A stretch of 64,000 bases of DNA. It comes from a virus. Shown piece after piece: positions 1 to 64,000 of the stretch. The notes beneath the pieces were generated by a model. It saw nothing but the letters and a program-made list of their open reading frames with translations. It made no database searches and was not told the origin of the DNA. The DNA is taken from IMG/VR virus record IMGVR_UViG_3300009093_000034, positions 94,632 to 158,631 of that record. One strand, 5' to 3'. Both the position numbers and the translations under genes were made by a program. Each line of letters opens with the position of its first letter. Position 1 is the stretch's first letter.

Positions 1-2
1 CC

Positions 3-137
3 TTTGTTGAAGCGGCCATCGAGGCCGGGTTGATCATTGAACCCAATGACAAACAAAAGAAAAAGGGAATTGAGACCTTCACTGTCACGGTGATTCCTCT
101 AGAACTTGTAATCAGAGAAGGATCTTTGAAGTCATGA
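3..137 (+). CDS. 3' end of unknown protein (partial)
   Basis: An open frame enters from the left edge and stops at the TGA at 135-137, overlapping the next start as ATGA. Only about 44 C-terminal residues are visible. They are charged, with a Lys-rich patch in the middle, and match no family I recognise. The ATGA overlap indicates it belongs to the same operon as the next gene. Confidence 0.7.
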   Translation, partial: FVEAAIEAGLIIEPNDKQKKKGIETFTVTVIPLELVIREGSLKS

Positions 138-541
138 GCAACGATGTAGAACAAGGATACAACAACTTCACGAACTATGATCTAGTTCAAGATGAAACCA
201 AGAAGAGTGTTGACATGTCCTTTCCAGTCCTTTACTCAAAGGCCATGAATGAACTTTGCAACTTCTACAGCGTTCCATTAGATCTTCAGAAGATTCTTCA
301 AGACAAGAGAGATTTTGGACTTAAAAAGTACGGAGAAAGATCTTTCCAAGGTAGTCTTGAAAACACACTAAGTGTCCCAATTTGGCTTCATCTTCATGAT
401 GAACTCGTGGACGCAATCAACTACTCCCTTCACTACATCTATCGGATTGGTCTAGCAGGTGAAGAAGGAAAAAGAGAAAAGCTTGAAGAAATTCTCAAGA
501 TTCTTCTTGATTTGATCGGAAATAAGCTTGAAAGACTCTAA
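134..541 (+). CDS. hypothetical protein, possibly MazG-like
   Basis: 135 residues, start codon overlapping the previous stop. The middle contains a KYG motif, then a helix with H-x-x-D-E-L-x-D-A-x-N-Y (about residues 87-98). This recalls the ExxxD helices of all-alpha NTP pyrophosphohydrolases (MazG-like), which hydrolyse nucleoside triphosphates in many phages. The similarity is short, so function is tentative. It sits two genes upstream of a Nudix hydrolase, which would suit a nucleotide-cleaning role. Confidence 0.65.
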   Translation: MSNDVEQGYNNFTNYDLVQDETKKSVDMSFPVLYSKAMNELCNFYSVPLDLQKILQDKRDFGLKKYGERSFQGSLENTLSVPIWLHLHDELVDAINYSLHYIYRIGLAGEEGKREKLEEILKILLDLIGNKLERL

Positions 542-806
542 TCCTTTCAAGATTGGAGATATTGTATTCATGAGACAGGCTGGTCTCAAGAGCATGATCT
601 ACTATGCCGAGAAAGGCCGAAAGTGGGAGTGTCCATGTACTTGGCACGGCATCACTGCTCCAATCACAAACATTCAAGGTGATTTTTGTACTCTGGAACC
701 TGAGACTGGAAGGACATCTGTCTTTCACAGATCAGACTTGGCCAGATCTATACAAGAGTCTCCAACAAGACCTGAAGAAGTCTTCAGCTGTGAAGACCCA
801 GACTGA
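528..806 (+). CDS. hypothetical small protein
   Basis: 92 residues starting at a TTG that overlaps the end of the previous gene by 14 bases. An ATG at 570 is possible, but the KIGDIVF-like segment before it looks like the true N-terminus of a small SH3-like or beta-barrel domain. Ends acidic. No family recognised. Confidence 0.6.
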   Translation: MKDSNPFKIGDIVFMRQAGLKSMIYYAEKGRKWECPCTWHGITAPITNIQGDFCTLEPETGRTSVFHRSDLARSIQESPTRPEEVFSCEDPD

Positions 807-812
807 CTAATT
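806..812 (+). promoter_or_regulatory. ACTAATT promoter-like motif
   Basis: ACTAATT lies 20 bases before the Nudix gene start, with an AAGG ribosome-binding sequence between. It is the same motif that precedes many other genes here, so it is read as a phage promoter element whose transcript starts a few bases downstream. Confidence 0.5.
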
Positions 813-832
813 TCTTCAAGGAATCAAAAACC

Positions 833-1306
833 ATGAAGAAGAGTAAAGAGAACTACCTAATCGTTGGTGGTAAAGAACTTAGTGCAGGTGTCGTTCTAAC
901 AGATGGCTCCTACATTTTAGGTTGTCTTCCCTTTGGTAGATCCTCTGGACCTAGACAATATGATCTTCCAAAAGGTCACGTTGAGGTTGGAGAGAAACCT
1001 AAAGAAGCTGCCATTCGAGAGATGGCAGAAGAAACTGGAATTCATCAACAAGAAGATTGGTTGATCGATGTAGGTCAAATGGCTTACACTCCAAAGAAGA
1101 ACCTTCATCTCTTCTTAAGTCTTCCAGATGCTCTTCCAGCCACAAAAGATCTTCGATGTAGTACCTACTTTGAGATTGGAGAAAAGGGAAAACAAGTACC
1201 TGAGATCATCGGATACAAGTGGATTCCGACTAATGAGCTTCATTGGTTCTTCCCAAGACTCGAACCTCTAGTTGCAACTGCTCTTAGAAAACTAGAGAAT
1301 TTGTAA
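833..1306 (+). CDS. Nudix hydrolase
   Basis: 157 residues with a complete Nudix box at about residues 48-70: G-x5-E-x7-R-E-x-x-E-E-x-G-I (GHVEVGE followed by REMAEETGI). The Glu residues bind Mg2+. Family members cleave nucleoside diphosphates linked to another moiety. In phages they clean oxidised nucleotides, adjust NAD or ppGpp pools, or decap RNA; the substrate here cannot be read from sequence. Preceded by an ACTAATT promoter-like motif and an AAGG SD, with clear spacers on both sides. Confidence 0.9.
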   Translation: MKKSKENYLIVGGKELSAGVVLTDGSYILGCLPFGRSSGPRQYDLPKGHVEVGEKPKEAAIREMAEETGIHQQEDWLIDVGQMAYTPKKNLHLFLSLPDALPATKDLRCSTYFEIGEKGKQVPEIIGYKWIPTNELHWFFPRLEPLVATALRKLENL

Positions 1307-1328
1307 AAGTCATGACAAGGAAAATAAA

Positions 1329-2006
1329 ATGTCCCAAGATAACATTCTCTCTCAAGATGAGATTGATGAACTTCTAACAGCCATATCTGTTGGAGGTTAT
1401 GAAGATCAGGATTCTACAGAGCCTCCTTTTAGAGACATGTATGGTGATAAACATAAGAGGATCAAGATCTATGACTTCAAGAGACCTGACGTTCTAACTA
1501 AGGAACAAATCAGGATCCTAAGTAAGATCCATGAGCAAGCTTCAAGAGAGCTTCAGAAAACTCTTGCCCAGAGTTTTGATACTGAGGTCTTTAGGATCGC
1601 AGTAGCATCAGTAGACCAACTTCAGTACGAAGAATACACTAGAAGTATTAACAACCCGTCCCTAAACTATTTCTTTGACGTCAATGATCTTGTTACCAAT
1701 GTATCGTTGGAACTAGATCTCAAGTTCATCACAAAGTTCATAGTTAGAAGTATGGATGGCATAGCCAAAGATAAGTTCATTGACTACAATGAACATCACA
1801 TCATTCGTGATGATGAATACGCTGAGTTTATTAAAGACAGAGACGTTGTATTAAAAGTTGTGAACCAAATTTGGGAAACTCTTGATGTCCATTGGAACAC
1901 ATCTCTAGGAAGATCTAGAGATGATCAAGATCCTTCTTCTAACAAAGTCCAAATCGATGCAAACCCTCAGTTTCTTACTAACCTCTCTCTCCTGAAGAGA
2001 TGTTAG
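1329..2006 (+). CDS. fliM: FliM-like flagellar motor switch protein, N-terminal and middle domains (frameshifted)
   Basis: 225 residues. The N-terminus has the FliM signature L-S-Q-D-E-I-D-E-L-L (residues 7-16), which binds phospho-CheY in bacterial FliM. It is followed by KIYDFKRPD (46-54), VASVDQLQYEEY (92-103) and an NPQF motif near residue 212, all hallmarks of the FliM middle domain. The frame then runs into a stop within ten residues. Shifting by two bases inside a CT repeat at 1983-1990 restores the expected S-P-E-E-M-L-V-L-I-T sequence, which continues in the next ORF. FliM forms the C-ring switch of the flagellar rotor. A phage copy could alter host motility or chemotaxis (inference). 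Confidence 0.85.
   Translation: MSQDNILSQDEIDELLTAISVGGYEDQDSTEPPFRDMYGDKHKRIKIYDFKRPDVLTKEQIRILSKIHEQASRELQKTLAQSFDTEVFRIAVASVDQLQYEEYTRSINNPSLNYFFDVNDLVTNVSLELDLKFITKFIVRSMDGIAKDKFIDYNEHHIIRDDEYAEFIKDRDVVLKVVNQIWETLDVHWNTSLGRSRDDQDPSSNKVQIDANPQFLTNLSLLKRC
1983..1990 (+). repeat. CT dinucleotide repeat at the FliM frameshift
   Basis: Four CT units lie exactly where the FliM reading frame is broken. Removing one CT unit joins the two ORFs into one continuous FliM-FliN protein. It may be a slippage hotspot, a programmed frameshift, or an assembly error. Confidence 0.7.
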
Positions 2007-2467
2007 TTCTAATTACCTATGAGATCTCTATCAAAGATAGACAAGATCTTGATCAGGAACCAGACGAGTTCATGATGTGCATAGCTTATCCAAGAACCAT
2101 GTTTACCAAAGAGGTACTGGAGTTACTCCAACCTGATTGGATGAATCAACGATTAGGATTAAATAACAAAAAACCTAAGAAGGTACAAAAAATGTCACTT
2201 AGCGAAGACGCTACAAAGAACTTCAAGCTTATTCAAGGAACAGAGCTTCCTATTGAGGTCCGTCTGGGAAAGACCAGTAAACCTCTTCAAGATGTCCTGA
2301 AGATTGGTGAAGGAACTATTCTGTCACTTGACAAGCTTGCGGGAGAAGCTGTTGATGTTTTTGTCAACGGAGTTCTCTTTGCAAAAGGCGAAGTGGTTGT
2401 TATCGACGAGAACTTTGGTGTTCGAGTAACCGAGGTTCTTGGAGACCAAGATGGAACGTCTGAATAA
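2000..2467 (+). CDS. fliN: FliM C-terminal part fused to FliN/SpoA domain
   Basis: 155 residues. The first 60 continue the FliM middle domain (MLVLITYEI, then a CIAYP motif). The last 80 form a SpoA domain very like FliN: LPIEVRLG, LSLDKLAGE, VDVFVNG, GEVVVIDENFGVR. FliN and the FliM C-terminus form the lower C-ring, where CheY and export components dock. An ATG at 2000 overlaps the upstream TAG, so this part could be translated separately by re-initiation as well as by frameshifting. The FliM-to-FliN chimera is unusual because FliM normally carries its own SpoA domain. Confidence 0.85.
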   Translation: MLVLITYEISIKDRQDLDQEPDEFMMCIAYPRTMFTKEVLELLQPDWMNQRLGLNNKKPKKVQKMSLSEDATKNFKLIQGTELPIEVRLGKTSKPLQDVLKIGEGTILSLDKLAGEAVDVFVNGVLFAKGEVVVIDENFGVRVTEVLGDQDGTSE

Positions 2468-2816
2468 AAAGATCTTTATGGAAGCATATCCTATTGTTAG
2501 GAAGGATTTTCCTAACTCTGTAAAAGACAAGATCAAATCAGAGTTTGCTATAATTCATTCAAAGACCGTAGAAGTTAAACCAGTCCAAGAGATACAAATC
2601 TACGATCCTAGACGGGTCATGTACGGTCCTGATCTTGGTTATGGTAGAGATGATCCACGAGATAAGGTCCAGATTCGTAGAGTGGTGAAGCTAGTTCCGG
2701 TAGAAAAACTAGATGAAAGTATCTATTCATTGATTTATTGTCATACCATTGAAGTTATCAAAGAGTATACTTTTCTTGAGTGGGATTCAGTTTTGGATCC
2801 AAAACGCTACATCTAA
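2451..2816 (+). CDS. hypothetical protein
   Basis: 121 residues from the ATG at 2451; an in-frame TTG at 2439 is a weaker alternative. The start overlaps the FliN end by 17 bases, so it is probably translationally coupled. Predicted alpha/beta with a Tyr/Gly/Asp-rich loop in the middle. No known motif. Co-transcription with the motor-switch homologue is the only functional hint. Confidence 0.7.
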   Translation: MERLNKKIFMEAYPIVRKDFPNSVKDKIKSEFAIIHSKTVEVKPVQEIQIYDPRRVMYGPDLGYGRDDPRDKVQIRRVVKLVPVEKLDESIYSLIYCHTIEVIKEYTFLEWDSVLDPKRYI

Positions 2817-2825
2817 GGAAACATC

Positions 2826-3089
2826 ATGTTAACGGAAGAGGAAGAGCTCGTAGCCGAGATCGTTTCTCGTTACGCAACTCGAATGGCCAGAAATGGCATT
2901 GCTATCCCCATGGGAGAAGCTTCTATTGAACTTTTGACCTGGAACAAAACCAAGCCATTGAATCTTTGGGGTCTCTTGGAAGCTTCAGAAGAAGACATTG
3001 TACATGACGTTGGCGGAATCCGTGTCAATTGGAAAGGCTCTAAGAAAATTGGACATTTCCAACCAATCTTTGAACCAATCTACGCTTAA
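2826..3089 (+). CDS. hypothetical protein
   Basis: 87 residues with an AAGGAAACATC leader before the ATG. The N-terminal half is a charged helix, the C-terminal half is strand-rich with Trp and Gly. No signal peptide or membrane segment. Unrecognised; part of the same tightly packed + strand operon. Confidence 0.7.
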   Translation: MLTEEEELVAEIVSRYATRMARNGIAIPMGEASIELLTWNKTKPLNLWGLLEASEEDIVHDVGGIRVNWKGSKKIGHFQPIFEPIYA

Positions 3090-3100
3090 AGGAAAATGAA

Positions 3101-3628
3101 ATGAGTGGAAACTCAGGCGGACTTTATCAAGGACAGGTTGTCCTTCACAAAGGTAAAGAAAAGACAATCAAGAACTGGCACTTTATCGGAGATCCACAAG
3201 GTGGACATAACTCCGACATCATCTTCATTCAGTTCAAAGATGGAACTGACACCAAGCAAGAAGGTTTTACTCACATTGAGTACACCGGAAAAGAGAAAGA
3301 AGAACAGGTTCGTCGCCACAATGAGTGGAAAGAAGAACAAGAGAACAAACCTGGAATCTTCGAACGATTTCTTCTTGAAAGATATAACAAAAAGGTTGAG
3401 AAGAAACTTTTTGGTCTTTGGGAAACTAGAGACTTGATTGGATCAATGGTTGTTGTCTCTCACTTTAAGGATTTTGATCTAGCAGATCAGGTCCAAGTGG
3501 GTATCTTGGAAAGAATTGACGGTAAGTACTTTTACCTTCAAGGAAGTAAGAGAGGCTGGAGACATTGCCGAGTGGTAGAGAAGCAAGAGGTTTTCTTGGT
3601 CAAAGACCAAGATGAAGACGATGAGTAA
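3101..3628 (+). CDS. hypothetical protein
   Basis: 175 residues after an AAGGAAAATGA leader. Strand-rich N-terminal domain, a Glu/Lys-rich helical middle (about 65-105) and a second strand-rich domain ending in DEDDE. The two beta parts might be duplicated small barrels. No catalytic motif identified. Confidence 0.7.
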   Translation: MSGNSGGLYQGQVVLHKGKEKTIKNWHFIGDPQGGHNSDIIFIQFKDGTDTKQEGFTHIEYTGKEKEEQVRRHNEWKEEQENKPGIFERFLLERYNKKVEKKLFGLWETRDLIGSMVVVSHFKDFDLADQVQVGILERIDGKYFYLQGSKRGWRHCRVVEKQEVFLVKDQDEDDE

Positions 3629-3902
3629 ATGCACTCTTTGTGGTCGAGAAGGTGACTCTCAGTATTTTGAGGAACATCATCTTACTCCGGCCTCGATGAG
3701 AAAGACAAGTGACACGATCACTGTTGATCATCAGTGTGGAGACCAGATCCATCAACTCTTCGAAAACTATCAACTAAAGACTCAATACAACACTCTTGAA
3801 AAACTTCTATCTTCTGATAAGGTTCAGAACTGGGTGAAGTGGGTTAGAAAACAACCTCTTGAAAAGAGAGTTGTGATGGCTCAAAAGAAAAGAAAGAAAT
3901 GA
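3621..3902 (+). CDS. small HNH-like zinc protein
   Basis: 93 residues from the ATG at 3621, overlapping the previous gene. Contains CxxCG near the N-terminus, EEHHLTP, and a CGDQIHQLF segment. This is the Cys/His order of small HNH-fold proteins that end in a conserved YNTLEKL...WVRKQP block, which is present. Family members are small putative nucleases or DNA-binding proteins. Whether this one cuts DNA is unknown. Confidence 0.75.
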   Translation: MSKCTLCGREGDSQYFEEHHLTPASMRKTSDTITVDHQCGDQIHQLFENYQLKTQYNTLEKLLSSDKVQNWVKWVRKQPLEKRVVMAQKKRKK

Positions 3903-4156
3903 GTTTCATAGATAAATTGAAAGATGGTAAGATGGTTCAAGTCAAACTCGAGAAGAAGTATGGCGAAGAAATCATAACTACCACAGCATGGGTGGATGTT
4001 TCTGAACGATCTAAAAGGATCAAAGTAGGAGACACCATCACGATTTCTACTCACCCAGACCCAGAAGGGAGATGGTTAGTAAAAGAGATCTTCTCTGAAG
4101 ACCAAAATATTGGACGATCAGACCTTCATACGGATTGGCCTGTCGGAGGCTTGTGA
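3899..4156 (+). CDS. hypothetical protein
   Basis: 85 residues, ATGA overlap with the upstream gene. Strand-rich with a KVGDTITIS segment suggesting a small beta-barrel. No family recognised. Confidence 0.7.
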   Translation: MSFIDKLKDGKMVQVKLEKKYGEEIITTTAWVDVSERSKRIKVGDTITISTHPDPEGRWLVKEIFSEDQNIGRSDLHTDWPVGGL

Positions 4157-4431
4157 TGCCAAGAGTCTTGAACCTTCTTAAAGAAGGAAGACCAAGGGGT
4201 TCTGTATACATTGGGAGACCAAGTGTGTACGGGAACCCCTTTATTCTTGATGTTCATGGAACCAGAGAAGAGGTCATCAAGAAGTATGAAGATTGGGTAG
4301 TGACTCAACCTGATATGATCTATTCGATCAAAAAAGAATTAAAAGGAAAAGATCTAGTTTGTTTTTGTGCCCCTCTTCCATGTCATGGGGACATCTTACT
4401 GAAGATCGCAAATGAGGATCAAAATGAGTAG
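4156..4431 (+). CDS. DUF4326-like protein
   Basis: 91 residues from the ATG at 4156, which overlaps the upstream TGA. Carries the DUF4326 pattern: YIGRPSVYGNPF, TREEVIKKYEDWV, and LVCFCAPLPCHGDIL near the C-terminus. The family is widespread in phages and bacteria and has no settled function. The Cys/His cluster (CFC...CHGD) suggests metal binding or a redox-active site. Confidence 0.85.
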   Translation: MPRVLNLLKEGRPRGSVYIGRPSVYGNPFILDVHGTREEVIKKYEDWVVTQPDMIYSIKKELKGKDLVCFCAPLPCHGDILLKIANEDQNE

Positions 4432-4906
4432 TCCATTAGAAGAGTATCTTTCACCTGGAGTTTTTAAGACAGCATATGCTATTCTTAGAAATGCCTCAGA
4501 TGAAGTTCAAAAGATTGTTGTCGAACACATTGACACTCACAAGTACTTTCTAAATCTTAATGTTCAGTCTAGAGAGATCTCTCCTTCTGAAGCCTATTCT
4601 AGCTGGGTGGAGTATGTCTTTGAACCTCACTATCAAGTGTCTCAAAAAACATCTCCCAAGGTAAGTGGAGACATCAGAATCAAGGAGACCCTTGCTCTTT
4701 GTACGATCTCGTTCTTTCTAAAAAGATATCTTCCAAAAGAACAAATCGAGGTTCATCCTAAGTTGTCTATGGCTTACTTAGATAGCTATTGTGGGCTAGG
4801 AAGATTTGGATTTTTCTGGGAACATCTCTTGAGAGCCAAAACCAAGAGATGGTCCGGATACTCTGTTTTGAAAGAACTTGACAAAAAGTTTGTTGAACGA
4901 TTATAG
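4424..4906 (+). CDS. hypothetical protein, paralogue of the gene at 47360
   Basis: 160 residues from the ATG at 4424, overlapping the previous end. Shares with the protein at 47360-47827 a T-H-K-(W/Y) motif followed by S/T-x-x-(E/Q)-A-x-x-S-W, and a similar C-terminal layout with WxxLL/AxxKxxW segments. No catalytic motif seen. The pair indicates an old duplication inside this genome. Confidence 0.7.
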   Translation: MSSPLEEYLSPGVFKTAYAILRNASDEVQKIVVEHIDTHKYFLNLNVQSREISPSEAYSSWVEYVFEPHYQVSQKTSPKVSGDIRIKETLALCTISFFLKRYLPKEQIEVHPKLSMAYLDSYCGLGRFGFFWEHLLRAKTKRWSGYSVLKELDKKFVERL

Positions 4907-4941
4907 ATAAAAATCTATCAAATAAAATCTGAGTAGCATGT

Positions 4942-4948
4942 ACTAATT
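4942..4948 (+). promoter_or_regulatory. ACTAATT promoter-like motif
   Basis: ACTAATT precedes a TGGAGG ribosome-binding site and the ATG at 4972, after a 65-base gap with no gene. It probably starts the cassette 4972-6410. Confidence 0.5.
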
Positions 4949-4971
4949 CCTTTAAATGGAGGAATTTTTAT

Positions 4972-5514
4972 ATGCTTACTCTTGTTTGGAAACGAGGGGA
5001 TAAGTTCCTTTACGTATACAAAGGCTACGGAGTAGCTGGTGAGACTCAGGTGGTTTTAACTGTACCTGTGTTTAACATTGTTCGTAATGAGATAGACCCG
5101 GATCATCCTAGACCACTTCACGACCCTAGTGACGTGGTAACGACCGAGCCAGAAGGAGACTCTCAAGCCCATCCTTTCATGCCTCGATACTTTCCAAGTG
5201 GAACGTGGAAGATCATCACGATCCTCGCTCACCCTAAAGAAGAACCTTATCTCTATCCATTCTTCATCGCCACTGAAGCTTGGCAAAAGCTCCCAGTTTG
5301 GGCTACCGATGCAGCAGGTGGATATGACCATGTTACTGACCAACTAGTCGTAGACGTTGGCTATGGTCTTCACAACTCGAGTTCAAGTACGACCCTTGGT
5401 TGCATCAGAATCGGAGATGTGAATGATCCAAGTTATCTTCTTCAAGTTGTCAATCTTCTCAAGCCAGCCTTAGCTGATGGTGGAGAAGGAGCTCAGATAA
5501 AGGTCACAGATTAA
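4972..5514 (+). CDS. putative L,D-transpeptidase/DUF5675-like cell-wall protein
   Basis: 180 residues with a strong GGAGG site. The core is beta-rich and ends in GYGLHNSSSSTTLGCIRIGD (about 129-148), which resembles the H...S-x-G-C-I-R catalytic signature of YkuD-type L,D-transpeptidases and the GLH...GCI motif of DUF5675. These act on or near peptidoglycan. The His to Cys spacing is shorter than in YkuD, so DUF5675 may fit better. It heads a three-gene group with a single-TM protein and an exported protein, which could be a lysis cassette. Confidence 0.55.
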   Translation: MLTLVWKRGDKFLYVYKGYGVAGETQVVLTVPVFNIVRNEIDPDHPRPLHDPSDVVTTEPEGDSQAHPFMPRYFPSGTWKIITILAHPKEEPYLYPFFIATEAWQKLPVWATDAAGGYDHVTDQLVVDVGYGLHNSSSSTTLGCIRIGDVNDPSYLLQVVNLLKPALADGGEGAQIKVTD

Positions 5515-5523
5515 GGAGAATCT

Positions 5524-5886
5524 ATGTCAGATAACAAAACCCCTGCTCCTGTAGCAGACGCACAAAAAGTAGCTGAAGGTATCGGAGGATTCATCACCAA
5601 AGAGATCCACGATAAAAGATTCAAGCAGACCATTCTTTGGTTTGGATCTTTGATCCTTGCCTTAGCAGTTCTTTTCATTGGATATGAAAAGTTGGTCACA
5701 GAACCAGCTCAACAGAAGCTTGTAGCTCAAAGCCAACAAGTTCTTCAAGATGCCAAGAACACCCAAGCTTTAACTCAAGCTTTGGCAGACACCTGGAAGT
5801 CACAGAACAAGACCTACGCCACTACCTTTGACAACAACCTCAAAGCTGCCGGTTTTACCAAATCAACAGATGGAGGAAACAAGTAA
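5524..5886 (+). CDS. single-pass membrane protein, possible holin or spanin partner
   Basis: 120 residues. One transmembrane helix at about residues 36-57 (TILWFGSLILALAVLFIGYE), then a Gln/Ala-rich helical domain to the C-terminus. Sits between the putative cell-wall enzyme and an exported protein with a one-base overlap to the latter. This order suggests a lysis role (inference). Confidence 0.65.
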   Translation: MSDNKTPAPVADAQKVAEGIGGFITKEIHDKRFKQTILWFGSLILALAVLFIGYEKLVTEPAQQKLVAQSQQVLQDAKNTQALTQALADTWKSQNKTYATTFDNNLKAAGFTKSTDGGNK

Positions 5887-6410
5887 TGAATAAACTTCTT
5901 CTTTCTGTTCTTTTCTTTCTTTGTTTAGGAGCTTTTGGTTTTAGCCAAGACGTACCAGCACCTGTTGATGCTCCTAACCTTACCATAGTGGTAGGGTCAG
6001 ACCATTACACCAGAGACCTTCCTTCTACTCTTGCTGAGTCTCAGAGTTTGAACATTCAGCTTGTCAGTTTGATCAATCAACTTGTGGTTCTTTACACAGC
6101 GAACGATCAACAAAATGTAGAGAAGATCAACGCTCTTTTGACTGGAGCTCAGAAAACAGTTGAAGCTGCAACCACAGAGAACAAAACATTGTCTCAAACA
6201 GCCTTTGCTAGGGTTAAGACCTTTGCTCTAGGCGGATATGTTCTAATTAATCCGTTCCCTTCTATTGGTGGTTTCAATTACGGTTTCGGTCCACAAGCAA
6301 CTCTTAACATCTTCAACACCTTTTTATTGAATGCTGGTGTTGGTCTTGAGATTGATGCAAAGGATCTTCGACCACAGTTTCAAGTTAGCTTAAGCACTTG
6401 GCTCTTCTAA
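5886..6410 (+). CDS. exported protein with signal peptide
   Basis: 174 residues. N-terminal signal peptide (KLLLSVLFFLCLGAFGFSQ) with likely cleavage after AFGFS. The mature part has a helical segment, then a Gly/aromatic-rich strand region (about 115-174) ending in W-L-F, resembling an outer-membrane terminal strand. Could be an outer-membrane or periplasmic lysis component. It ends the + strand cluster before a terminator. Confidence 0.7.
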   Translation: MNKLLLSVLFFLCLGAFGFSQDVPAPVDAPNLTIVVGSDHYTRDLPSTLAESQSLNIQLVSLINQLVVLYTANDQQNVEKINALLTGAQKTVEAATTENKTLSQTAFARVKTFALGGYVLINPFPSIGGFNYGFGPQATLNIFNTFLLNAGVGLEIDAKDLRPQFQVSLSTWLF

Positions 6411-6427
6411 TCAATTTCTTAAAAACA

Positions 6428-6456
6428 AAAGGGACCAATTTGGTCCCTTTTTTATT
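6428..6456 (+). terminator. rho-independent terminator
   Basis: Inverted repeat AAGGGACC/GGTCCCTT followed by TTTTTTA, 18 bases after the stop of the exported protein. Confidence 0.85.
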
Positions 6457-6465
6457 GTCTTTGTG

Positions 6466-6472
6466 ACTAATT
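6466..6472 (+). promoter_or_regulatory. ACTAATT leaderless promoter
   Basis: ACTAATT, then four bases (GTTC), then the ATG at 6477, with no room for a ribosome-binding site. Matches seven other genes with the same four-base spacing. Confidence 0.65.
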
Positions 6473-6476
6473 GTTC

Positions 6477-6644
6477 ATGCTACCTTACATGACAAGCGAC
6501 ACCCCAAAAGACATACAAGAAATTTATGAATCTCTCAAAAAGCTCGGATGGATAGTGTTGTCTCATCATAGCCTATCTCAAGAAGATGGACCATTTGCTA
6601 GATTATTGCTTGTTGTAGGAAAAGACAAAGAGTTAGAAAAGTAA
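6477..6644 (+). CDS. small protein, leaderless gene
   Basis: 55 residues: a helical N-terminal half (DTPKDIQEIYESLKKLGW) and a strand-rich second half. The ATG lies four bases after ACTAATT. It ends two bases before the convergent radical SAM gene. Unrecognised. Confidence 0.6.
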   Translation: MLPYMTSDTPKDIQEIYESLKKLGWIVLSHHSLSQEDGPFARLLLVVGKDKELEK

Positions 6645-6645
6645 C

Positions 6646-7797
6646 TTACTTTTCTTCGTATTTCCATCCACGTTCTTGAAGAATATTAACGACAAAACAA
6701 CTTGGCCCACATGCCTTATGGATCACTTGTTTCTGAGTAAAAGATCTAACAATTTCTTTCTTGTTGGTAAAGATCGACTCTAAGGAATCTTTTGTTAGAT
6801 CTCCTAAGTACTCCCTATTTTCACAACAAATGAACGACCAAATGTTTCCTTCTTGAGAGTACTCGAAGTAGATGTTCTGCAAGAAAGGACAATTATATCT
6901 ATCGAAACTGAGAACCCAAGATCTTTTAGCATCATTCGATAAGATCGAGATGGTGTTTAAGATCTCTTTGGTTTGTTCTTTTTCCATCTTGATCAAACCA
7001 ACAATAGCGGAGATATCAGAGAACGGAACCTTGATCTTTCTATCTTTGTGGGTAGAAACAAGAGCGTTGACGTCTTCTTTGATTGCTTGGATCAACAATT
7101 CATCTTGTGGATGTTTGGAAAAAACCTCTTCATCACTATAGTCCGGATTGGTGTCGTTCTTATTAAAGATGACTGTTAACCTAGACTTTTCTTCATCAGA
7201 GAACTCTTCTTCAACAAAATCAAGGATCTTGATGACATAGTGCTCTAAGATGGTCTTTGGACTCATAACAAATGAAACAGTTGTAGATAGTTGAGCCTTT
7301 AAAAGCTCATGAACAGTGTTGACTGCAGCTTTCCATGCGTTAGGAACTCTCATTCTGGTCATGTGAGTCTCAGCGTTGTAGCCGTTTAGAGAGACTTGAA
7401 TGCCTGTTCCTCTACTCGAGATCTTTAGGAAATCTATCCAAGACTTTGTCAGTCTGATACCATTGGTGATCAATGAGTAAGAAATATTTGGAGCTTGTTC
7501 ATACCAAGACTTGAAGATCTCAAGGTTGTGAGGGTTCATTGTGACCTCGCCGCCTTTGATGTTGACGTGAAAAGTTCCACCAAAGGCTATAGCAGCACCG
7601 ACGACAGTTTTGGTTAGGATGTCCAAAACCTCTTTGTCCTTAGAGATCTCCATTCCTCTGTTTCCTTTATAATTTCTTAAGGACGGAGGAAGATAACAAA
7701 ACTCACAACTTGCATTGCAGTGGAGGTTATCCAAGCTGACTTGCATAGTTGTGGTTCTATGGTGTTTGAAGAAGTCGATGTAATAGTCTAAGTCCAT
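6646..7797 (-). CDS. radical SAM protein with SPASM-like C-terminus
   Basis: 383 residues. C27-x3-C31-x2-C34 is the radical SAM cluster motif, followed by a GGE motif (KGGEVTMNP, about 81-89) that contacts SAM. Further Cys at the C-terminus (CPF, ICCENREYL, ACGPSC) resemble a SPASM or twitch extension holding auxiliary Fe-S clusters, typical of peptide-modifying enzymes. It lies directly downstream of two virion-type genes on the same strand, so the substrate might be a virion or phage peptide (inference). An ACTAAAT motif lies six bases before the ATG. Confidence 0.85.
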   Translation of the reverse strand: MDLDYYIDFFKHHRTTTMQVSLDNLHCNASCEFCYLPPSLRNYKGNRGMEISKDKEVLDILTKTVVGAAIAFGGTFHVNIKGGEVTMNPHNLEIFKSWYEQAPNISYSLITNGIRLTKSWIDFLKISSRGTGIQVSLNGYNAETHMTRMRVPNAWKAAVNTVHELLKAQLSTTVSFVMSPKTILEHYVIKILDFVEEEFSDEEKSRLTVIFNKNDTNPDYSDEEVFSKHPQDELLIQAIKEDVNALVSTHKDRKIKVPFSDISAIVGLIKMEKEQTKEILNTISILSNDAKRSWVLSFDRYNCPFLQNIYFEYSQEGNIWSFICCENREYLGDLTKDSLESIFTNKKEIVRSFTQKQVIHKACGPSCFVVNILQERGWKYEEK

Positions 7798-7815
7798 TTG
7801 ATCATTTAGTGGAAA

Positions 7816-9591
7816 TTAAAGAGCCCCACGGATGACAGCAACCTTTGGAAGTTCTGCCCAAGACTTATCGACCCCGTCTTCAAGTTCCTTGGCTCGACTG
7901 ATGAATCCTGAGAAGTCTAAAGCTCCTGGAAGGTCAGCTTTAACTTGACTTCTTAACATACCAAAGGCTCTGAGAACTTTGGCAGTAGCTAGTTTTCTGA
8001 CGTCGTTCAATCTATCAAAGTGGATAGCTCTCCAATCATTAGAAGCCATAGCCCAGTGAATCTCAACAGGTCCAATCTTGTTGGAGTAACCAACCAGAAC
8101 CTGCTTGTCCTTTTTCAACTCAATGTGGAACTCAATACGAGTAGAGTAGTTGATCATACCTTGACGCGCTGCTCTATCCAATGCCATGACGCTGAAACCT
8201 TGAAGGTTAGCGTAGCCTGGTGAGTTTTGAGAGTTGTTTCTATTTGGAGACCAAGAAGAACCAAAGCCAGAAGCAGCAACCTCAGTAGCATAGAAGAAGA
8301 ATGGAGATGATCCTGCACCACCCTTACCTACTGAACCTTGGTTGACGAAGGCACGAAGAGCACCGTAAGCTCCTTCAGGAAGAGGGATCTCAAACTGATT
8401 GTAACCAACATAACTGATGTTGGTGTAGAGTTTTGGTTTTGAGATTGGAAAGAACTTAAAATACTCTTGCATTGCAGGTTTGATCATGTTGTTCAAGATC
8501 TTAGAACGAGAGAACTCCAACTCTTCATATAAGAAGAATGGAACTCCAACTTCTGTCATGATGATCTCAAGTTCCTCATCGGAGATGTTGATGTCTGAGG
8601 TCTCGTCGTTCGAGTAAGGAACAAAGCTGAAGTCTGTCTCTATAGCAGAGACGTTCAAGAGCTCTTGAGCTGTCATCAAAAGTCTGAAGTGTGGAGTGAT
8701 GATGTTGTTGTTGAAACAGAAGAAACCTTGATTCTCATCGCTGATGAAGGCACTGTCCCATGGAAGAGGATCTTTACTATAAAGAGACGCCTCGCAGTAG
8801 ATCAAAGCTCCTTCCAATTCGAACTGAGGAAGAGGAGGCAATGGAGGGACTGGTGGAGGAGGATAAGGTGGAGGCTGAACAGAAGCAGGGGTTGTATAGC
8901 TTGTGACCAAAGAAGGAGCTGACTCTGTTCCAGGAGAAAGAGTCTTGGTCATCACGAAGTAATATGTTGTGCTAGCATCAAGTCCGTTTATAGCAACTGG
9001 ACTTGTAACGTTTGAGATCTTGGTGCTTAGAAGGGTGACAGGTTGAGTACTAGACCAATAGATGTTGTACGTAGCTCCTACGTCTGCTGTGAAAGTAACG
9101 TTTACATCTGTTGGTGTCACTTGTGTAACAGTAGGAGCAGGTGGAGTGGTCGTGACGGTGGTTAGAGGAGTACCTGACATCTGAGAGGTCTGTCCAGACT
9201 CTCCAGTTGGAGCGATAGCTGTGACAATGTAAAAGTACTCTGTGCCATTGATCAATCCAGCATGATTGAAAGGAGGTTGGAGTTGAACGATCTTGTTAGC
9301 AGACTCTGGAAGAACAACTCCAGGGGTGGTAGACCAGTAGACGTTGTAAGAGACGGCGTCTGGAACTAGATCCCACGAAAGGGTGTTTTGTCCATTTCCA
9401 GGAGTAACAACAAAGTTAGAAGGAGGGCTTGGAACAGACAACTGAACCAAGTAAATCATGTCTTTGACATAGGTTCTTGACTGAGGGGTGATGATGGCCG
9501 AGCCTAAACTGGCCCAAGCATCTCTTACCTTAGAAGGAAAACCATAGTCTTTGTATTGCTTGAGAACGTCGTAGTTAGTTAACTGAGGCAT
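7816..9591 (-). CDS. virion-type protein with two fibronectin III domains
   Basis: 591 residues. Two fibronectin type III repeats at about 55-142 and 150-236 (YNVYWS/YNIYWS, G-T-E-Y-F-Y, T-T-Y-Y-F-V), then a proline-rich linker (about 240-260, PPPYPPPPVPP) and a 330-residue C-terminal domain of baseplate/neck type. Fn3 domains are common in tailed-phage surface proteins that contact carbohydrate. GGAGG precedes the ATG, and the start overlaps the upstream gene. Likely a tail or baseplate structural protein. Confidence 0.75.
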   Translation of the reverse strand: MPQLTNYDVLKQYKDYGFPSKVRDAWASLGSAIITPQSRTYVKDMIYLVQLSVPSPPSNFVVTPGNGQNTLSWDLVPDAVSYNVYWSTTPGVVLPESANKIVQLQPPFNHAGLINGTEYFYIVTAIAPTGESGQTSQMSGTPLTTVTTTPPAPTVTQVTPTDVNVTFTADVGATYNIYWSSTQPVTLLSTKISNVTSPVAINGLDASTTYYFVMTKTLSPGTESAPSLVTSYTTPASVQPPPYPPPPVPPLPPLPQFELEGALIYCEASLYSKDPLPWDSAFISDENQGFFCFNNNIITPHFRLLMTAQELLNVSAIETDFSFVPYSNDETSDINISDEELEIIMTEVGVPFFLYEELEFSRSKILNNMIKPAMQEYFKFFPISKPKLYTNISYVGYNQFEIPLPEGAYGALRAFVNQGSVGKGGAGSSPFFFYATEVAASGFGSSWSPNRNNSQNSPGYANLQGFSVMALDRAARQGMINYSTRIEFHIELKKDKQVLVGYSNKIGPVEIHWAMASNDWRAIHFDRLNDVRKLATAKVLRAFGMLRSQVKADLPGALDFSGFISRAKELEDGVDKSWAELPKVAVIRGAL

Positions 9592-10045
9592 TGGTCTGAG
9601 CCTCCAATGAAGAAGCCATCAAGGTATATGAGAACACAACTTGACCCGTAGAGAAGTTGAACTGAACAGCTTGTTGACCCCAAATAGCGGTCTTTCCAGC
9701 TGACTTTAACCTTTGGAGAATGATTTGTCTATCATGCTCAACAGCTTGTGGGTTTCCACTGAAACCTTTGAAGTCTGGAACGTCATAGACCGATGTAACA
9801 CCAAAGCCGAGAAGAACTTCTTGTTGATCTAGGATTGGATGAATCTGACCAGCGTTCTTTTTGAAGCTATTGTCATTTCCTAGTAGATCTAACATAGAAG
9901 CATAAATCAGAGGCTCAATTGTTCTTGTCATGGTATCCCAAAGTGTTGAGATTCCACCATAAAACAGCTGAGTCCATCTTTCAATGTTACCGTTTGGGTA
10001 ACCACTTAAGCTCTTAGGTTTTGGCGTTTGTGCTGGCTGGTCCAT
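9575..10045 (-). CDS. putative virion structural protein
   Basis: 156 residues. N-terminal Pro/Lys tail, a helical region, and a C-terminal beta region (AVQFNFSTGQVVFSYTLM). Overlaps the Fn3 protein by 17 bases, so they are translationally coupled and probably form one assembly. ACTAATT lies four bases before the ATG on the minus strand. I do not recognise the fold; the virion role comes from context. Confidence 0.6.
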   Translation of the reverse strand: MDQPAQTPKPKSLSGYPNGNIERWTQLFYGGISTLWDTMTRTIEPLIYASMLDLLGNDNSFKKNAGQIHPILDQQEVLLGFGVTSVYDVPDFKGFSGNPQAVEHDRQIILQRLKSAGKTAIWGQQAVQFNFSTGQVVFSYTLMASSLEAQTNASVN

Positions 10046-10049
10046 GAAT

Positions 10050-10056
10050 AATTAGT
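10050..10056 (-). promoter_or_regulatory. ACTAATT leaderless promoter (minus strand)
   Basis: Read on the minus strand: ACTAATT, four bases, then the ATG whose first base is 10045. Drives the structural-type operon 10045-6646. Confidence 0.65.
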
Positions 10057-10094
10057 GCTTTCTAGAATTATACTAAGTGATTAGGAGAGTTATC

Positions 10095-11687
10095 TTGCCT
10101 GACCTTCAAAAAGAAGACCAGAAGAAAGACAAAAAAGAAAAGAAGCCATTTAAGTGGTCAGTTCTTTTTATTGTATTGAAGTACACGGCTTTTGCTATCT
10201 TCTCCATCGTGTCTTTTCTTCTATCACTAAACATGTTCAGACAGCTTTCAAGCGAGCCATTTGAACAACTTCTACTGACCTGTGTTACTGTTGCCCTTGA
10301 GGGTTTTAAGATCTTTGTGTTGATTAGAGCCAACACTTTATTTCGTCTAAAGTTCAAAAAACCTGCTAGAAGATCATACTTGATGTATGCTATTCTAGCT
10401 ATGATGTCCATCTTGGCTGCTTATGGAACAACTAGAACCATCATTGAAAGATCTGCTGCTACAGAAAGTACCAACGAATACGTTCTCAAGATCGCAGATA
10501 AGCAAGCTGAGATCACAGCTTTAGAGAAAGCAACAGCTACTTTAACAAACGACATTGAGACCTTAAAAGCTCGTCAAGCTAAGTTACCTGACGATTTTTC
10601 TGGAGAGTTCAACACTCTACAAAATGGAATCAACAAAGACGCGTCTAAGATCGCTGATAACGACAATGCTAAGTCCATCAAGAACAATGAACTTACTGCT
10701 CTAAAGTTGCTCTCTTCGAAACAGAGTAACATTACAAGATCTAGCGTTGGAATGTTCCCTCTCATGGCTTCAGACTTTCACATCCCTGTGAACTTCTTGA
10801 CCTTGTTCATTCTTCTGTTGATCTCAATCTTGATTGAGCTAGGAATCATCTCGACCTCACCAACCATCAAAGTTGACAAGGAACACTTGTCTCACTTCTT
10901 AGATGAGTTCTCTCATGAAGCAGCTTCTCAAGCTGAACAAGAAGAGGAAACCAAAAAAGAAGAGTCTAAAGTTGAAGAAACTATGGTTGAACCTCCTCAG
11001 GAAGAACCACCAAAGGTTTCAAAGAAAAGATCTCCTTCCAAGAAGTCTCAAAGTAAGAAAGTAACAAAGTCTCCAGTCCAAAAGATCAAAGAGGAACCTA
11101 TTGTTCCTCCTCAGGTTCCTGAAGAGACGATTCCTGAACCTGAAGAACCTACTGTTGAAGCTTCTCCTTCAGAAGAAGCTGAACCTACTCCATCTCCTGA
11201 AGTAGCAGAGACCAAAGAGGAAATAAAACAACCGGACCCTTCTACTGAAGGTCCAAAACCTGTTGTTTTTAGAGGCGTACCCAAGTCTGTCGTTCCTTTG
11301 ACTGAACAACCTTCTGCCTTTGCTTCGGATCTTGTTGTTACAAGAAAGAAGCCTACAACAAACGCTGTTTCTCCGACTGAGGTTTCCAAGTTGTACAGGT
11401 TTGGAAAAACCACCGAAGCAGTTAAGAATGCCTTTGTTGAGTTTGTGAAAGAGATCTTCAAGGATGGAAAAGCTGACCTGTCCAGAACTGCAGACATCGC
11501 TCAGTCTTTGAAGCTAAAGCCTGGAATTGGAGCAGTTTTTGCTTCTAGACTTAGAGAAACTAGGGACCCAAACGGAGATCCTTTGGTTGTTCAACACAGC
11601 ACACAAGAAGGAAATTTCTTAGTTCCCAAATTTCCAATTGATTACATCATAGAGTACAGCACACAAGAAACAGGAGCTAACACGTGA
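10095..11687 (+). CDS. multi-pass membrane protein with coiled coil and Pro/Glu-rich region
   Basis: About 530 residues. TTG at 10095 is chosen because AGGAGAG lies five bases upstream; GTG at 10077 is the alternative. Three transmembrane helices near residues 20-50, 55-78 and 95-112, a coiled coil to about 205, a fourth TM helix (TLFILLLISILIELGII), then a long Glu/Pro/Lys-rich disordered stretch and a folded C-terminal domain of about 110 residues. The layout is like an envelope-anchored scaffold. Overlaps the next gene by four bases. Function unknown. Confidence 0.75.
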   Translation: MPDLQKEDQKKDKKEKKPFKWSVLFIVLKYTAFAIFSIVSFLLSLNMFRQLSSEPFEQLLLTCVTVALEGFKIFVLIRANTLFRLKFKKPARRSYLMYAILAMMSILAAYGTTRTIIERSAATESTNEYVLKIADKQAEITALEKATATLTNDIETLKARQAKLPDDFSGEFNTLQNGINKDASKIADNDNAKSIKNNELTALKLLSSKQSNITRSSVGMFPLMASDFHIPVNFLTLFILLLISILIELGIISTSPTIKVDKEHLSHFLDEFSHEAASQAEQEEETKKEESKVEETMVEPPQEEPPKVSKKRSPSKKSQSKKVTKSPVQKIKEEPIVPPQVPEETIPEPEEPTVEASPSEEAEPTPSPEVAETKEEIKQPDPSTEGPKPVVFRGVPKSVVPLTEQPSAFASDLVVTRKKPTTNAVSPTEVSKLYRFGKTTEAVKNAFVEFVKEIFKDGKADLSRTADIAQSLKLKPGIGAVFASRLRETRDPNGDPLVVQHSTQEGNFLVPKFPIDYIIEYSTQETGANT

Positions 11688-12052
11688 ATCTCAAGTTAGA
11701 TGATCAGACCAAAAGCCTTATTGAAGACGTCTCAGCTCTCTCAGGTTACCATAAAGACGTTGTCAGAGAGATCTGGGAACTGACACTTTACCGTTGGTTA
11801 GAAGACATCACAAGAAACCCTAAAGGGTTAAACCATCTCAACGTCCCATTCTTGGGAACAGTCGGAGTTAAGTACTCAGGAGATCTCAGAAAAGAAGATG
11901 GAACCTTTGTTCCTCAAGTTGAGAACTTCGTGTCATTGTCCGACAAGTTCAAGTCTCTTGTAGGAGAGATCTACTCAGAAGGGAACCTTGTTCTAGCCTC
12001 ATTGTTTGAAAGCAAGATTGAACAAGCCATCCTCTCAGCAGCTAAAGGTTAA
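11684..12052 (+). CDS. possible HU-like DNA-binding protein
   Basis: 122 residues starting at a GTG that overlaps the upstream TGA. The N-terminal helices followed by LNVPFLGTVGVKYSG resemble the helix-strand junction of HU/IHF proteins (usually ...L-P-G-F-G-T-F), which bend DNA. The beta-arm is not clearly conserved, so the assignment is tentative. Confidence 0.5.
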   Translation: MNLKLDDQTKSLIEDVSALSGYHKDVVREIWELTLYRWLEDITRNPKGLNHLNVPFLGTVGVKYSGDLRKEDGTFVPQVENFVSLSDKFKSLVGEIYSEGNLVLASLFESKIEQAILSAAKG

Positions 12053-12057
12053 ATTTT

Positions 12058-12064
12058 ACTAATT
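12058..12064 (+). promoter_or_regulatory. ACTAATT leaderless promoter
   Basis: ACTAATT, four bases (GAAC), then the ATG at 12069. Confidence 0.65.
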
Positions 12065-12068
12065 GAAC

Positions 12069-12356
12069 ATGATGAGTGATGGACAAGATCTATACGAACG
12101 CCTCCTTAAGATAAATGAACCTTTCTACAAAGAGTTCAAAGAGTATGTCGAAAAAGAATTCCACTGCGATCTTTCTTCTTTTTTGGAAGATCTTTGGCCA
12201 AAGACCGAAGATTATGCCCACGAAGATGATGATTTTTGGATGACCCTTTCTGAAACATACCCAGATCCTAAGGTAGCAGTTAATGATCTCTTCCAAGAGT
12301 CTGAAGGCGTCAGGGTACAATCAATGATGGCAACACACTACATCAGACATCACTAA
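12069..12356 (+). CDS. hypothetical acidic protein
   Basis: 95 residues from the ATG at 12069 (a TTG six bases earlier falls inside the promoter motif). Strongly acidic, aromatic and helical, with HEDDDFWM in the middle. No family recognised. Confidence 0.65.
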   Translation: MMSDGQDLYERLLKINEPFYKEFKEYVEKEFHCDLSSFLEDLWPKTEDYAHEDDDFWMTLSETYPDPKVAVNDLFQESEGVRVQSMMATHYIRHH

Positions 12357-12358
12357 TT
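12352..12358 (+). promoter_or_regulatory. ACTAATT promoter-like motif
   Basis: ACTAATT followed by an AGGAG ribosome-binding site and the ATG at 12382. It overlaps the stop of the upstream gene. Confidence 0.5.
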
Positions 12359-12381
12359 GTAGTAACATAGGAGAATCCTTT

Positions 12382-13248
12382 ATGGCCAATCGACGTTCAT
12401 CTAGTGCTAACATCAACGATCTTTACCTTTCTCTTGACACCGTCAAGCAGATGCTAGGTGAGGTCATCAGAACTCTTGAAGATGCATCTAGCGTTGCAGA
12501 GAGACTAGGTGCTGATGTTGCATCCAAGCTCGTCCCCCTTCTTAAGACCAACCTTCCAGCCAAAGTCAGAGACATGGTTGAAGGACAAAACGGCGACAGC
12601 ATCTATTCCATGCTTGACTACTTAGACGCTCTTCCAGTTGGAGCAATCAGAGACAGAGGAGACGAAGCAATCTTCGGAGCTTCTCCAGGTGCAGCCGCTG
12701 CCCCAGGTGAAGAAGATCTTTCTTCTAGATTTGGTGCAAGACCAGCCGGAGGCGTAGCTCTTCCAGGACAAGGCGGAGCTCCAGTTGAGACTCAGACCCC
12801 TGAGTTTACTCCTAGAGACTCTCAGTCTGAGATTCAGAGAGTTGCTGCTTCTACCAAGAACGATCTCTCAAGAGTTATGAGAGAGACTCAAGAAGAAGAG
12901 AGCGCAGCTCCAATCTACGAAGGTAGATTAGACTTCAAGGAACTCAAGAGAAAGGAGAACTTCCAGGAGTCTCTTTCTTCTGGTGTTTCTAGCGATGACA
13001 GATACTATCAGTCCTTGCTTGAGCAAAGCACACACTCTCCAAGAGAGGATGTTACTGGTGCCATCTCCTTGAAAGAAGACATCTTGATGGGAACCTCTAC
13101 TAAGCCTCTCTACGACTCTAAGTCTAAGTTCAGAGATGAACCTACCAAGGAGTCAGCTGATTGGGGAGATTGGAAGAACTTGGTTGACGACAACCCAATC
13201 AAGGGTATGGACGCAGCCGACCTTGCTTCTGCTCTTACAAGAATGTAA
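12382..13248 (+). CDS. hypothetical protein, possibly virion-associated
   Basis: 288 residues. N-terminal 75 residues helical, then a disordered Ala/Gly/Pro-rich stretch (about 95-140) and a charged C-terminal region with a DWGDWKNL segment. No enzyme motif. It ends the coding block before the first RNA island. Disorder plus a helical N-terminus would suit a scaffold or internal virion protein, but this is a guess. Confidence 0.65.
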   Translation: MANRRSSSANINDLYLSLDTVKQMLGEVIRTLEDASSVAERLGADVASKLVPLLKTNLPAKVRDMVEGQNGDSIYSMLDYLDALPVGAIRDRGDEAIFGASPGAAAAPGEEDLSSRFGARPAGGVALPGQGGAPVETQTPEFTPRDSQSEIQRVAASTKNDLSRVMRETQEEESAAPIYEGRLDFKELKRKENFQESLSSGVSSDDRYYQSLLEQSTHSPREDVTGAISLKEDILMGTSTKPLYDSKSKFRDEPTKESADWGDWKNLVDDNPIKGMDAADLASALTRM

Positions 13249-13276
13249 GGAAAAACTTTACTTCCAGCCGGGAAGG

Positions 13277-13285
13277 TGAGATATT
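13277..13285 (+). promoter_or_regulatory. TGAGATATT promoter-like motif
   Basis: First copy of TGAGATATT, placed between the last coding gene and the first tRNA. The same nonamer recurs upstream of other RNA genes and some CDSs. Confidence 0.6.
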
Positions 13286-13289
13286 ATCA

Positions 13290-13464
13290 ATACAACGGTG
13301 AGTAACTCAGTTCTCATAGAGAATTCGGGTATTCGAAGTGGTTTAGTATTTCACCTGCCCCAGTGGTTCTTCGAAGCCCTGGAAGGGGCCAGTAGCTTTT
13401 AGTTCCCCGAGGTTTCTAAGAGCATTCAAAGCAGTAATCAGCCCGCCTGCGCCCAACCTCGTTA
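13290..13464 (+). ncRNA. structured leader RNA of the tRNA island
   Basis: No ORF. Contains a GCCCC/GGGGC hairpin around 13359-13388 with an inner GGTTCTTCGAAGCC palindrome. It lies between a TGAGATATT motif and the first tRNA, so it is probably a transcribed leader or small RNA of unknown class. Confidence 0.4.
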
Positions 13465-13465
13465 T

Positions 13466-13538
13466 GCTGACATAGCTCCAATGGTAGAGCACAACCATGG
13501 TAAGGTTGTTGTTCCCGGTTCGAGTCCGGGTGTCAGCT
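13466..13538 (+). tRNA. tRNA-Thr(GGT)
   Basis: Full cloverleaf: acceptor GCTGACA/TGTCAGC, anticodon loop ATGGTAA, canonical T-loop TTCGAGT. No encoded CCA. Confidence 0.92.
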
Positions 13539-13539
13539 C

Positions 13540-13932
13540 TTGAAAAAGAGAAATGGTACTTGCATCCAATGTGGAGAACCACTACATGCAGGTGATAAAT
13601 ACTGTAGTAGTACTTGTCAAAATCGATTCCAAACTAAAACTTTGATTTTGAATTGGTTAAACTACGGTTTACCTAAGAAATATGCCAGTCCCCGTAGAGG
13701 ACTGGCTTTACCTACCTATGTTTCTTCTTATATTAAAGAACAACAACACGATTGTTGTTCTCTCTGTAATAGAGAAGCAATTTGGGAAAATAAACCACTC
13801 AATATGGTTTTAGACCATATTGACGGAGATGCATCAAATAATCTAAGATCTAATCTTAGATTAATTTGTCCAAACTGTAACTCTCAAACTTCTACTTTTT
13901 CAGGTAGAAATAGAGGAAACGGTAAAAGATAA
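13540..13932 (+). CDS. HNH homing endonuclease
   Basis: 130 residues starting at a TTG two bases after tRNA-Thr and ending exactly where tRNA-Ala begins. N-terminal CxxC...C zinc pair, then CSLC, LDHIDGDASNN and LRLICPNCNSQ (about 75-120): the HNH motif with its zinc Cys. Such enzymes nick DNA near their insertion site and spread. Its position between two tRNAs suggests it is a free-standing mobile gene inserted in the array. Confidence 0.88.
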   Translation: MKKRNGTCIQCGEPLHAGDKYCSSTCQNRFQTKTLILNWLNYGLPKKYASPRRGLALPTYVSSYIKEQQHDCCSLCNREAIWENKPLNMVLDHIDGDASNNLRSNLRLICPNCNSQTSTFSGRNRGNGKR

Positions 13933-14005
13933 GGGGCCTTAGTGACATCGGTAGCACACCTCTATGGCATGGAGGAAGGGCGGGTTCGACTCTCCGCAGG
14001 TTCCA
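13933..14005 (+). tRNA. tRNA-Ala(GGC)
   Basis: Acceptor GGGGCCT/AGGTTCC with G-U pairs; anticodon loop ATGGCAT. The T-arm appears to have an eight-base loop. Begins directly after the HNH stop codon. Confidence 0.75.
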
Positions 14006-14021
14006 GTGTTTAAGTTTTATT

Positions 14022-14093
14022 GGGCCGTTCGTTCAACGGATAGGACAGGATACTTCTAATATTCTAATGTGGGTTCGATTCCTGCACGGCTCG
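14022..14093 (+). tRNA. tRNA-Arg(TCT)
   Basis: Acceptor GGGCCGT/ACGGCTC, anticodon loop CTTCTAA, T-loop TTCGATT. Reads AGA, which is very frequent in this genome. Confidence 0.9.
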
Positions 14094-14107
14094 TAGAAGG
14101 TATAAAA

Positions 14108-14563
14108 ATGATCAAGAATGTGGCCATGATCTTCATGGCAGCTGTTTTGTTCTCTTGTACTCCAGAGGTAAAAGTTGAGGTCGTTCCTAGTCCTCAGCCT
14201 ACTCTGACTCAGGCAGAAGTGACTGCTGAACCTCAGCATCTTCATGTTGATCTTCTCGGTGTTCACACTGTGAAGCCCAAGGATACTCTTTGGGGTATCA
14301 GTGGACTTTGGTACAACGACTACGTTTTGTGGCCGGCTATCTACCAAATCAACAAGGGTCAGATCAAAGATCCGGACCTGATCTACACTGGTCAGAAGTT
14401 CGATATTCCTAAGCTTTCTGGTACCGATCTTTCTACTTTGTCCGATGGTGATAAGTCCCTTCTTTCTGAAGGTTACTTGGAAGCCTATCGTGTCTACAAA
14501 GACAAGGGTCGTGCCGACGCTGAAGACTATCACAAGTCTGGTGAAGACTTGATCAACAAGTAA
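14108..14563 (+). CDS. LysM-domain lipoprotein
   Basis: 151 residues. The true start is the ATG at 14108; upstream in-frame codons lie inside tRNA-Arg. Signal peptide ends in a lipobox VLFSC (Cys at about 17), so the protein is probably lipid-anchored. A LysM peptidoglycan-binding domain spans about 52-98 (HTVKPKDTLWGIS...YQINKGQIKDPDLIYTGQKFDIP). Such proteins tie an envelope to the cell wall; a phage copy could modify the host surface or mediate superinfection exclusion. Confidence 0.88.
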   Translation: MIKNVAMIFMAAVLFSCTPEVKVEVVPSPQPTLTQAEVTAEPQHLHVDLLGVHTVKPKDTLWGISGLWYNDYVLWPAIYQINKGQIKDPDLIYTGQKFDIPKLSGTDLSTLSDGDKSLLSEGYLEAYRVYKDKGRADAEDYHKSGEDLINK

Positions 14564-14583
14564 TCAAGTCTAAGGAAAGGAAA

Positions 14584-14703
14584 ATGACCTTTGCTGTTGG
14601 AGCAATTTGTTTAGGGATCGGTTTGATCCTTGGAGTAGCTTTGAGAAAAAGTCCTAAGAAGGATTACGAAGCTGTTCCAGAACCAGGTTCAGAATGGCTG
14701 TAA
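14584..14703 (+). CDS. small single-TM protein
   Basis: 39 residues after an AAGGAAAGGAAA leader. One transmembrane helix (about 3-20) and a short charged tail. Overlaps the next small gene by ten bases. Unknown function. Confidence 0.55.
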   Translation: MTFAVGAICLGIGLILGVALRKSPKKDYEAVPEPGSEWL

Positions 14704-14849
14704 TTCCTGATGATGCTTTCGTCTCATGGATGGATAAGGAAGGAGTTTGGTACTGTACCACCAAGGATTCACATCTGGTAGGTTCAGGACCTAGCATGCT
14801 TCATGCTAGACTTTCTTACTTAGAACTTTTGAAAAACGAGAATAGTTAA
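14694..14849 (+). CDS. small hypothetical protein
   Basis: 51 residues, coupled to the preceding small membrane protein. Contains WYCTTKDSHLVGSGP, a strand pattern, then a helix. Unrecognised. Confidence 0.5.
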   Translation: MAVIPDDAFVSWMDKEGVWYCTTKDSHLVGSGPSMLHARLSYLELLKNENS

Positions 14850-14942
14850 GTCGAGGCGGCTGCCCTAAAGTCGGAGAAATAACGCGTGTCCAGTTCGAAG
14901 CGCTCCGCACCTTACACTGGAGAGGGTAACTATTCTTTATAC

Positions 14943-15025
14943 GCACTTGTGGCGGAACGGTATACGCGCTAGTTTGAGGTACTAGTGGGCGCAAGCTCGT
15001 GAGGGTTCAAATCCCTCCAAGTGCA
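14943..15025 (+). tRNA. tRNA-Leu(GAG)
   Basis: Class II tRNA: acceptor GCACTTG/CAAGTGC, anticodon loop TTGAGGT, long variable arm, T-loop TTCAAAT. Confidence 0.9.
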
Positions 15026-15037
15026 TAAGGTAAGAAA

Positions 15038-15298
15038 ATGAAACACTTGTTTTGTAAGATCTTTCACAAGCCTACGTTTGTGAAACAGTGGGAGAGCGAA
15101 GGTAAAAAGCATTTAGATGCTTGGCCTTATAATCCTCTTGTTCTTCATCCAGATCTGAGTTACAACTTCCTTCATTTCATGTGTCCAAAGTGCAAGGAAG
15201 AATGGGACGAGTTCAAAGGCGATCCTTTCCCAAGGGTTCTTCGTCCGAGATATTATAGAAAAAGTGAGACCGACACTACAGATACAATCTGGAGTTAA
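15038..15298 (+). CDS. hypothetical CxxC protein
   Basis: 86 residues. His/Trp-rich with a CPKC pair near residue 51 that may bind zinc, and a basic C-terminus. Preceded by TAAGGTAAGAAA. Unrecognised. Confidence 0.65.
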   Translation: MKHLFCKIFHKPTFVKQWESEGKKHLDAWPYNPLVLHPDLSYNFLHFMCPKCKEEWDEFKGDPFPRVLRPRYYRKSETDTTDTIWS

Positions 15299-15309
15299 GT
15301 CTAAAACAT

Positions 15310-15384
15310 GGTGGAGTTGCCAGAGAGGTTATTGGCCCTGACTGTGAATCAGGTGGTCGCGGGTTCGAGTCCCGTACTTCACCC
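15310..15384 (+). tRNA. tRNA-His(GTG)
   Basis: Acceptor GGTGGAG/CTTCACC, anticodon loop CTGTGAA, T-loop TTCGAGT, discriminator C as expected for His. Confidence 0.92.
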
Positions 15385-15401
15385 TTTCTTAGGAGCATCA
15401 A

Positions 15402-15641
15402 ATGCTGGTTAATCCGTTGATCTCTGTTCCGTGCAAACATTGCCAACAGACTACTACGATCAACGTCAAGTCTATCTCAAGTCTAAACACAGAGAATGAA
15501 AGACTCCAGCGAGAGTTAGATGAAGCCAACAAGAAGATCAAGTTGTTAGAACTTGCTGCTGGTTGGGGAAAGTCAGACTCAGGTGGCTTTGATGGTATGT
15601 TTGGAGATCTCTTCTCTACAAAGAAGAGAAACGAATATTGA
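15402..15641 (+). CDS. small protein with CxxC and coiled coil
   Basis: 79 residues. N-terminal PCKHCQQ zinc-type motif, a heptad helix (about 28-52, LNTENERLQRELDEANKKI) and a Gly-rich tail. Overlaps the next start (TGATG). Unknown. Confidence 0.6.
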   Translation: MLVNPLISVPCKHCQQTTTINVKSISSLNTENERLQRELDEANKKIKLLELAAGWGKSDSGGFDGMFGDLFSTKKRNEY

Positions 15642-15901
15642 TGAAAGTAAAACTTCCATCTAGAGGACGAGGTCTCTTTAGAGAAGAGTACTATTCAATT
15701 TGCTCAGCTCACCAAGAGTTCAATCAAGAGTGTTCTACTTGCAAGATTGGTTCTTGGCATAATGTGTGGTTAGGTGTTGCTAATAGCGTTCTTTTCAAAG
15801 TTTGGCCAGCTCTTTGGATCTGGAATGCCAATCGTCCAAAGAACAAAACCAAGTGGCTCAAGTCCATCAACGCTAAGAATAATTTCCCAAATCTAAGGTA
15901 A
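15641..15901 (+). CDS. hypothetical protein
   Basis: 87 residues from the ATG at 15641, which shares bases with the previous stop. Two Cys pairs (CSAH, CSTC) and a Trp-rich hydrophobic stretch (VWLGVANSVLFKVWPALWIW), possibly membrane-associated. Basic C-terminus. Unrecognised. Confidence 0.6.
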   Translation: MKVKLPSRGRGLFREEYYSICSAHQEFNQECSTCKIGSWHNVWLGVANSVLFKVWPALWIWNANRPKNKTKWLKSINAKNNFPNLR

Positions 15902-15905
15902 GAAA

Positions 15906-16148
15906 ATGAAATTCTCAATTTTGGTCTTGTCATTCTGTCTTCTAACTGGTTGTAGCGCTGCTTACAATGGCGGAATGAACAACAGCTATTCTCCTTCCCT
16001 GTTTTCAATCCCAGAAGGATTGGAGTACGGAAAAGAAGTGGGAAAGAACTGGTTCGAAGGAACCTACAAAGGTGACAAGGTTTTGATCCATCAGACCGTT
16101 TCATACGGTGGATATTGGGAAGTTACCTTTATGTACGTGAAGAAGTAA
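15906..16148 (+). CDS. small lipoprotein
   Basis: 80 residues. Signal peptide with lipobox CLLTGC (Cys at about 16), then a mature part rich in Gly/Tyr strands. Likely exported and lipidated. Unknown role. Confidence 0.75.
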   Translation: MKFSILVLSFCLLTGCSAAYNGGMNNSYSPSLFSIPEGLEYGKEVGKNWFEGTYKGDKVLIHQTVSYGGYWEVTFMYVKK

Positions 16149-16165
16149 GATCGTATATTAGATGA

Positions 16166-16777
16166 ATGCCTCAATTCACCGACGACCAAACCTTCTTACT
16201 GAAAAAGTCCTTTGAAAAGTTCTTGAAGAACTCAACTGGAAAGTTCGTTGTTTTTGACCTTGAGACAAACGGTTTTCATGGTTCTAGTGTTCTTTCCATC
16301 TCAGCACAAAAGTGCCTCTTTGTAAGAGGAAAGAAAGTCTCTGTTCTTGGGGACTACAATCGTTTCTACTTTCCTGTAGAGAAGTTCAATTGGCAGGCCA
16401 TCAAGATCAACGGTCTTGGAAGAACTGCAGTGACAGCAAAAAGAGGTTCAGCTACTTACGCTCAGAACTTTATCGACGACATTACTGCCTTCAAACGATG
16501 GTGTGAAGGAATCGAACACTTTGTAGGTCACAACATCATCAAGTTCGATTGTGAGTTCTTTCCAAAGGACTTCAAGTTCACACACGTGTTTGACACCATG
16601 TTAGAAACTGTGGAACTTTGTAAGATATTGAGAGATGACGGTAAGAACAAGTTCCCTAAGTTGAGGGAAGCCGCAGAGTTCTTTGAGATTGATATTTCTG
16701 AGGGAATTCTTCACACGTCTAGTTTTGACGTAGATGTGACCACTCAACTGTTTGAGAAATTGTACTCACTAACTTAA
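16166..16777 (+). CDS. DEDDh 3'-5' exonuclease (DnaQ-like)
   Basis: 203 residues. Exo I motif FVVFDLETNG (28-37), Exo II GHNIIKFD (about 116-123) and Exo III H-T-S-S-F-D-V-D-V (about 184-192) give the DEDDh residues that bind two metal ions. Family members proofread DNA, degrade oligonucleotides or trim RNA (RNase T, oligoribonuclease). Lying inside a tRNA island, RNA 3' trimming is plausible. Confidence 0.85.
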   Translation: MPQFTDDQTFLLKKSFEKFLKNSTGKFVVFDLETNGFHGSSVLSISAQKCLFVRGKKVSVLGDYNRFYFPVEKFNWQAIKINGLGRTAVTAKRGSATYAQNFIDDITAFKRWCEGIEHFVGHNIIKFDCEFFPKDFKFTHVFDTMLETVELCKILRDDGKNKFPKLREAAEFFEIDISEGILHTSSFDVDVTTQLFEKLYSLT

Positions 16778-16786
16778 GGAGTGATC

Positions 16787-16960
16787 GTGACTGCAAGTAT
16801 CATTTTCTTGTGTATCTTTTTTGCAGTAGCCGTTTTTTGGCTTGGTTACACTGTTGGTTGGTCGTCTAACGATAACTCATTCAACAAACAAATGCGTCGA
16901 CGAAGACAAATTGATATCCAGAACACCATTGAGAGTTTTGGAAGAACTACGCGGAAGTGA
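16787..16960 (+). CDS. small single-TM protein overlapping tRNA-Leu
   Basis: 57 residues from a GTG after an AAGGAG site. One transmembrane helix (about 4-24) followed by an RRRR-containing basic tail. The last ten bases overlap the 5' acceptor strand of tRNA-Leu(TAA), so RNA processing would cut this message. Confidence 0.55.
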   Translation: MTASIIFLCIFFAVAVFWLGYTVGWSSNDNSFNKQMRRRRQIDIQNTIESFGRTTRK

Positions 16961-17031
16961 CCTCAGAGCGAATGGCACAGCTCGGAGTCTTAAACACTTT
17001 GGTTTTGGGGGTTCGAGTCCCCTCTTCCGTA
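16951..17031 (+). tRNA. tRNA-Leu(TAA)
   Basis: Acceptor GCGGAAG/CTTCCGT, anticodon loop CTTAAAC, variable arm GGTTTTGGG, T-loop TTCGAGT. Confidence 0.85.
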
Positions 17032-17186
17032 GAAAGGTAGAGTCAAACCTTGAGGGTTAAATTCTTCAAAATGACGAAGGTTGATTTCAGCAACCACCTA
17101 ATGCACAGGTCTTGGGATAAACGTGGCGCGACGATTATACCTGGGAACAGGGTAGCCCCGATGAAAAGGGACTGAATGTGCTACAT

Positions 17187-17258
17187 GCTTCCATCGACTA
17201 GCGGCTAGGTCGACTCCCTCTCAAGGAGTAAACGCGGGTTCGATTCCCGCTGGAAGTA
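17187..17258 (+). tRNA. tRNA-Glu(CTC)
   Basis: Acceptor GCTTCCA/TGGAAGT, anticodon loop CTCTCAA, T-loop TTCGATT. The 155 bases before it hold no gene. Confidence 0.9.
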
Positions 17259-17263
17259 TACAC

Positions 17264-17336
17264 GCTCTAGTCGTCTACTGGATAGGATGCCTGACTTTCA
17301 ATCAGGAAGACGTGGGTTCGAATCCCACCTAGAGTA
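17264..17336 (+). tRNA. tRNA-Glu(TTC)
   Basis: Acceptor GCTCTAG/CTAGAGT, anticodon loop CTTTCAA, T-loop TTCGAAT. Confidence 0.92.
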
Positions 17337-17341
17337 TACAT

Positions 17342-17430
17342 AGGCTCGGTGGCAGAATAGTTATGCAGCGGTCTGCAAAACCGTATAGGTTTGAAAGAAC
17401 CTAAGTGGGTGCAAGTCCCATCTGGGCCTC
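17342..17430 (+). tRNA. tRNA-Cys(GCA) with long variable arm
   Basis: Acceptor AGGCTCG/TGGGCCT, anticodon stem GCGGT/ACCGT with loop CTGCAAA. The variable region is about 20 bases and folds as AGGTT/AACCT, unusual for Cys. T-loop TGCAAGT. Confidence 0.75.
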
Positions 17431-17464
17431 TAGGTTTGATAGAAGGGAAGCATAAGACTTCTGT

Positions 17465-17737
17465 ATTGAGAACCTTACAAAGGAGAGTGGTGCGTATACG
17501 CGTATCGCTAATATCGTAGAGAAGGAAGTCCAATGTTTTGGTCAGCCTTCGACCTACATCACGGTCTTTGTAGATGAGAATGGTCAAGAGATTGAGCATA
17601 TTGAGTCTAGAGAGATTGAAGAGTTTGAATACCGTCTTGAGGAGCAACTTTTGCTTCTTAGGATCACCCAGGAAGAACGCGAACGCCAGTTGATAAAGAC
17701 TGAAGCGTTCTTCAAGGACCTTCAACAGGTCGGGTAA
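17465..17737 (+). CDS. coding-like ORF lacking a usual start codon
   Basis: A 90-codon frame between two tRNAs reads like a real protein (strand-rich N-half, then a Glu/Arg-rich helix EEFEYRLEEQLLLLRITQEERERQ split here for length), but no ATG, GTG or TTG lies at its 5' end; ATT at 17465 is the only plausible start. It could be a remnant, an extension of another frame, or use a rare start. Confidence 0.4.
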   Translation: MENLTKESGAYTRIANIVEKEVQCFGQPSTYITVFVDENGQEIEHIESREIEEFEYRLEEQLLLLRITQEERERQLIKTEAFFKDLQQVG

Positions 17738-17740
17738 TAG

Positions 17741-17814
17741 GCTGATGTGCATCGACTAGTAAAGTGGCCGCTCTCATAAGGCGGATTATGTGGGAGCGTT
17801 ACCCACCATCAGCA
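17741..17814 (+). tRNA. tRNA-Met(CAT)
   Basis: Acceptor GCTGATG/CATCAGC, anticodon loop CTCATAA. T-arm GTGGG/CCCAC has the non-canonical loop AGCGTTA. Could be elongator Met or an Ile2-type tRNA. Confidence 0.8.
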
Positions 17815-17820
17815 TCCCTA

Positions 17821-17893
17821 AAGAAAAGTCAACTGTCCCTGGCCGCGAGTTGTCGTGAGACTTCCGCATGCCCACCATAGTTGACTTTTCTTT
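17821..17893 (+). ncRNA. small RNA with perfectly paired ends
   Basis: AAGAAAAGTCAACT (17821-17834) is the exact complement of AGTTGACTTTTCTT (17879-17892), closing a 44-base loop. The 3' side is T-rich, so it could also terminate the tRNA transcript. No ORF. Confidence 0.5.
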
Positions 17894-17909
17894 TTAGAAA
17901 GGAATGAAA

Positions 17910-18218
17910 ATGAAGAAATTTCTTTTGGCTGCTCTTGTAGCCATGCTTTTGTTCTCTTGTACGGGAGAGTTCAAAGAAACTGACATTGCCCCACAGTGGG
18001 CTCACAGTTCATCAACGAACTATGTTTTTACTGAACTTACCAACTACGATCGTTACAACTTTCGTGTGTACAATTGGGTCTTGACTCCTATGAATGGTAA
18101 GGTCAAGCAGGATGCTGTTCTCTATCTTGAGAAACTTTATCCTGGAGACTCTGTTTACAACGAGAGTGATTCTTTGATCGTGATCTCTGAAATGAAACCT
18201 ATTCCGATAACCAAGTAA
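17910..18218 (+). CDS. lipoprotein
   Basis: 102 residues from the ATG at 17910; the ATG at 17904 is too close to the GAAAGGA site. Signal peptide ends in the lipobox LLFSC (Cys at about 17). The mature part has Tyr/Asn-rich strands. The -1 frame stays open for about 36 codons beyond the stop and reads as protein, so a frameshifted C-terminus is possible. Confidence 0.75.
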   Translation: MKKFLLAALVAMLLFSCTGEFKETDIAPQWAHSSSTNYVFTELTNYDRYNFRVYNWVLTPMNGKVKQDAVLYLEKLYPGDSVYNESDSLIVISEMKPIPITK

Positions 18219-18510
18219 AAGAAACGTGTGAAAAGACTTATGGCGTCGGGAGATACACCACAACCTATGACTACTGGAAGCGTGACCTAGAGCACGTAGC
18301 CGCCCCAAAAGAATAAAGGCAGTATCTGTCAACTACAGAGGCGGACTCAGAAGGTAGCAATGGAACTTCTAAACGACAGGTAAGATGGATAAAGGCCCTG
18401 TTTTGGAAGACAGACGGAATAATTGGCCGTCAACTTCGGTGAAAGAGATCCAGGTAAATAACCGAGGAAAAGAAGTGTGAAAAAGTTCCCCACATGTTTA
18501 TATTTGAATC
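18219..18510 (+). other. 292-base gap without a clear gene
   Basis: No complete tRNA or ORF. The first 98 bases are open in the -1 frame of the preceding lipoprotein. The remainder has short hairpins, including a CTGT/ACAG pair around 18400, but no recognisable RNA class. Confidence 0.5.
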
Positions 18511-18810
18511 ATGAGTAAGTACTTAGTTCTTAAGGAACAACTAGAAACTATTGGGACAGGTGAGATGACCTGTTTTGGAAATTCTATGACCCCAATTTTA
18601 TCTAGTGGTTCCAGATTACTCTTTCAAAAATGTGATGACTACGAAGTTGGAGACATCGTCTTTTGTAAGATCAAAGGACGATTCATAGATGCTCACTTGG
18701 TCACTAAGAAAGACAAAGGTTCTAAGAGATGGATGATCTCTAACAATCATGGCCATGAAAATGGTTGGACTCATACGATCTATGGTAAGGTCGTGAAGGT
18801 GCTTAGTTAA
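18511..18810 (+). CDS. S24/S26-type peptidase-like protein
   Basis: 99 residues with CFGNSMTPILSSGS near residue 21, in which S25 matches the catalytic Ser of signal-peptidase and LexA-type serine-lysine proteases, followed by VGDIVF and a strand-rich core. The catalytic Lys is not certain (KK in HLVTKKD is a candidate). At this size it resembles the minimal S24-like domain found in phages. It lies between lipoprotein genes, so processing of exported proteins is possible. Confidence 0.65.
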   Translation: MSKYLVLKEQLETIGTGEMTCFGNSMTPILSSGSRLLFQKCDDYEVGDIVFCKIKGRFIDAHLVTKKDKGSKRWMISNNHGHENGWTHTIYGKVVKVLS

Positions 18811-18811
18811 A

Positions 18812-19159
18812 ATGGTTACTGTCTACATGTCCAAAGAAGACGAACAAATTCTAAAAGATCTCAATGAAAACGTTGATCTAGCTACACAGGTTAGAGAAGA
18901 TTTCTTAGACAAGATGCTTTTGAAGTACTCAAAGTTCAAAGACAGAGATAGGATGTATTTTGAAAATGGACGAGTTGAAAAGTTTGAGTCTGTTCGTAGA
19001 AATAAAGATAATCCCAGGCATCTTGAACTCACATACTACTACATGAGGACAGGAAACCACGATTATCCTCTTGGTGAGGAACCAATCAAAGATCAACTCT
19101 ACACCAAACAAGAACTGATTGAGAGATTGACATCCCATCTAGAGTCTCTTAAGCGATGA
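18812..19159 (+). CDS. hypothetical protein
   Basis: 115 residues, one base after the peptidase-like gene. Charged and helical at both ends with a strand segment LELTYYYM. Overlaps the next gene by ATGA. Unrecognised. Confidence 0.65.
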   Translation: MVTVYMSKEDEQILKDLNENVDLATQVREDFLDKMLLKYSKFKDRDRMYFENGRVEKFESVRRNKDNPRHLELTYYYMRTGNHDYPLGEEPIKDQLYTKQELIERLTSHLESLKR

Positions 19160-19350
19160 CTCTATCTTGGCATCTTACTGATGAACAGGTTCAAAAACTA
19201 GTGGAATGGAAGAAAACTCTTTCTCCAGAACCGAGGACTGCTATAGGTGGAGCTTTTACCTATAGTTTCACTGATACGTCTATCGGAACCGTGATCAAGG
19301 TTAAGTACTGGGATGGTCAAGAGATTGATCTCACAGACTATGATTTTTAG
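19156..19350 (+). CDS. hypothetical small protein
   Basis: 64 residues, ATGA overlap with the gene before. N-terminal helix, then a compact strand domain (AFTYSFTDTSIGTVIKVKYWDG). Third member of the 18511-19350 operon. Unknown. Confidence 0.6.
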   Translation: MTLSWHLTDEQVQKLVEWKKTLSPEPRTAIGGAFTYSFTDTSIGTVIKVKYWDGQEIDLTDYDF

Positions 19351-19351
19351 T

Positions 19352-19358
19352 TACTAAT
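19352..19358 (+). promoter_or_regulatory. ACTAATT promoter-like motif before tRNA-Ile
   Basis: ACTAATT eight bases before tRNA-Ile(TAT), consistent with a start of transcription close to the tRNA 5' end. Confidence 0.45.
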
Positions 19359-19365
19359 TTTATAC

Positions 19366-19441
19366 GCGTCGGAAACGGAGCTGGTGGCAGCCGCGCGAGC
19401 TTATATCTCGCTGTAGGAGAGTTCGATTCTCTCACGACGTA
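19366..19441 (+). tRNA. tRNA-Ile(TAT)
   Basis: Acceptor GCGTCG/CGACGT (seventh pair mismatched), anticodon stem GCGAG/CTCGC, loop CTTATAT, T-loop TTCGATT. Confidence 0.85.
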
Positions 19442-19442
19442 G

Positions 19443-19547
19443 AAAACAAGAAGGCCTTCACGGCGGACCAGGTCGCTCCTGGTTTGGTTTATGATCTTCG
19501 TCAGTACTGAAACGACACCGGAAAAGCTGACGAAATCTTTCTTGTGA
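19443..19547 (+). ncRNA. three-helix structured RNA
   Basis: Outer pairing ACAAGAA with TTCTTGT, an inner hairpin ACCAGG-TCGCT-CCTGGT, and a second hairpin TTCGTCAG/CTGACGAA (19497-19504 and 19527-19534). It lies between tRNA-Ile and the ADP-ribosyltransferase gene. Class unknown. Confidence 0.5.
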
Positions 19548-19551
19548 TTTT

Positions 19552-19558
19552 ACTAACT
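19552..19558 (+). promoter_or_regulatory. ACTAACT leaderless promoter
   Basis: ACTAACT, four bases (CTCT), then the ATG at 19563 of the ADP-ribosyltransferase gene. Confidence 0.55.
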
Positions 19559-19562
19559 CTCT

Positions 19563-20195
19563 ATGACAAGAGACAACGCTCGACACATGGTTTTGTCCAT
19601 AGCAAATAGTATGGGGATAAAGCTCTCTTCTGAAGAGGAAGAGAAGCACATCAATGATGTCATAAAGAGCACAGATGAGTGGTTAGAGAATAATGGTCCA
19701 GATCTTCCAGAAGAGGAGATCTCAGACGAAGATGCTTTTCCCATCACTGATGTTTCTAGCGATGAGAGAAAGGTCTTGAACAGCTATAGAAACTATGGTT
19801 ATGAGACTATCAATAAGTTCTTGAGGTTCGGAAACTCTGAGTCTTTGTCTCAACACAAAGACATGATTGAGTTTCGAATAGCTACGATCGATGACGTCAT
19901 AGAAAGGAATCATTCCTTATCTGACGGAGTGGTCTATAGAATTGTTGAAGATGAAGGTTTTCTAAAAAGTTCGTTCACTGAACCAGCTTTTTTATCAACT
20001 TCATTTGATCACAGTTATATTGATTCACAGACGGAGAACTATGAGAACCCAGAGATTCTGGTGATTCATGTTCCAAAAGGAACTCCGTACGCAAGAGTGG
20101 CAGAACATGCCATGGATGATTTTGAAGGTGAGGTTCTTCTTCCAAGAGGAGGAACCTTGACAAAGCAAGGAGATCATTGGAACTTTTCTTGCTAA
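19563..20195 (+). CDS. mono-ADP-ribosyltransferase
   Basis: 210 residues. The C-terminal half has the R-S-E layout of ADP-ribosylating toxins: R126 in VVYRIVED, S145-T-S in AFLSTSFD, and E188-G-E190 in FEGEVLLPRGG. These bind NAD+ and transfer ADP-ribose to protein targets. T4-like phages inject or express such enzymes (Alt, ModA/B) to reprogramme host RNA polymerase and ribosomal proteins. The acidic N-terminal 100 residues may choose the target. Leaderless start. Confidence 0.85.
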   Translation: MTRDNARHMVLSIANSMGIKLSSEEEEKHINDVIKSTDEWLENNGPDLPEEEISDEDAFPITDVSSDERKVLNSYRNYGYETINKFLRFGNSESLSQHKDMIEFRIATIDDVIERNHSLSDGVVYRIVEDEGFLKSSFTEPAFLSTSFDHSYIDSQTENYENPEILVIHVPKGTPYARVAEHAMDDFEGEVLLPRGGTLTKQGDHWNFSC

Positions 20196-20219
20196 AAAGT
20201 TTTCAAAAGGATAAGATCG

Positions 20220-20228
20220 TGAGATATT
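20220..20228 (+). promoter_or_regulatory. TGAGATATT promoter-like motif
   Basis: Directly upstream of the structured RNA at 20235 and the tRNA-Gly/Ile pair. Confidence 0.6.
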
Positions 20229-20234
20229 ATTCTT

Positions 20235-20445
20235 TACAAGGGCTTGTACAGTTTCGACGGCTGTTGTAATAAGGTTCAACGAAATGCCCATGCACCCGAA
20301 CGAACCTGTTCCCTTTAAACAAGGGACGTATAGCAAGCCGGACCCGATGTCAAAGTCGGCAGGTCCATTGGGATAAGGGTTCCCCGCATGACCGTACCGG
20401 GGAGTAAGAGCAAAGGTCATAAATCATGACACCCTGTATCTTTTA
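20235..20445 (+). ncRNA. structured RNA with pseudoknot, tmRNA-like 5' motif
   Basis: Starts after a TGAGATATT motif. Contains TTTCGACGG, which resembles the conserved 5' loop of tmRNA, and hairpins GTTCCCTT/AAGGGAC and TCCCCG/CGGGGA. The loop of the last hairpin (ATGACC) is complementary to GGTCAT downstream, giving an H-type pseudoknot. No T-arm-containing 3' half or tag ORF was found, so it is not a standard tmRNA. May be a truncated, two-piece or unrelated RNA. Confidence 0.45.
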
Positions 20446-20449
20446 TTCT

Positions 20450-20521
<72 letters not shown>

Positions 20522-20541
20522 TCTCTTTTATACTCTCACTA

Positions 20542-20616
20542 CCGAGTGAGCTCAGCTGGTTGCTGAGACCCGTCTGATAAGCGGTTACAGGACGTGTTCG
20601 ATTCACTCCACTCGGA
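20542..20616 (+). tRNA. tRNA-Ile(GAT)
   Basis: Acceptor CCGAGTG/CACTCGG, anticodon loop CTGATAA, T-loop TTCGATT with a weak T-stem. Confidence 0.85.
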
Positions 20617-20622
20617 TAACTC

Positions 20623-20647
20623 GCGTTGGTGCTATGACTTACTTCGG
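20623..20647 (+). repeat. CTTACTTCG element, copy a
   Basis: GCGTTGGT, seven bases, then ACTTACTTCGG. One of at least six copies of a GGTGG...ACTTACTTCG motif in the RNA islands. It runs into the 5' end of the next tRNA-like gene. Confidence 0.6.
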
Positions 20648-20718
20648 AAAATTCGCCTAGCTGGTCAAGGCAAAATCATTTGAGATTTCTATCGCTGGTT
20701 CAACTCCAGCATTTTTCA
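20646..20718 (+). tRNA. tRNA-like, probable Gln(TTG), six-base anticodon loop
   Basis: Acceptor GGAAAAT/ATTTTTC, D-stem GCCT/AGGC and T-arm GCTGG-TTCAACT-CCAGC are sound. The anticodon stem AAATC/GATTT closes a six-base loop ATTTGA, so the anticodon is ambiguous and the gene may be decayed. Confidence 0.6.
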
Positions 20719-20837
20719 CCACAAAACAGTTGTGGCAGAAGTTACCGAGTTACTTTGAATCAAACCAACCAGTTCCCACGGTTAAGTAGTTGATTCCTGG
20801 AAACTTTTGAAAAAAAGTTTTCAAAAACCAAAAGCTT

Positions 20838-20846
20838 TGAGATATT
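20838..20846 (+). promoter_or_regulatory. TGAGATATT promoter-like motif
   Basis: Lies just after an A/T-rich hairpin (TTTTGAAAA/TTTTCAAAA) and immediately before the large RNA at 20857. Confidence 0.65.
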
Positions 20847-20856
20847 AAATAAGCAA

Positions 20857-21418
20857 ACTGACGCTGAGTCAGTTCTAAAGTTTAACTTAGTTGAGAGCAA
20901 AAACTAAGATGCGTGCTTAAAACCTTCTCCACGAAAGTGGATCCCCCCGGAAGCAGAGGCTGTTGTAGGTAACCTGAAGGCCTCCTCGATGCATCGCTCT
21001 CCCTGGAAGATCTTACGACGATCGTTGATCCTAGTAAGTTATTCTAGAACCAAGTTCGTTGAACTTGGGAGCCGGACAAGTTGGATAAGTAAACACCTAA
21101 TGGTGACGCGAATCTGACTTCAGTGCACACTGAAAACCCTCCTTTGGAACCGAAACGTTCTGAAGATTCACCCCAGGTGAGGCTGTTGTGGGTATCCTGA
21201 AGGCCTCCATCGTGCACGGTATGTCTTGGCCGCTTTTGGCGGCGCCTGAGACCTTTTAGACAGGACTCGGGGAGGTGAAAACCTGGCAGTTTATGTGAGT
21301 TCGCTATTTGCGTTGGCGCGCACCGGGAACAACCCTCGCCAAAGGGGATCTGAGTAGGAATCCAGTTAGGATCGAAAGGATAAACGTGGCTGCTTTCTCA
21401 TTCCAACTCTTTGAGTTG
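20857..21418 (+). ncRNA. large ornate non-coding RNA with duplicated module
   Basis: About 560 bases with no ORF, starting ten bases after TGAGATATT. A module of about 45 bases occurs twice (20957-21000 and 21179-21222): GAGGCTGTTGT-(A/G)-GGTA then CCTGAAGGCCTCC and a TGCA tract. Many local hairpins, ending in CCAACTC-TTT-GAGTTGG at 21402-21418. Size, own promoter and location next to phage tRNAs fit the ROOL/GOLLD class of giant phage RNAs, whose role is unknown; the match to either class was not tested. Confidence 0.6.
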
Positions 21419-21423
21419 GGGAA

Positions 21424-21514
21424 CCATCTAGTGTAACGGTGGCACACCGCCTGACGATAGGTCGTAGAGACTGACAATAAGGGGGCAGATTGAGGTTCAA
21501 CTCCTCTCGATGGA
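21424..21514 (+). tRNA. tRNA-like with extended central region
   Basis: Acceptor CCATCTA/TCGATGG (one mismatch) and a good T-arm GAGG-TTCAACT-CCTC enclose a D-arm and a long middle segment holding a GAC-GATAG-GTC hairpin and the repeat CTGAC-(G/A)-ATA. Anticodon cannot be assigned; it may be a class II tRNA or carry an insertion. Confidence 0.5.
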
Positions 21515-21611
21515 ATCAGTAGATTTTTGAGAATCAAGATCTTGCGGGGTTAAGAGGATCAACGAACTGACGTATCATGAAATCTAGCCGCAAACGGAAA
21601 GTAGAGATGCG

Positions 21612-21684
21612 GTTCCCATCGTCTAGTCGGATAGGACACCGGCCGTGCAGGCCGGAAACACGGGTTCGAGCCCCGTTGGGGATA
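21612..21684 (+). tRNA. tRNA, probable Ala(TGC), base 33 not T
   Basis: Acceptor GTTCCCA/TGGGGAT, anticodon stem CCGGC/GCCGG with loop CGTGCAG, T-arm ACGGG-TTCGAGC-CCCGT. Position 33 is G instead of T, so decoding identity is uncertain. Confidence 0.7.
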
Positions 21685-21711
21685 ACGTACTAACTAAAAG
21701 TACAACACATT

Positions 21712-21779
21712 GCGAGTTGGTGTAATAGCAGCATCAAAGTCTCATAAGCTTTAGGTCCCGTGCAATTCGGTGGCTCGCG
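21712..21779 (+). tRNA. tRNA-Met(CAT), short
   Basis: Acceptor GCGAGTT/GGCTCGC, anticodon stem AAAGT/GCTTT with loop CTCATAA. The T-arm loop reads TGCAATT and one stem pair is broken. 68 bases. Confidence 0.7.
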
Positions 21780-21790
21780 TCTAACCCACA

Positions 21791-21812
21791 GCGGTGGAAT
21801 GTCTTACTTCGG
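21791..21812 (+). repeat. CTTACTTCG element, copy b
   Basis: GCGGTGGAATGTCTTACTTC followed by GG. Enclosed by AACCCA/TGGGTT and followed by a GTCT/AGAC hairpin and a T-rich tract, so here it may form a small independent RNA (21783-21855). Confidence 0.55.
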
Positions 21813-21943
21813 TCTAGAAAAAACAGACAGTCCGATTATTCTTGGGTTTATTTTCATATCAGGCGTGCTTCACAACGTCTCAGAAGTCTATCGTAGTGGT
21901 AGAAAGAGTGATCGGAATTGTCGTGACCGTCCTATCGACCTAC

Positions 21944-22015
21944 GGGCTGATCGTATAACGGTTATTACAGTAGCTTTGCAAGCTTCGAATCAGGGTTCGA
22001 TTCCCTGTTGGTCCA
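21944..22015 (+). tRNA. tRNA-Ala(TGC)
   Basis: Acceptor GGGCTGA/TTGGTCC, anticodon loop TTTGCAA, T-arm CAGGG-TTCGATT-CCCTG. Confidence 0.85.
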
Positions 22016-22070
22016 GTGAAGATGTATAGAAACAGATTGGTAAGAATCCGTTCTCCATTCTGATAAAAAC

Positions 22071-22144
22071 GGGTCATTAGCTCAGTCCAGTAGAGCAACT
22101 CACTTGCAATGAGAAGGTCATCGGAGCGAAGCCGATATGTATCC
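22071..22144 (+). tRNA. degenerate tRNA-Ala(TGC)-like
   Basis: D-arm GCTC/GAGC and anticodon CTCA-CTTGCAA-TGAG are good. The T-arm has loop AGCGAAG, and the acceptor has two mismatches. Possibly a pseudogene, or an alternative-structure tRNA. Confidence 0.5.
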
Positions 22145-22253
22145 AACAAACAAAAGAGGAAGAGTGATGAAACAGAAACTATTCCTCGGCAATCTCTAAT
22201 AGCCATCCAGCTAAGAATTGTCCGAGGTTAAACAAGAAAAATTGGATAACCTT

Positions 22254-22325
22254 GGGCTCTTGGCAGATCGGTATTGCAGCTGACTTTTAATCAGTTATAG
22301 GTGGGTTCGACTCCTACAGGGCTTA
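22254..22325 (+). tRNA. tRNA-Lys(TTT)
   Basis: Acceptor GGGCTCT/AGGGCTT, anticodon stem GCTGA/TCAGT with loop CTTTTAA, T-loop TTCGACT. First of four clustered Lys tRNAs. Confidence 0.85.
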
Positions 22326-22329
22326 TTTT

Positions 22330-22401
22330 CGGCGGCTAGCTCAATGGTAGAGCAAGAGCCTTTTAATCTCTAGGTTCAGGGTTCGAGTCCCTGGTCGCTG
22401 A
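22330..22401 (+). tRNA. tRNA-Lys(TTT), second copy
   Basis: Acceptor CGGCGGC/GTCGCTG, anticodon loop CTTTTAA with a C-T mismatch at the top of the stem, T-arm CAGGG-TTCGAGT-CCCTG. Confidence 0.82.
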
Positions 22402-22405
22402 TAAC

Positions 22406-22478
22406 GGACCCTTAGCTCAATAGGTAGAGCGGCAGACTCTTAATCTGTAGGTCCTCGGTTCGATTCCGAGAGGGTTCA
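22406..22478 (+). tRNA. tRNA-Lys(CTT)
   Basis: Acceptor GGACCCT/AGGGTTC, anticodon loop CTCTTAA, T-loop TTCGATT. Confidence 0.92.
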
Positions 22479-22482
22479 TCAC

Positions 22483-22555
22483 GGGCAGTTGACAGAATGG
22501 GATTGTGACTGGCTCTTACCCAGTTTTTGAGGGAGTTCGATCCTCCCACTGCTCA
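22483..22555 (+). tRNA. tRNA-Lys(CTT), second copy
   Basis: Acceptor GGGCAGT/ACTGCTC, anticodon stem ACTGG/CCAGT with loop CTCTTAC, T-loop TTCGATC. Confidence 0.85.
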
Positions 22556-22615
22556 CTAATTAGAGGTCCAGTAAATGGATGTTAGTCGTTAAACTCGATG
22601 AAGTTGGTGGTGAAG

Positions 22616-22670
22616 CCCAACACGGTTTTGACAATACGACTGATGCCTCTTCGGTAACGTACGCATCAGT
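22616..22670 (+). ncRNA. hairpin between tRNA-Lys and tRNA-Asn
   Basis: ACTGATGC/GCATCAGT forms an eight-base-pair stem over a CCTCTTCGG loop. An ACTAATT motif lies upstream at 22556. No coding potential. Could be a small RNA or a processing signal. Confidence 0.4.
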
Positions 22671-22678
22671 TATCATAT

Positions 22679-22751
22679 TCTTTCGTAGCTCAGTCGGTAG
22701 AGCGGCGCACTGTTAATGCGATGGTCGGCGGTTCGAGTCCGTCCGAGGGAG
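22679..22751 (+). tRNA. tRNA-Asn(GTT)
   Basis: Acceptor TCTTTCG/CGAGGGA, anticodon loop CTGTTAA, T-arm GGCGG-TTCGAGT-CCGTC. Confidence 0.88.
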
Positions 22752-22778
22752 TAATTTGTTTCTGTTTGGTGAATCTTT

Positions 22779-22787
22779 TGAGATATT
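22779..22787 (+). promoter_or_regulatory. TGAGATATT promoter-like motif
   Basis: Nineteen bases before the ATG at 22806, with TCAGAGG between as ribosome-binding site. Confidence 0.65.
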
Positions 22788-22805
22788 TCTATTTCAGAGG
22801 TTAAT

Positions 22806-23126
22806 ATGATCACTAACACAGTTACAGTCAAGGCTAAGTACATGAATGTAACTTGTTACTTTCTAGTTACTGGTCAAGACGCAGCTTCTATCATTAGATC
22901 AGAACTTTTAGGAAGAAATCATTATGATAGACATTCAAGATCTTGGATGGCTTATCGTCTTGAAGGATCTAAAAGAATTCACACTACTCTTGCAAGAAAA
23001 ATTTGCATTGAAGGTTATGATCTAAAGATCGAAAATGACAAAGTTTTTAGAGGAAGAGATAATACTCCAACTAAGGATTGTTATTTTGACTTTAGAAAGG
23101 ACACCTTGGAAAAGGTGATCAAATGA
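22806..23126 (+). CDS. hypothetical protein
   Basis: 106 residues preceded by a TGAGATATT motif and an AGAGG site. Alpha/beta with several basic and aromatic residues (HYDRHSRSWMAYRLEG), which could suit RNA or nucleotide binding. No family recognised. It lies alone between two tRNA-Asn genes. Confidence 0.65.
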   Translation: MITNTVTVKAKYMNVTCYFLVTGQDAASIIRSELLGRNHYDRHSRSWMAYRLEGSKRIHTTLARKICIEGYDLKIENDKVFRGRDNTPTKDCYFDFRKDTLEKVIK

Positions 23127-23130
23127 ACAT

Positions 23131-23206
23131 TCTGGAGAGAGCCGTTCGGTAGGCTGCCTGCCTGTTAAGCAGAGAGATCTTGTGGGTTCGAATCCCACCT
23201 CCAGAG
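23131..23206 (+). tRNA. tRNA-Asn(GTT), second copy
   Basis: Acceptor TCTGGAG/CTCCAGA, anticodon loop CTGTTAA, T-arm GTGGG-TTCGAAT-CCCAC. Confidence 0.9.
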
Positions 23207-23250
23207 TACGCTTTATATTATCATCAACTCTCTATCAAGGAGCCTTTGAC

Positions 23251-23367
23251 ATGGACGACTTTGATGATGACTTTGATGATCTCAACATGACATCCCTTGT
23301 GGATGGCGAGTGGGACAAGAATGATCTTGTGGGTAGCGACCCATGGGAAGATGATGAAGAAGAGTAA
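23251..23367 (+). CDS. very acidic small protein
   Basis: 38 residues from the ATG at 23251 after AAGGAG. More than a third Asp/Glu (DDFDDDFDDL, EDDEEE). Such acidic peptides can mimic nucleic acid, an observation not evidence of function. Confidence 0.6.
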   Translation: MDDFDDDFDDLNMTSLVDGEWDKNDLVGSDPWEDDEEE

Positions 23368-23370
23368 AAT

Positions 23371-23444
23371 GCTGGGACAGCTCGGTGAAGGAGCAAGGGC
23401 CCTTTAAGCCCATAAGGTCGGTGGTTCAAGTCCATCTCCCGGCA
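23371..23444 (+). tRNA. tRNA-Lys(TTT) with C33
   Basis: Acceptor GCTGGGA/TCCCGGC, anticodon stem GGGC/GCCC with loop CCTTTAA, T-loop TTCAAGT. Position 33 is C, unlike almost all tRNAs. Confidence 0.75.
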
Positions 23445-23450
23445 CCATTT

Positions 23451-23521
23451 CGGCCGTTAGTTTATTAGTAGAACACTAGTCTGTCTAACTTGAGGGAGGG
23501 GAGCGTAACCCCTACGGCTGG
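23451..23521 (+). tRNA. tRNA-Asp(GTC)
   Basis: Acceptor CGGCCGT/ACGGCTG, anticodon loop CTGTCTA, T-arm AGGGG/CCCCT with the non-canonical loop AGCGTAA. Confidence 0.75.
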
Positions 23522-23527
23522 TAACAT

Positions 23528-23600
23528 ACCGACGAAGATCAACAGCATGGTCGTCTCCCTGTCACGGAGAAGGAAGCGGGGGCAGCACCCGTCGTTGGTG
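23528..23600 (+). tRNA. tRNA-Asp(GTC), second copy
   Basis: Acceptor ACCGACG/CGTTGGT, anticodon stem TCTCC/GGAGA with loop CTGTCAC, T-arm with loop GGCAGCA. Confidence 0.78.
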
Positions 23601-23610
23601 TAAAAAAGAA

Positions 23611-23634
23611 GCGGTGGTCGAAAGACTTACTTCG
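23611..23634 (+). repeat. CTTACTTCG element, copy c
   Basis: GCGGTGGTCGAAAGACTTAC followed by TTCG. It runs into the D-arm of the tRNA-Phe-like gene. Confidence 0.6.
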
Positions 23635-23698
23635 TAGCTCAATGGTCGAGCATTTGTCAGAAAAACAAACCGTGCTGGTTCGATTCCAGTCGATTCCG
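23628..23698 (+). tRNA. tRNA-Phe(GAA)-like, acceptor stem broken
   Basis: D-arm GCTC/GAGC, anticodon stem TTTGT/ACAAA with loop CAGAAAA (A33) and T-arm CTGG-TTCGATT-CCAG are present, but the two acceptor strands match in only three pairs. The 3' strand ATTCC instead pairs with GGAAT just downstream. Confidence 0.45.
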
Positions 23699-23752
23699 AA
23701 AGGAATTTTAGTTTTTCGAAGCGATCCCTTCTTTTATTTTAAGGATGCTGTC

Positions 23753-23929
23753 ATGGGAAAGAAGAAAGCAGTCTCTAAGAACGCTCGACGTGAAGGAGCT
23801 CAAAAGCTCATGTCTCGTTGGGGTGGAGAAATCAAGATGAAGTCTGTTTTTGAAGATGGACGACTTCGCCATGAAGCTTACTGCACTGTTTCAGGAAACA
23901 CGGCTAGAAAGCCACGCGACCTGATGTAA
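23753..23929 (+). CDS. small basic protein
   Basis: 58 residues from the ATG at 23753 (AAGGA site); upstream in-frame codons fall in the tRNA-like gene. Lys/Arg-rich N-terminus and a short strand region with a single Cys (AYCTVSGNTARKP). A small nucleic-acid-binding protein is possible. Confidence 0.6.
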   Translation: MGKKKAVSKNARREGAQKLMSRWGGEIKMKSVFEDGRLRHEAYCTVSGNTARKPRDLM

Positions 23930-24075
23930 CTAGTAACCAAATCGAAGGCTGTCGGAGCTCTCCATGCAGAGGTTCGTCTTAGTCAAGTGAGGAGCTCACA
24001 ACCTTGCTTGGTGAAGTTCTTTTTGGCTGGCACCTTAGAGAATGGTTAGTTGTTCTGCCAGGAACAAATCGACCA
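23930..24075 (+). other. non-coding gap with hairpin
   Basis: No ORF. CTGGCA/TGCCAG around 24027-24061 closes a 23-base loop, resembling a minimal tRNA-like hairpin. A second weak stem, GAGCTC palindrome, occurs at 23956. Confidence 0.35.
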
Positions 24076-24089
24076 AAAAGTGGGACACA

Positions 24090-24162
24090 TTTCGAGTTAG
24101 TTTAACGGTAAAACGCGAGCCTTTGGAACTCGCTTCGTGGGTTCGACTCCTACACTCGAAGT
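24090..24162 (+). tRNA. tRNA-Gln(TTG)
   Basis: Acceptor TTTCGAG/CTCGAAG, anticodon loop CTTTGGA, T-loop TTCGACT. Confidence 0.85.
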
Positions 24163-24173
24163 ACTTTCTTACC

Positions 24174-24180
24174 ACTAATT
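24174..24180 (+). promoter_or_regulatory. ACTAATT promoter-like motif
   Basis: ACTAATT, then an AGAGG site, before the ATG at 24198. Confidence 0.5.
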
Positions 24181-24197
24181 GTAGTAAGAGGATGAAC

Positions 24198-24776
24198 ATG
24201 AGTCTTGACAAAACACTAGAACAGCTTAACCAAGCTGCTAAGGCATTGAGAGAATCTCAAGTGTCTGCTCAGTACGATGAAGAGTACAACATGTTCGTTC
24301 CAGTCTTGCACAAGGGAGTCAAGTTCCTTGTGGGAACGTTGATCGAATCAGCTAACCCTGATTACAGCGTTCGAGAGATTAGAGCAGAAAACTTGAAGCC
24401 TACCTTAGGTTACATCTCTCCAGATGGAAAGACCTACGGTGAAGAAGTTTCTGGTCCTGCTGCTCTACGATCTGAGATTTTGTCTGAGTTGGTTAGGCTA
24501 GCAGCTGGTTTCCAAGACGATGCAGTTTTGGTTTCTTCTGAAACTCAAGCAGCCGGAAAAGATTGGATCATCGACCAGGGAACTGGTTGGGCTCCTGGTG
24601 AGCCTAACTTTAGAGATGGTGGATGGTTGACTGAAGATGAGTGGCCAATTGTGGAAGGTCTTAAGCTTCCAGTAGAGTGTCTTGAGGATGGAACAAAGCC
24701 TAAGGACATCACGAGTTGGGTCACTAAAGAGTATCTTGATCTTCTCAGTGAAGAACTTTTCTCTGACGATTACTAA
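24198..24776 (+). CDS. hypothetical protein
   Basis: 192 residues from the ATG at 24198, chosen for its spacing from AGAGG; the ATG at 24192 is too close. Helical N-terminus, a mixed core and an acidic C-terminus, with a Gly/Trp/Pro-rich loop (GTGWAPGEPNFRDGGW). No recognised domain. Confidence 0.65.
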   Translation: MSLDKTLEQLNQAAKALRESQVSAQYDEEYNMFVPVLHKGVKFLVGTLIESANPDYSVREIRAENLKPTLGYISPDGKTYGEEVSGPAALRSEILSELVRLAAGFQDDAVLVSSETQAAGKDWIIDQGTGWAPGEPNFRDGGWLTEDEWPIVEGLKLPVECLEDGTKPKDITSWVTKEYLDLLSEELFSDDY

Positions 24777-24782
24777 GATATT
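24774..24782 (+). promoter_or_regulatory. TAAGATATT variant of the GATATT motif
   Basis: Overlaps the stop codon of the preceding gene and lies 17 bases before tRNA-Gln(CTG). Confidence 0.45.
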
Positions 24783-24798
24783 GAGTTGAATAGAACAT

Positions 24799-24872
24799 TG
24801 AGATTGCGCATAACGGCTGGTGCGGCTGCCTCTGAAGCAGCTTTTTAGTAGGTTCGACTCCTACAGTCTCAG
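24799..24872 (+). tRNA. tRNA-Gln(CTG)
   Basis: Acceptor TGAGATT/AGTCTCA, anticodon stem GCTGC/GCAGC with loop CTCTGAA, T-arm GTAGG-TTCGACT-CCTAC. Confidence 0.9.
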
Positions 24873-24879
24873 GAAAAAG

Positions 24880-25235
24880 AAGAATGTGACTGAATATCCT
24901 TCCACAGAAGGAAAAGTCGAGTGGCCGTGAAGAGCGGTTGTTCGGATAAGTCATATCCCTTGGTCAAGGCCCAAAGTAAGGACGGTTGGGGGTTGCGCAA
25001 CCCTTGAGGTGCTTGCTCTCGCAAGAGAACAGGTTACAGCCGTGAAAGGGTGGTGTGGTATAAATCCTTGAGCTATACATTATGGCTATGTGATACCGCG
25101 CCCTGAAGGTAACCAATCCTTCCATCACTCCTTTAGTGGAGAAGTTTCAGACCCGACGGGGTTAGAAACGGTGTGGCTGAATAGACTGGGAGAACATGAT
25201 AAGTTGGGGGTAATAAGCTAATCCCTCCTTTCTTC
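24880..25235 (+). ncRNA. structured non-coding region of about 350 bases
   Basis: No convincing ORF on either strand. Contains GGGTTGCGCAACCC, a GTTC-type loop GCTTGCTCTCGCAAGAG, and the stem GTTTC-AG-ACCC-GACG-GGGT-TA-GAAAC near 25145, and ends in a T-rich tract (CTTTCTTCTTTTATTTT). Probably one large RNA of unknown class. Confidence 0.45.
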
Positions 25236-25308
25236 TTTTATTTTGACACTCATCCACCCATGGTGGAAGGAGATGAGGGCTCGTTTAACACACGAATCCC
25301 TTTTATAT

Positions 25309-25381
25309 CGGATAGTGGCTCAGCGGCAACAGCTCCTGATTTCCAATCAGGTACACGAGAGTTCGAGTCTCTCCTATCCGA
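25309..25381 (+). tRNA. tRNA-Gly(TCC), second copy
   Basis: Acceptor CGGATAG/CTATCCG, anticodon stem CCTGA/TCAGG with loop TTTCCAA, T-loop TTCGAGT. Confidence 0.9.
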
Positions 25382-25401
25382 GATCCTTTAAGGAGTTCAT
25401 C

Positions 25402-25560
25402 GTGAGTATCGGAGTTCATTTTGATGATGAAGACACTGATGACTCTGGTTGGGATCACGGCATCATGTGGCGCGATGACTACGATGAAGACTGGACAGGT
25501 TTTTGGAATAGAACCCCTAAAGAGGATGAGAAACCAAGACCTGTGAGAAATGAAGAATAA
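25402..25560 (+). CDS. small acidic protein
   Basis: 52 residues from a GTG after AAGGAG. Asp/Glu/Trp-rich (DDEDTDDSGWDHG, WRDDYDEDW). Lies between tRNA-Gly and tRNA-Pro. Similar in character to the acidic protein at 23251. Confidence 0.55.
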   Translation: MSIGVHFDDEDTDDSGWDHGIMWRDDYDEDWTGFWNRTPKEDEKPRPVRNEE

Positions 25561-25632
25561 CAGCCATTAGCGCAGCGGTAGCGCATCGCGTTTGGGACGC
25601 GAGGGTCGTCTGTTCAATCCAGACATGGCTGA
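25561..25632 (+). tRNA. tRNA-Pro(TGG)
   Basis: Acceptor CAGCCAT/ATGGCTG, anticodon loop TTTGGGA, T-loop TTCAATC. Starts right after the TAA of the acidic protein. Confidence 0.9.
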
Positions 25633-25741
25633 TATCGGGGAAGCCAAACCCTTCAAATACGGATAGGTGGGAGACCGGCGAGTTATCAGGTCTTGGGCGG
25701 GCTAAGAAACCCTATAGTGTGGCCAACTCCACACTCGTTAC
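25633..25741 (+). other. spacer with strong hairpin
   Basis: No gene. AGTGTGG-CCAACT-CCACACT (25715-25734) is a perfect seven-pair hairpin ahead of the second tRNA-Pro. Confidence 0.4.
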
Positions 25742-25813
25742 AGCCGGTGCAGTGCTACGGGAGACACATCTGCTTTGGGAGCAGAGGAAGCGGTTCGAAT
25801 CCGACGTCGGCTA
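25742..25813 (+). tRNA. tRNA-Pro(TGG), second copy
   Basis: Acceptor AGCCGGT/GTCGGCT, anticodon stem TCTGC/GCAGA with loop TTTGGGA, T-loop TTCGAAT. Confidence 0.88.
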
Positions 25814-25823
25814 AATGTTTTAA

Positions 25824-25897
25824 CAGGATGTGGAGGAGCGGTCAACCTTACGATCTTCGGACGATCGGGCGCGTGGGTTCGAGTCCCACCATCCTGA
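25824..25897 (+). tRNA. tRNA-Pro(CGG)
   Basis: Acceptor CAGGATG/CATCCTG, anticodon stem CGATC/GATCG with loop TTCGGAC, T-loop TTCGAGT. Confidence 0.85.
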
Positions 25898-26070
25898 TAA
25901 TTAAATCCCAGAATCAACCAGTAATGGTTGCGAGGTTGCTTGAAAGAGCATCACGTTGTTCCGGTGAGACGGTTCCGCGCCCCTGCATGCGAGGGAACTA
26001 TCGGTCATTAGAACCGTTTGATTGGTGGATAAAAGGAACACCCAAGTGGAGTGGGAAGCTCTACAACAAC

Positions 26071-26144
26071 GCCGGGTGGGCAGGCTGGAGAATGCACCAC
26101 TCCTACAAAGTGGCACCCGCTGGGTTCGATCCCCAGGCCCGGCA
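26071..26144 (+). tRNA. tRNA-Val(TAC) with C33
   Basis: Acceptor GCCGGGT/GCCCGGC, anticodon stem CCACT/AGTGG with loop CCTACAA (C33), T-arm CTGGG-TTCGATC-CCCAG. The 170 bases before it contain no clear gene. Confidence 0.82.
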
Positions 26145-26178
26145 TCTCATGGTTATAACTGAACCTAAAGTTAAAAAT

Positions 26179-26259
26179 GCCAGGGTGGATAACATCGAAT
26201 AGCACAGATGCCTGCCTTAGAAGCAGTGATCTTTGGGGGTGCAACTCCCCTCCCTGGTA
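26179..26259 (+). tRNA. tRNA-Leu(TAG)
   Basis: Acceptor GCCAGGG/CCCTGGT, anticodon loop CTTAGAA, short variable arm, T-loop TGCAACT. Confidence 0.85.
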
Positions 26260-26321
26260 CTTTAGAATCTTTTCTTGGAGGAAATGATGAATCTATTTAT
26301 CGTCCTCCCCTCATTAGCTAG

Positions 26322-26381
26322 CTAACGATTTCGGCATGAGGGCGAGGTGAAACATTCACTGATCGTTTATCATGCCGTCCT
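26322..26381 (+). ncRNA. candidate pseudoknot overlapping tRNA-Phe 5' end
   Basis: AACGAT and CGGCATGA occur in this order, followed by ATCGTT and TCATGCCG, so the two complementary pairs interleave as in an H-type pseudoknot. The last segment includes the first bases of tRNA-Phe, so the fold would compete with the tRNA. Confidence 0.45.
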
Positions 26382-26444
26382 AGCGTAAAGGTAGCGCACC
26401 CGATTGAAGATCGGTGGGACAGAGTTCAATTCTCTGGGTCGGCA
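26374..26444 (+). tRNA. tRNA-Phe(GAA)
   Basis: Acceptor GCCGTCC/GGTCGGC (one mismatch), anticodon loop TTGAAGA, T-arm CAGAG-TTCAATT-CTCTG. Confidence 0.85.
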
Positions 26445-26450
26445 CTTTTC

Positions 26451-26522
26451 GCCTTCGTAGCGTAAATGGTAGCGCACCAGACTGAAAATCTGAGGGAGAG
26501 GATTCGAGCGCCTCCGATGGCA
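26451..26522 (+). tRNA. tRNA-Phe(GAA), second copy
   Basis: Acceptor GCCTTCG/CGATGGC (one mismatch), anticodon loop CTGAAAA, T-arm with an enlarged loop. Confidence 0.78.
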
Positions 26523-26537
26523 TAGTGGAGACTTTTA

Positions 26538-26708
26538 ATGTCACAAGAATTTCCTAGTGATCCTGAGATTCGATATGATAGTGAAGGATTCTTGGAGCAT
26601 GTTTGGCCAGATTCTGACACTGGGGAGTTAAAACCTCGCCACCAAGAAATTAGGAATGGTAAAGTTGTGGGTAAAGAAGAAACCATAACAATCATCATTC
26701 GTAGATAA
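26538..26708 (+). CDS. small hypothetical protein
   Basis: 56 residues from the ATG at 26538 (GTGGAG upstream). Acidic N-half (FLEHVWPDSDTGEL) and a C-terminal strand of Thr/Ile (ETITIIIRR). Unrecognised. Confidence 0.55.
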   Translation: MSQEFPSDPEIRYDSEGFLEHVWPDSDTGELKPRHQEIRNGKVVGKEETITIIIRR

Positions 26709-26744
26709 ATAGAAATTTGGTCTTTTATTTCAAAGTAGAATACT

Positions 26745-26796
26745 GTCCATTTGGGACGGAGATACTGATTCACGACCAGTAGAGACCACCATGGGC
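26745..26796 (+). tRNA. minimal tRNA-like RNA, possible Val(CAC)
   Basis: GTCCAT/ATGGGC closes a 52-base element with one clear internal hairpin ACTG-ATTCACGA-CCAGT whose loop presents CAC after T33. There is no recognisable D- or T-arm. Its last bases overlap the next tRNA. Confidence 0.35.
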
Positions 26797-26865
26797 CTGT
26801 CGTATAATGTAAATTTCGCCTGGAATCGACTCTTGGAGATAGTGGTTCAAATCCACTCTGGCCTA
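26793..26865 (+). tRNA. tRNA-like, possible Ser(GGA)
   Basis: Acceptor GGGCCTG/CTGGCCT and T-arm AGTGG-TTCAAAT-CCACT are good. The anticodon region TTCGCCTGGAATCGA gives only a three-pair stem, so the anticodon is uncertain. Confidence 0.55.
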
Positions 26866-26880
26866 CCATTTGAAAACATC

Positions 26881-26950
26881 GGGGCGTTAGTATAACGCTA
26901 TTATACCGATCATTGGACCGGAGAAGGTTGTTCAACTCAGCCACGCCCCA
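26881..26950 (+). tRNA. tRNA, anticodon uncertain (six-base loop)
   Basis: Perfect acceptor GGGGCGT/ACGCCCC and T-arm GGTTG-TTCAACT-CAGCC. The anticodon stem CCGAT/ACCGG leaves loop CATTGG, so identity cannot be assigned. Confidence 0.6.
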
Positions 26951-26954
26951 CCAT

Positions 26955-27590
26955 TTACTTACTATGAGTCAAACTCCAAGTAAGTTGGAAGATATCAAAA
27001 GCACCTTGACCAAGCAATCCCCAAAATAAAGTATCATCAGTTTTCTTGACTTGAGTTTCTATCTTGACAAGATTCTTTGGCTCTTGGTTTGTTACGTTAA
27101 TGATCGGAACTGGAATCTTAGTGATCTGATCCTTGGTAGCATCTACCTTTGATCCTAGATCAACAACAGAGCCTTTGACATCAGAAATTGATTGATCAAG
27201 TTTACTGACTTTACCTTGAGTAGTTTCAATTGATGAACTTAGATCTGAGATCTTGTCATCAAGGTTTGAGATGGCAGAGAGTGAAAGAGTTTGGTTGTTC
27301 TTGACCTCTTCTTTGAGTTCTTGGACGGCTGCACTAAGAGCTTGAACTTTGCCTCTGTTAGCATTAGCCTTAGTCTCATCATCGCAACCTTTTAAAGTAA
27401 GACCTGCTGAAAGAGTTAGAGCAACTAGGAAGGTTGTGAGAGCGTGTTTGACGTAGTCTTCAAGAAAGTCTTTGAAGATATCCACAAAAAAATCTCTGAT
27501 GGCTTCCCAACAATGTTGTAGAAAAGTCAAAACACCTTTGATCTCTGTTCTTTTTCTTTTTTCTTTTGGTTTCTTAGTCTCTTCACTCAT
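26955..27590 (-). CDS. membrane-anchored coiled-coil protein
   Basis: 211 residues, the only minus-strand gene in the main tRNA island. Basic N-terminus, amphipathic helices, one transmembrane helix (about 51-68, ALTTFLVALTLSAGLTL) ending in GC, then a long heptad region (about 80-155, Leu/Ile/Val spaced with Ser/Asp/Lys). Resembles spanin-like or envelope tether proteins in layout only. Leaderless start: ACTAATT four bases before the ATG. Confidence 0.65.
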   Translation of the reverse strand: MSEETKKPKEKRKRTEIKGVLTFLQHCWEAIRDFFVDIFKDFLEDYVKHALTTFLVALTLSAGLTLKGCDDETKANANRGKVQALSAAVQELKEEVKNNQTLSLSAISNLDDKISDLSSSIETTQGKVSKLDQSISDVKGSVVDLGSKVDATKDQITKIPVPIINVTNQEPKNLVKIETQVKKTDDTLFWGLLGQGAFDIFQLTWSLTHSK

Positions 27591-27594
27591 AAAT

Positions 27595-27601
27595 AATTAG
27601 T
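27595..27601 (-). promoter_or_regulatory. ACTAATT leaderless promoter (minus strand)
   Basis: Minus-strand ACTAATT with a four-base spacer to the ATG at 27590. Divergent from the + strand gene at 27643. Confidence 0.65.
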
Positions 27602-27642
27602 CGAGCGCTTTATACTAACTTGAGTGTAAGGAGGACTCATTC

Positions 27643-27909
27643 ATGGCAGACGAACCACAGAAAGATGAAGGTCCAGTAGAAGATACCAAGGCCATTGCGT
27701 CTAAGATCATCGATGACGTTGTAGCTGGATACAACACAGTTGCAACTGACACAAAGAAAGTAGTTGAGACCGTTAAGAAGGACGAGAAGATCCTTCAGGA
27801 CAACATTGAAAAAGACGTAAGTTTCGTTAAGACAAATTGGGGATGGATCGGACCATTGGTTGGTTTCATCGTTGGTTTTGGTTTAGCACTCTTGCTTCTA
27901 GCAAAGTAA
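27643..27909 (+). CDS. C-terminally anchored membrane protein
   Basis: 88 residues after a strong AAGGAGG site. Helical, charged N-terminal 65 residues and one C-terminal transmembrane helix (WIGPLVGFIVGFGLALLLLA). Divergent from the coiled-coil membrane protein, with which it might pair. Function unknown. Confidence 0.65.
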   Translation: MADEPQKDEGPVEDTKAIASKIIDDVVAGYNTVATDTKKVVETVKKDEKILQDNIEKDVSFVKTNWGWIGPLVGFIVGFGLALLLLAK

Positions 27910-27922
27910 ATAAAAGAAAGTC

Positions 27923-27946
27923 GCAGTGGTGGTAAGAGTTACTTCG
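27923..27946 (+). repeat. CTTACTTCG element, copy d
   Basis: GCAGTGGTGGTAAGAGTTAC followed by TTCG, one base different from the core. It lies 59 bases before tRNA-Leu(CAA). Confidence 0.5.
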
Positions 27947-28004
27947 CTGGTTGAAAGACCTGCCCATAAAGCTCACTCTCACCTAGCAATCTCGATTTTC
28001 ATAT

Positions 28005-28085
28005 GCCGGAGTGGTTTATCGGGAATAGCAGACCGACCTGATTCAAAACCAGTGAGCCTTGGGAGTGCAACTCTCCTCTCCGGTA
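28005..28085 (+). tRNA. tRNA-Leu(CAA)
   Basis: Acceptor GCCGGAG/CTCCGGT, anticodon loop TTCAAAA with weak outer stem pairs, T-arm GGGAG-TGCAACT-CTCCT. Confidence 0.82.
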
Positions 28086-28088
28086 TAC

Positions 28089-28113
28089 TAAGCCCTGTGA
28101 AAGCAGGGCTTTT
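28089..28113 (+). terminator. rho-independent terminator
   Basis: AAGCCCTG-TGAAAG-CAGGGCTT followed by TTCTTTTTT. Ends the first RNA island before the glycosyltransferase genes. Confidence 0.85.
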
Positions 28114-28128
28114 CTTTTTTGGAGCATC

Positions 28129-29388
28129 ATGAGTCAGAACTTAGAAACATCAGAGACGTTTAAGAGTCTACTGAAGAAACACCAGAACCAAGGTTTAGAC
28201 AAAGCTAACTTCTGGAGGAACGGCCACTTAGGACCAATTCCTCCTGATGTCCATAACAGTCTATCTAACCAGATCAAGGACCAAAGAGAGTTCTTTGATC
28301 TACCAAAACCAGACATGTACGTTTGGTTGGTCTTTGGTGGCTACGACGATCTAGATAGTTTTCTAGACTACTATTCCAAAGTTCTTCCAGAGAAAACGTA
28401 CTTAATCTTCCTCTTAGATAAAAACCCTCCTTTGTCTATCCCAGAGTTGAAGAGTCGACTCTCTCCTATCTTCCAACAAATTCTATTTCTCAAAATTCCT
28501 GATACCAGCTTGCACAGCTACGTAAAGGTTCAACTCCATTATTTCAGTGCGATCTACGCTAGACTGGGATCTAATGCGTGGAATCTATTCGTAGATCTAG
28601 ATGAATTTCTTCCACTTCCAAAAGAGTATCCCACCTTTCAAACCTTCTGTTCTATGTTGGAAGAGAAGAAGATCCTTCAACTCACCACTCTTATGGTCGA
28701 TGCGTGGGAACTACAGTCTCATGGTCAAACAGACTTTTACTTTGACTCTCTTGGTCCTGATAAGAGTAAATTTTTAACTAAACATCTTAAGAACAACTAC
28801 ATGATGGATAACGTTCTCAAGGACGAGAGCTACTTCATCTCCCCTGAAGGCATTCGATGTATGTTGTTCAACTTCTCAAGGAATGAACTCCTTGGGATCT
28901 TCTCTACGAGAATGGAAGAGACCGGCCAGAAGGTTGTGTTGATTAAGCCAAAGAACATGTCTTATGCTTATCCAGTTTCTAGCCATGAACCTCACTTCGT
29001 CTATAGCTCTGTGAAAGAAGCTCTGGTGAAGTATCCGTTGATCCACAAGAAGTTTGTCAAGAAGTTCTACACCAATGCCTTGGCCTCTGTTTATTCCAAA
29101 GAGAAACAGATCAAGGACGCAGGAAAAACCTCGTTTGGTTGGCCTGTAGAGATGAACTGGGTAGAGGAGACTGAGAAGCTCTACTCCTCTTTGGATGGTT
29201 ATGGACCCTACAAACTTCTAGGAGACCACGATGATGATCACTTCTTGGATCTCTTCAAAGATAGGTTCTTGAAGTTGTCAGAACTCGTAGACGATAAACT
29301 TCAACTTTCCTTATCAGATAACCAGTTCGGTTTGAAGTCAGGAGACAAGACCATGTATCCATTTCTACACTTGGACCCTCTACTATGA
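28129..29388 (+). CDS. glycosyltransferase-like protein, first of three tandem paralogues
   Basis: 419 residues, TTGGAG site. Shares with the next two genes a GT-A-like pattern: an N-terminal segment (YVWLVFGGYDD...YYSKVLP), the metal-binding motif NLFVDLDEFLPLP (DxD with following E/F, as in the Glyco_tranf_2_4 group), SHEPH (about residue 285), YPLIHKKF and GPYKLLGDHDDD near the C-terminus. Likely transfers a sugar, perhaps to host surface glycans, virion proteins or modified DNA bases. Donor and acceptor unknown. Confidence 0.7.
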   Translation: MSQNLETSETFKSLLKKHQNQGLDKANFWRNGHLGPIPPDVHNSLSNQIKDQREFFDLPKPDMYVWLVFGGYDDLDSFLDYYSKVLPEKTYLIFLLDKNPPLSIPELKSRLSPIFQQILFLKIPDTSLHSYVKVQLHYFSAIYARLGSNAWNLFVDLDEFLPLPKEYPTFQTFCSMLEEKKILQLTTLMVDAWELQSHGQTDFYFDSLGPDKSKFLTKHLKNNYMMDNVLKDESYFISPEGIRCMLFNFSRNELLGIFSTRMEETGQKVVLIKPKNMSYAYPVSSHEPHFVYSSVKEALVKYPLIHKKFVKKFYTNALASVYSKEKQIKDAGKTSFGWPVEMNWVEETEKLYSSLDGYGPYKLLGDHDDDHFLDLFKDRFLKLSELVDDKLQLSLSDNQFGLKSGDKTMYPFLHLDPLL

Positions 29389-30596
29389 ATCTAAAAGATT
29401 ACTTGATCAAGAACCAAGAGTTGGGTCTTCCTTACGCCAACTACTACAGAAAAGACTTTGATGAGGTTCCTCTTCCAGAGGATATCAAACTTCAGATGGA
29501 CTCCCAACTAAGAGACCAAAAACATATCATGAACCTTCTAGCTCCCGAGGCTTTCATCTGGATTGTCTACTCAGGAGTTGAGGACATCACTGAGTTCTTA
29601 TCTTACTATTCTAGAGTTCTCCCAAAGAACACTCGAGCCATTGTTCTGTTGGATCGATTGTCTCCTAAGCCAGCTAAAGAAGTCAAAGATCTTTTTGAAG
29701 CTGTTTGGACCACTTTATTTCTTGAGATCCCTGAGAACTGTACTTACAGTTTTGTCAGGGTCCAACTCTATTACTTCTCCTATCTCTTCAACAGGCTAGG
29801 AAAGTGGACTTGGAACTTGTTCGTGGACGTGGATGAGTTTCTACCTTTACCTAAAGAACATCCAACTTTCTCTAGTTTGTTTCAACTACTGGACTCTAAG
29901 AACATCACTCAGCTTTGTACCACCCTGTTGGATACTTGGGAGCTTAGAAAAAATGGGATCTCAGATATGTACTTTGATTCCATGGAGGAAGAGGAGTTAC
30001 AGAACAACTTAGACCTTCATCTCTCAAAGGGATGGTGGCTAACAGATAACCAAGATCTTCCTTTCTTAGAAACTGATGGAAAGAGACGTGTGTTTTACAA
30101 CTTCTTCAGAAACAAGGTTCTTGGGATCACTAGTTACGATGACATCCTTCAGAAGACTGTCTTGGTCAAAAGAACAGACAACAACTACTTGTACTCATTG
30201 AGCAACCATGAACCTTTCTCTTTCTATCGTTCTGAGAATGAGTTTCTTGTTCGATATCCTTTGATCCACAAGAAGTTCTTGAGAGACATTTATCCAAAAG
30301 CTCTTGCTTCTGTCTTCAAGAAAGAAAAACAGATCAAAGAACTTGGAAGAAACACCAACGCCTGGGCCGATCACTTTTACTGGGTGGATGCTCTTGAAGA
30401 GCTCAATAAACAAGTAGGTGAAGGTTTCGGACCTTACAAGGTGTTAGGAGATCACGATGACGACTCTCTTTTTAGAGCTCATGGCTTTCACTTGTCCAAG
30501 TTGAGTGAACTAGTAGACAACGATCTTACGTTCTCTCTTAAAGATTTTCCTTACCAATCAATGTATCCGTTTCTCAATGTGGATCCTCTACTATGA
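29385..30596 (+). CDS. glycosyltransferase-like protein, second paralogue
   Basis: 403 residues, ATGA overlap with the first copy. Same motifs in order: WIVYSGVED, YYSRVLP, NLFVDVDEFLPLP, SNHEPFSFY, YPLIHKKF, GPYKVLGDHDDD. The overlaps show the three copies are translated as one operon. Divergence between copies is large, so they may use different acceptors. Confidence 0.7.
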   Translation: MNLKDYLIKNQELGLPYANYYRKDFDEVPLPEDIKLQMDSQLRDQKHIMNLLAPEAFIWIVYSGVEDITEFLSYYSRVLPKNTRAIVLLDRLSPKPAKEVKDLFEAVWTTLFLEIPENCTYSFVRVQLYYFSYLFNRLGKWTWNLFVDVDEFLPLPKEHPTFSSLFQLLDSKNITQLCTTLLDTWELRKNGISDMYFDSMEEEELQNNLDLHLSKGWWLTDNQDLPFLETDGKRRVFYNFFRNKVLGITSYDDILQKTVLVKRTDNNYLYSLSNHEPFSFYRSENEFLVRYPLIHKKFLRDIYPKALASVFKKEKQIKELGRNTNAWADHFYWVDALEELNKQVGEGFGPYKVLGDHDDDSLFRAHGFHLSKLSELVDNDLTFSLKDFPYQSMYPFLNVDPLL

Positions 30597-31843
30597 CCAT
30601 AGATCTTGATGCTATTCAACGAAGGCTCAGACAAAATCAAGATAGGTTGGAGTTTCCTTACGATAGCATTCATCCATGGAATCAGGCTTACTCGATCATA
30701 GATGAACTCAAAGTTGAACTAGACAAGCAGTTAAAAGGACAGCAAGACTTCTTCAAACGACTAAAACCGAAGATGTATCTTTGGGTGGTGATTGGAGAGA
30801 ACGATGATCACAAGAAGTTCATTTCTTACTATTCCAAGATCCTTCCTAGAGATACCGAAGCCATCTTGTTGTTTGACCATGTGAGTGAGGCAACTAAGAA
30901 ACAGTTTCTAAAAGCGTGGCCTAACTCTCTTATCTTGAACGTTCCTGATTTTAATTATCACTATGATAAGGTCAGGTTCACTTTTTTCTCGTCTCTCTAT
31001 CCTAAGTTAGGTGAGGACGTTTGGAACTTGTTTCTAGATCTAGATGAGTTCTTACCTTTGTTCTCAGATCACTATGACATTGAAGGTCTTTGCGAGTTGT
31101 TGGAGAGAAAGAAGATCACCCAACTCACTTCGATCATGCTAGATGTTTGGGAGCTCCAAAAATGTGGACAAAGAGATTTGTACTTTGATTCCTTTGGAGA
31201 CAAAGGTCATCAGATTGCCAGAGAGAACTATTACTTGAATCATCGATACGACCCTGTGGTTCAGTACGAGAAAGACGTCTTGTTCGGGGTAGATCTCAAC
31301 AAAGGCGAGAACTTCTTCATCAAAGAGAACGGATTTAGAGTAATGAACTTTCAACATCTAAGAGGAAAGTTGCTTGGTTACAATGAACCAAATAGCGCTC
31401 AAAAGGTTGTGTTGGTCAAACCTACTTCAAAATACTCGTATTCAGGTTCTAGCCATGAACCTCATTATGCTTACCAATCCACTAGTGAGATCCTTACTAG
31501 GTATCCTTTGATCCATATGAAGTTCATCAGAGAGACTCACTTTGGAAAGATGAAAGAATACTCTGACAAAGAGACTAAGATCGTAGATTCTCAGAAAGAG
31601 ATCATGGGTTGGAGAAACGATCCTCTCTATAAGAAGCCAAAGAAGTTGTTATATGAGTCTGGAATTGGACCTTACCAACTTCTTGGAGACCACGATGATG
31701 ATAAGGTATTTGAGATGTTCGGGGATAGGTTGACTCTTCTTTCTGGCGTGTTCACCAAGAACTTCAAGTTCAACTCTCTTAAGTGTTTCTTTGGTCAAAC
31801 TGGACCCATGTTTCCAACACTTTTTGTTGATCCTTTACTCTAA
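30593..31843 (+). CDS. glycosyltransferase-like protein, third paralogue
   Basis: 416 residues, ATGA overlap with the second copy. Motifs: YYSKILP, NLFLDLDEFLPL, SSHEPHYAY, YPLIHMKF, GPYQLLGDHDDD. All three share a final F-x-D-P-L-L at the C-terminus, a clear sign of duplication from one ancestor. Confidence 0.7.
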   Translation: MTIDLDAIQRRLRQNQDRLEFPYDSIHPWNQAYSIIDELKVELDKQLKGQQDFFKRLKPKMYLWVVIGENDDHKKFISYYSKILPRDTEAILLFDHVSEATKKQFLKAWPNSLILNVPDFNYHYDKVRFTFFSSLYPKLGEDVWNLFLDLDEFLPLFSDHYDIEGLCELLERKKITQLTSIMLDVWELQKCGQRDLYFDSFGDKGHQIARENYYLNHRYDPVVQYEKDVLFGVDLNKGENFFIKENGFRVMNFQHLRGKLLGYNEPNSAQKVVLVKPTSKYSYSGSSHEPHYAYQSTSEILTRYPLIHMKFIRETHFGKMKEYSDKETKIVDSQKEIMGWRNDPLYKKPKKLLYESGIGPYQLLGDHDDDKVFEMFGDRLTLLSGVFTKNFKFNSLKCFFGQTGPMFPTLFVDPLL

Positions 31844-31881
31844 GACTAAGATATTGATCTTCGAGATCAAACATGTATGAT

Positions 31882-31937
31882 GGTTTCCCCTAGGAGACTA
31901 GGGTGTTTCTTAGGGGAAACCCTCTCTTTTTATAAAG
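31882..31937 (+). terminator. rho-independent terminator
   Basis: GGTTTCCCCTA and its exact complement TAGGGGAAACC form an 11-pair stem with an 18-base loop, followed by CTCTCTTTTTAT. Terminates the glycosyltransferase operon. Confidence 0.85.
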
Positions 31938-31971
31938 ATTTTTTCAAAAAGTTTCTCTTTTTTCCTGAGAC

Positions 31972-31980
31972 TGAGATATT
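31972..31980 (+). promoter_or_regulatory. TGAGATATT promoter-like motif
   Basis: 114 bases before the lipoprotein ATG, giving a long leader. A TAAGATATT variant occurs upstream at 31847. Confidence 0.6.
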
Positions 31981-32094
31981 GTAACCGTCAGCACTAACTG
32001 TGCAAAGTTCTTTCAGAATAGAAGTAAAATTAAAAATATATGTTCCGACCGTTGGTTGGAACTTCCGAAAATCTATTCTGTAAAGAGGTTCTTT

Positions 32095-33141
32095 ATGAAC
32101 AAGCTTTTTACGATTCTTTCTGTGGTTCTCCTGGCTGCTTTTGCCAGTTGTACCATGCCTGGTTCGTCCACCAAGACTTACCAGAAGATCCCTGTGATCG
32201 CCGGAGCTAAGGCCCCCACCCACACTTCTCGTAACATCTCTCTTGGAGATGGAGAAGCCGTAGCTCCTGAGCTGTTCTCGATCTCACCAGTAGTGACTGG
32301 TTGGGTTGGAAGCTCCACTCCCGTCACCGATGGTGAAGTCTTGACTTACACTTACTTTGGTGCTACGTTGAAGATGGTCGTTCACATGGACGTCCCGGTT
32401 GTAGGTGCCATCACCTATACTACTGACACTTTGGATGTCAGCGGAAATCCCACAGGTGTCTATGATACTACTGTTGGGGCAGGCTTTGATGCTAACGCGT
32501 CCTTCTCCGAAGATGGTACCACCTACCCTGGTTCTGTAGGAGTAACCACGCTGAATAGCGTGTGGAATGCTTCTAACACCAGTCATGTGACTGCTGTTCT
32601 TAACGTGGGAGGAACTAGTTTCTCAATCGATCAGAAACTTTACATGAGTTTCTGGAACACGTCGACAAGTCCTGCTAAGCTGTATTGGGTGTACTACATC
32701 CACATGGTTATTCCTTCAGGAACCATCGATGGTAACGGCGGATTTACTGCGGCTGGTGCTGAATACGTTGATGAGAATGCTTACAACGTCAGCACTGAAC
32801 CTGGAGTTTCTGGTCCGTTTGATTCTAGCTTGCTTTCCGCTCAGCTTTCCTACTCGAATAGTGTCTTCCTTATTAAGGCTACTCCTAATAAGGTTGGTGT
32901 ACTCTTCAAGTACGGAACTCAGACTCCGGTTTCGCCTCCTACTTCCTCCATCATTACAGATGGTGTAGCTGGAGATCCTACGAGTGCTACCTTGGCATCT
33001 GCTGCTCCTACCTATACTCCTACAGATTCCTCTTGGGGATCTGGAACCTTGTACTACTACAGCACTCCGTATAAGTGGATCAAGGGTAGTTCGGATGGTC
33101 AGCCTGGTACCGATCAGGATAAGTTCAACGGTCTTCAGTAA
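32095..33141 (+). CDS. large lipoprotein of 348 residues
   Basis: Starts at the ATG at 32095 with AAAGAGG upstream. Signal peptide and lipobox LLAAFASC (Cys at about 18). The mature protein is Ser/Thr/Gly/Val-rich and beta-stranded, as in surface-exposed lipoproteins. Codon use is unlike most neighbours (more C/G third positions, TCC and CGT rather than AGA/TCT), suggesting recent gain from a bacterium. It has its own promoter and terminator, so it may work as a separately expressed surface-modifying gene. Confidence 0.8.
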   Translation: MNKLFTILSVVLLAAFASCTMPGSSTKTYQKIPVIAGAKAPTHTSRNISLGDGEAVAPELFSISPVVTGWVGSSTPVTDGEVLTYTYFGATLKMVVHMDVPVVGAITYTTDTLDVSGNPTGVYDTTVGAGFDANASFSEDGTTYPGSVGVTTLNSVWNASNTSHVTAVLNVGGTSFSIDQKLYMSFWNTSTSPAKLYWVYYIHMVIPSGTIDGNGGFTAAGAEYVDENAYNVSTEPGVSGPFDSSLLSAQLSYSNSVFLIKATPNKVGVLFKYGTQTPVSPPTSSIITDGVAGDPTSATLASAAPTYTPTDSSWGSGTLYYYSTPYKWIKGSSDGQPGTDQDKFNGLQ

Positions 33142-33162
33142 GACTCAAGTTTGATCTACGAA

Positions 33163-33191
33163 ATCCGGCCTTCGGGCCGGATTTTTTTTTG
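33163..33191 (+). terminator. rho-independent terminator
   Basis: AATCCGGCC-TTCG-GGCCGGATT followed by eight T. Textbook hairpin after the lipoprotein. Confidence 0.95.
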
Positions 33192-33219
33192 ACAAAAAGT
33201 TTCTATTTGACTAATTACT

Positions 33220-33228
33220 TGAGATATT
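33220..33228 (+). promoter_or_regulatory. TGAGATATT promoter-like motif
   Basis: Starts the second RNA island; an ACTAATT motif lies directly upstream at 33210. Confidence 0.6.
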
Positions 33229-33246
33229 GATATTACACAACAAATC

Positions 33247-33270
33247 GCGGTGGTTGTAACTCATACTTCG
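33247..33270 (+). repeat. CTTACTTCG element, copy e
   Basis: GCGGTGGTTGTAACTCATAC followed by TTCG. Aligns closely with copy f (35467) and forms the 5' part of the tRNA-Tyr-like gene. Confidence 0.55.
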
Positions 33271-33321
33271 AACAAACTGTAAATTTGTCTATTGTAGGTG
33301 AGAATCCTACCGTCCCCACCA
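33249..33321 (+). tRNA. tRNA-Tyr(GTA)-like, atypical
   Basis: Anticodon stem ACAAA/TTTGT with loop CTGTAAA and T-arm GTAGG-TGAGAAT-CCTAC. The 5' acceptor GGTGG pairs with CCACC, but the inner two pairs fail and no D-arm is seen. The 3' strand TCCCCACCAA is perfectly complementary to TTGGTGGGGA 24 bases downstream (33346-33355), so a different 5' partner is possible. Confidence 0.45.
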
Positions 33322-33396
33322 AACTTATTGTATACTACAGTCAGCTTGGTGGGGATGATGAAAAATCAGAGTTCCTAAATATTCCCGATTTTATAC

Positions 33397-33470
33397 GCTA
33401 CGTTAGCTCATGTAGGTAGAGCAGCTGATTTGTAACCAGCAGGCGAAGGGTGCAAGTCCTTTACGTAGCA
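33397..33470 (+). tRNA. tRNA-Thr(TGT)
   Basis: Acceptor GCTACGT/ACGTAGC, anticodon loop TTTGTAA, T-loop TGCAAGT. Confidence 0.88.
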
Positions 33471-33479
33471 TCATTCTTT

Positions 33480-33832
33480 CTCTTTACCCGAAAGAGACTG
33501 GACCGAAAGGGTAGTTGGATAGCGGCGGTAGTTTTGAGGAGTTTCTTACTTCTCTGAAAGAACAATCCGTCCTTGAACAGCCTCCAACGAAGTAAGAAAG
33601 GGTCACGTTCGACTTATCCGGAGCGTGAATCTAAATGGTCTATGACCAGGGGATTAAAAGCACCGGAGGTTGGGAAGCAGCCAAGAATCAGTACTCGGTG
33701 GGCGGGAGTGGCCAAAACTGATTCATTCGTAGCGACGGGAAGATCGATTTCATCTTCTCCACCACAAGGCATCTTGATGAGATCTCTTGTGGGGGAAAAT
33801 AAAGATCGAGACTCATTAGTTTCCTACAACAT
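33480..33832 (+). ncRNA. non-coding structured region of about 350 bases
   Basis: No convincing ORF. Includes a CTTACTTC variant at 33550, several short stems (TTCTTTC with GAAAGAA; CTTGTGG palindromic arms near 33770) and a GGGAAGCAGCC tract. It lies between tRNA-Thr and tRNA-Ser. Class unknown. Confidence 0.4.
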
Positions 33833-33917
33833 GGATAGGTACGTTAGCGGCTATACAGGCGGTCTTGAAAACCGTTCGCTCCGCAAGGAGCCGTGAGTTC
33901 GAGTCTCACCCTATCCG
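33833..33917 (+). tRNA. tRNA-Ser(TGA)
   Basis: Class II: acceptor GGATAGG/CCTATCC, anticodon loop CTTGAAA, variable arm GCTCC-GCAA-GGAGC, T-loop TTCGAGT. Confidence 0.93.
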
Positions 33918-34265
33918 GAAAAATCCAACCGATACAGGTCGATCGGAAATGGTGTACGTACCTAGTTTGCGCTAGGATCGCAATGCGGGACTTCAAACCT
34001 GTTTGAGTGGTGAATCATAACCCTCAAGTTGGAATTCATTTTCCTTCTTCGAAGATTCACGCCGAAAGGTAAAACCGCTCAATTTTTTGAAATAAGGACA
34101 ATTCCTATGCTAACCCCTTAGATAAGGGAAGGCAGAAAGAATCGGTGAGGTGTTTTGATAGTACTCTTGGGACCACGGGTGTTCACTCAAAAGAGGCTAA
34201 CAATGGGAAAAGAACAATTGTCATCTAACATCTACTAGATGAGTTCTTAGTACCAATGTTTTAAC
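33918..34265 (+). ncRNA. non-coding region of about 350 bases
   Basis: No ORF of note. Short stems such as CTAGTTTGCGCTAG (33971-33984) and CCCCTTAGATAAGGGG-like pairing near 34115. I see no known RNA family. Confidence 0.35.
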
Positions 34266-34348
34266 GGGTAGGTGTCTCGAGCGGCAAAGAGGGCGGACTG
34301 TAAATCCGTTGCGTTAACGCTTCGTGGGTTCGAGTCCCACCCTGCCCA
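34266..34348 (+). tRNA. tRNA-Tyr(GTA)
   Basis: Class II: acceptor GGGTAGG/CCTGCCC, anticodon loop CTGTAAA, variable arm with a GCGTTAACGC palindrome, T-arm GTGGG-TTCGAGT-CCCAC. Confidence 0.93.
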
Positions 34349-34458
34349 TAAACACGGGCCGAAAGGCGGTCAAGCTCAAGCGTGTCTAAAAATCTTGAGT
34401 AGCAGGTTGGCTATGCTTCGTAAGGAACCAACTAGGGCAGACGCCGAAAAGGTCGAAC

Positions 34459-34545
34459 GGGAGTTGTCTCCGTCACCTGACTGTAAATCAGGCGTGACAA
34501 AACGGACGGAATAGATCACAAGTGGAGCATTACCACCAACTCTCA
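34459..34545 (+). tRNA. tRNA-Tyr(GTA)-like without D-arm
   Basis: Acceptor GGGAGTT/AACTCTC and anticodon stem CCTGA/TCAGG with loop CTGTAAA are perfect, but only about ten bases separate them, too few for a D-arm. A 29-base variable region and a T-arm GTGG-AGCATTA-CCAC follow. Confidence 0.55.
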
Positions 34546-34708
34546 TAAATCTTTTCTGTTAGCGCGCGTGTTGATGGAAGAGTCGCTTTTGATGTGTAGG
34601 CATAGGTTCACCCTCTGTGCCATGCAGAAAGAGAAATGAAATTCTGTTATTGGAGCCGAGATTTACCGGTGAGCTTTGGTAACGCTGGATGGAGTAACCA
34701 GCAAACAT

Positions 34709-34791
34709 GGTGGTCGTGGAGAAATGGTAGCCTCGCTAGATTGTGGATCTGGTGCTTAATCGCGTGCGGGTTCGAGCCCCGTCGACCACCC
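34709..34791 (+). tRNA. tRNA-His(GTG), second copy, long variable arm
   Basis: Acceptor GGTGGTC/GACCACC, anticodon stem CTAGA/TCTGG with loop TTGTGGA, a variable region of about 13 bases, T-loop TTCGAGC, discriminator C. Confidence 0.82.
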
Positions 34792-34803
34792 TTTGATGGA
34801 ATC

Positions 34804-34810
34804 ACTAATT
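34804..34810 (+). promoter_or_regulatory. ACTAATT promoter-like motif
   Basis: Followed by AGAGGTGA and the ATG at 34828. Confidence 0.5.
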
Positions 34811-34827
34811 TGTAAGAGGTGATTGCT

Positions 34828-35118
34828 ATGACCAGTCAAGAAGGCCTTCAGGCTCAAGTAAACGACATCTTCGAAGAGATTCGACGAGAGGTTGATCCTG
34901 ACGCAGCTTATGGAAATGAAGACGAAGCTATTGAAGAACTTTTCACAAAGTTTGATCTGAAGCTTTCTGAAGTCTTCAAGGGCTGGTCCAGATCTCCATC
35001 TGGAGATGTCGAACAAGCTCTTAATTGGGCTGTGAGAAACTCTGGAAGCGGAGTTTTTGTCTATGATCCAACTGACGAAGGATCTGGACAAGTCACAATT
35101 TTGAAGATCATCGAGTAA
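34828..35118 (+). CDS. hypothetical protein
   Basis: 96 residues from the ATG at 34828. Acidic helical N-half (DIFEEIRREVDPDAAYGNED) and a strand-rich end. No recognised domain. Followed within three bases by the next gene. Confidence 0.65.
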   Translation: MTSQEGLQAQVNDIFEEIRREVDPDAAYGNEDEAIEELFTKFDLKLSEVFKGWSRSPSGDVEQALNWAVRNSGSGVFVYDPTDEGSGQVTILKIIE

Positions 35119-35121
35119 GAA

Positions 35122-35397
35122 ATGTCTAGGTCTAAAGAGTTTAGACGAGAACGTGAAAAGGTCCAAAAGACCAAGAGTAGGAAACTACTCAGGCGTTGGT
35201 GGAAAGTAGGAACTAAGATCGAAGAACCTTCGGACAGAGCAGTTGGTCATATGACCAGTACTCATCGAAGACCTTGTTCTTGTGAGATGTGTTGTAACCC
35301 ACGACGTAGTGTTCTTTCTAGTGGTGAGTCAAAGCTTACCATTCAAGAAAGAAAAGACAAAGACGAGTCTCTTCATCAACTTAAAGAGGCTGCATAA
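35122..35397 (+). CDS. conserved small Cys-rich phage protein
   Basis: 91 residues. Very basic N-terminus, then H-R-R-P-C-S-C-E-M-C-C-N-P-R-R (about 48-62) and LTIQERKDKDE. This CSCxxC...NPRR...T-x-Q-E pattern is a small protein seen repeatedly in phage genomes; its function is not known to me. The Cys cluster probably binds zinc. Confidence 0.7.
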   Translation: MSRSKEFRREREKVQKTKSRKLLRRWWKVGTKIEEPSDRAVGHMTSTHRRPCSCEMCCNPRRSVLSSGESKLTIQERKDKDESLHQLKEAA

Positions 35398-35466
35398 AGG
35401 AGTGCTTGATGCACTTGATTAGAAATTGTGTCAATGACACCATTTAAGTTTTGAAAGAAAAAGAAA

Positions 35467-35490
35467 GCGTCGGTGGTTAGACTTACTTCG
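35467..35490 (+). repeat. CTTACTTCG element, copy f
   Basis: GCGTCGGTGGTTAGACTTAC followed by TTCG. Forms the start of the 3' half of the permuted tRNA-Leu candidate. Confidence 0.6.
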
Positions 35491-35600
35491 GATTATCAAC
35501 CGCGTGGTGTGGGTTCGATTCCCATAGCTCTCCCTAAAACATCTTTGAGATAGGGTTTTTTAGGGAGAGCTTAGCTTAATGGATAGAGCACGTAACTTAG
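35477..35600 (+). tRNA. candidate circularly permuted tRNA-Leu(TAG)
   Basis: The 3' half comes first: anticodon 3' stem TTAC, a CGG/CCG variable arm, T-arm GTGGG-TTCGATT-CCCAT and acceptor AGCTCTC. After 27 bases comes the 5' half: acceptor GAGAGCT, T8-A9, D-arm GCTT-AATGGATA-GAGC, anticodon 5' stem CGTAA and CTTAG. Both halves share TTAG; joining there gives loop CTTAGAC with anticodon TAG. Flanks AAGAAAG and CTTTCTT are also complementary, as if to align the ends. Neither half has another partner nearby. Confidence 0.6.
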
Positions 35601-35628
35601 TTTGACCGATTATTACCTTTCTTTATAT

Positions 35629-35699
35629 AGACCCTTAGTGTAACGGAAACATGTGAAGCCTTGAACTTCATGTCGCGGGTTCAACTCCTGCAGGGTCTA
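35629..35699 (+). tRNA. tRNA-Gln(TTG), C33
   Basis: Acceptor AGACCCT/AGGGTCT, anticodon stem TGAAG/CTTCA with loop CCTTGAA (C33), T-arm GCGGG-TTCAACT-CCTGC. Confidence 0.82.
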
Positions 35700-35828
35700 A
35701 CCATTAGGTTATATGTCTGTACCGATCTAGGACGTTGCACGACTTCTTTCTTGGGATTAAGAGAAGCCGTGTCAGGCCTGGGGTAAAAAGCAGATTGGAC
35801 GCTCAAGACCCAGCGAAGCGTTCATCAT

Positions 35829-35899
35829 AGGTCGTTCGTTCAATGGTAGGACTCTGGTCTCCAAAACCAAGAATGTGGGTTCAATTCCTACACGGCCTG
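35829..35899 (+). tRNA. tRNA-Trp(CCA)
   Basis: Acceptor AGGTCGT/ACGGCCT, anticodon stem TGGT/ACCA with loop CTCCAAA, T-loop TTCAATT. The only Trp tRNA in the window. Confidence 0.9.
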
Positions 35900-35904
35900 T
35901 ACAT

Positions 35905-35991
35905 AGAGTAGTACGTTAGCGGCTATACAGCACGCCTGGAAAGTGTGTTTCTCGGGTAACCGAGACGTGAGTTCGAGTCTCACCTACTCTG
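35905..35991 (+). tRNA. tRNA-Ser(GGA)
   Basis: Class II: acceptor AGAGTAG/CTACTCT, anticodon stem CACGC/GTGTG with loop CTGGAAA, variable arm TCTCGG-GTAA-CCGAGA, T-loop TTCGAGT. Confidence 0.93.
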
Positions 35992-35998
35992 TCATTTT

Positions 35999-36072
35999 GC
36001 TTGTATAGCTCAGTTGGTTAGAGCGTTACCTTGACATGGTAAAGGTCCCTGGTTCGAATCCAGGTGCGAGTA
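35999..36072 (+). tRNA. tRNA-Val(GAC)
   Basis: Acceptor GCTTGTA/TGCGAGT, anticodon stem TTACC/GGTAA with loop TTGACAT, T-arm CCTGG-TTCGAAT-CCAGG. Confidence 0.92.
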
Positions 36073-36074
36073 TA

Positions 36075-36220
36075 GAGATCATTGGGGCAAGAGCTCTTCT
36101 TAGCTTATCGTCGCCAATCAGAAGACTCCTGTGCCTGCCTAAGGGTCATTCTAGTTGGAATAAAAACGATCGTTTGCTTGAGGCAGGATTAAGTTGGCAC
36201 CTCTTCCTTCAATGATCTCA
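36075..36220 (+). ncRNA. end-paired structured RNA of about 146 bases
   Basis: GAGATCATTG at the 5' end is the exact complement of CAATGATCTC at the 3' end, followed inside by CAAGAG/CTCTT, GTGC/GCAC and CTGCCT/AGGCAG. The result is one long irregular rod with a terminal loop. No ORF. Rod shape and size recall 6S or Y RNAs, but no diagnostic motif was found. Confidence 0.6.
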
Positions 36221-36233
36221 TAAGGAACGAAAA

Positions 36234-36530
36234 ATGCTTCAATTGTCTCCTCTTGCTCTACGATACATCGAAGTTCTTAATAAAAGAACCAATGATGGCT
36301 CAGCAACAGCTCCTCAAGCTTGGGTTGTTGAACTTGATGGTAAGTCTATCTCCAACAGCTCTGGAAAGAGTGTTTGGGCCAAAAAGGGTTATGCTAGATT
36401 ATCTATCACCAACATTTTGATGCCTATCAGGGCTCATAATGGAAATCCATGGATTGGACAAAGAGAACGATTCAACGCCATTCAAGAGTTGATTGACTCT
36501 GGTCGATTGGTGATCAAGAGGATCTCATGA
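36234..36530 (+). CDS. hypothetical protein
   Basis: 98 residues after AAGGAACGAAAA. Mixed alpha/beta with a basic Gly/Lys/Trp segment (GKSVWAKKGYARL) and a C-terminal helix. Overlaps the next gene by ATGA. Unrecognised. Confidence 0.65.
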   Translation: MLQLSPLALRYIEVLNKRTNDGSATAPQAWVVELDGKSISNSSGKSVWAKKGYARLSITNILMPIRAHNGNPWIGQRERFNAIQELIDSGRLVIKRIS

Positions 36531-36736
36531 GTGATAGATCTAAGATCCTAAAGCAGTTTAGGTCTGAAAATAGATCTTTACTTTGGCTCAGGATGAGCAT
36601 CGCTAACAGCTTTTTTGAAGATGACCACCCATCGGGATGGGGTCGAGATTGGAGTGAGTTGTTGGTTGATGAAAAGATTCCTTACGTAGAAAAAGCTGAC
36701 AGCTACATCAAAAAATACGCAAAACTGCCGGATTAG
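36527..36736 (+). CDS. hypothetical protein overlapping tRNA-Thr
   Basis: 69 residues, ATGA overlap with the previous gene. Helical, with WGRDWSELL. Its last ten bases are the first bases of tRNA-Thr(CGT), so tRNA processing would destroy this message. Confidence 0.6.
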   Translation: MSDRSKILKQFRSENRSLLWLRMSIANSFFEDDHPSGWGRDWSELLVDEKIPYVEKADSYIKKYAKLPD

Positions 36737-36797
36737 TTAAACGGTATAACACCTGTTTCGTACTCAGGTATTGGGGGTTCAATTCCTCTATTCGGCT
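36727..36797 (+). tRNA. tRNA-Thr(CGT)
   Basis: Acceptor GCCGGAT/ATTCGGC, anticodon loop TTCGTAC (top stem pair mismatched), T-loop TTCAATT. Confidence 0.85.
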
Positions 36798-36811
36798 TCA
36801 TTTGGAGAAAA

Positions 36812-37168
36812 ATGAAAACAATTTCTTTGATTGCTCTAGTTTTTATTATTCTCACAGGATGCACTACTCTCTCAACGGCTACATTCAGAGATAACGTTGG
36901 TGATTTGAAGTTTGAATATCCTGTCCCCAAGTATTGGGGAGCTTCTATGGTTGATGACATCAAGGAAAAATTGGTAGAACTTTCCCATAGAAAAGGATAT
37001 GCTACTTACAAGGTTCTTTCTTGTTCTGAAGGAACTAAGTCAAACATCACAACGTTAGGGCGTCTTGCTGCTGGAGTAGGCGGAATTAATGAAGGATCTC
37101 AAGGTAGAGATCAACCTCGTCCTACTCTAACGAAAGAAGTTATCTATTTGAAAGTAGAATTCAACTAA
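36812..37168 (+). CDS. lipoprotein
   Basis: 118 residues. Signal peptide with lipobox IILTGC (Cys at about 17). The mature part has a helical middle, a further Cys, and a Gly-rich loop (GRLAAGVGGINEG), with a final strand VIYLKVEF. Resembles small bacterial lipoproteins; AGATAACG-type codon use matches the phage. Confidence 0.75.
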   Translation: MKTISLIALVFIILTGCTTLSTATFRDNVGDLKFEYPVPKYWGASMVDDIKEKLVELSHRKGYATYKVLSCSEGTKSNITTLGRLAAGVGGINEGSQGRDQPRPTLTKEVIYLKVEFN

Positions 37169-37170
37169 CT
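37164..37170 (+). promoter_or_regulatory. ACTAACT leaderless promoter
   Basis: ACTAACT, four bases (TTGA), then the ATG at 37175. It overlaps the stop codon of the lipoprotein. Confidence 0.55.
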
Positions 37171-37174
37171 TTGA

Positions 37175-37642
37175 ATGGAACAACTATCAGAATCCTTAGG
37201 CGTCGGCTTCTACAGAGTAGGTCGAATCACCATCCCAGTAAGAATGGCATCACATGCCACAGATCGCCTGGAACAAAGGTTTCCTGGTGTTGAGATCTCC
37301 CAAGTTAAAGAGATATTGAATAAGGGTGTTCAGCAGATCGCCCAACCAAGTGGTCACGTTGAACTTGGGCAATATTTGATCATCGATCAAAATGATGGTG
37401 TGATGTTGCCTATCAAGATTCAGAAGAATGATCGACCTGGGTATGAGAGACAAACCATGGGATTCATCCCAACGGTTATGGATTGGAAACTTCAATCAGA
37501 CTCTGATTACCCTGAAGATCTCTTAGACAAGTACCACTTCTTGAAGAAGATCTACGTAGAAAGTGCTTCACGATGGGAGGTTCCCAATCTGTCGAAGACA
37601 GGAACCTTTAATGGAGAACCTTGTACCATCATCTACGTCTAA
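37175..37642 (+). CDS. hypothetical protein
   Basis: 155 residues. Contains SHATDRLEQRFPGVEISQVKEILNKG (given here as the region 26-50), similar in style to the toxin-like DUF4258/BrnT helix-strand starts, then strands and a C-terminal GTFNGEPCTIIYV. Function uncertain. Leaderless start. Confidence 0.65.
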   Translation: MEQLSESLGVGFYRVGRITIPVRMASHATDRLEQRFPGVEISQVKEILNKGVQQIAQPSGHVELGQYLIIDQNDGVMLPIKIQKNDRPGYERQTMGFIPTVMDWKLQSDSDYPEDLLDKYHFLKKIYVESASRWEVPNLSKTGTFNGEPCTIIYV

Positions 37643-37653
37643 AGGAATTTGAC

Positions 37654-38565
37654 ATGAGTGACACCTTAACACTAGAGATCCTAGTCGGTGCCCCTGCTTC
37701 TGGTAAGTCCACTTACGCAGAAGAAAAACTAAAGACTGAGAAGAACTGGGTGAGGATCAACAAAGATACCTTGAGAACCCAACTTCGTCAGGCCAAGAAA
37801 GATTTTACCGAGCGTGAGCTCAACAGTATTGAAGACATTCACATTGAGGCTGCGCTCAAAGCGGGATCAAGCGTGATCGTTGACGACACCAACTTGAATC
37901 CTTTCCATGTCAAAGATCGTCTACGACCTTTGGGACGGAAGTACGGAGCCAGAGTTCTTGTTAACACTGAGTTTCTTAAGGTTCCTGTGGAAGAACTGAT
38001 TTCTCGAGACAAGAGACGAAAGAACTCTGTTGGTGCAGATGTCATCAACGACATGGTCGACAGGTTCTATGCTACTTGGCTTAGGAACGCCACTCCTTGG
38101 TTGGATACAATCAAGGAAAACAAAGAGAAGACTCCTGTTTATCTCTTTGACTTGGACGGTACCTTGGCCTTCGCTACAGAGCGAGGTTGGTACGAGGACA
38201 AGTTGGCAGGAACGGACACTCCTAACATTCCTGTCATGGGAATCTTGAAGAGTCTTCTTCGCTCTGTGAGAGTCATCTTTGTTTCTGGTCGAGAAGATAA
38301 GTCTTGGCAAGTCACGTGGGATTGGCTCATTAAGCACAGTGAAGTAGGTTTTGACACGTGGGATTCTGGTCAACCTATGCTCTTGATGAGAAAGACGGGT
38401 GACGAGCGTTCTGATGACGTAGTCAAGGCTGAGATCTATAACGAGCAGATCAAGGACAACTTCAATGTTCTTGGGATCTTCGATGATCGACCTAAGGTCG
38501 TTCGAATGTGGAAGTCTCTTGGCTTGTTTGTGTTCGATTGTTACCAATCTGACCAAGAGTTCTAA
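37654..38565 (+). CDS. pseT: polynucleotide kinase/3'-phosphatase
   Basis: 303 residues with an AAAGGA site. Walker A GAPASGKST (12-20) in an N-terminal kinase domain, with RDKRRKN as lid Arg residues, then a C-terminal HAD phosphatase with DLDGT (166-170), SGR (about 212) and FDDR (about 282). This is the T4 Pnkp layout: it phosphorylates 5'-OH RNA and removes 3'-phosphates or 2',3'-cyclic phosphates. It repairs tRNAs cut by host anticodon nucleases together with RNA ligase; two ligases are encoded at 51001 and 61306. Confidence 0.93.
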   Translation: MSDTLTLEILVGAPASGKSTYAEEKLKTEKNWVRINKDTLRTQLRQAKKDFTERELNSIEDIHIEAALKAGSSVIVDDTNLNPFHVKDRLRPLGRKYGARVLVNTEFLKVPVEELISRDKRRKNSVGADVINDMVDRFYATWLRNATPWLDTIKENKEKTPVYLFDLDGTLAFATERGWYEDKLAGTDTPNIPVMGILKSLLRSVRVIFVSGREDKSWQVTWDWLIKHSEVGFDTWDSGQPMLLMRKTGDERSDDVVKAEIYNEQIKDNFNVLGIFDDRPKVVRMWKSLGLFVFDCYQSDQEF

Positions 38566-38570
38566 GATCT

Positions 38571-38577
38571 ACTAATT
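38571..38577 (+). promoter_or_regulatory. ACTAATT promoter-like motif
   Basis: ACTAATT followed by AAGAGG and the ATG at 38593. Confidence 0.5.
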
Positions 38578-38592
38578 TCTTAAGAGGTTTTT

Positions 38593-38802
38593 ATGGATGA
38601 TCTTGTAACAATTTTAGGCGTCTATCTAGGCGAAACAGAAACTGATTCTGACGTGATAGAAGTCGGAAGAATGGTTGGTCAAGCTTTAGGCGAAGCAGCC
38701 AACGATGTTGAAGCTAATGCTACTTGGGCCAAAGTTTTTTCAGCTCTCAAAGATGGTTTTGAAGAAACTTTCAAGGGAAATACAAGACCTTTACCTTATT
38801 AA
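38593..38802 (+). CDS. hypothetical small protein
   Basis: 69 residues, AAGAGG site. Acidic and helical with a repeated pattern V-x-x-L-G-V/Q-x-L-G-E. Ends RPLPY. Unrecognised. Confidence 0.6.
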   Translation: MDDLVTILGVYLGETETDSDVIEVGRMVGQALGEAANDVEANATWAKVFSALKDGFEETFKGNTRPLPY

Positions 38803-38883
38803 AATTTATGTAGTGAGATCCGTGAAACACTACGAGAAATAAGAGCACGTGAAGGCTGACTAAGAGAAGAGATCAGCCAATAT

Positions 38884-38971
38884 AGAGTAGAGAACCCGGA
38901 TGGTCTGGGGTCTGCCTGCTAAGCAGAACGTACGTGAAACATCGTATGGAATTCGATTTTCCCCTACTCTG
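38884..38971 (+). tRNA. tRNA-Ser(GCT)
   Basis: Class II: acceptor AGAGTAG/CTACTCT (identical to tRNA-Ser(GGA)), anticodon stem TCTGC/GCAGA with loop CTGCTAA, variable arm ACGTACG-based, T-loop TTCGATT. Confidence 0.92.
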
Positions 38972-39090
38972 AAAAGCCCCCGATCAGGGATCGAAGATGT
39001 CCTACGCCTCTCGAAGAAGCGCACCAATGGATCTGGAACGTAGGTCAGCGGTTGTCTCACCCCAACAGGATATTTGAGAAAGGGTGGTTT

Positions 39091-39175
39091 GGATGAGTAT
39101 GTTAGCGGCAATACGACCTGTTTCGAAAGCAGGCTCTTCCGAAAGGAAGCGTGAGTTCGAGTCTCACCTCATCCG
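39091..39175 (+). tRNA. tRNA-Ser(CGA)
   Basis: Class II: acceptor GGATGAG/CTCATCC, anticodon stem CCTGT/GCAGG with loop TTCGAAA, variable arm CTTCC-GAAA-GGAAG, T-loop TTCGAGT. Confidence 0.93.
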
Positions 39176-39181
39176 TCCTTT

Positions 39182-39188
39182 ACTAATT
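39182..39188 (+). promoter_or_regulatory. ACTAATT leaderless promoter
   Basis: ACTAATT, four bases (GTTC), then the ATG at 39193. The nine bases TAATTGTTC are identical to those before the ATG at 6477. Confidence 0.65.
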
Positions 39189-39192
39189 GTTC

Positions 39193-39597
39193 ATGAAGAT
39201 CATCAACTACGTTATCATCGCAGCTGACCAGGACTTTCCTTTCGGTCAGGAACAACTCGATTGGGTTACCCTACAGATCAAAGAGATGAAGGCCAAGAGC
39301 ATCGTTTCTGTCACTGAGGTTGGTGAAGATGACGTGGCTACTTACGTAGCACAAAAACTTGGAATGGGATGCCTTAAGATTCCTCCTCAACCTTATCACC
39401 CTGATGAAGGTTACTATGAGGATGCTAACCAGCCAACTCAAGAACAGTTGATTGCTAAGACTGCTCAAGCAGTCATCACTCTTGGTCAAGGCGAACTTGT
39501 TCAAGAGATGAAGAGAATCGCTGGAAACCAGTGGTTGACTCTCGTAGAGTTCAGAAACGCTCTTCTTGATGCTTTCGATGCAGGGTTTGATATCTAA
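39193..39597 (+). CDS. hypothetical protein
   Basis: 134 residues from the ATG at 39193 (a TTG six bases earlier lies in the promoter motif). The N-terminus (KIINYVIIAAD...SIVSVTEVGEDDVATYVAQKLG) reads like a Rossmann-type alpha/beta start, reminiscent of SLOG or TIR-like nucleotide-binding folds, but no signature is complete. Confidence 0.6.
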   Translation: MKIINYVIIAADQDFPFGQEQLDWVTLQIKEMKAKSIVSVTEVGEDDVATYVAQKLGMGCLKIPPQPYHPDEGYYEDANQPTQEQLIAKTAQAVITLGQGELVQEMKRIAGNQWLTLVEFRNALLDAFDAGFDI

Positions 39598-39606
39598 GTA
39601 AATTTT

Positions 39607-39704
39607 GGCTCGGGTGCCTTGACGGTGCAGGGAGATCGCGTGAAAACGATCTGCGGCTGACAAATGGTAGGCCCGTTTAGACGTTCGACTCGTTCACCGA
39701 GCCT
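39607..39704 (+). tRNA. class II tRNA with eight-base anticodon loop
   Basis: Acceptor GGCTCGG/CCGAGCC, anticodon stem GATCG/CGATC closing loop CGTGAAAA, a variable region of about 28 bases and T-arm GACG-TTCGACT-CGTT. Anticodon could be TGA (Ser) or GAA (Phe). 98 bases, the longest uninterrupted tRNA here. Confidence 0.6.
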
Positions 39705-39719
39705 CCATTTCTCTCTTCC

Positions 39720-39726
39720 ACTAATT
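39720..39726 (+). promoter_or_regulatory. ACTAATT promoter-like motif
   Basis: ACTAATT followed by AGAGGAAGAG and the ATG at 39743. Confidence 0.5.
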
Positions 39727-39742
39727 AAGAAAGAGGAAGAGA

Positions 39743-40192
39743 ATGCTTTTCAAAAACCCTGATTTTGGTCATGATACCAGAGTAACCTTCAACCCAACAA
39801 CGTTGCTGGGTTCTGCTATCACAGCTCAAAAGGCTATCTTTACAGCTTACTACAACGCAACTGTATCTTGGTTAGGTTTGTCCTCTCCTCCTGCTTCAAC
39901 TGTGTTCTTTCCTGGTGGCGGTCAAGTTCTTGGAGATTTCATCCAAGCTACTAACAGCCCTGGAAATTGGAACCCAGCCTTGGGTCCTCAGGGTGCTTTC
40001 ACTAAGTACCAAGCTGCCTTGTTGACCAACATCTTGGAGATCATCAACAACTTGACTAGCATGCTAGCCTTTGTAACGTTGGCTCCAACCACGGCTTCCT
40101 TTAGGTACGATACTTGGTTAGTTTGGAACACCTATGCTAACCAGTCTGTACCTTCAGCTGGAGATCTTCTAACCATCAAGGACCCTACTTAA
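39743..40192 (+). CDS. hypothetical protein, possibly virion
   Basis: 149 residues, AGAGGAAGAG site. Low in charge, rich in Thr/Ala/Asn/Pro/aromatics (TVFFPGGGQVLGDFIQATNSPG), a composition common in phage structural proteins. No signal peptide. Family not recognised. Confidence 0.6.
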   Translation: MLFKNPDFGHDTRVTFNPTTLLGSAITAQKAIFTAYYNATVSWLGLSSPPASTVFFPGGGQVLGDFIQATNSPGNWNPALGPQGAFTKYQAALLTNILEIINNLTSMLAFVTLAPTTASFRYDTWLVWNTYANQSVPSAGDLLTIKDPT

Positions 40193-40204
40193 CAGTAGGA
40201 TGAT

Positions 40205-40498
40205 ATGGTGAAACTAAAAGATCTCGAGCCTAGATACTTTGGCTTAGATGACACAGGACGAACGGTAGGTTTGACCTTTCTTTGTCCACATTGTCTTAAA
40301 GAACGATTGGGCGTGTTCTTTCATGAGAGAGGACAAGAAGCTGTACAGGACAGCTACATCAAGGCCCATTCTCCTGGAACAAACCATATCTGGACAAAAA
40401 CAGGTATGAGCTTTGACAACCTAACGTTGGAACCTTCCATTGACGCAAGCGCTACAGGTCATTGGCATGGTTTTATACTAAATGGTGAGATCAAGTAA
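40205..40498 (+). CDS. DUF6527-like protein
   Basis: 97 residues. LEPRYFG near the N-terminus, a CPHC pair (about 29-32), W-T-K-T-G-M-S-F-D-N-L-T-L-E-P-S-I and a final GHWHGFILNGEI. This matches the DUF6527 pattern, a small zinc-binding protein of unknown function found near phage and mobile genes. Confidence 0.8.
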   Translation: MVKLKDLEPRYFGLDDTGRTVGLTFLCPHCLKERLGVFFHERGQEAVQDSYIKAHSPGTNHIWTKTGMSFDNLTLEPSIDASATGHWHGFILNGEIK

Positions 40499-40500
40499 AC

Positions 40501-40572
40501 GATCGTGTAGTGTAACGGATAGCACAAGACCCTGCGAAGGTCTTAATCCCGGTTCGAATCCGGGCATGATCA
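40501..40572 (+). tRNA. tRNA-Arg(GCG)
   Basis: Acceptor GATCGTG/CATGATC, anticodon stem AGACC/GGTCT with loop CTGCGAA, T-loop TTCGAAT. Confidence 0.92.
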
Positions 40573-40573
40573 T

Positions 40574-40695
40574 ATTGACGCGTCGGTGATAGGGAATACA
40601 TCGGATAACTTTCTGCTTTCGGGCAGGAATATAAGGTTCAAACCCTTAAAGCCATCGAAAGGTGGTTACAATTCCCTCCAAGTAAAACCGTCAAT
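40574..40695 (+). ncRNA. end-paired RNA containing tRNA-like arms
   Basis: Closing stem ATTGACG/CGTCAAT and a second stem GGGAAT/ATTCCC bring the ends together. Inside are a TTCTGC-TTTCGG-GCAGGAA hairpin and a perfect T-arm TAAGG-TTCAAAC-CCTTA. A paired-end rod plus a tRNA-like module is the architecture of bacterial Y RNA (YrlA), the partner of Ro60 proteins, and a Ro60 homologue is encoded at 57690. It may instead be a tRNA with large insertions. Confidence 0.5.
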
Positions 40696-40699
40696 TCAT

Positions 40700-40771
40700 G
40701 CGATAGTAGTTCAACGGTGGAACACCTCATTGCCAATGAGGAGGCCGCGGGATCATCACCCGCCTATCGCT
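40700..40771 (+). tRNA. tRNA-Gly(GCC)
   Basis: Acceptor GCGATAG/CTATCGC, anticodon stem CCTCA/TGAGG with loop TTGCCAA, T-arm GCGGG/CCCGC with non-canonical loop ATCATCA. Confidence 0.85.
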
Positions 40772-40785
40772 TTGTCGTTAGGAAA

Positions 40786-41199
40786 ATGCAACACCTTACA
40801 AACGTTCCCTCACACGGTTCTCTTAAAGAGCTCGCCAAAGCTGTTGGCGATTTACGTTACGATGCTCTAGAGGACTTTCTCTACGAACTCCAGCAAAAAC
40901 TTTATAATGACTCACGCGCTGACCAACTACGAGGCCGTTCAAAGTTGTCTCAAAGTTTGGCTAACTCTGCCGATATGCTTGCGTACGTGAGAACTCATGT
41001 CTCCACAGCTTGGAAGATCTCAGCTCCCTTTATGAATGAAAAAGTCTCTAAGAAAGAAAGAGAGACAGACCAACTTTTTGAAAAGTTGGGTGAGCTTCTT
41101 GAACAGGCTAAAGAAGTCCAACTTTCAGAGTCCTTCTGGAAGAAGCTCTGGAAAGATAGAAGGAAAGAGGCAAAAGAACATGCCAGAAAACATCTCTAA
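40786..41199 (+). CDS. hypothetical helical protein
   Basis: 137 residues from the ATG at 40786; upstream in-frame codons lie in tRNA-Gly. All-alpha, strongly charged, ending in a Lys/Arg-rich helix (WKKLWKDRRKEAKEHARKHL). Overlaps the next gene by 20 bases. Unrecognised. Confidence 0.6.
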   Translation: MQHLTNVPSHGSLKELAKAVGDLRYDALEDFLYELQQKLYNDSRADQLRGRSKLSQSLANSADMLAYVRTHVSTAWKISAPFMNEKVSKKERETDQLFEKLGELLEQAKEVQLSESFWKKLWKDRRKEAKEHARKHL

Positions 41200-41401
41200 A
41201 GATCTGTTGGTCATAGCTAAGGCTTGTAGATTGGCCAACGAGTTTGACTCAGTTCCAAGTCTTGAAGACTACGAGGAATCTTCATCGTATGATCCTCAAG
41301 ACGAACTAGCCAAGTTAGCTATTGAGAAGTACCATTGGTACAGTTACTCGGACATGCCTGGTATATTATTACATTACATCGAGACAAACATCCATGAGTG
41401 A
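41180..41401 (+). CDS. hypothetical protein
   Basis: 73 residues from the ATG at 41180 (GGAAAGAGG upstream). Helical, acidic, with a YHWYSYSDMPG aromatic stretch. Overlaps genes on both sides, so it is coupled to its neighbours. Confidence 0.6.
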   Translation: MPENISKDLLVIAKACRLANEFDSVPSLEDYEESSSYDPQDELAKLAIEKYHWYSYSDMPGILLHYIETNIHE

Positions 41402-41630
41402 CGAAATTAAAGTGATCAAGAAGATCGAACCAAACAGAACAACACCTCCTAGGTTTTGGAACAAGATCGCTGCGTCTGTGGCTTTAACAGTGATTGGCGT
41501 GATCGAGTTGATCTTCTCAACAAAGTTGGGTTGGTTGGCATTGGTATTAGGTTTGACTAACATCGCAGTTGCCTTAGTGGTTTTAACCTTGGGAATACTG
41601 GAGAATAATAGAAATGTCAAGAAGCACTGA
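41394..41630 (+). CDS. two-TM membrane protein
   Basis: 78 residues from the ATG at 41394. Charged N-terminus, then two hydrophobic helices (about 27-44 and 48-68) and a basic tail. Small phage membrane protein of unknown role. Confidence 0.65.
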   Translation: MSDEIKVIKKIEPNRTTPPRFWNKIAASVALTVIGVIELIFSTKLGWLALVLGLTNIAVALVVLTLGILENNRNVKKH

Positions 41631-42087
41631 ACGATTTGTGTTCGTCATTGATACGGACAAGTACGCAGGTAACTTTGAACGAGAGACCTGTGCTTTTGTC
41701 ACTGGTCAAGTAGGTGAGTGTGGAGTGGGAGATGAAGAAGCAGATCTCTTTGAGCAAGCTGCTTCTCTCGGCATGGTTTCAGAAGATATTCAAGAAGAGA
41801 TCGAAGACAAGATACTTCAAGTAGATGACGAAGGAACTTTCAGACCTACTCAGATCTGGTCAACTCCTTCTGCTCATGTTGATGAGTCTGGAGCTCCCTA
41901 CAACTCTGTGGGTATCTTCTTTGAAGAACAGCCTTCTCCAAAACTCGTTGGATTTATGAAGAAAAGAGCTCAAGAGTATTGTAACCCAGGATCTTCTTAT
42001 CTTTCTGACTATCAAAAGTATGAGATCACAGGTTTTAGACTCTTAAGAGAAGTCACGACTGTGACAGAAGAAGAACTCAGCATCTAA
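41614..42087 (+). CDS. hypothetical protein
   Basis: 157 residues overlapping the membrane gene by 17 bases. Starts with a strand (FVFVIDTD), has a CGVGDEEADLFEQAA helix and an acidic C-terminus. No recognised motif. Confidence 0.65.
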   Translation: MSRSTERFVFVIDTDKYAGNFERETCAFVTGQVGECGVGDEEADLFEQAASLGMVSEDIQEEIEDKILQVDDEGTFRPTQIWSTPSAHVDESGAPYNSVGIFFEEQPSPKLVGFMKKRAQEYCNPGSSYLSDYQKYEITGFRLLREVTTVTEEELSI

Positions 42088-42088
42088 C

Positions 42089-42271
42089 ATGGAAAAGATC
42101 ACTATTAAAGTAAATCTCGATGAAGAGATGATGTTCATTCACAGACAGAATGGAGCATCTCTATTTTATGGAAATTTCTGGGATGTAGGAAAAAATCCTC
42201 AATTCTTCAAAGAGTTATTTGAAGATCTGGATTTTTCTGTAGAAGTTATCGAAACAAAGGAATCAATCTAA
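42089..42271 (+). CDS. hypothetical small protein
   Basis: 60 residues, one base after the previous stop. Two strands, an aromatic loop and an acidic helix (FFKELFEDLDF). Unrecognised. Confidence 0.6.
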   Translation: MEKITIKVNLDEEMMFIHRQNGASLFYGNFWDVGKNPQFFKELFEDLDFSVEVIETKESI

Positions 42272-42272
42272 A

Positions 42273-43292
42273 ATGGATATCAAGATCATCGGTTGTGGCG
42301 GAGCTTTCTCCGAAGACGGTTATTTATTTCACCAGTCTTTTTTGATCAGTGAAGGTGGAGAGAACCTTCTATTTGATATGGGCAAGGACGTTTGGCCTTG
42401 GGCTATGAAGAAGCAAGGCTTGGGTGTTAATGACATCCATCAGGTCTTGATCACTCACCGTCATGACGATCACATCGGTTCATTGGGAACTTTTGGTCTC
42501 AAGAGATACAATTGGTTTGAGAAACCTATTCACTGGAAAGACTCAAAGAGAGATTACGCTCCTACCCTGATTTACTCCATGGACCTTCAAGATGGTCTTT
42601 GGGAGTCTCTTAGAGGTAACCTTGAAACCAATGAAGGTTTCGTAGGTTCTTTGGAAACGTTCTTCAAGTTGAAGCCTATCAAGGAAAACGAGCACTGGGA
42701 TTTCCACGGTTGGGATCTTCAATTGGTTCGCCAAGTCCATGTCATGGCCGGAAACTCTTTGATGAGTACTCATGGTTTGTTCCTGGAGAAGGGTGATCAC
42801 AGAATCTTCCTGACCGGTGACTGTCAGTTCTTCCAGCCCAAACAGGTTATCTGGTTCTACAACCGAGCTACCTTCATCATCACAGACAACGAAACTGTAG
42901 GATCCAACTTCCTTTTCCAAGAAGGAACTGAAGTCTACGACGTAACCATCGATGGAAAGAAGGTTACCAAGCTTTGGCCTACTCTTCTTGAAGACCCTGA
43001 TGGAATGAAGGTCATGGAACTAATGGCCCAGGATTTCACTCCCTACAAGTGGGAAGTCTTGAAATTCTCTTCAGGTGTTCACTCGACCTATCCTGAATTG
43101 GCAGGTTATCCTTCCGCCAATGCTACAAGGCTTGCTCCTGAGATCAAGAAAAAGATGCACCTTTCTCACTATGGTGACCACGTTCCTCAGAACAAGGATG
43201 CCTTTGGCAATGATCTTGACTGGGAAGCTCAAGCTAAGAAAGACGGCTTTGCTGGATTCGTCAAGCCTGGACAGGTCTTTCATTTCGAGTAA
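42273..43292 (+). CDS. metallo-beta-lactamase-fold hydrolase (tRNase Z-like or Apyc1-like)
   Basis: 339 residues. T-H-R-H-D-D-H-I-G-S (about 61-70) is the HxHxDH zinc motif; further ligands are likely in LTGD (about 173-176) and LSHYGDH near the C-terminus. The N-terminus I-K-I-I-G-C-G-G-A-F-S matches tRNase Z and related phosphodiesterases. Roles to weigh: tRNA 3' processing, attractive because none of the tRNAs here encodes CCA, or cleavage of cyclic nucleotide defence signals. The sequence does not decide. Confidence 0.8.
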   Translation: MDIKIIGCGGAFSEDGYLFHQSFLISEGGENLLFDMGKDVWPWAMKKQGLGVNDIHQVLITHRHDDHIGSLGTFGLKRYNWFEKPIHWKDSKRDYAPTLIYSMDLQDGLWESLRGNLETNEGFVGSLETFFKLKPIKENEHWDFHGWDLQLVRQVHVMAGNSLMSTHGLFLEKGDHRIFLTGDCQFFQPKQVIWFYNRATFIITDNETVGSNFLFQEGTEVYDVTIDGKKVTKLWPTLLEDPDGMKVMELMAQDFTPYKWEVLKFSSGVHSTYPELAGYPSANATRLAPEIKKKMHLSHYGDHVPQNKDAFGNDLDWEAQAKKDGFAGFVKPGQVFHFE

Positions 43293-43295
43293 GCT

Positions 43296-43535
43296 ATGAA
43301 GTTCTTAGAGTTTACGGATGAACAAAAGAAATTACTGAATCTTCCTTCTTACATTCCTGAAATTTATGGAAGAAGAACAATCAAACTTCCAAAAAATCAG
43401 ACAATTCTATATTGTGATGATTGTAATGAACTAGCTGAAGGTTTTGAACTCTATGGAGAAGAGAGTTACGTTTTTCCATGGTGTTCATATCATGACCCTG
43501 ATTGGGATAACAATGGGAGTGCTTGTGGTGGATAA
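43296..43535 (+). CDS. hypothetical small zinc-type protein
   Basis: 79 residues, three bases after the MBL stop. A helix-turn start, then CDDCNELAEG and WCSYHDPDWDNN: a likely zinc-binding Cys/His set. Unknown function. Confidence 0.6.
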   Translation: MKFLEFTDEQKKLLNLPSYIPEIYGRRTIKLPKNQTILYCDDCNELAEGFELYGEESYVFPWCSYHDPDWDNNGSACGG

Positions 43536-44316
43536 GAAACTTAAGATCCAAAAGATCTCAACCAGAGTTCAAATGACTAGTTTAGTTGCTATTCTTGGAG
43601 AACCTCCAGTTTCTTTTGGAAACTATTGTTCTGTCAAAGAAGGCTATCTAGTCAACATGTGGGCCGAGAATCTTGAAGCTCTTCAAGAACAACTTGGAGA
43701 CAAGATGGAAGCCTACAAGATTGGCAATAACTACTATTGGGTGATGGATCCAAGAATTCCAAAAGACTATCTTCATGAGAAACCTTGCTTTACTGGAAGT
43801 GGTTACTCTATCACTAAGAAACTACGAACCTTAGCTGCTAAGCTTTCGTGGGAACATAACCATGGACCTTGGCCTGAGGACTATTGTGGTTGTAAAGATG
43901 ATCGAGAGTTTTTTGAGAAAGACCCTGAAGTTAATGTCACCTTTCCTCCTTACATGATCGAGATCTCTTGTCCAATTTGTGGAGAAGTTTGGGCCAAAGG
44001 TGAGATTGGAAAACCTCTTCCTTGGAAAGACAAGGAGTACTTTGCCGGACTTCCTGATGATTCAGAACCTCCTATCATCATGGTTGGTTACAAGTTCAAT
44101 CACAAACCAGAGTCTCTTGGAGTTACCTTCTCTAATGTAGAAGAAGATGATTTGGAAGTTGAGTATAGTTCAGAGACTGAGATGCTTATTGCTCCACAAT
44201 TTTTGTCTACGGAACCTTTGGATTTAAGTTTAATAGGAACACAAAATCCAAATTTAACCCCAGGAACACACAGGTTAAAGTTTACTACAACAGATTCCAA
44301 AGAAGAAAAGATCTGA
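43513..44316 (+). CDS. hypothetical protein with CxxC zinc site
   Basis: 267 residues from the ATG at 43513 (a GTG at 43528 is possible), overlapping the previous gene by 23 bases. CGCKDD and ISCPICGEVW (about 155) are probable zinc ligands. The C-terminal 80 residues are Thr/Ser/Pro-rich strands. No known family. Confidence 0.65.
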   Translation: MGVLVVDKKLKIQKISTRVQMTSLVAILGEPPVSFGNYCSVKEGYLVNMWAENLEALQEQLGDKMEAYKIGNNYYWVMDPRIPKDYLHEKPCFTGSGYSITKKLRTLAAKLSWEHNHGPWPEDYCGCKDDREFFEKDPEVNVTFPPYMIEISCPICGEVWAKGEIGKPLPWKDKEYFAGLPDDSEPPIIMVGYKFNHKPESLGVTFSNVEEDDLEVEYSSETEMLIAPQFLSTEPLDLSLIGTQNPNLTPGTHRLKFTTTDSKEEKI

Positions 44317-44322
44317 GATATT
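44314..44322 (+). promoter_or_regulatory. TGAGATATT promoter-like motif
   Basis: Overlaps the stop codon of the upstream gene and precedes the ATG at 44345, with AAAGAGG between. Confidence 0.65.
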
Positions 44323-44344
44323 GTATCTTGTAAAGAGGTACAAG

Positions 44345-45046
44345 ATGTCCGTCATTGAGAAGACCAAAAGAGCCAACTCATTGCCCTACAACCTTATCCC
44401 GTTGACGGATGTGGTTCTCGGTGGCGGAAAAGGTTGGAACCACCAGAAGTTTTGCGTATTCTGCGGTGGAACCATTCAGTTCCCTCGTGGTGGAGAACCC
44501 TTGGGTTTTTGTTGCAGGGCTAGTCGAACTCTCGGAGAGATGAGAGCTAATCTGAAGGTGAACAAGAACTTCGACGACATCAAGACCTTCGTTGAAGCTA
44601 ATCGGAAGTTCTACATTGTCTTCACAGGGAAGAAGAACCACACGATTGTTCATACCCCTGAAGAACTCGCCGCTCTGATCGCCAACAAAGAAGCTTTGCA
44701 GGCAGAACGTGCTCGCCTCGACAAGATCGAAGCTGAAAAGCGTGCCGCTGAACGTAAAGTTTGGGAAGAAGAATGGCGTCTCAAGAAGATCGAGATGGAT
44801 CGTTTGGAAAAACTTCGTCTCGGGAAGTCTGGAGAAACCTTGGGGAACTCTTCTCTGAGGGAGATGGTCGATCACTTGATCTATCTGGCCAACTACACTC
44901 CGGAGTACTACGAAGATTATCCGGAAACGACTTGGAAAGAAGTTGTTCAACTGAAGGAGCTCACCAGCTACATTCAGAACAACTACGAGACCTTGATAGA
45001 GAAAGAGATTCGTAACAGAGAGTATCAAGCTTCTCTGGACGAGTAA
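44345..45046 (+). CDS. zinc-finger and coiled-coil protein
   Basis: 233 residues from the ATG at 44345. A Cys set (FCVFCGG...GFCCRAS, about 34-55) likely binds zinc, followed by a long charged helix (about 115-165, Arg/Glu/Lys heptads). Codon use has more CGT and TCC than neighbours. A nucleic-acid or protein scaffold role is possible. Confidence 0.65.
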   Translation: MSVIEKTKRANSLPYNLIPLTDVVLGGGKGWNHQKFCVFCGGTIQFPRGGEPLGFCCRASRTLGEMRANLKVNKNFDDIKTFVEANRKFYIVFTGKKNHTIVHTPEELAALIANKEALQAERARLDKIEAEKRAAERKVWEEEWRLKKIEMDRLEKLRLGKSGETLGNSSLREMVDHLIYLANYTPEYYEDYPETTWKEVVQLKELTSYIQNNYETLIEKEIRNREYQASLDE

Positions 45047-45057
45047 GGAATTACTGA

Positions 45058-45300
45058 ATGAAAGGTCTGATTGCTTTCTACGCAGCTCTTGGCACCATGA
45101 TTGCTGTAGCAGCAGTCGCCTATGGCGGAATGGCTTTCACTCTTTGGGAGTTAAACCCGGAGAAGTGGTTTGATTTCCAGAGAGCCATAGTTGCAGCGTT
45201 CGTCATCATTGGTGCTTTGGTTGGTAGCATCATGATTGGTCCTATGTGCTACATGTATTTGAAGGACAAAAACAGATCAACCAAGTCTAAGACTAACTGA
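45058..45300 (+). CDS. two-TM membrane protein
   Basis: 80 residues, AAGGAATT site. Transmembrane helices at about 4-29 and 43-68, then a basic tail. Last gene before the third RNA island. Confidence 0.65.
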   Translation: MKGLIAFYAALGTMIAVAAVAYGGMAFTLWELNPEKWFDFQRAIVAAFVIIGALVGSIMIGPMCYMYLKDKNRSTKSKTN

Positions 45301-45307
45301 GTTAAGA

Positions 45308-45474
45308 AAGATTCGTTGGTCGTGGGTGTAAGAGAGTATCCTCTGGGTGAATAACCGTCTAAGGAAGGACGACACAGTAATCCGGGATGGGACCTTTCGA
45401 GGGGTAATTCCTGCCCCAGTTCTGGTGGCTTTCGCGGGAGCCAAAATTTCCAGACCCCATGACCAACGAATCTT
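45308..45474 (+). ncRNA. end-paired structured RNA of about 167 bases
   Basis: AAGATTCGTTGGTC (45308-45321) is the exact complement of GACCAACGAATCTT (45461-45474), a 14-pair closing stem extended by TGGGT/ACCCCA. Inside are GTC/GAC and GGCT-TTCGCGGG-AGCC hairpins. No ORF. Second of three long rod-like RNAs of 146-167 bases. Confidence 0.65.
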
Positions 45475-45479
45475 AAAAC

Positions 45480-45552
45480 GCTCCTGTGGTGCAAGGTAGA
45501 CACGCCATCCTCAGAAGATGGAGACAGTGTGGGGTCGAACCCACCAGGAGTA
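45480..45552 (+). tRNA. tRNA-Leu(CAG), class I size
   Basis: Acceptor GCTCCTG/CAGGAGT, anticodon stem CCATC/GATGG with loop CTCAGAA, T-stem GTGGG/CCCAC. Lacks the long variable arm normal for Leu. Confidence 0.8.
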
Positions 45553-45634
45553 TTAGAGAGAATGTTCGAAAGTTCTCTTGAACAGCGGAACGGCACCTGC
45601 AGAAGGCTGGTACGATGTCGGATAGTACCTAAGT

Positions 45635-45694
45635 GTTGCTGGACTGGCACGCGGCTCGCAAGCCGAGGAAGAGGTTCGAGTCCTCTAGGGAACA
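45635..45694 (+). tRNA. tRNA-like with reduced 5' part, possible Ala(CGC)
   Basis: T-arm AGAGG-TTCGAGT-CCTCT and anticodon stem CGGC/GCCG with six-base loop TCGCAA. Acceptor GTTGCTG/AGGGAAC has two mismatches and the D-arm is shortened. About 60 bases. Confidence 0.4.
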
Positions 45695-46126
45695 TAGAAA
45701 AGAAACCGCTAGATAGTTCAGCGAGGAACTTTGCGTGTTCTTTTTTAACTGAGAAGAAGCACCACTCAAGTTGAGTTTGGGAGCAGGCCGACATAGCATC
45801 GGTGATGGTGCAGTTGAGAGGAAAGACCACCCAGAGTACCTCTCTACAGTTTTAGGAGAGAACAGTTTCAGAAACTGATACAATGTGAGAACATTGTGTG
45901 CAGGGAGTAAGGCACAGAAGACCCTTCAACAAGGCAGTGCTTGAGGCGAGTTGTTGCCGCCGGTCCAATTCAGTTTGGATCCCTGCACAGAGTGCTCTCT
46001 GAGTACTTTTTATTGGTGGGTAATCTTCATTTCCTGGTTGACCCTAGGACGAAGATCAATCACCCCTCTGAAGTCGAAGGGTTAATACCCTGTCCTGAGC
46101 TGGTCAAAGCGAAGGGTAGTAAGAGG
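45695..46126 (+). ncRNA. non-coding region of about 430 bases
   Basis: No ORF. Contains GGGTTAATACCC, ACATTGTGTGCAGG repeats near 45888, GAGAGGAAAGACC at 45814 and CTCTGAGTACTTTTTATT. The GAGGAAAG tract resembles the RNase P core but its partner motif is absent. Likely one or two large RNAs of unknown class. Confidence 0.4.
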
Positions 46127-46199
46127 ACTTCCTATAGCACAGCGGCTAGTGCCCTCGGTTTATACCTTGGAGACCTTGGTTCGAGTCCAAGTAGGAGTA
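46127..46199 (+). tRNA. tRNA-Ile(TAT), second copy
   Basis: Anticodon loop TTTATAC, T-arm CTTGG-TTCGAGT-CCAAG. Acceptor pairing is imperfect, so the ends are approximate. Confidence 0.7.
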
Positions 46200-46201
46200 T
46201 T

Positions 46202-46282
46202 GATTCGGAATCTTGAGATGAGAGCAGCGGTCAAGATCGCAACTTGACTCCAAGCCGCCAAGACAGATTCCCTAATCGAAGG
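46202..46282 (+). ncRNA. small end-paired RNA
   Basis: GATTCGGAATCT pairs with AGATTCCCTAATC, enclosing GCGG/CCGC and TCAAG-ATCGCAA-CTTGA. A compact stem of about 80 bases, class unknown. Confidence 0.45.
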
Positions 46283-46332
46283 AGAAGCTCAACCTTTAAG
46301 AGCGAGGGTGTCGTAACCCAGGCACCATCCAA

Positions 46333-46387
46333 GGAACCACCAGCCCTTTAAGCTGGAGGAGAGGTATCGGGGTAACCGAAGGTTCCA
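46333..46387 (+). tRNA. minimal tRNA-Lys(TTT)-like without D-arm
   Basis: Acceptor GGAACC/GGTTCC, anticodon stem CCAGC/GCTGG with loop CCTTTAA and a short TCGG-GGTAA-CCGA arm, with no room for a D-arm. 55 bases. The loop is identical to tRNA-Lys at 23371. Confidence 0.5.
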
Positions 46388-46391
46388 ACAT

Positions 46392-46463
46392 GCTGGCATC
46401 GTCTACAGGAAGGATGCAACGTTCTCAACGTTGTCGACGACGGTTCGAATCCGTCTGCCAGTA
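46392..46463 (+). tRNA. tRNA-Glu(CTC), second copy
   Basis: Acceptor GCTGGCA/TGCCAGT, anticodon stem CAACG/CGTTG with loop TTCTCAA, T-loop TTCGAAT. Confidence 0.9.
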
Positions 46464-46870
46464 GCGCCAATCACGAGCCCATCCTCGTGTGAGGTAACTA
46501 TTTGATATAACTGAGTGTCTGGTGGGAGAACTAGGGAGTAACTGTGTCAGTTGTGGTAAAACCTAGAGGACGCCTTCGCTGTTGATTTAAGCGAAGATTT
46601 TCGACGACAATAGTGTGGAGTGGCTCGGACCCGTTGAAGCGCTGTCAGGTAGAGAACAGTTCTGCTCAAAATAATATGTCGCAACTGTGGCCGAACGCCT
46701 GGGTACCATTGGTTTACATGCAGTAAGGTGCTGACCCGTTCCCGATAATGTAGTAGGGATCGAAAAAAGTGGGATAGGGGTGAATAGGACGTCTCGTCAT
46801 GACTGAGACGGGGATCGCAATACGGAGGAAGTTTTTGGCCCGGGCCGACAGCCGTGCGATCCTTTCTTTT
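46464..46870 (+). ncRNA. non-coding region of about 400 bases with terminator-like 3' end
   Basis: No ORF. CTTCGCT/AGCGAAG near 46575, GTCTC-GTCATGACT-GAGAC at 46790, and a last stem GGATCGC/GCGATCC (46812-46861) followed by TTTCTTTT. Looks like one large RNA ending at an intrinsic terminator. Confidence 0.5.
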
Positions 46871-46886
46871 CTCAACTAACTTTATC

Positions 46887-47351
46887 ATGAATGACGAACT
46901 TGACATCCCAGACATTGCACTAAAGATGAGTGGAAGCCTTAGGCTCTTCCTTAAGAAGAACCTTAATGGACCAGTGTACACTCAGGCCCTTCAAAATCCT
47001 ATCATCAGGAACTTGCTCTCCCCAGAAGCTCTGGCGTTTGCTTTGGCAGATGCTCTTGAGTCAATGAAAGAATCGGTAGAACCTTCTAAACATTGGTTGT
47101 CTCTTCAGGAGCACGAAGAGAAGGTCGAGCCTTATCAAGACAAGTTCATGAGTGAGTTCATCTCTCTTCCAAACGGAGAGTATGAAGGTGAGATGTCCGG
47201 TCACACCATCACTCTTTTTCAAACCAATCAAACGATTCACTCTGATATCGGAATCAGATGTATGCACTGTCCTATTTTGATCGTCGTAGAAGATGGTCAA
47301 GTTATCGGTTGGTGCCAAGCAAGAGAAGGTTCTTGCTCAGATCCAGAATAA
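46887..47351 (+). CDS. hypothetical protein
   Basis: 154 residues from the ATG at 46887, five bases after ACTAACT, so the mRNA is probably leaderless. Helical N-half, then a strand-rich C-half with RCMHCPILIVVEDGQVIGWCQAREGSC, whose Cys residues could bind zinc. Unrecognised. Confidence 0.65.
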   Translation: MNDELDIPDIALKMSGSLRLFLKKNLNGPVYTQALQNPIIRNLLSPEALAFALADALESMKESVEPSKHWLSLQEHEEKVEPYQDKFMSEFISLPNGEYEGEMSGHTITLFQTNQTIHSDIGIRCMHCPILIVVEDGQVIGWCQAREGSCSDPE

Positions 47352-47359
47352 GGAAAAAC

Positions 47360-47827
47360 ATGACAACCCCTCTTCCTCCAGTCAATCCTATGGTTGACAC
47401 CCCTGTGAAAGACCAGATTCAAGCTCTTGAGTTGCTCTTGAGAGGTTACGGACCTCTGAAGCGTAATCTCAGTCTTCACTTGTCTACTCCTGAGAAGATC
47501 CTTAGTCATCTTCATCAGCACATCTCAACCCACAAGTGGTTGATCAATGAGAAGATCCCTTTCGAGATCACTCTTGAGCAGGCCTTGTTCTCTTGGTATG
47601 AGAACGTTTATCTTCCCATGGATGCTGCTATCCTTAAGGCTCGTGCTTACAGCAAGATGCCTAGCTGGTCAGGTTTGGCCATCTTCAATGCCGTGAGCGA
47701 TGAGTATTGGTGGAGATCATCTGGACGAACCATTTACATCGACCCTGTTTACGCCGTTTATGGCGTGTTGAAGAACAAGGCTAAGCATTGGTGGGACCGA
47801 GCTTGGGCCTCTGTTCTAGATCGTTAA
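47360..47827 (+). CDS. hypothetical protein, paralogue of the gene at 4424
   Basis: 155 residues from the ATG at 47360 (AAGGAAAAAC). STHKWLINEKIPF followed by LEQALFSWYENVYLP corresponds to THKYFLN...SEAYSSWVEYVFEP in the 4424 protein. The C-terminus has Trp-rich helices. Function unknown. Confidence 0.65.
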   Translation: MTTPLPPVNPMVDTPVKDQIQALELLLRGYGPLKRNLSLHLSTPEKILSHLHQHISTHKWLINEKIPFEITLEQALFSWYENVYLPMDAAILKARAYSKMPSWSGLAIFNAVSDEYWWRSSGRTIYIDPVYAVYGVLKNKAKHWWDRAWASVLDR

Positions 47828-47846
47828 GATCTAAGGAAGGTCTAAA

Positions 47847-48134
47847 ATGAATGACCGAATCAGACAACTACAAGAACAAATCGAGTTTGAAAAACGACAG
47901 ATCCAGAACTGCAAACATGAGTTTGGAGATGCCTATAGCAACCCAGAGATCGTCAGCGAACCTACCGGTTTTAGAACTGTAGTTCAAGGTTCGGACATCT
48001 GGTCGGAAGCTACAGACTATCGAGATGTTCAGAAACCTAGATGGACTAGAAAGTGCAAAAAGTGTGGTTTTGAACAACACACTAAAACCACAAAACCTGT
48101 GATCAAAGAATACGTTCCTGACTTTAGGGACTAA
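47847..48134 (+). CDS. zinc-ribbon-like hypothetical protein
   Basis: 95 residues, AAGGT site. Coiled-coil N-terminus with NCKHEFG, then CKKCGFEQHTKTTKP: likely a C-H-C-C zinc site. Resembles small phage proteins I cannot name. Confidence 0.65.
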   Translation: MNDRIRQLQEQIEFEKRQIQNCKHEFGDAYSNPEIVSEPTGFRTVVQGSDIWSEATDYRDVQKPRWTRKCKKCGFEQHTKTTKPVIKEYVPDFRD

Positions 48135-48144
48135 GTGTTATACT

Positions 48145-48429
48145 ATGGATGAGTTAGAGTCTGTTGATGGCATCGTTCGTTTCCACGAAATGATGTTCAT
48201 TCAACGAGGACCAGACGGAAAGATTGAAAAACTCTTTGACTATCAGAAGAATGAGATCCCGGTCTCGACTCTGTTCAAGTCCTATCTATCTGTCTCGTCT
48301 GAGAACGGCCTAACTTACAAGGGAGAGTTCATTCCCTTGGAGAATGCCATTGACCTTGGAAAGAAGAGAGCGCTTGGTTATCAAAGGCGAACGAATCTGA
48401 AAGGGCACAAACGTGAGGAATATCTTTGA
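48145..48429 (+). CDS. hypothetical protein
   Basis: 94 residues. Beta-rich with a basic C-terminus (GKKRALGYQRRTNLKGHKREEYL). Overlaps the next gene by four bases. Confidence 0.6.
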   Translation: MDELESVDGIVRFHEMMFIQRGPDGKIEKLFDYQKNEIPVSTLFKSYLSVSSENGLTYKGEFIPLENAIDLGKKRALGYQRRTNLKGHKREEYL

Positions 48430-48767
48430 TCAACGCGAGAGAAGCACGAAAGATCGTAGACGACAGCATGTCTGTTGTCAAACCTGTCTTGGACGAGTTA
48501 GATCTAGCCATCCAAAACCAAGCCGAAGCCGGAGCTACAGAACTCATCTGTACCCAAGAAGGTCTCTTCGAGACCATTCCTGTTGGGGAAGAGAGTGGCT
48601 ATCCAATCCCAGAACTTGTTGAAAAGATTGGTTCTGTTCTTGGAAGTTTTGGCTACAAGACCGTTTATAAGGCTGTAGGAAAACCTTACACACTCCCCAG
48701 TGAGAGAAACGAAGATGGCACAGGCGGTACTGAGTATCGTCGTTGGGCTCTCGTTATTAACTGGTAA
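48426..48767 (+). CDS. hypothetical protein
   Basis: 113 residues from a TTG that overlaps the previous TGA. Helix, then a strand region (GATELICTQEGLFETI) and C-terminal WALVINW. Unrecognised. Confidence 0.6.
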   Translation: MINAREARKIVDDSMSVVKPVLDELDLAIQNQAEAGATELICTQEGLFETIPVGEESGYPIPELVEKIGSVLGSFGYKTVYKAVGKPYTLPSERNEDGTGGTEYRRWALVINW

Positions 48768-48790
48768 AAATTTACTTAAAAGGATCTCCT

Positions 48791-49927
48791 GTGAAGATCA
48801 TCAAGACTAGCAACACCTATAGCATCTTCTCAGGCGAGAGCCTTGAAGTCCATGACACAGTTCCGGTGGGAACTTATCAAGTAGACTACAACCTCTTGAA
48901 GGGTCTTCATCTTAAGAAGATCCAAGATCTTGTAGCAGGCGAAGAAAAGGTCTATGGAGAAAGTACCAAGAAGGTTGACAAGATCATGGCGGCTTGGCCT
49001 CTCATGAACAGGAATCTTGGTATTTTATTGTCTGGTGGAAAGGGCCATGGAAAGTCTTTGATGATGCGACAGCTCTCTGAAAGAGCTAGAGCCATTGGTC
49101 TCCCTATCATCTTGATCAACACTCCATACAACGGACTTGTTGATTTTCTCAATAGCATCGAACAAGAAGTTGTTTTTGCCTTTGATGAGTTTGAGAAGGT
49201 TTTCCCAAAGAACTTAGATGAGAAAGATTCTGGAGATGATACGGCTCAAGCGCAATCTCCTCTTCTTAGCTTGTTTGATGGAACTTCTTCTAACAAAAGA
49301 ATGTTCATCGCTACGATTAACGATCTTTGGGATCTCAGCTCGTTCTTCAAGAACAGACCTGGTAGATTCCACTATCACATAAGATTCACCAGTCCTAAGT
49401 TCGACGAGATTAAAGAGTATCTTCAGGACAACATGGTCCAAAGACAGGATGAGATCGACGTCATTGCTGACTTCTTGAGCACCATCTCAAGTTCTTTTGA
49501 CATCCTTAGAGCTATTGTCTTTGAACTTAATCTTCGAGATGATTCCTTTGAAGAGATCCTCAAGGACTTGAACATCATGAGTTCTGAGACTCCTATGTTC
49601 GAGGTACTTTTCTACTTCAAGGACAACAAGACTGGTCACTCCTTTGTCAAGGAACAACATCTTCAACTTGCTTTGTGGAGAAATCTTCCTTCTATCTCTG
49701 TGAACTTGAACTTCAAAGAAGAATCCATGAGCAATGTCAACGATTGGGTTTATCTTGATGTTGACTTTAACAAAAAGACCAGAGCAAAGAATGGAGCGTT
49801 TGAGATCCCTGGTTCTGCTGCATCCATCTTAGATGATGATGACAAGAAGAGATACTCTGTCGAGAAGATCACTGTTCTTCCTCAAGACAACTCTCATTCC
49901 TTCTTTTTTCACAAAGATGCTCTCTGA
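48791..49927 (+). CDS. AAA+ ATPase
   Basis: 378 residues from a GTG after AAGGATCT. Walker A GGKGHGKS (82-89), Walker B VVFAFDEFEK (about 128-137), sensor-1 ATINDLW (about 175), and an arginine-finger region NRPGRFHYHIRF. The C-terminal 120 residues form a separate strand-rich domain. A ring-forming ATPase that remodels protein or nucleic acid; partner unknown. A second AAA+ protein lies at 62949. Confidence 0.85.
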   Translation: MKIIKTSNTYSIFSGESLEVHDTVPVGTYQVDYNLLKGLHLKKIQDLVAGEEKVYGESTKKVDKIMAAWPLMNRNLGILLSGGKGHGKSLMMRQLSERARAIGLPIILINTPYNGLVDFLNSIEQEVVFAFDEFEKVFPKNLDEKDSGDDTAQAQSPLLSLFDGTSSNKRMFIATINDLWDLSSFFKNRPGRFHYHIRFTSPKFDEIKEYLQDNMVQRQDEIDVIADFLSTISSSFDILRAIVFELNLRDDSFEEILKDLNIMSSETPMFEVLFYFKDNKTGHSFVKEQHLQLALWRNLPSISVNLNFKEESMSNVNDWVYLDVDFNKKTRAKNGAFEIPGSAASILDDDDKKRYSVEKITVLPQDNSHSFFFHKDAL

Positions 49928-49938
49928 TCAATAACTTT

Positions 49939-49947
49939 TGAGATATT
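49939..49947 (+). promoter_or_regulatory. TGAGATATT promoter-like motif
   Basis: Start of the fourth RNA island, upstream of the hairpin GAAGCGC/GCGCTTC (49964-50000) and tRNA-Arg(TCG). Confidence 0.65.
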
Positions 49948-50009
49948 ATATCTGCCAAGATTGAAGCGCCAAACACTTCGGAAGAGAACTTAGCGCTTCT
50001 TTGGCATAT

Positions 50010-50083
50010 GGGTCGTTAAGCCAGTGGACTAGACGTTCTCGCTTCGAACGAGAAAGACGGGGGTTCGAATCCCTCACGACTCA
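50010..50083 (+). tRNA. tRNA-Arg(TCG)
   Basis: Acceptor GGGTCGT/ACGACTC, anticodon stem TCTCG/CGAGA with loop CTTCGAA, T-loop TTCGAAT. Confidence 0.92.
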
Positions 50084-50086
50084 GAA

Positions 50087-50154
50087 CAGGATAGTGTTTA
50101 ACGGTAGCGCGGCGGCCTTCGGGACGAAAGTAGTGGTTCGAATCCACTTCCTGG
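50087..50154 (+). tRNA. tRNA-like, anticodon arm poor
   Basis: T-arm AGTGG-TTCGAAT-CCACT and D-arm are good, acceptor CAGGA/TCCTG only five pairs, and the middle GCGGCCTTCGGGACGA does not give a proper anticodon stem. Possibly Pro(CGG) or decayed. Confidence 0.45.
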
Positions 50155-50161
50155 GCAGAAA

Positions 50162-50288
50162 AGATAGTTCGGTTAACGGTGTTGGTCTTTACTACTGTCG
50201 GGATCCTCTCCCTTATGAGTGTAAAGAGCTGATCCGACCAGGCGAGCAGTGCGAGAAGGAAAAACAGGCGTTACAGAGATGGATGTGA
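50162..50288 (+). other. coding-like ORF without a start codon
   Basis: About 42 codons read as a plausible Cys-containing protein (YYCRDPLPYECKELI, EQCEKEKQALQRWM) between tRNA genes, but no ATG, GTG or TTG opens this frame after the upstream tRNA. Probably a gene remnant. Confidence 0.35.
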
Positions 50289-50363
50289 CGTCAATGCCTG
50301 ATCATCGCGTCGCGTACTTGAGGGACAATAACCTGACAAAACCCTCAGGATCTACTTTTTCAC

Positions 50364-50437
50364 AGGTCAATCGTCTAAGTTAGGACGCAGGAGCTTCCGT
50401 GCCACCCTGAGTATGGGTTCAAGTCCCATGAGACCTA
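50364..50437 (+). tRNA. tRNA-like, anticodon arm not resolved
   Basis: D-arm CGTC/GACG and T-arm ATGGG-TTCAAGT-CCCAT are sound, acceptor AGGTC/GACCT five pairs. The anticodon region AGGAGCTTCCGTGCCACCCT folds only as CAGG/CCTG around a large loop. Possibly Gly(TCC) that has decayed. Confidence 0.45.
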
Positions 50438-50440
50438 AAC

Positions 50441-50592
50441 GGAACAGGTCGGTTAATAACGACGTTGAAGAATAGTCCTTCACGCCAGCTTGCTGGAAGG
50501 GTATTAAGGGCGAGTAAGCAACGGAGTAGGCCAGCGGACGAATATCCGCCAATGGAGGTAATCAACCCTCCCCTATAAGTTCCACTTTTTAT
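50441..50592 (+). ncRNA. structured RNA between tRNA-like genes
   Basis: GGAAC/GTTCC near the ends, CCAGC-TT-GCTGG and GCGGA-CGAATA-TCCGC inside, and a CTTTTTAT tail. About 150 bases, class unknown. Confidence 0.4.
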
Positions 50593-50595
50593 ATT

Positions 50596-50744
50596 GGATA
50601 TGTGGCGAAACTAGTAACCGCGCTGGCCTGGAGGGGAACTTGATTACACACCCTCGGAATCTGGCGCTCGGTCGGTGAGCGAAATCAAGTAGCAAGATCC
50701 GTAAATAGACTCCGAGCTTGTAGGTGCGACTCCTATCATATTCA
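50596..50744 (+). tRNA. tRNA interrupted by an insertion of about 60-70 bases
   Basis: Acceptor GGATATG/CATATTC, a Leu-like D-arm (TGGCGAAACTAGTAACCGC) and T-arm GTAGG-TGCGACT-CCTAT flank a long insert that folds as ACTTGATT/AATCAAGT around CGCTC-GGTCGGT-GAGCG. The insertion falls in the anticodon or variable region; the anticodon cannot be assigned. Total 149 bases against about 85 expected. Confidence 0.55.
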
Positions 50745-50855
50745 AAAGAGGAAGCAATTCCTGACTTCTACGGAACGTCAGGTGGAAAACTCTTTGCTAT
50801 ACACCCAGCTAATAACTGGCACGCGGATGGTTCACTGAAGTTTCAGTCCGCACAT
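50745..50855 (+). other. spacer with two strong hairpins
   Basis: CCTGAC-TTCTACGGAAC-GTCAGG (50759-50781) and a compound stem GGCA-GCGGA-ACTGAA...TTCAGT-CCGC-TGCC (50817-50858). The second overlaps the 5' end of tRNA-Glu. Confidence 0.4.
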
Positions 50856-50927
50856 GCCTCTGTCGTCTACAGGAAGGATCCCTGGTTTTCACCCAGGCGG
50901 ACGTCGGTTCGAATCCGGCCAGAGGTA
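50856..50927 (+). tRNA. tRNA-Glu(TTC), second copy
   Basis: Acceptor GCCTCTG/CAGAGGT, anticodon stem CCTGG/CCAGG with loop TTTTCAC, T-loop TTCGAAT. Confidence 0.9.
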
Positions 50928-51000
50928 TAATTGGTCATTCGATCAAAACAAGGATCTTTTTGCTACCTTAGGACCGTTTGGTACGCAAAAGGAGAATTTT

Positions 51001-51642
51001 ATGATAGAGTATCCATCAATCATCAACAGCTCAAAAGCACCTCGTCAATCGATGATTGCGTTTGAGAAGTTGGACGGGAGTAACATCCGAGTCAAGTACA
51101 CAGCTAAGAGAGGATTTGATCTCTTCGGAAGTCGAACTCAACTATTGGATGAAACTCATCCGATTCTTGGTGGTGTAGTCAAAGTCTTCAACGAGACCTG
51201 TAAGGAAGCGTTGGAAGAGTACTTCAGGAAGTACTACTCAAAGGAACGAGAGATCGAAGTCTTCGGAGAGTACGTCGGGCCTAACTCGTTTGCAGGCTTC
51301 CACTCGGATCCTGTTGACAAGATGAAGTTCGTGCTGTTTGACGTTATGATGATCCGTAAGGGTTATAATGAGTTCTTGCTTCCGCAGGAGTTCATCAAGC
51401 TAGCGGAGCGTAACGCATCAGTTCCAGTCCCTAGAGTGATCTACGAAGGTAATCTTACCGACGATTTCATCTCAAGAGTCCGTGCTGACGAGTTTGGAAC
51501 ATTCGAAGGTGTGGTCTGTAAGGGAAAGCAAGGACTCGGTTCTTTCCGAGGGAAAGTTTGGATGTGCAAGATCAAAACGAATGCATATCTAGAACTTCTC
51601 AAAGAAAAGAAAGGCGCAGACTGGGTTAAGTTTGCAGAGTAA
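51001..51642 (+). CDS. RNA ligase (Rnl2-like)
   Basis: 213 residues, AAGGAG site. Nucleotidyltransferase motif I K23-L-D-G-S, motif III EVFGEYVG (about 88), motif IV FEGVVCK (about 168) and motif V WMCKIKT (about 187). It forms a ligase-AMP and seals RNA nicks or tRNA halves. With the kinase/phosphatase at 37654 it makes a complete heal-and-seal pathway. It lacks the Rnl2 C-terminal helical domain, so it is a minimal ligase. Confidence 0.88.
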   Translation: MIEYPSIINSSKAPRQSMIAFEKLDGSNIRVKYTAKRGFDLFGSRTQLLDETHPILGGVVKVFNETCKEALEEYFRKYYSKEREIEVFGEYVGPNSFAGFHSDPVDKMKFVLFDVMMIRKGYNEFLLPQEFIKLAERNASVPVPRVIYEGNLTDDFISRVRADEFGTFEGVVCKGKQGLGSFRGKVWMCKIKTNAYLELLKEKKGADWVKFAE

Positions 51643-51651
51643 GACACGAAC

Positions 51652-51801
51652 AGACTTAGTGATTTGACGACGAGTCCGGTGGAGTTGCGCCGGTATCACG
51701 CAGGACGGAAAAGGTCACCAGGGCTAGTGCTGATCTCCTAAGCTATACTAGGCACCGAATCGCTCCAAGCCACGCAATTGGCGAAGCCTGTAAGTCTGTT
51801 T
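51652..51801 (+). ncRNA. end-paired structured RNA of about 150 bases
   Basis: AACAGACTTA (51652-51661) is the exact complement of TAAGTCTGTT near the 3' end. CCGG/CCGG and other short stems lie within. Directly downstream of the RNA ligase gene. Third rod-like RNA of this size. Confidence 0.6.
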
Positions 51802-51820
51802 ATTTTCAAAGAGGTCCAAA

Positions 51821-52039
51821 ATGACTACCATGGTTGTACATGTTTCTACCCGATCAGGGTTTAACATTGATCATGAGATCTGTGTTCGTGACTTTGATGA
51901 AACAAAAGAGAAAGTTTCTGACATGCTCTCTAGAGAGTTCCCTTCTAAAAAGAACGTGACAATCCAGAGTTTCTCTTTAGACTATCTTAGAAAGAATCAA
52001 CCTACTCTCGCGGTAGAGGATCTGTATCCTACAGCATAA
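51821..52039 (+). CDS. hypothetical small protein
   Basis: 72 residues, AAGAGG site. Alpha/beta pattern with two strands (TTMVVHVST, VTIQSFSLDYL) and an acidic helix between. Unrecognised. Confidence 0.6.
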   Translation: MTTMVVHVSTRSGFNIDHEICVRDFDETKEKVSDMLSREFPSKKNVTIQSFSLDYLRKNQPTLAVEDLYPTA

Positions 52040-52046
52040 ATTTCAT

Positions 52047-52117
52047 TCCTGCTCTTCAAGGGAAGGTTCACCTTAAGTGCACTTAGGTGATGGCCGGTTC
52101 GATTCCGGAGGCGGGAG
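52047..52117 (+). tRNA. tRNA-like with palindromic anticodon region
   Basis: Acceptor TCCTGCT/GGCGGGA and T-arm CCGG-TTCGATT-CCGG. The anticodon stem TCACCT/AGGTGA closes a loop that is itself palindromic (AAGTGCACTT), so a normal seven-base loop cannot be drawn. Decoding doubtful. Confidence 0.45.
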
Positions 52118-52122
52118 TCTTT

Positions 52123-52211
52123 TGGGGTGCTTTTGGGAGGGAAACACGGTTCGAGTCCGTGGATGCTGGGTGCGGCGACGGCCACCGGGGGTTCGATTCC
52201 CCTCACCTCAA
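52123..52211 (+). tRNA. tRNA-Ser(CGA)-like lacking a D-arm
   Basis: Acceptor TGGGGTG/CACCTCA, anticodon-like hairpin CACGG-TTCGAGT-CCGTG (CGA after T33), a long variable region (GGTGCGGCGACGGCC) and T-arm GGGG-TTCGATT-CCCC. Only about 15 bases separate acceptor and anticodon stem. Alternatively a duplicated T-arm. Confidence 0.5.
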
Positions 52212-52299
52212 TACAAAATACTCTAGTTTTCTTACCTGTTAAATCTTAAACTAATCTCCGTTAGGAGAAAAATTAGGAATTACCAGGAGGTAATGATAT

Positions 52300-53295
52300 A
52301 TGCAAGATACTAGAGGCAACAAGAATCCTCTCGTAGGCTGGATCACACTAGGAGTAATTGCTCTCCTTGCTGTAACAGTCGTGTTTTCTTCTTTCTCTGT
52401 GATTGGTTCTACCGATCGTGGTGTAAAGATCCGATTGGGTGCTATTCAAACTGACCAAGGAGTTCTTCCTTCAGGTCTCGTCTGGAAGATCCCTTTCATC
52501 GAAGACGTAAGAACGATTTCGATGTTGCCTCAAGAGATCGATGTCTCGATCAAGGTCGATGATGATGGTGCAATCACTAAGGATAACCAGACCATCGGCA
52601 TGGGATTGACAGTGTTCTATACTTACAAGCCTGAAGGGGTCGTTCAGATCCTGAAAGATTTGTCAGTAGAAAAAGTTGCCAGCTTGGTACAGTCAGGTAT
52701 GGTTCAGGACGTTAAGCAGGTTCATGGTGGGTACTCGATCTACGATATCGCCCAGAACCAAGCAAAGCTCCAACAGGAATCCATGGCTTCACTTAAGCAG
52801 ACGATGTCCGCCTACCCTATCAACGTGACTGAGCTTCGTATCAAGAACTACGATTGGGGAAAAGAGTTTGACGAGCAGATCAAGACTACGATGTCTAAGG
52901 CCCAACAGGTTCTTCAGGCAAAGCAAGACTTGGATCGAAGAACTATCGAACTCCAGAAAGACGTTGCTGAATCAAGTGCTAAGAAGCAACAAACTGTGTT
53001 GGACGCAGAAGCTGCTGCTCAACAGGTTACCATCGCTGCTACTGCAGAGAAGGACGCCGCAAGAGCTAGAGCTGAAGCTAAGACCATTGAGGGTGAGGCC
53101 ATACGAAAGTACAACGCCTCTATCGCCCAGAACCTTGATGTTCAACTTGCTTTGAAGAAGTTGGATATCGAAGCGACCAAAGCTGCTAGATGGGACGGAC
53201 ATAACGTTCCTACGAACAACTACGGTCCAATTCCTGTCCAAACCAACGCTGGCCTTGCTGGTGTGAAAGTGGACGACGTTTCGAGTCAGAAGTAA
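52300..53295 (+). CDS. SPFH/prohibitin-like membrane protein
   Basis: 331 residues with a strong AGGAGG site. One N-terminal transmembrane helix (about 13-35), an SPFH domain (about 30-200; GVKIRLGAIQ, GLVWKIPFIEDV, IDVSIKVDDD) and an Ala/Gln/Glu-rich coiled coil (about 205-275). SPFH proteins form membrane-bound oligomeric cages; bacterial HflK/C regulate FtsH protease and several jumbo phages carry homologues. It probably scaffolds the host membrane or blocks its proteases. Confidence 0.88.
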   Translation: MQDTRGNKNPLVGWITLGVIALLAVTVVFSSFSVIGSTDRGVKIRLGAIQTDQGVLPSGLVWKIPFIEDVRTISMLPQEIDVSIKVDDDGAITKDNQTIGMGLTVFYTYKPEGVVQILKDLSVEKVASLVQSGMVQDVKQVHGGYSIYDIAQNQAKLQQESMASLKQTMSAYPINVTELRIKNYDWGKEFDEQIKTTMSKAQQVLQAKQDLDRRTIELQKDVAESSAKKQQTVLDAEAAAQQVTIAATAEKDAARARAEAKTIEGEAIRKYNASIAQNLDVQLALKKLDIEATKAARWDGHNVPTNNYGPIPVQTNAGLAGVKVDDVSSQK

Positions 53296-53300
53296 GAGTT

Positions 53301-53325
53301 TGGGGGGCTTCGGCCCCCAAATTCA
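53301..53325 (+). terminator. strong hairpin after the SPFH gene
   Basis: TTTGGGGGGC-TTCG-GCCCCCAAA six bases after the stop. No long T tract follows, so it may be a processing or stability hairpin instead of a full terminator. Confidence 0.65.
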
Positions 53326-53335
53326 AATTCAACAT

Positions 53336-53498
53336 GGAGTCCGAACCCCAACAAATCAGAGCAAGGGTGAAGGATCGTTGACCTTATCGTGGAACGTAAC
53401 GGTGAACAGGGCTTCCCAGGCTGGCCAGTAATGGGAATACAACTAACGTAACTAAGTAAGCGCACGAGGCGTGTGGGTGCAACTCCCACTGGACTCCC
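53336..53498 (+). tRNA. tRNA-like interrupted by a long insertion
   Basis: Acceptor GGAGTCC/GGACTCC is perfect and the T-arm GTGGG-TGCAACT-CCCAC is canonical, but 163 bases separate the ends. The interior has GGG-CTT-CCC and other stems and no assignable anticodon. Confidence 0.5.
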
Positions 53499-53526
53499 TT
53501 TTATACTAAAATGTAGTAGGTAATTC

Positions 53527-53994
53527 ATGGATCATCCTTACGGCTTCTATATCACAGAAGAAAATGAGATATTAAGCTTTGATGAGGAAGACTACAAGTT
53601 TCCCATCTCCAGAGTAGACAAAATGTCTCACCCTGGAAGAATCTATACAGGAGAGAACATGCACAGTGCTGTTTATTGCCCTTCGTGTAATCGAAGGCAC
53701 ACCAAGGCCGATGCTCGTCGAGCCCGCGGAACGATTTTTGTTCCTTGCTCTTGCGGAAGTCACTTCGACTTCTACAATCAGAACCTGATCAACACGGTGC
53801 TTGCCGTCGAGTTGATGCAGCTGGCTATGGACACGAGTCCTTTCACGGATTTCTCGACTCCTAGCTTCGACCCCAGTCCCAGCTACGATTCTTCGCCGAG
53901 CTATGACTCGTCACCGAGTTTCGATAGCTCTCCCAGCTTTGATTCGAGTCCTTCGTTCGACTCGAGTTCGAGCTTCGATTCCAGTTCTTTTTGA
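53527..53994 (+). CDS. zinc protein with Ser/Asp/Phe tandem repeats
   Basis: 155 residues. N-terminal beta region, then a zinc-type set YCPSCNRRH...VPCSCGSHF (about 50-80), a short hydrophobic helix, and a C-terminal tail of about 45 residues built from repeats of S-P-S-(F/Y)-D-S. The tail is low in complexity and resembles sticker-spacer sequences in condensate-forming proteins (inference). Its codons use many AGC/TCG/AGT Ser variants, so the DNA repeat is degenerate and kept by selection on protein. Confidence 0.7.
   Translation: MDHPYGFYITEENEILSFDEEDYKFPISRVDKMSHPGRIYTGENMHSAVYCPSCNRRHTKADARRARGTIFVPCSCGSHFDFYNQNLINTVLAVELMQLAMDTSPFTDFSTPSFDPSPSYDSSPSYDSSPSFDSSPSFDSSPSFDSSSSFDSSSF
53855..53992 (+). 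repeat. protein-level tandem repeat S-P-S-(F/Y)-D-S
   Basis: About seven repeats of a six-residue unit encoded with varied codons at the 3' end of the gene above. Confidence 0.75.
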
Positions 53995-53999
53995 TCAAT

Positions 54000-54249
54000 A
54001 AGACTTAGTTCGCCCTGTCGCTGGAGCCTGCAGGTCAGTGCCTCCAGAGGAAGTTCGCGGCGCCAAAACCTACCGTGGGAGACCTAATCCGTCGTTATCA
54101 CCACGTAAGGCGCAACCTAAACAGCTTGAGGGTGTCGGTTTCCCTTTGAGAGCGGGTTAGGGCAGCCAGAGAAGGCCATGGACACGAAAGTGTCTGTGAG
54201 ATAAATGACGATGGGTAGAAACAGAACCGCGGCTATGAGACTAAGTCTT
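54000..54249 (+). ncRNA. rnpB: RNase P RNA
   Basis: About 250 bases closed by P1 AAGACTTAGT/ACTAAGTCTT. P3 hairpin CTGGAG/CTCCAG is followed by the core CR-I tract AGAGGAAGTTCGCGGC; near the 3' end GAGATAAATGAC and then ACAGAACCGCGGCTATGAG match the bacterial CR-V consensus (AGATGAATGAC, ACAGAACCCGGCTTAT). The P4 strands covary (CGCGG with CCGCG). A GACAC-GAAA-GTGTC tetraloop hairpin lies between. It is the ribozyme that cuts tRNA 5' leaders. It is shorter than E. coli M1 RNA (377) but has the catalytic core. It would need host RNase P protein or work alone. Confidence 0.9.
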
Positions 54250-54267
54250 TCTTTTAAGGAAAAGAAA

Positions 54268-54597
54268 ATGAAATTGTTTGCTATCTTAGCTTTTGCTTTG
54301 GCATTGGTGTCGTGCTCTCCTGACAATGATCTGTCTCACGCCACGTATCCTGTTCGAGTTCTTTCAGTGTTCACTAACACCACAGAAGAAGTCGGATTCA
54401 ACGGTACCAAGTTTACCAAAACAAACGGTTTTTCTACAGTGATCTATGTGGATGCCACTGGACGATCTTTCACTATCCAGGACTTTGGCATCCCTCAAGT
54501 GACCCCTGGTCAGCAGATCGAACTTCCTAAGGCCGAAAATCAACTTGGCCCAGAACTTCCTCCCCCTGCCAGTCCTGTTCCTACGAGTCAACCATGA
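54268..54597 (+). CDS. lipoprotein
   Basis: 109 residues from the ATG at 54268, with AAGGAAAAG just downstream of the RNase P RNA. Signal peptide with lipobox ALVSC (Cys at about 16). The mature part is Thr/Gly-rich strands with a Pro-rich tail (ELPPPASPVPTSQP). Exported and lipid-anchored; role unknown. Confidence 0.75.
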   Translation: MKLFAILAFALALVSCSPDNDLSHATYPVRVLSVFTNTTEEVGFNGTKFTKTNGFSTVIYVDATGRSFTIQDFGIPQVTPGQQIELPKAENQLGPELPPPASPVPTSQP

Positions 54598-54938
54598 CTC
54601 CAAGGAGAAACTGCGTAGCCGTCATCCAGGTGATGATGGACATGATCCCAAAAGATCAAACTGAGTTTCTCAAGGCTCTTCAATGGAACCTTGAAGACGC
54701 AGCTTACAAACCTCCTGAAGAGACTCTTCAATGGGAACGAACTGCGTACACTCTTAGCAAGTACATACCAATCCCTGAACAAGATTGGGAGCTTCAGGTG
54801 GTGAGCATCTTTACCACTGAACCTGTCGAAGCTATCAAAGCTAAGGTAGCCGAGTTCTTGAAACTCCAACAACAAGGTTGGAAAGAACTCGAAGATGACA
54901 TCGGAGACAAAATTTCTGATGCAAAGTTACTATTGTAA
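54594..54938 (+). CDS. hypothetical helical protein
   Basis: 114 residues, ATGA overlap with the lipoprotein. Mostly helical with a C-terminal heptad region (about 78-112). No recognised motif. Confidence 0.65.
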   Translation: MTPRRNCVAVIQVMMDMIPKDQTEFLKALQWNLEDAAYKPPEETLQWERTAYTLSKYIPIPEQDWELQVVSIFTTEPVEAIKAKVAEFLKLQQQGWKELEDDIGDKISDAKLLL

Positions 54939-54947
54939 GGAAAGAAA

Positions 54948-55178
54948 ATGAAAGTTTTGGTAAGAAAAATTGACGATGAAGAAAACTGGACATCGTCTCT
55001 AAGCATTGAGATCAATGGAGAAGAGAAGTTCAGCGTTCACGATGGTGAACCTGAAGACAATAGTCTCGGACGAAACTTCTCCAGTTGTTATGGAATTCCT
55101 AGCCTTTTGAAAGCTGCTTATGAAGCAGGAAAGGCTGGAGAAGACTTTATCGTCGAAGAGACTAACGAAGAAGAGTAA
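54948..55178 (+). CDS. hypothetical small protein
   Basis: 76 residues, AAGGAAAGAAA leader. Acidic, with a strand pair (SSLSIEINGEEKFSV) and a C-terminal helix. Unrecognised. Confidence 0.65.
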   Translation: MKVLVRKIDDEENWTSSLSIEINGEEKFSVHDGEPEDNSLGRNFSSCYGIPSLLKAAYEAGKAGEDFIVEETNEEE

Positions 55179-55185
55179 CTAAATA

Positions 55186-55400
55186 AAGGTGTGGTGGAAG
55201 TCCGCTAGTAGATTGCTACTAGGCCCATGTGAATGGCCATTTGTATGGGATTGGGAAACAAAGACACAAGCTAGGTCGGGGCAAGACGGCCCATGTCAGA
55301 GGTTAAACTCTCTATCAACGGAGAGATCCTAGCTGCTACCTTGGTACGAGTATATCTTGGCGGGAAGTCATAGCGTTCAGGTTCGAGACCTGACACCTTT
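55186..55400 (+). tRNA. tRNA-like interrupted by a long insertion
   Basis: Acceptor AAGGTGT/ACACCTT and T-arm CAGG-TTCGAGA-CCTG are 215 bases apart. The insert folds as AGCTAGG/CCTAGCT around CTCTC-TATCAACG-GAGAG, and CTAGTAG-ATTG-CTACTAG occupies the anticodon position. Either an intron-bearing tRNA or a large RNA that uses tRNA ends. Confidence 0.5.
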
Positions 55401-55404
55401 TTAC

Positions 55405-55476
55405 GGGCGGTTCGTTCAACGGATAGGACAGAAGTTTCCTAAACTTCCAATGTGGGTTCGATTCCCGCACTGCTCA
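55405..55476 (+). tRNA. tRNA-Arg(CCT)
   Basis: Acceptor GGGCGGT/ACTGCTC, anticodon stem GAAGT/ACTTC with loop TTCCTAA, T-loop TTCGATT. Confidence 0.92.
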
Positions 55477-55510
55477 TTTCATTCAAAATTTTTCAAAACC
55501 TCCTTGATCG

Positions 55511-55519
55511 TGAGATATT
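55511..55519 (+). promoter_or_regulatory. TGAGATATT promoter-like motif
   Basis: 26 bases before the TTG start at 55546, with AAGGAGG between. Confidence 0.65.
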
Positions 55520-55545
55520 GTATATGTCACAAAGGAGGCCATAAT

Positions 55546-55740
55546 TTGGCTAGTGGAAAATCGTGCAGTGCCCAGAATCCTGAAGGAGTTCGTCGGACGG
55601 TCGGTGGTCACACCCTCGCCCCTCGGTCTCAGCGGAAGACCGAAACCATCGTTGACAAGGTCATGCGGTGGGATCCCTTCCACAAGGAAACTCGGCTGAT
55701 GCCCGTGGAGCGGAAGGTTAGCAAGGTCTTCATCGACTAA
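55546..55740 (+). CDS. small basic protein of foreign codon use
   Basis: 64 residues from a TTG that follows AAAGGAGG by eight bases. Rich in Arg/Lys/Pro. Codons are G/C-ending (CTC, CGG, ACC), unlike the AGA/CTT-rich neighbours, so recent transfer is likely. Function unknown. Confidence 0.6.
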   Translation: MASGKSCSAQNPEGVRRTVGGHTLAPRSQRKTETIVDKVMRWDPFHKETRLMPVERKVSKVFID

Positions 55741-55771
55741 GTTCCTTCTCTCAAGTTTTTCTTTCTCCCTA

Positions 55772-55815
55772 TTTCCCCTGGTCCTTCATAGTTGGACCAG
55801 GGGATTCCTTTTTTA
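55772..55815 (+). terminator. rho-independent terminator
   Basis: CCCCTGGTCC-TTCATAGTT-GGACCAGGGG followed by ATTCCTTTTTT. Confidence 0.92.
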
Positions 55816-55825
55816 AGAGACCATC

Positions 55826-56647
55826 ATGCAAGAACCTAAGATCACCTTTCTAGAAGTCGGGGAAGATATTCAAGTCATGCCCGAAGTACATTATAAATTC
55901 CTCTACAACGTAGAAGACCTTCGTAGATTCCATACCTTCATCACTCAAGATGGACTCAAGGCTGACGAGGTTCTCTTTGTCTCTTTGAGTGCTCGTAACA
56001 AGTACTTGACCGATGAAGAGCGTAAGGCTCTTGACCTTGGCCGAACTGAGATGTTCCGCCGAGAGTTGATCAAAGACACAGACTTCAAAGCTTACCTTAG
56101 AACCATTCTCTGTTATGATACTCCCATCCCTGGAAGCATCATCTCCAGAAGTGGAGCAGACCTTCCTGAGAAGTGTTTGGTGTTGTACGCCAACATCAAC
56201 CCACTCTCTGGAAAAAAAGCTCTTCAACTCTTCTTTGAAGATGTGACCAAGAGACTCTTCAACTTGGGAACTAACCAAGAAGAGCTTGGAAACTTGAAGA
56301 ACATGGACACGATCTTGAAGAACAGCTTTCAAAAGGCTAGAGCTTCTAAGAACGTGATTGATATCGACTTTGACGTTCCTGAAGAAGGAACCGACTTGGT
56401 TCTTACCTTCTTGGATCACATCAAAGAAAAAGGTGTTGAGTACATGGTCATCAAGACCAAAGGTGGCTACCACGTCATGCTTCGTCGAGAGACTCTGAAG
56501 TTCAACTACCCTGCTTTGCTTGGTCCTTTGAACGAACAGGCCAAGGCTCGTTTTGGCCACGCTGAAGTCATCATCAACGAGAACGCCATGGTTCCGATCC
56601 CTGGAACTCAACAAGCTGGTGAGATCGTCAGGATCGTCGATCTCTAA
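55826..56647 (+). CDS. hypothetical protein, possibly primase-like
   Basis: 273 residues. The C-terminal half has IDIDFDVP (about 172-179) and KTKGGYHVMLRRE (about 211-223). A D-x-D pair followed by a G-G-x-H strand resembles the catalytic core of archaeo-eukaryotic primase folds. The N-terminal half is helical and unrecognised. The match is motif-level only. Confidence 0.55.
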   Translation: MQEPKITFLEVGEDIQVMPEVHYKFLYNVEDLRRFHTFITQDGLKADEVLFVSLSARNKYLTDEERKALDLGRTEMFRRELIKDTDFKAYLRTILCYDTPIPGSIISRSGADLPEKCLVLYANINPLSGKKALQLFFEDVTKRLFNLGTNQEELGNLKNMDTILKNSFQKARASKNVIDIDFDVPEEGTDLVLTFLDHIKEKGVEYMVIKTKGGYHVMLRRETLKFNYPALLGPLNEQAKARFGHAEVIINENAMVPIPGTQQAGEIVRIVDL

Positions 56648-56652
56648 CCCTC

Positions 56653-56659
56653 ACTAAAT
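56653..56659 (+). promoter_or_regulatory. ACTAAAT leaderless promoter
   Basis: ACTAAAT, four bases (TATC), then the ATG at 56664. Confidence 0.55.
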
Positions 56660-56663
56660 TATC

Positions 56664-57380
56664 ATGAAGAAATCTCAGAAAGACGAGAGAGATAAGTACC
56701 TTCTCTCACGAGATAAGCATCTCCGTGACCTTTACGAGAGATCGCGTCAGACTACCAAGATCATTCCTCTCGATCCTCCTGTCAGAAACGGCTGGAAGAA
56801 GAACCTCGTTCTTAGGGAGGACATCTCCAAGTCTCCCTACGCTGCTATCGTAGGACCCTTGATTCAGTATGTCCAGCAAACCTGGCCTTGCGATGCTCAT
56901 GGTAAAGTTTGGTGGACTAAAAGAGTCAAGGATCCTTCTACCCGAAAGTGGAAAGATGAGATCGAAGAGATCGTCTGCAAACCTAAGTACATTGAACTCA
57001 GAGATTGGCCTGAGATTGAGAAGAAGTTGACCTTGAAACAGAAAGGTTACTTCTCCAAAGAGTTTGTCAAGATGACCTCTTGGTATGGTGATTACTTCAA
57101 AGAGGTGATGGCTTTCAACACTCCTTGGATGATGGTTGAGAAGGTCTCTCCTAACTACGAGTACTTCAGATATGAGAGAGACGAAGAGTTGGAGAGGAAG
57201 ATCGAGGTTCTTGAGAGAGAACTTCGTTGGAACTATACTAACTCTATGAGACTCGATCACCTTGTTGGCCGTCGTCGTAGAAGAGATCACAGAGAGTGGA
57301 ATGCTTTTGGCAGAATTACCGTCGAGAAAGACGACAAGTTGATCTTGACTCTTGATCTTGAAGATTTTCTAGCTTCCTAA
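56664..57380 (+). CDS. hypothetical basic protein
   Basis: 238 residues, leaderless start. Very rich in Lys/Arg/Trp/Tyr with a central Trp cluster and GRRRRRDHREW near residue 210, then a C-terminal strand (DDKLILTLDLEDF). Nucleic-acid binding is plausible. No family recognised. Confidence 0.65.
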   Translation: MKKSQKDERDKYLLSRDKHLRDLYERSRQTTKIIPLDPPVRNGWKKNLVLREDISKSPYAAIVGPLIQYVQQTWPCDAHGKVWWTKRVKDPSTRKWKDEIEEIVCKPKYIELRDWPEIEKKLTLKQKGYFSKEFVKMTSWYGDYFKEVMAFNTPWMMVEKVSPNYEYFRYERDEELERKIEVLERELRWNYTNSMRLDHLVGRRRRRDHREWNAFGRITVEKDDKLILTLDLEDFLAS

Positions 57381-57420
57381 ACATCTTTGCTTTATACTTA
57401 TCTCTGAAGGAGACTATTAA

Positions 57421-57567
57421 ATGTCTGAAGATACTGCAACGACTAATCTTACTTGGGATGAAATTCTCCCAGAGTTTGATCCTCACTACATGTTGAACGT
57501 CTTGAATGAGATGAGAGCTGAGCGCGGACTCGGCCCTGTCATTCAGATGAAGAACTTGATCAACTAA
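57421..57567 (+). CDS. small acidic protein
   Basis: 48 residues with GAAGGAGAC upstream. Helical and acidic (WDEILPEFDPHYMLNVLNEM). Precedes the tRNA-like element and the Ro60 gene. Confidence 0.6.
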   Translation: MSEDTATTNLTWDEILPEFDPHYMLNVLNEMRAERGLGPVIQMKNLIN

Positions 57568-57585
57568 CAATCCACCACTTTGGTA

Positions 57586-57634
57586 AGGCGTCTTCTGGAC
57601 TGATTGGAAACGGGTTCGATTCCCGTTGCGCCTA
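57586..57634 (+). ncRNA. 49-base T-arm mini-helix RNA upstream of Ro60
   Basis: Acceptor-like AGGCGT/GCGCCT stacked on a perfect T-arm ACGGG-TTCGATT-CCCGT, with only 16 bases where D and anticodon arms should be. It lies 56 bases before the Ro60 gene. Bacterial rsr genes are often next to YrlA RNA, which carries a tRNA-like module, so this may be part of a phage Y RNA. Confidence 0.5.
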
Positions 57635-57689
57635 AAAACTTTCCCTCACTCGTACGAGATGAGGCGACCTCAATTTAAGGAGGTTGTCT

Positions 57690-59258
57690 ATGTCTAGAAT
57701 GGCAAACAACCCCAAGGCTGCTACTGCAGCTAAGACCATGAGGAACATTCCTCAGGCAGATACTTTCAACAAGGCAGGAGGACGAGCATATTCCAAGTCG
57801 GCTAAGGTCGAGCTTGCGGATCTCTTGTTCTCAAACTTCTTGTCCGGAGACACTTACCGAAAGGAAAGTGAAGTCTCCAAGAGGATCGAGGAGCTTGCTT
57901 CTCAGATCGAAGACAAGGAGTTCTTGGCCAAGGCCGCTCTTTACACTCGTAATGAGCTTGGCATGAGGACCATGAGCCATCTGTTGGCAGGTGAGATCGC
58001 TTCCAAGAACTACGCTTCTGGCTCCGGCTGGGGACGTACCTTCTTCGATGCAATCGTCTACCGTGTCGACGACATGGCTGAGATCCTTGGTTACTTCCTC
58101 GGAAAGGACCACAAAGCAATCCCTAACTCCCTAAAGTCTGGCTTCTCGTAAGCCTTCGATCGTTTCGACGCCTACCAGTTGGCCAAGTATCGTGGTGACA
58201 GCAACGCTGTAAAGCTTGTTGACATTGTTCGACTTGTCCACCCGAAGGGAAACGAAAAGAACAAGACTGCTCTTGAGCAACTTGTTAAGGGAACCCTAAG
58301 AAACACCAAGACTTGGGAGGCTAAGGTCTCCGCAGCAGGTCAGAAGGCAACTTCCAAGGAAGCTGTCGCTGCTACCGCTGAGGCTTGGGAAGACCTTCTT
58401 AAGGAGAACAAGCTTGGTTACCTTGCTTTGATTCGTAACTTGACGAACATCGCCAACTCTGTTGATGATGCTACGTTTGAGACGGCTCTGGCTCAGGTGA
58501 TCGATGAGAAGTCTGTAAAGACCTCTCTAGTTCTTCCTTTCCAACTCTACATCGCTGCAAAGCAAGTAGAGAACGAGGGAAGGATCAAGAATCACAGCAG
58601 AATGTCAAAGGTGATCGACGCGCTGACCGCAGCCATCGACGTTTCTTTGTCCAACGTTCCTAAGCTCGAGGGCAAGACTCTCGTTGCAGTGGACATCTCT
58701 GGATCAATGGACTCTCGTCTATCAGCCATGGGTCAAGCTCGTGTTGTTGACGTAGCAACTCTCTTCGGTGTTGTCTTGGCTAAGGCTAACGATGCTGATT
58801 TGGTTCGCTTCAACACCAGTGCTTCCTACTCTGTTGTTCCTAAGTCTAGGTCTACTCTTGACTCTGTCAAGAGCTTGGCACAGACCGGTGGTGGTACTGC
58901 CTTCGAGTCCATCATGTACTTGATCAACCAGTCACAGACTGTCTACGATAGGATCTTGGTTCTATCTGACATGCAGTCTTGGTCAGGAAAGACCGGAGGA
59001 GACTTCGCTCGCCTTGTCCAAGAGTACAGAAACAACAAGAAGCGTCCTAACATGACCTTCCTTTCGTGGGACCTCCACGGAGGAACCTCTCACCAGGTTC
59101 CTGAGTCTGATCCTCGTTCCATCGTCCTAGGAGGATGGAGTGACAAGATCTTCGACATCTTGGCAGAGACCGAGACCGATCGAAACGCTCTAGTGAAGAC
59201 CATCGAAGAGTACGAGATCAAGGTTCCTACCAAGGAACGAGCTCGTAAGACTGCGTAA
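57690..59258 (+). CDS. rsr: Ro60/TROVE-domain protein (Rsr-like) with in-frame TAA
   Basis: Start ATG at 57690 with AAGGAGG. Codon 154 is TAA (58149-58151), but the same frame continues to 59258, giving 522 codons, the usual Ro60 length. Before the stop: TROVE HEAT-like repeats (AALYTRNELGMRTMSHLL). After it: DAYQLAKYRGDSNAVKLVD continues the TROVE domain, then a vWA domain with MIDAS DISGSMDSR (about residue 335). Ro60 is a ring that binds Y RNA and misfolded RNA and feeds exoribonucleases. The stop may be a mutation, readthrough, or a sequencing error; a TTG at 58179 could re-initiate. Confidence 0.88.
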
Positions 59259-59268
59259 GTAGAATAAG

Positions 59269-59300
59269 AAAGGAGGGAAGAGATTCCCTCCTTCTTTTTA
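59269..59300 (+). terminator. rho-independent terminator
   Basis: AAGGAGGGAA-GAGA-TTCCCTCCTT followed by CTTTTTAT after the Ro60 gene. Confidence 0.92.
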
Positions 59301-59312
59301 TGGAGGCCAAAA

Positions 59313-59498
59313 ATGCCAGAGGTTTTGTTTTCTTTTGAGATAAAAGAAAATGGGAGCATTATCTGTATCACAGGAGAATCCTGTGAGAAGATATCAGACT
59401 ACGAGTTTCTTATCGATGGTAAGAACAAGATCTCTTTTGGAAGAGAAGTCCATCAACTTCGTTCTTTCTTAGTAGAGGATCATCAAGATGAAAAGTGA
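59313..59498 (+). CDS. hypothetical small protein
   Basis: 61 residues, GGAGG site inside the terminator tail. Beta-rich (VLFSFEIKENGSIICITG). Overlaps the next gene. Unrecognised. Confidence 0.6.
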   Translation: MPEVLFSFEIKENGSIICITGESCEKISDYEFLIDGKNKISFGREVHQLRSFLVEDHQDEK

Positions 59499-59727
59499 TG
59501 ATGACTTGATCAATCCTGATCTACTTGCTCCGTATCAGTGTAAAGATCAAAACACTGCTAATCAACTTCAGTATCAAGGTATAGGGTTCAATGATGACCA
59601 TATCTCGGTCAAACCCTCTATCGTAGAGCTCACCATAGGAGCTTCAACCTTGAGGATCCCGATGTACTTATTTGAAAGGTTCGCACGTTGGTACTTAGAA
59701 CCTCAAGAACGTAAGAAGGAGTGGTAA
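59488..59727 (+). CDS. hypothetical small protein
   Basis: 79 residues overlapping its neighbour by 11 bases. Central strands (VELTIGASTLRIPMYLF) and an amphipathic C-terminal helix. Unrecognised. Confidence 0.6.
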   Translation: MKSDDDLINPDLLAPYQCKDQNTANQLQYQGIGFNDDHISVKPSIVELTIGASTLRIPMYLFERFARWYLEPQERKKEW

Positions 59728-59728
59728 G

Positions 59729-60034
59729 ATGGACATGCCCATTGATTCTGAGTTGATCTTGAAGAACGCACTTTCTGAAGTCATCAGGAAGGACGATTAC
59801 ATCTCTAGTATCGTAGACTGTTGTCTCACAATGGCTAGTCAAACTCCTGTTGAAGGTCTTGAGTTCTTCAAGGGAAAAGACTCTAGAGACATCGCTTGGG
59901 AGGCCATGCAATCTCCTTCTGTCAAAAACATGTTGATGTCTTTGATCAATGACGTTGCTAGAGTGGTTATTGAAACCGCAGAGTCAGACGATGCAGCTGA
60001 AGAAGCTGTAGATTCTATCCGAGATTGGGATTAA
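59729..60034 (+). CDS. hypothetical helical protein
   Basis: 101 residues, one base after the previous stop (AAGGAGTGG site). All-helical and acidic at the C-terminus. Directly upstream of the ADP-ribosyltransferase. No known motif. Confidence 0.6.
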   Translation: MDMPIDSELILKNALSEVIRKDDYISSIVDCCLTMASQTPVEGLEFFKGKDSRDIAWEAMQSPSVKNMLMSLINDVARVVIETAESDDAAEEAVDSIRDWD

Positions 60035-60436
60035 ATGGAACCTTTTACTGACTCAGTAATCAAATATGTAGTGTATCACGGGTCTACTGATTCAATAAAA
60101 AAGTTTGATTCTACGTTCCCAGATCAAGCATTTCCTGCTCTTTATTTTTCTAGAACATTCGAAAAAGCTGAAGAATATACTCGTTCAGCTAAGAATCAAT
60201 TAAAGTCTCATAAGACATTACCTCATTATGTCTATGCTTGTTTCATAGATATGAGAGAACCTCTTGAGCTTCCATCAAGACAAACGTATTTTATTGATCA
60301 AAAAAGAGTAGACCTTATTACAAGTCTTGGATTTGATGGGCTTATTGGGAAAGATGAAAAAAATGAAATTGAAGAATTTGTTTTGTTCGATCCCTCAAAA
60401 GTAAAAATTCTAAATAGAACATTAATAAAAGGTTAA
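60035..60436 (+). CDS. ADP-ribosyltransferase-like protein (ART-PolyVal type)
   Basis: 133 residues starting at the base after the previous stop. Y-H-G-S-T near residue 15, LYFSRTFEKAEEYT (about 39-52) and FDGLIGKDEKNEIEEFVLFDPSKVKIL at the C-terminus match the small phage ART fold also found in polyvalent proteins: an H/Y-type NAD-binding start and an E/F-V-L-F-D-P end. AT-rich codon use differs from its neighbours. A second ADP-ribosylating enzyme beside that at 19563. Confidence 0.75.
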   Translation: MEPFTDSVIKYVVYHGSTDSIKKFDSTFPDQAFPALYFSRTFEKAEEYTRSAKNQLKSHKTLPHYVYACFIDMREPLELPSRQTYFIDQKRVDLITSLGFDGLIGKDEKNEIEEFVLFDPSKVKILNRTLIKG

Positions 60437-60438
60437 AC

Positions 60439-60750
60439 ATGGACAACATCACTCTTAACTTGTGGGATGATTACTTTGACGATTCTACAGGTAAACCACA
60501 AAACACCCATCTCTATGTAGAGGAAAGTTCTTTGTCCTCTGCAGTAAAGCAACAGATCATCAACCAAGTCTATGACTGGTTGGATAGATATGTTCCTGGA
60601 CAATTCAACTTCTTCTTAGAAGAAGGCGACAACCCTAAGATCCATTTGGAAAACTTGACTCACAAGAGAAGAGTTCCTTTGGTCGAAGAGTTGAACGCTG
60701 CTAAGTTGAAATATAACTCGATTCCTCTTCGCTTCATCACAGAATCTTGA
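60439..60750 (+). CDS. hypothetical protein
   Basis: 103 residues, two bases after the ART gene. Alpha/beta with an acidic N-terminus (WDDYFDD). Unrecognised. The following promoter overlaps its stop. Confidence 0.6.
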   Translation: MDNITLNLWDDYFDDSTGKPQNTHLYVEESSLSSAVKQQIINQVYDWLDRYVPGQFNFFLEEGDNPKIHLENLTHKRRVPLVEELNAAKLKYNSIPLRFITES

Positions 60751-60756
60751 GATATT
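60748..60756 (+). promoter_or_regulatory. TGAGATATT promoter-like motif
   Basis: Only six bases separate the motif from the ATG at 60763, so the transcript is nearly or fully leaderless. Confidence 0.65.
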
Positions 60757-60762
60757 TCATGC

Positions 60763-61290
60763 ATGAGATCGAAATACATTGGAACAGACGATGTCTCCAA
60801 AATTGGTAAGAACGTTCATCCATTCACCGTAGCTGGTTTGGGAGAAGGTCCTTTCACCTGTGTCGGTTTCATGGCTTATGGTGGAGGTGGATATGTCGTT
60901 GAGAACGGCATCGCCAACTTCGAGACTTGTAAGTGCTGTGGAGCAGCTATCAAGAATGTGTTCTACGTTGAGAACGAGACCGGTCGTACCTTTCCGGTTG
61001 GCTCCACTTGTGTTTTGAAAACTCCCAAGACTGGACAGATGTATCAGTACGCTTCTAACAAGATGTTGGAAGAGCAGAGAAAGAAGACTGAGATCAAGCG
61101 GAAAGCTAAGATCGATGAAGTCGACGATTTCATGACCAATCCTAATGTCATTGCTAAGGGAGATTCTCTTCCCCATCCCAAGATCTCCAGTTTGACCTAC
61201 TACGACTACATGTGCTACATTTTGAAGCAGTGTGGTCACTCAGGCCGAACCAAGTACCTGAAGATCTTCAAGAACGAACTCCAACTCTGA
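60763..61290 (+). CDS. zinc-binding hypothetical protein
   Basis: 175 residues. CKCCGAAI and VGSTCVL (about 49-90) form a probable zinc ribbon, followed by a Lys/Glu helix. The pattern is reminiscent of small phage proteins with a CxxCG...C core. No spacer for an SD, start set by the only good ATG. Confidence 0.65.
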   Translation: MRSKYIGTDDVSKIGKNVHPFTVAGLGEGPFTCVGFMAYGGGGYVVENGIANFETCKCCGAAIKNVFYVENETGRTFPVGSTCVLKTPKTGQMYQYASNKMLEEQRKKTEIKRKAKIDEVDDFMTNPNVIAKGDSLPHPKISSLTYYDYMCYILKQCGHSGRTKYLKIFKNELQL

Positions 61291-61296
61291 GATATT
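61288..61296 (+). promoter_or_regulatory. TGAGATATT promoter-like motif
   Basis: Overlaps the stop of the upstream gene; the ATG at 61306 follows nine bases later with no SD. Confidence 0.65.
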
Positions 61297-61305
61297 AACT
61301 ACATC

Positions 61306-62250
61306 ATGCGTAAAGACGTCCTCTTGTCTCGCGACGCCTTCCGCAAGGCTGTCTTTGATCGAGACCACAACACATGCGTATTCTGTTCTCTTCCTGCAGT
61401 AGATGCTCACCACATCATGGAGCGAAAGCTCTGGCCTGATGGTGGCTACTATTTGAACAATGGTGCCTCCGTCTGCGAACAGCATCACTGGGATTGTGAG
61501 AACTCCATCATCTCTGTTGAACAAGTCAGAAAGGCTTGTAACATCATCGACATCATTCTTCCTCCTTACTTTTCTGAGAATCAAATCTACGATAAGTGGG
61601 GAAATCAGAAGCTCACGACTGAAGAAGCCGGAGCTATCAAGTACCCTAGAACTTATCACTTCCCTTGGTCCCAAAATCTCATCAACGACGATCGAATGTT
61701 GGAGTCTACTTCTCAGTTCGAACTCAACCACGTGATCGCTACGGTCAAGATGGATGGTGAAAACACGACCATGACTAGAGATGCTTGTCACGCAAGGTCT
61801 CTTGATAGTGGAGCTCATCCTTCTAGAACTTGGGTCAGATCTTTTTGGGGTTCTCTCAAACACAACATTCCAGAAGGTTGGAGAGTTTGTGGAGAAAATC
61901 TTTACGCAAAACACTCAATCCTTTATACTGATCTCACCAGCTATTTCCAAGGCTTATCAATCTGGAATGACAAGAACATTTGTCTGTCCTGGAAAGAGAC
62001 CAAAGAATGGTTTGAACTTCTTGGCATTCAACCTGTCCAAGAGATCTACGATGGCATGTACTACGAAAAAGGCATCAAGGATCTTTGGGACCCAACAAAA
62101 GGTTGGGAAGGCTACGTAGTTCGGTTCGCAGAGGAATTTCCTATGAGAGATTTCAATCTCAAGGTAGGAAAGTTTGTTAGAAAAGGCCATGTTCAAACTG
62201 ATGAACATTGGATGCAACAAGCTCTGACACCTAATAAACTCCAGGCCTAA
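61306..62250 (+). CDS. HNH domain-RNA ligase fusion
   Basis: 314 residues. N-terminal HNH-like part: CVFC (24-27), D-A-H-H (33-36), CEQHHWDCEN (57-66). From about 140 the protein is an RNA ligase: motif I K148-M-D-G-E, CGENLYAKHS (motif III region, about 195-205), motif IV WEGYVVRFAEEF and motif V KVGKFVRKGH near the C-terminus. The ligase seals RNA ends; the HNH part could be a nuclease or a structural zinc module that recognises broken RNA. An unusual combination. Confidence 0.85.
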   Translation: MRKDVLLSRDAFRKAVFDRDHNTCVFCSLPAVDAHHIMERKLWPDGGYYLNNGASVCEQHHWDCENSIISVEQVRKACNIIDIILPPYFSENQIYDKWGNQKLTTEEAGAIKYPRTYHFPWSQNLINDDRMLESTSQFELNHVIATVKMDGENTTMTRDACHARSLDSGAHPSRTWVRSFWGSLKHNIPEGWRVCGENLYAKHSILYTDLTSYFQGLSIWNDKNICLSWKETKEWFELLGIQPVQEIYDGMYYEKGIKDLWDPTKGWEGYVVRFAEEFPMRDFNLKVGKFVRKGHVQTDEHWMQQALTPNKLQA

Positions 62251-62252
62251 TC

Positions 62253-62690
62253 ATGACTCATCGCATGGAGCGATGCAAACACTGCAAGATCACCTACGCT
62301 TACCAAACATCAGGATGGGGATGTCACGACAAAGAAAACGATGATATCTACTGTCCTGAGTGTATGAGAAAGATCCTCAAAGCTCTAGAAGAAACTCCTG
62401 TTCGTATGGAACCTGTTTGGCTTCCTCTTTCTTATCCGTCTAAGAATCCAATGACGATTGAGAAGTTTGAAGCTATCAAAGCTGAACAGGAAAAAGATAA
62501 TCCTTTTTTCTTAAAACTCTATTATCTCACTGGTTATAAAAATATCCGATGGGACTTTCTAAATGATAAGTCTCCTTTTGGACGACCGTTAAAATACAAA
62601 CTCTCCACAAACACAGACACCAATGAAAAACTTTTAGAGATAGAAGTTGAACAAGACACAGAGTCTGGTGAGATTGGAGGGCCTTGGTAA
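62253..62690 (+). CDS. zinc-finger hypothetical protein
   Basis: 145 residues, two bases after the ligase gene. N-terminal CKHCKITY, WGCHDKEN and CPEC form a likely four-Cys zinc site, then an alpha/beta domain and an acidic tail. Could be an accessory of the adjacent ligase (inference). Confidence 0.65.
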   Translation: MTHRMERCKHCKITYAYQTSGWGCHDKENDDIYCPECMRKILKALEETPVRMEPVWLPLSYPSKNPMTIEKFEAIKAEQEKDNPFFLKLYYLTGYKNIRWDFLNDKSPFGRPLKYKLSTNTDTNEKLLEIEVEQDTESGEIGGPW

Positions 62691-62956
62691 TGTACTTTTC
62701 AGAAGAACAAATCAAAAAAGCACAGCAAGATCACAAGGATTTCTTTGATAAAGCAATACGACCTGACACGCATCTTAGAGTAAATTGGAGTCTTTACAAC
62801 GACCTTGTTGAAGAACGGCCTATGGTTAGTGCTGCCGATGAGATCATTCGATATCTTAAACCTGTTTACGACTCTAAACCTAAAAATGAAACGGATGAAA
62901 AAGTTTCTAGAAAACCAAAAACAAGCACTAAAAAAGGAAAAGGCAAGAGTGAGTAG
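62690..62956 (+). CDS. hypothetical protein with basic tail
   Basis: 88 residues from the ATG at 62690, which shares its first base with the previous TAA. Helical, with a Lys-rich C-terminus (RKPKTSTKKGKGKSE). Overlaps the AAA+ gene. Confidence 0.6.
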   Translation: MYFSEEQIKKAQQDHKDFFDKAIRPDTHLRVNWSLYNDLVEERPMVSAADEIIRYLKPVYDSKPKNETDEKVSRKPKTSTKKGKGKSE

Positions 62957-63902
62957 CGCAGCTAGCATTCCACGACAGCACATCTTTCATTCCTCTGAAC
63001 TACAACTCAGAGATGACAAAAAAAATCCAATTCTGCTAGACAGATGGGTAGAGATTGGTCACAACGTTTACCAGAAAAGTCCTGAGTCTATCAATAGTCT
63101 TCCAGCTGGAATTTATCAACTCAAGGTTGATGATGGACGACTTCTTTTTGAGCGTCAGTTTCCTCAAACAGATGAGCTCTTAAGCCTTGAAGGTTCTCAA
63201 GAACATCAGGTCTTTGAGGAGATTCAAAAGTTTTGGGAGTCAGGAGATAACTACCATGAGTGGGGTTTTCTTCACAGACGCGGTATCATCTTGTACGGGC
63301 CACAAGGTTGTGGTAAAACAGGGATCGTAACTAGACTTGGTTACCAGCTTGTTGAAGACCATGAAGGCATCATCCTGATTGGAAACAATGCTTCTCCAGA
63401 CTTGATCACCAACGGAATCAAGGCTATCAGAGCTGTAGAAAAAGATCGGCCCATCATCGTTCAGATCGAAGACATCGATGCTTACATCCAACGTACCGAC
63501 GAAGCTGACGTTCTTTCTATGTTGGACGGTCAAGATAGCTGCGACAACATCTTGTTCATCGCTACAACAAACTACATGGGACGCCTTGATCCTCGTATCA
63601 CTCAAAGGCCCCGGCGCTTCGACGTCCGTGTAGAGATTCTTCCTCCTTCTAAGGAAACTAGAAAGGACTACTTCATCAAGAAGTTGAGTGTTCCTCCTGA
63701 AGACGCAGAAGCTTTGGCAAAGAAGACTGATCGTTTCACCTTCGCAGGTCTTAGTGATCTTGTTCTTAGAACTCGAGTTTTGATGCAAGACGAAGACGAG
63801 TCTATCTCTAAGGTTCGTGAAGTTATGGAAATGAAGGTTGACAACTCTAAGCCGCTAGGTCCTGAAAGGGAGATGGGTTTTGGAGCCAGAGCGCTTAGAT
63901 AA
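62949..63902 (+). CDS. AAA+ ATPase
   Basis: 317 residues from a GTG after AAAGGAAAAGG; upstream in-frame codons have no SD. Walker A GPQGCGKT (117-124), Walker B IIVQIEDIDA (about 166-175), sensor-1 ATTNYMGRLDPRI and arginine fingers RPRRFD: the classic-clade layout of FtsH/CDC48-type remodellers. An N-terminal domain of 100 residues probably selects substrate. Phages use such ATPases in protein turnover or nucleus-like compartment maintenance; role here unknown. Confidence 0.88.
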   Translation: MSSAASIPRQHIFHSSELQLRDDKKNPILLDRWVEIGHNVYQKSPESINSLPAGIYQLKVDDGRLLFERQFPQTDELLSLEGSQEHQVFEEIQKFWESGDNYHEWGFLHRRGIILYGPQGCGKTGIVTRLGYQLVEDHEGIILIGNNASPDLITNGIKAIRAVEKDRPIIVQIEDIDAYIQRTDEADVLSMLDGQDSCDNILFIATTNYMGRLDPRITQRPRRFDVRVEILPPSKETRKDYFIKKLSVPPEDAEALAKKTDRFTFAGLSDLVLRTRVLMQDEDESISKVREVMEMKVDNSKPLGPEREMGFGARALR

Positions 63903-63907
63903 ATTTA

Positions 63908-64000
63908 TGTTTCCTTCTGCTACATGGATGGCTACTATTGGTCTTGATAGGTTAGAGGAAATGAAGGAAGAAATCTTTGAACAGTATGACCTTCTCTATT
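63908..64000 (+). CDS. 5' end of unknown protein (partial)
   Basis: An ATG six bases after the AAA+ stop opens a frame that leaves the window after 31 codons. Helical and acidic (DRLEEMKEEIFEQYD). Too short to identify. Confidence 0.5.

Follow-up and report, generated by a model that had tools for sequence, protein, structure and literature searches.

A 64,000-nucleotide stretch of viral DNA (here called the window) was found to encode an RNase P RNA at positions 54000 to 54250, and the same RNA was present in at least 115 other records, which extend from a Mahaphage of 735 kb to Stenotrophomonas phage DLP6, available in culture. This viral RNase P variant is real and widespread and apparently undescribed. 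The RNase P ribozyme is nearly universal and, to our knowledge, has been known only from cells and organelles. A first-pass annotation, made from the sequence alone, had proposed a phage-encoded RNase P RNA at this site, and we could confirm this proposal by a match to the Rfam family RF00010, by an independent covariance model and by the phage genes in the same record. The virus record comprises 305,833 bases and encodes a T4-like RIIA, ribonucleotide reductase, a DnaB-like helicase and tail proteins, with further matches to a major head protein and a tail tape-measure protein; no PF03237 terminase was found in it.

When positions 53900-54350 were compared against all Rfam families, the single strong match was to the class A RNase P RNA (RF00010), at 54001-54252 on the plus strand. 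It spanned the entire model (1-367 of 367) with 39.6 bits (E = 4.6e-11 for the 451 nt searched, or about 7e-9 when scaled to the 64-kb window). Comparison with the Rfam models thus gave an RNase P score, and the best match within the clan was the bacterial rather than the archaeal model. In the alignment, GAGGAAGUUCGCGGC falls at CR-I and AACAGAACCGCGGCUA at CR-V, both flanks form P1, and a deletion takes the place of P8-P14. The gathering score of RF00010 is 100 bits, a curated threshold that the window locus does not reach, and standard annotation misses the RNA because its score lies below this cut-off. As an effect of the threshold, neither a gathering-threshold Rfam scan of the window nor an RF00010 search of the genome listed any RNase P. 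Relatives also scored under the gathering score (54.7 bits for DLP6 and 40.0 bits for the contig L144). An independent covariance model (R2), for which 12 phage RNAs other than that of the window were used, assigned 169.8 bits to the window RNA (E = 2.9e-43), compared to 6.9 bits for its second-best match in the window. The minimum free energy did not distinguish the window RNA from shuffled sequences (z = -0.33), an ordinary folding energy that we ascribe to the pseudoknotted nature of the RNA. The evidence for RNase P identity is homology and covariation, not folding energy.

The extent of about 250 bases proposed initially was upheld, and CR-I, CR-V, P1, P3 and P4 were all found as claimed. 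The window RNA additionally contains P2, P5, P6, P7, P15, P16, P17, P18 and one extra hairpin, and it lacks the specificity domain (S-domain). This loss was not visible to the first-pass annotation, and neither were the breadth of the family and the presence of RnpA in some phages. Its parts are as follows, with the percentage of paired cells in the family given in brackets.

54000-54250, plus strand: entire phage RNase P RNA of about 250 nt, matched by the core model at 54002-54247
54002-54009, plus strand: 5' strand of P1, GACUUAGU, pairing with 54240-54247
54013-54019, plus strand: 5' strand of P2, pairing with 54207-54215 (90.4%)
54021-54047, plus strand: P3 hairpin, 54021-54026 with 54042-54047 (94.8%)
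54047-54060, plus strand: CR-I, GAGGAAGUUCGCGG, with the 5' strand of P4 at 54052-54060 and the bulged U at 54055
54061-54064, plus strand: 5' strand of P5, CGCC, pairing with GGCG at 54109-54112 (99.7%)
54066-54070, plus strand: 5' strand of the P6 pseudoknot, AAACC, pairing with GGUUU at 54137-54141 in L17
54074-54105, plus strand: P7, 54074-54078 with 54101-54105, closing the vestigial S-domain (92.1%)
Within P7, plus strand: S-domain stub of 22 nt with a 3-bp hairpin, 54081-54083 with 54091-54093 (100%)
54116-54161, plus strand: P15, CCU at 54116-54118 with AGG at 54159-54161, enclosing P16 and P17 (98.3%)
54124-54127 with 54150-54153, plus strand: P16 (97.0%)
54129-54132 with 54142-54145, plus strand: P17 (90.2%)
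54154-54157, plus strand: GGGU of J16/15 (L15 motif), with GGU in nearly all of 95 members
54165-54176, plus strand: extra hairpin, seen in roughly a third of the family
54181-54194, plus strand: P18 with a GAAA loop, likewise seen in roughly a third of the family
54221-54234, plus strand: CR-IV/V, ACAGAACCGCGGCU, with the 3' strand of P4 at 54227-54234
54240-54247, plus strand: 3' strand of P1, ACUAAGUC, partner of 54002-54009

In bacterial RNase P RNA, the GGU of L15 pairs with the 3' CCA of the tRNA. P2 pairs imperfectly in the window and regularly in the relatives.

Searching 50,697 phage records with blastn yielded one relative, the 735-kb Mahaphage LR756501 (duplicate record LR756503), with 67% identity. 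The two RNAs have CR-I, CR-V, the S-domain stub and J15/16 in common and show compensating differences in P1 and P5. No relatives were recovered by an exact CR-V pattern search or via the neighboring SPFH gene, and further candidates came from pattern scans of IMG/VR. For the vast majority of the 130 loci matched by the patterns, complementarity held at every one of the four P4 pairs left free by the pattern. A covariance model trained on eight members (R1) gave scores above 40 bits over its full length to almost all of the 100 sources selected, the window among them, and also matched 22 of the 44 remaining loci; chance loci stayed below 18 bits. Two candidates scored lower, L081 with 25 bits and L038 with no match. 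The count of at least 115 includes DLP6, LR756511, LR745206, LR756502 and two contigs from metagenome-assembled genomes (MAGs; L144 and L151). The RNase P RNA of DLP6, at 105774-106018 of KU682439.2, is unannotated in its record. For most loci, the conservation of GAGGAA, UC, ACAGRA and GGCUAY is partly imposed by the search patterns; the window, L001, DLP6 and LR756511 were found by similarity, with no pattern imposed. We rejected a match in Streptomyces phage LilMartin, which lacks CR-V and gave no model match, and regarded L003, L004, L007-L009, L011, L013, L014, L016-L022, L027, L048 and L063 as chance pattern matches.

In an alignment of 99 distinct sequences, standard pairs occupied 93.8% of the 5,269 pair cells, compared to 60.3% in column shuffles and 30-39% with slid partners, and two-sided changes were observed at 60 of the 65 pairs. 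P4 and P6, which were omitted from the model, were 93.3% paired when counted alone (27-41% when slid); P6 showed 85.9% and 74.6% pairing despite its omission. In P1, 92.9% of the family cells were paired and all eight pairs showed two-sided changes. The covariation spans 14 helices, including the P4 and P6 pseudoknots, at a median pairwise identity of 57%. Judging from pairing and covariation, the RNA therefore possesses a complete class A catalytic domain (P1-P7, P15-P17). Family members are 186-260 nt long (median, 220 nt), with a median of 22 nt inside P7 and about 49 nt inside P5. J15/16 reads AAACA and J18/2 reads AGAUNAAUG. The long J15/2 region with P18 and the extra hairpin occurs in 32 of 95 members; P18 is missing in the other 63 and present in the window. 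Each of 16 matched records carried exactly one copy. Two loci had unusual arrangements. At L010:3205-3536, a hydrophobic open frame of about 44 codons with a GTG start is inserted in the S-domain mini-hairpin, the stem of which is extended around the insert. At L005:3213-3551 (minus strand), a second, partial tandem copy (51 bits) lies upstream of the intact one.

Loss of the catalytic P4 residues, which had been named as grounds for rejecting the annotation, was not seen: the bulged U is kept, as are ACAGAA and the C-G and A-U pairs that flank the bulge. Although the P4 pseudoknot is absent from the model, P4 was 97.7% paired across the 99 distinct sequences, with two-sided changes at four pairs, and the bulged U was present in 95 of 95 members (partly imposed by the pattern). 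The bacterial P4 sequence A-A-G-[bulged U]-C is replaced by A-G-(U/C)-[U]-C in the phages, where the 3' strand GGCU compensates and the bulge is bordered by A-U, G-C, (U/C)-G and C-G pairs. The positions equivalent to E. coli A67 and G68 are thus G and U/C rather than the bacterial bases, and they are still paired. The bulged U is universally conserved and binds metal through its O4, while the other named ligands are backbone (phosphate) oxygens (PMC4919922). Since the bulged U and the pairs are kept and the other ligands are backbone oxygens, the catalytic geometry is plausibly intact, with two adjacent bases off the bacterial consensus; catalysis itself is inferred from the sequence.

The phage RNAs share with bacterial class A RNA (RF00010, rnpB) P1-P7, P15-P17, the P4 and P6 pseudoknots, CR-I, CR-IV and CR-V, the bulged U, the GGU of L15 and J18/2, and in one third of members also P18. 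They differ in lacking P8-P14 and the CR-II/III S-domain, in their P4 (AG[U/C]-U-C instead of AAG-U-C, with the register shifted in sequence), in the optional extra hairpin between P15 and P18, and in being virus encoded, located inside tRNA operons and scored far below the gathering threshold. They are unlike class B RNA, which has no P6 and in which P5.1 and P15.1 replace P16 and P17, since they contain P6, P16 and P17. The human nuclear RNase P RNA (H1) has a P4 of AGC-U-C...GGCU, like the phage variant; the likeness is limited to P4, and the rest differs. The closest architectural analogue is the archaeal type T/P RNA of Pyrobaculum, which, according to the accounts of Lai et al. (2010) given in PMC4919922 and PMC5839562, has a lost or degenerate S-domain, no P18 and a modelled P6. 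In the phages, the S-domain is reduced family-wide, and P18 is missing in only part of the family, the window RNA having retained it. In contrast to type T, which has an archaeal host and archaeal proteins, the phage RNAs match the bacterial model best and the phage RnpA is of bacterial type.

A pattern scan covering 84,980 bacterial and archaeal species, with one genome per species, yielded ten stretches, only two of which (L144 and L151) were true members; the pattern allowed one gap range only, and the scan was hence not exhaustive. Both lie on short, tRNA-rich MAG contigs that are probably misbinned phage, and 60 additional genomes from the phylum to which L151 belongs gave no match to the phage model. 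A stretch from a Micrarchaeota genome (L146) matched the pattern but is an archaeal RNase P RNA (RF00373, 82 bits; only 30.8 bits with the phage model), and the other matches were noise. On L151, a c-di-GMP-I riboswitch (RF03167, 64.5 bits) was observed at 417-497, close to the phage-type RNase P RNA.

The first-pass annotation had placed the RNA next to a tRNA array. Its association with tRNAs held, but the RNA is located within the tRNA region, not alongside it, the nearest tRNAs being at 52122-52212 and 55405-55476. The relevant features are the following.

13466-55476, plus strand (all genes): tRNA region of 48 genes, mostly without encoded CCA, the inferred substrates
37621-38565, 50854-51642 and 61306-62250, plus strand: polynucleotide kinase-phosphatase and two RNA ligases
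G000:C1:163417-163785, just outside the window: CCA-adding enzyme

ARAGORN detected these 48 tRNAs in the window, only three of which encode CCA, and Rfam detected 50 in the whole record. The kinase-phosphatase, the ligases and the CCA-adding enzyme, which is also found in other phages, make up a kit for tRNA repair, maturation and maintenance. At all 86 loci with tRNAs, the nearest tRNA shared the strand of the RNase P RNA and lay at a median distance of 11.5 nt; the distance was at most 100 nt at 50 of these loci, compared to 12% of random placements. Twenty-two IMG/VR records of 104-494 kb contained 6-74 tRNAs each, and 15 carriers of 46-76 kb contained 8-39, versus 0-1 in 13 decoy viral contigs of 16-73 kb. 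In DLP6, the 3' end of the RNase P RNA lies about 8 nt before tRNA-Arg, so that cleavage of this tRNA leader, which we infer, would also trim the 3' end of the ribozyme itself.

Among 49 carriers searched, one (G011, 476 kb) encodes the protein subunit RnpA, next to a head maturation protease gene. Queries with this protein identified five further RnpA proteins, three of them on additional IMG/VR contigs and the other two in LR745206 (635 kb) and LR756502 (642 kb). All six proteins (38.9-52.5 bits) passed the TIGR00188 equivalog cut-off of 38.35 as well as the Pfam cut-off (PF00825). They are 96-103 amino acids long, are 49-68% identical to the first phage protein and share the motif FAVSSKKF(K/R)RAVDRNxxKRLM with the bacterial RnpA family; similarity to solved bacterial RnpA was weak (E = 3e-4). 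An AlphaFold model based on four sequences reached a pLDDT of 52.7 and was discarded as evidence. RNA and RnpA occur together in G011, LR745206 and LR756502, which judging by gene content would encode a complete viral RNase P, its activity being inferred. The RNA model matched none of the other three contigs (L159, L160 and L161; two contigs of 159 and 242 kb and one 16-kb fragment), possibly due to incomplete records, a divergent RNA or use of phage RnpA with host RNA. No RnpA was found in the virus record of the window.

We consider it likely that the RNA acts as a catalytically active RNase P consisting of the C-domain alone and trims the pre-tRNAs of the phage, mostly with host RnpA. Structure, family, operon context and RnpA homologues are demonstrated; catalysis, expression, RnpA binding and substrates are inferred. 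The RNA would be co-transcribed with the phage tRNAs, fold into the class A catalytic core and remove the 5' leaders of phage pre-tRNAs. Host RnpA would probably be recruited in most phages, including that of the window, and at least three huge phages might use their own. With the loss of the S-domain, T-loop recognition would be lost, and specificity would consequently be determined by the acceptor stem and the leader together with the CCA-GGU contact. The presumed benefit is a tRNA supply whenever host RNase P becomes limiting or is shut off. In E. coli, the isolated C-domain is able to cleave regardless of whether the C5 protein is present, and in the absence of the S-domain P6-like pairing matters and P18 is dispensable (PMC5839562). 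An active enzyme is favored because the phage pattern (S-domain gone, P6 kept, P18 lost in two thirds) matches these requirements. Weighing against this reading are the departure of the metal-binding helix P4 from the bacterial consensus, the lack of an identified RnpA in the window's record, and the cost of S-domain removal to the model enzymes, which are slowed about 120-fold in E. coli and 25,000-fold in B. subtilis (PMC5839562).

A catalytically dead or slow RNA could instead act as a decoy that titrates host RnpA, blocking host RNase P and the host tRNA supply. The RnpA-binding face of RNase P RNA is in the C-domain, which the phages retain, most carriers have no RnpA of their own, and P4 deviates beside the metal site. 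This role is possible but seems unlikely to us, being hard to reconcile with the retention of active-site and CCA-binding elements distant from the RnpA contacts (the bulged U of P4, the GGU of J16/15, and J18/2), with a location in the tRNA operons of phages whose tRNAs must be matured, and with an RnpA in three phages that would be pointless for a decoy. It appears similarly unlikely that an active ribozyme acts mainly on non-tRNA substrates, such as host RNAs, mRNAs of the phage, or RNAs resembling tmRNA or tRNA. Such substrates are known for bacterial RNase P (PMC4919922), a C-domain without T-loop recognition may tolerate them, and the window contains two tRNA-like elements and a Ro60-type protein; however, the RNA is strongly associated with large tRNA arrays and adjacent tRNAs, and its CCA-binding motif is kept. 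A functionless, decaying copy of a transduced bacterial rnpB, to which the truncated S-domain, the partial tandem copy in L005 and the low Rfam score might point, is highly improbable and already contradicted by compensatory changes in all helices of 99 sequences at a median of 57% identity, by the one intact copy per matched genome and by the restriction of true members in the genome-collection scan to two tRNA-rich, probably misbinned contigs.

With the reading as an active tRNA-trimming enzyme retained, we lean towards regarding phage RNase P as a distinct structural class, C-domain-only, widespread and with its own P4 signature, which in the largest phages forms a complete holoenzyme and which frees tRNA maturation from the host, under substrate rules altered because the T-loop-binding domain is gone. 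The initial assessment of a viral RNase P RNA as little or not described holds within the open-access full-text literature (5.39 million papers), where we found no description; subscription papers and bioRxiv were outside the search, and a prior mention is possible. RNase P appears nowhere in the text of the huge-phage paper describing the Mahaphage clade, of a 2026 jumbo-phage review or of a 2021 jumbo-phage survey, and the DLP6 paper reports 30 tRNAs and no ribonuclease P. A virus-borne family, some members with a protein subunit, extends RNase P to viruses and constitutes a natural experiment on the purpose of the S-domain and P18. It suggests a route by which tRNA-rich phages may sustain their tRNAs during host takeover or tRNA-directed defence, reveals an annotation gap in which a gathering score hides an entire phage RNA family, and provides structural studies with numerous natural C-domain ribozymes of small size (186-260 nt), with the cultured DLP6 giving direct access for testing.

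Directly upstream of the RNA, the plus strand of the window encodes an SPFH/Band 7 protein (52300-53295) and a protein with a repetitive SFDSSPS-type C terminus (53527-53994). The two large non-coding elements, at 53336-53500 and 55190-55398 on the plus strand, comprise a tRNA-like T-arm and acceptor stem that enclose 110-160 nt of other sequence; neither matched Rfam, and they could be tmRNA-like, Y-RNA-like or intron-bearing tRNAs. Bacterial Ro60-type RNA-binding proteins work with tRNA-like Y RNAs, and both elements are candidate partners of the Ro60-type protein (TROVE plus vWA) encoded at 58179-59258 on the plus strand. In the tRNA region of DLP6, a weak match to a permuted tmRNA was observed at L155:1-89 (42.5 bits; gathering score, 47).
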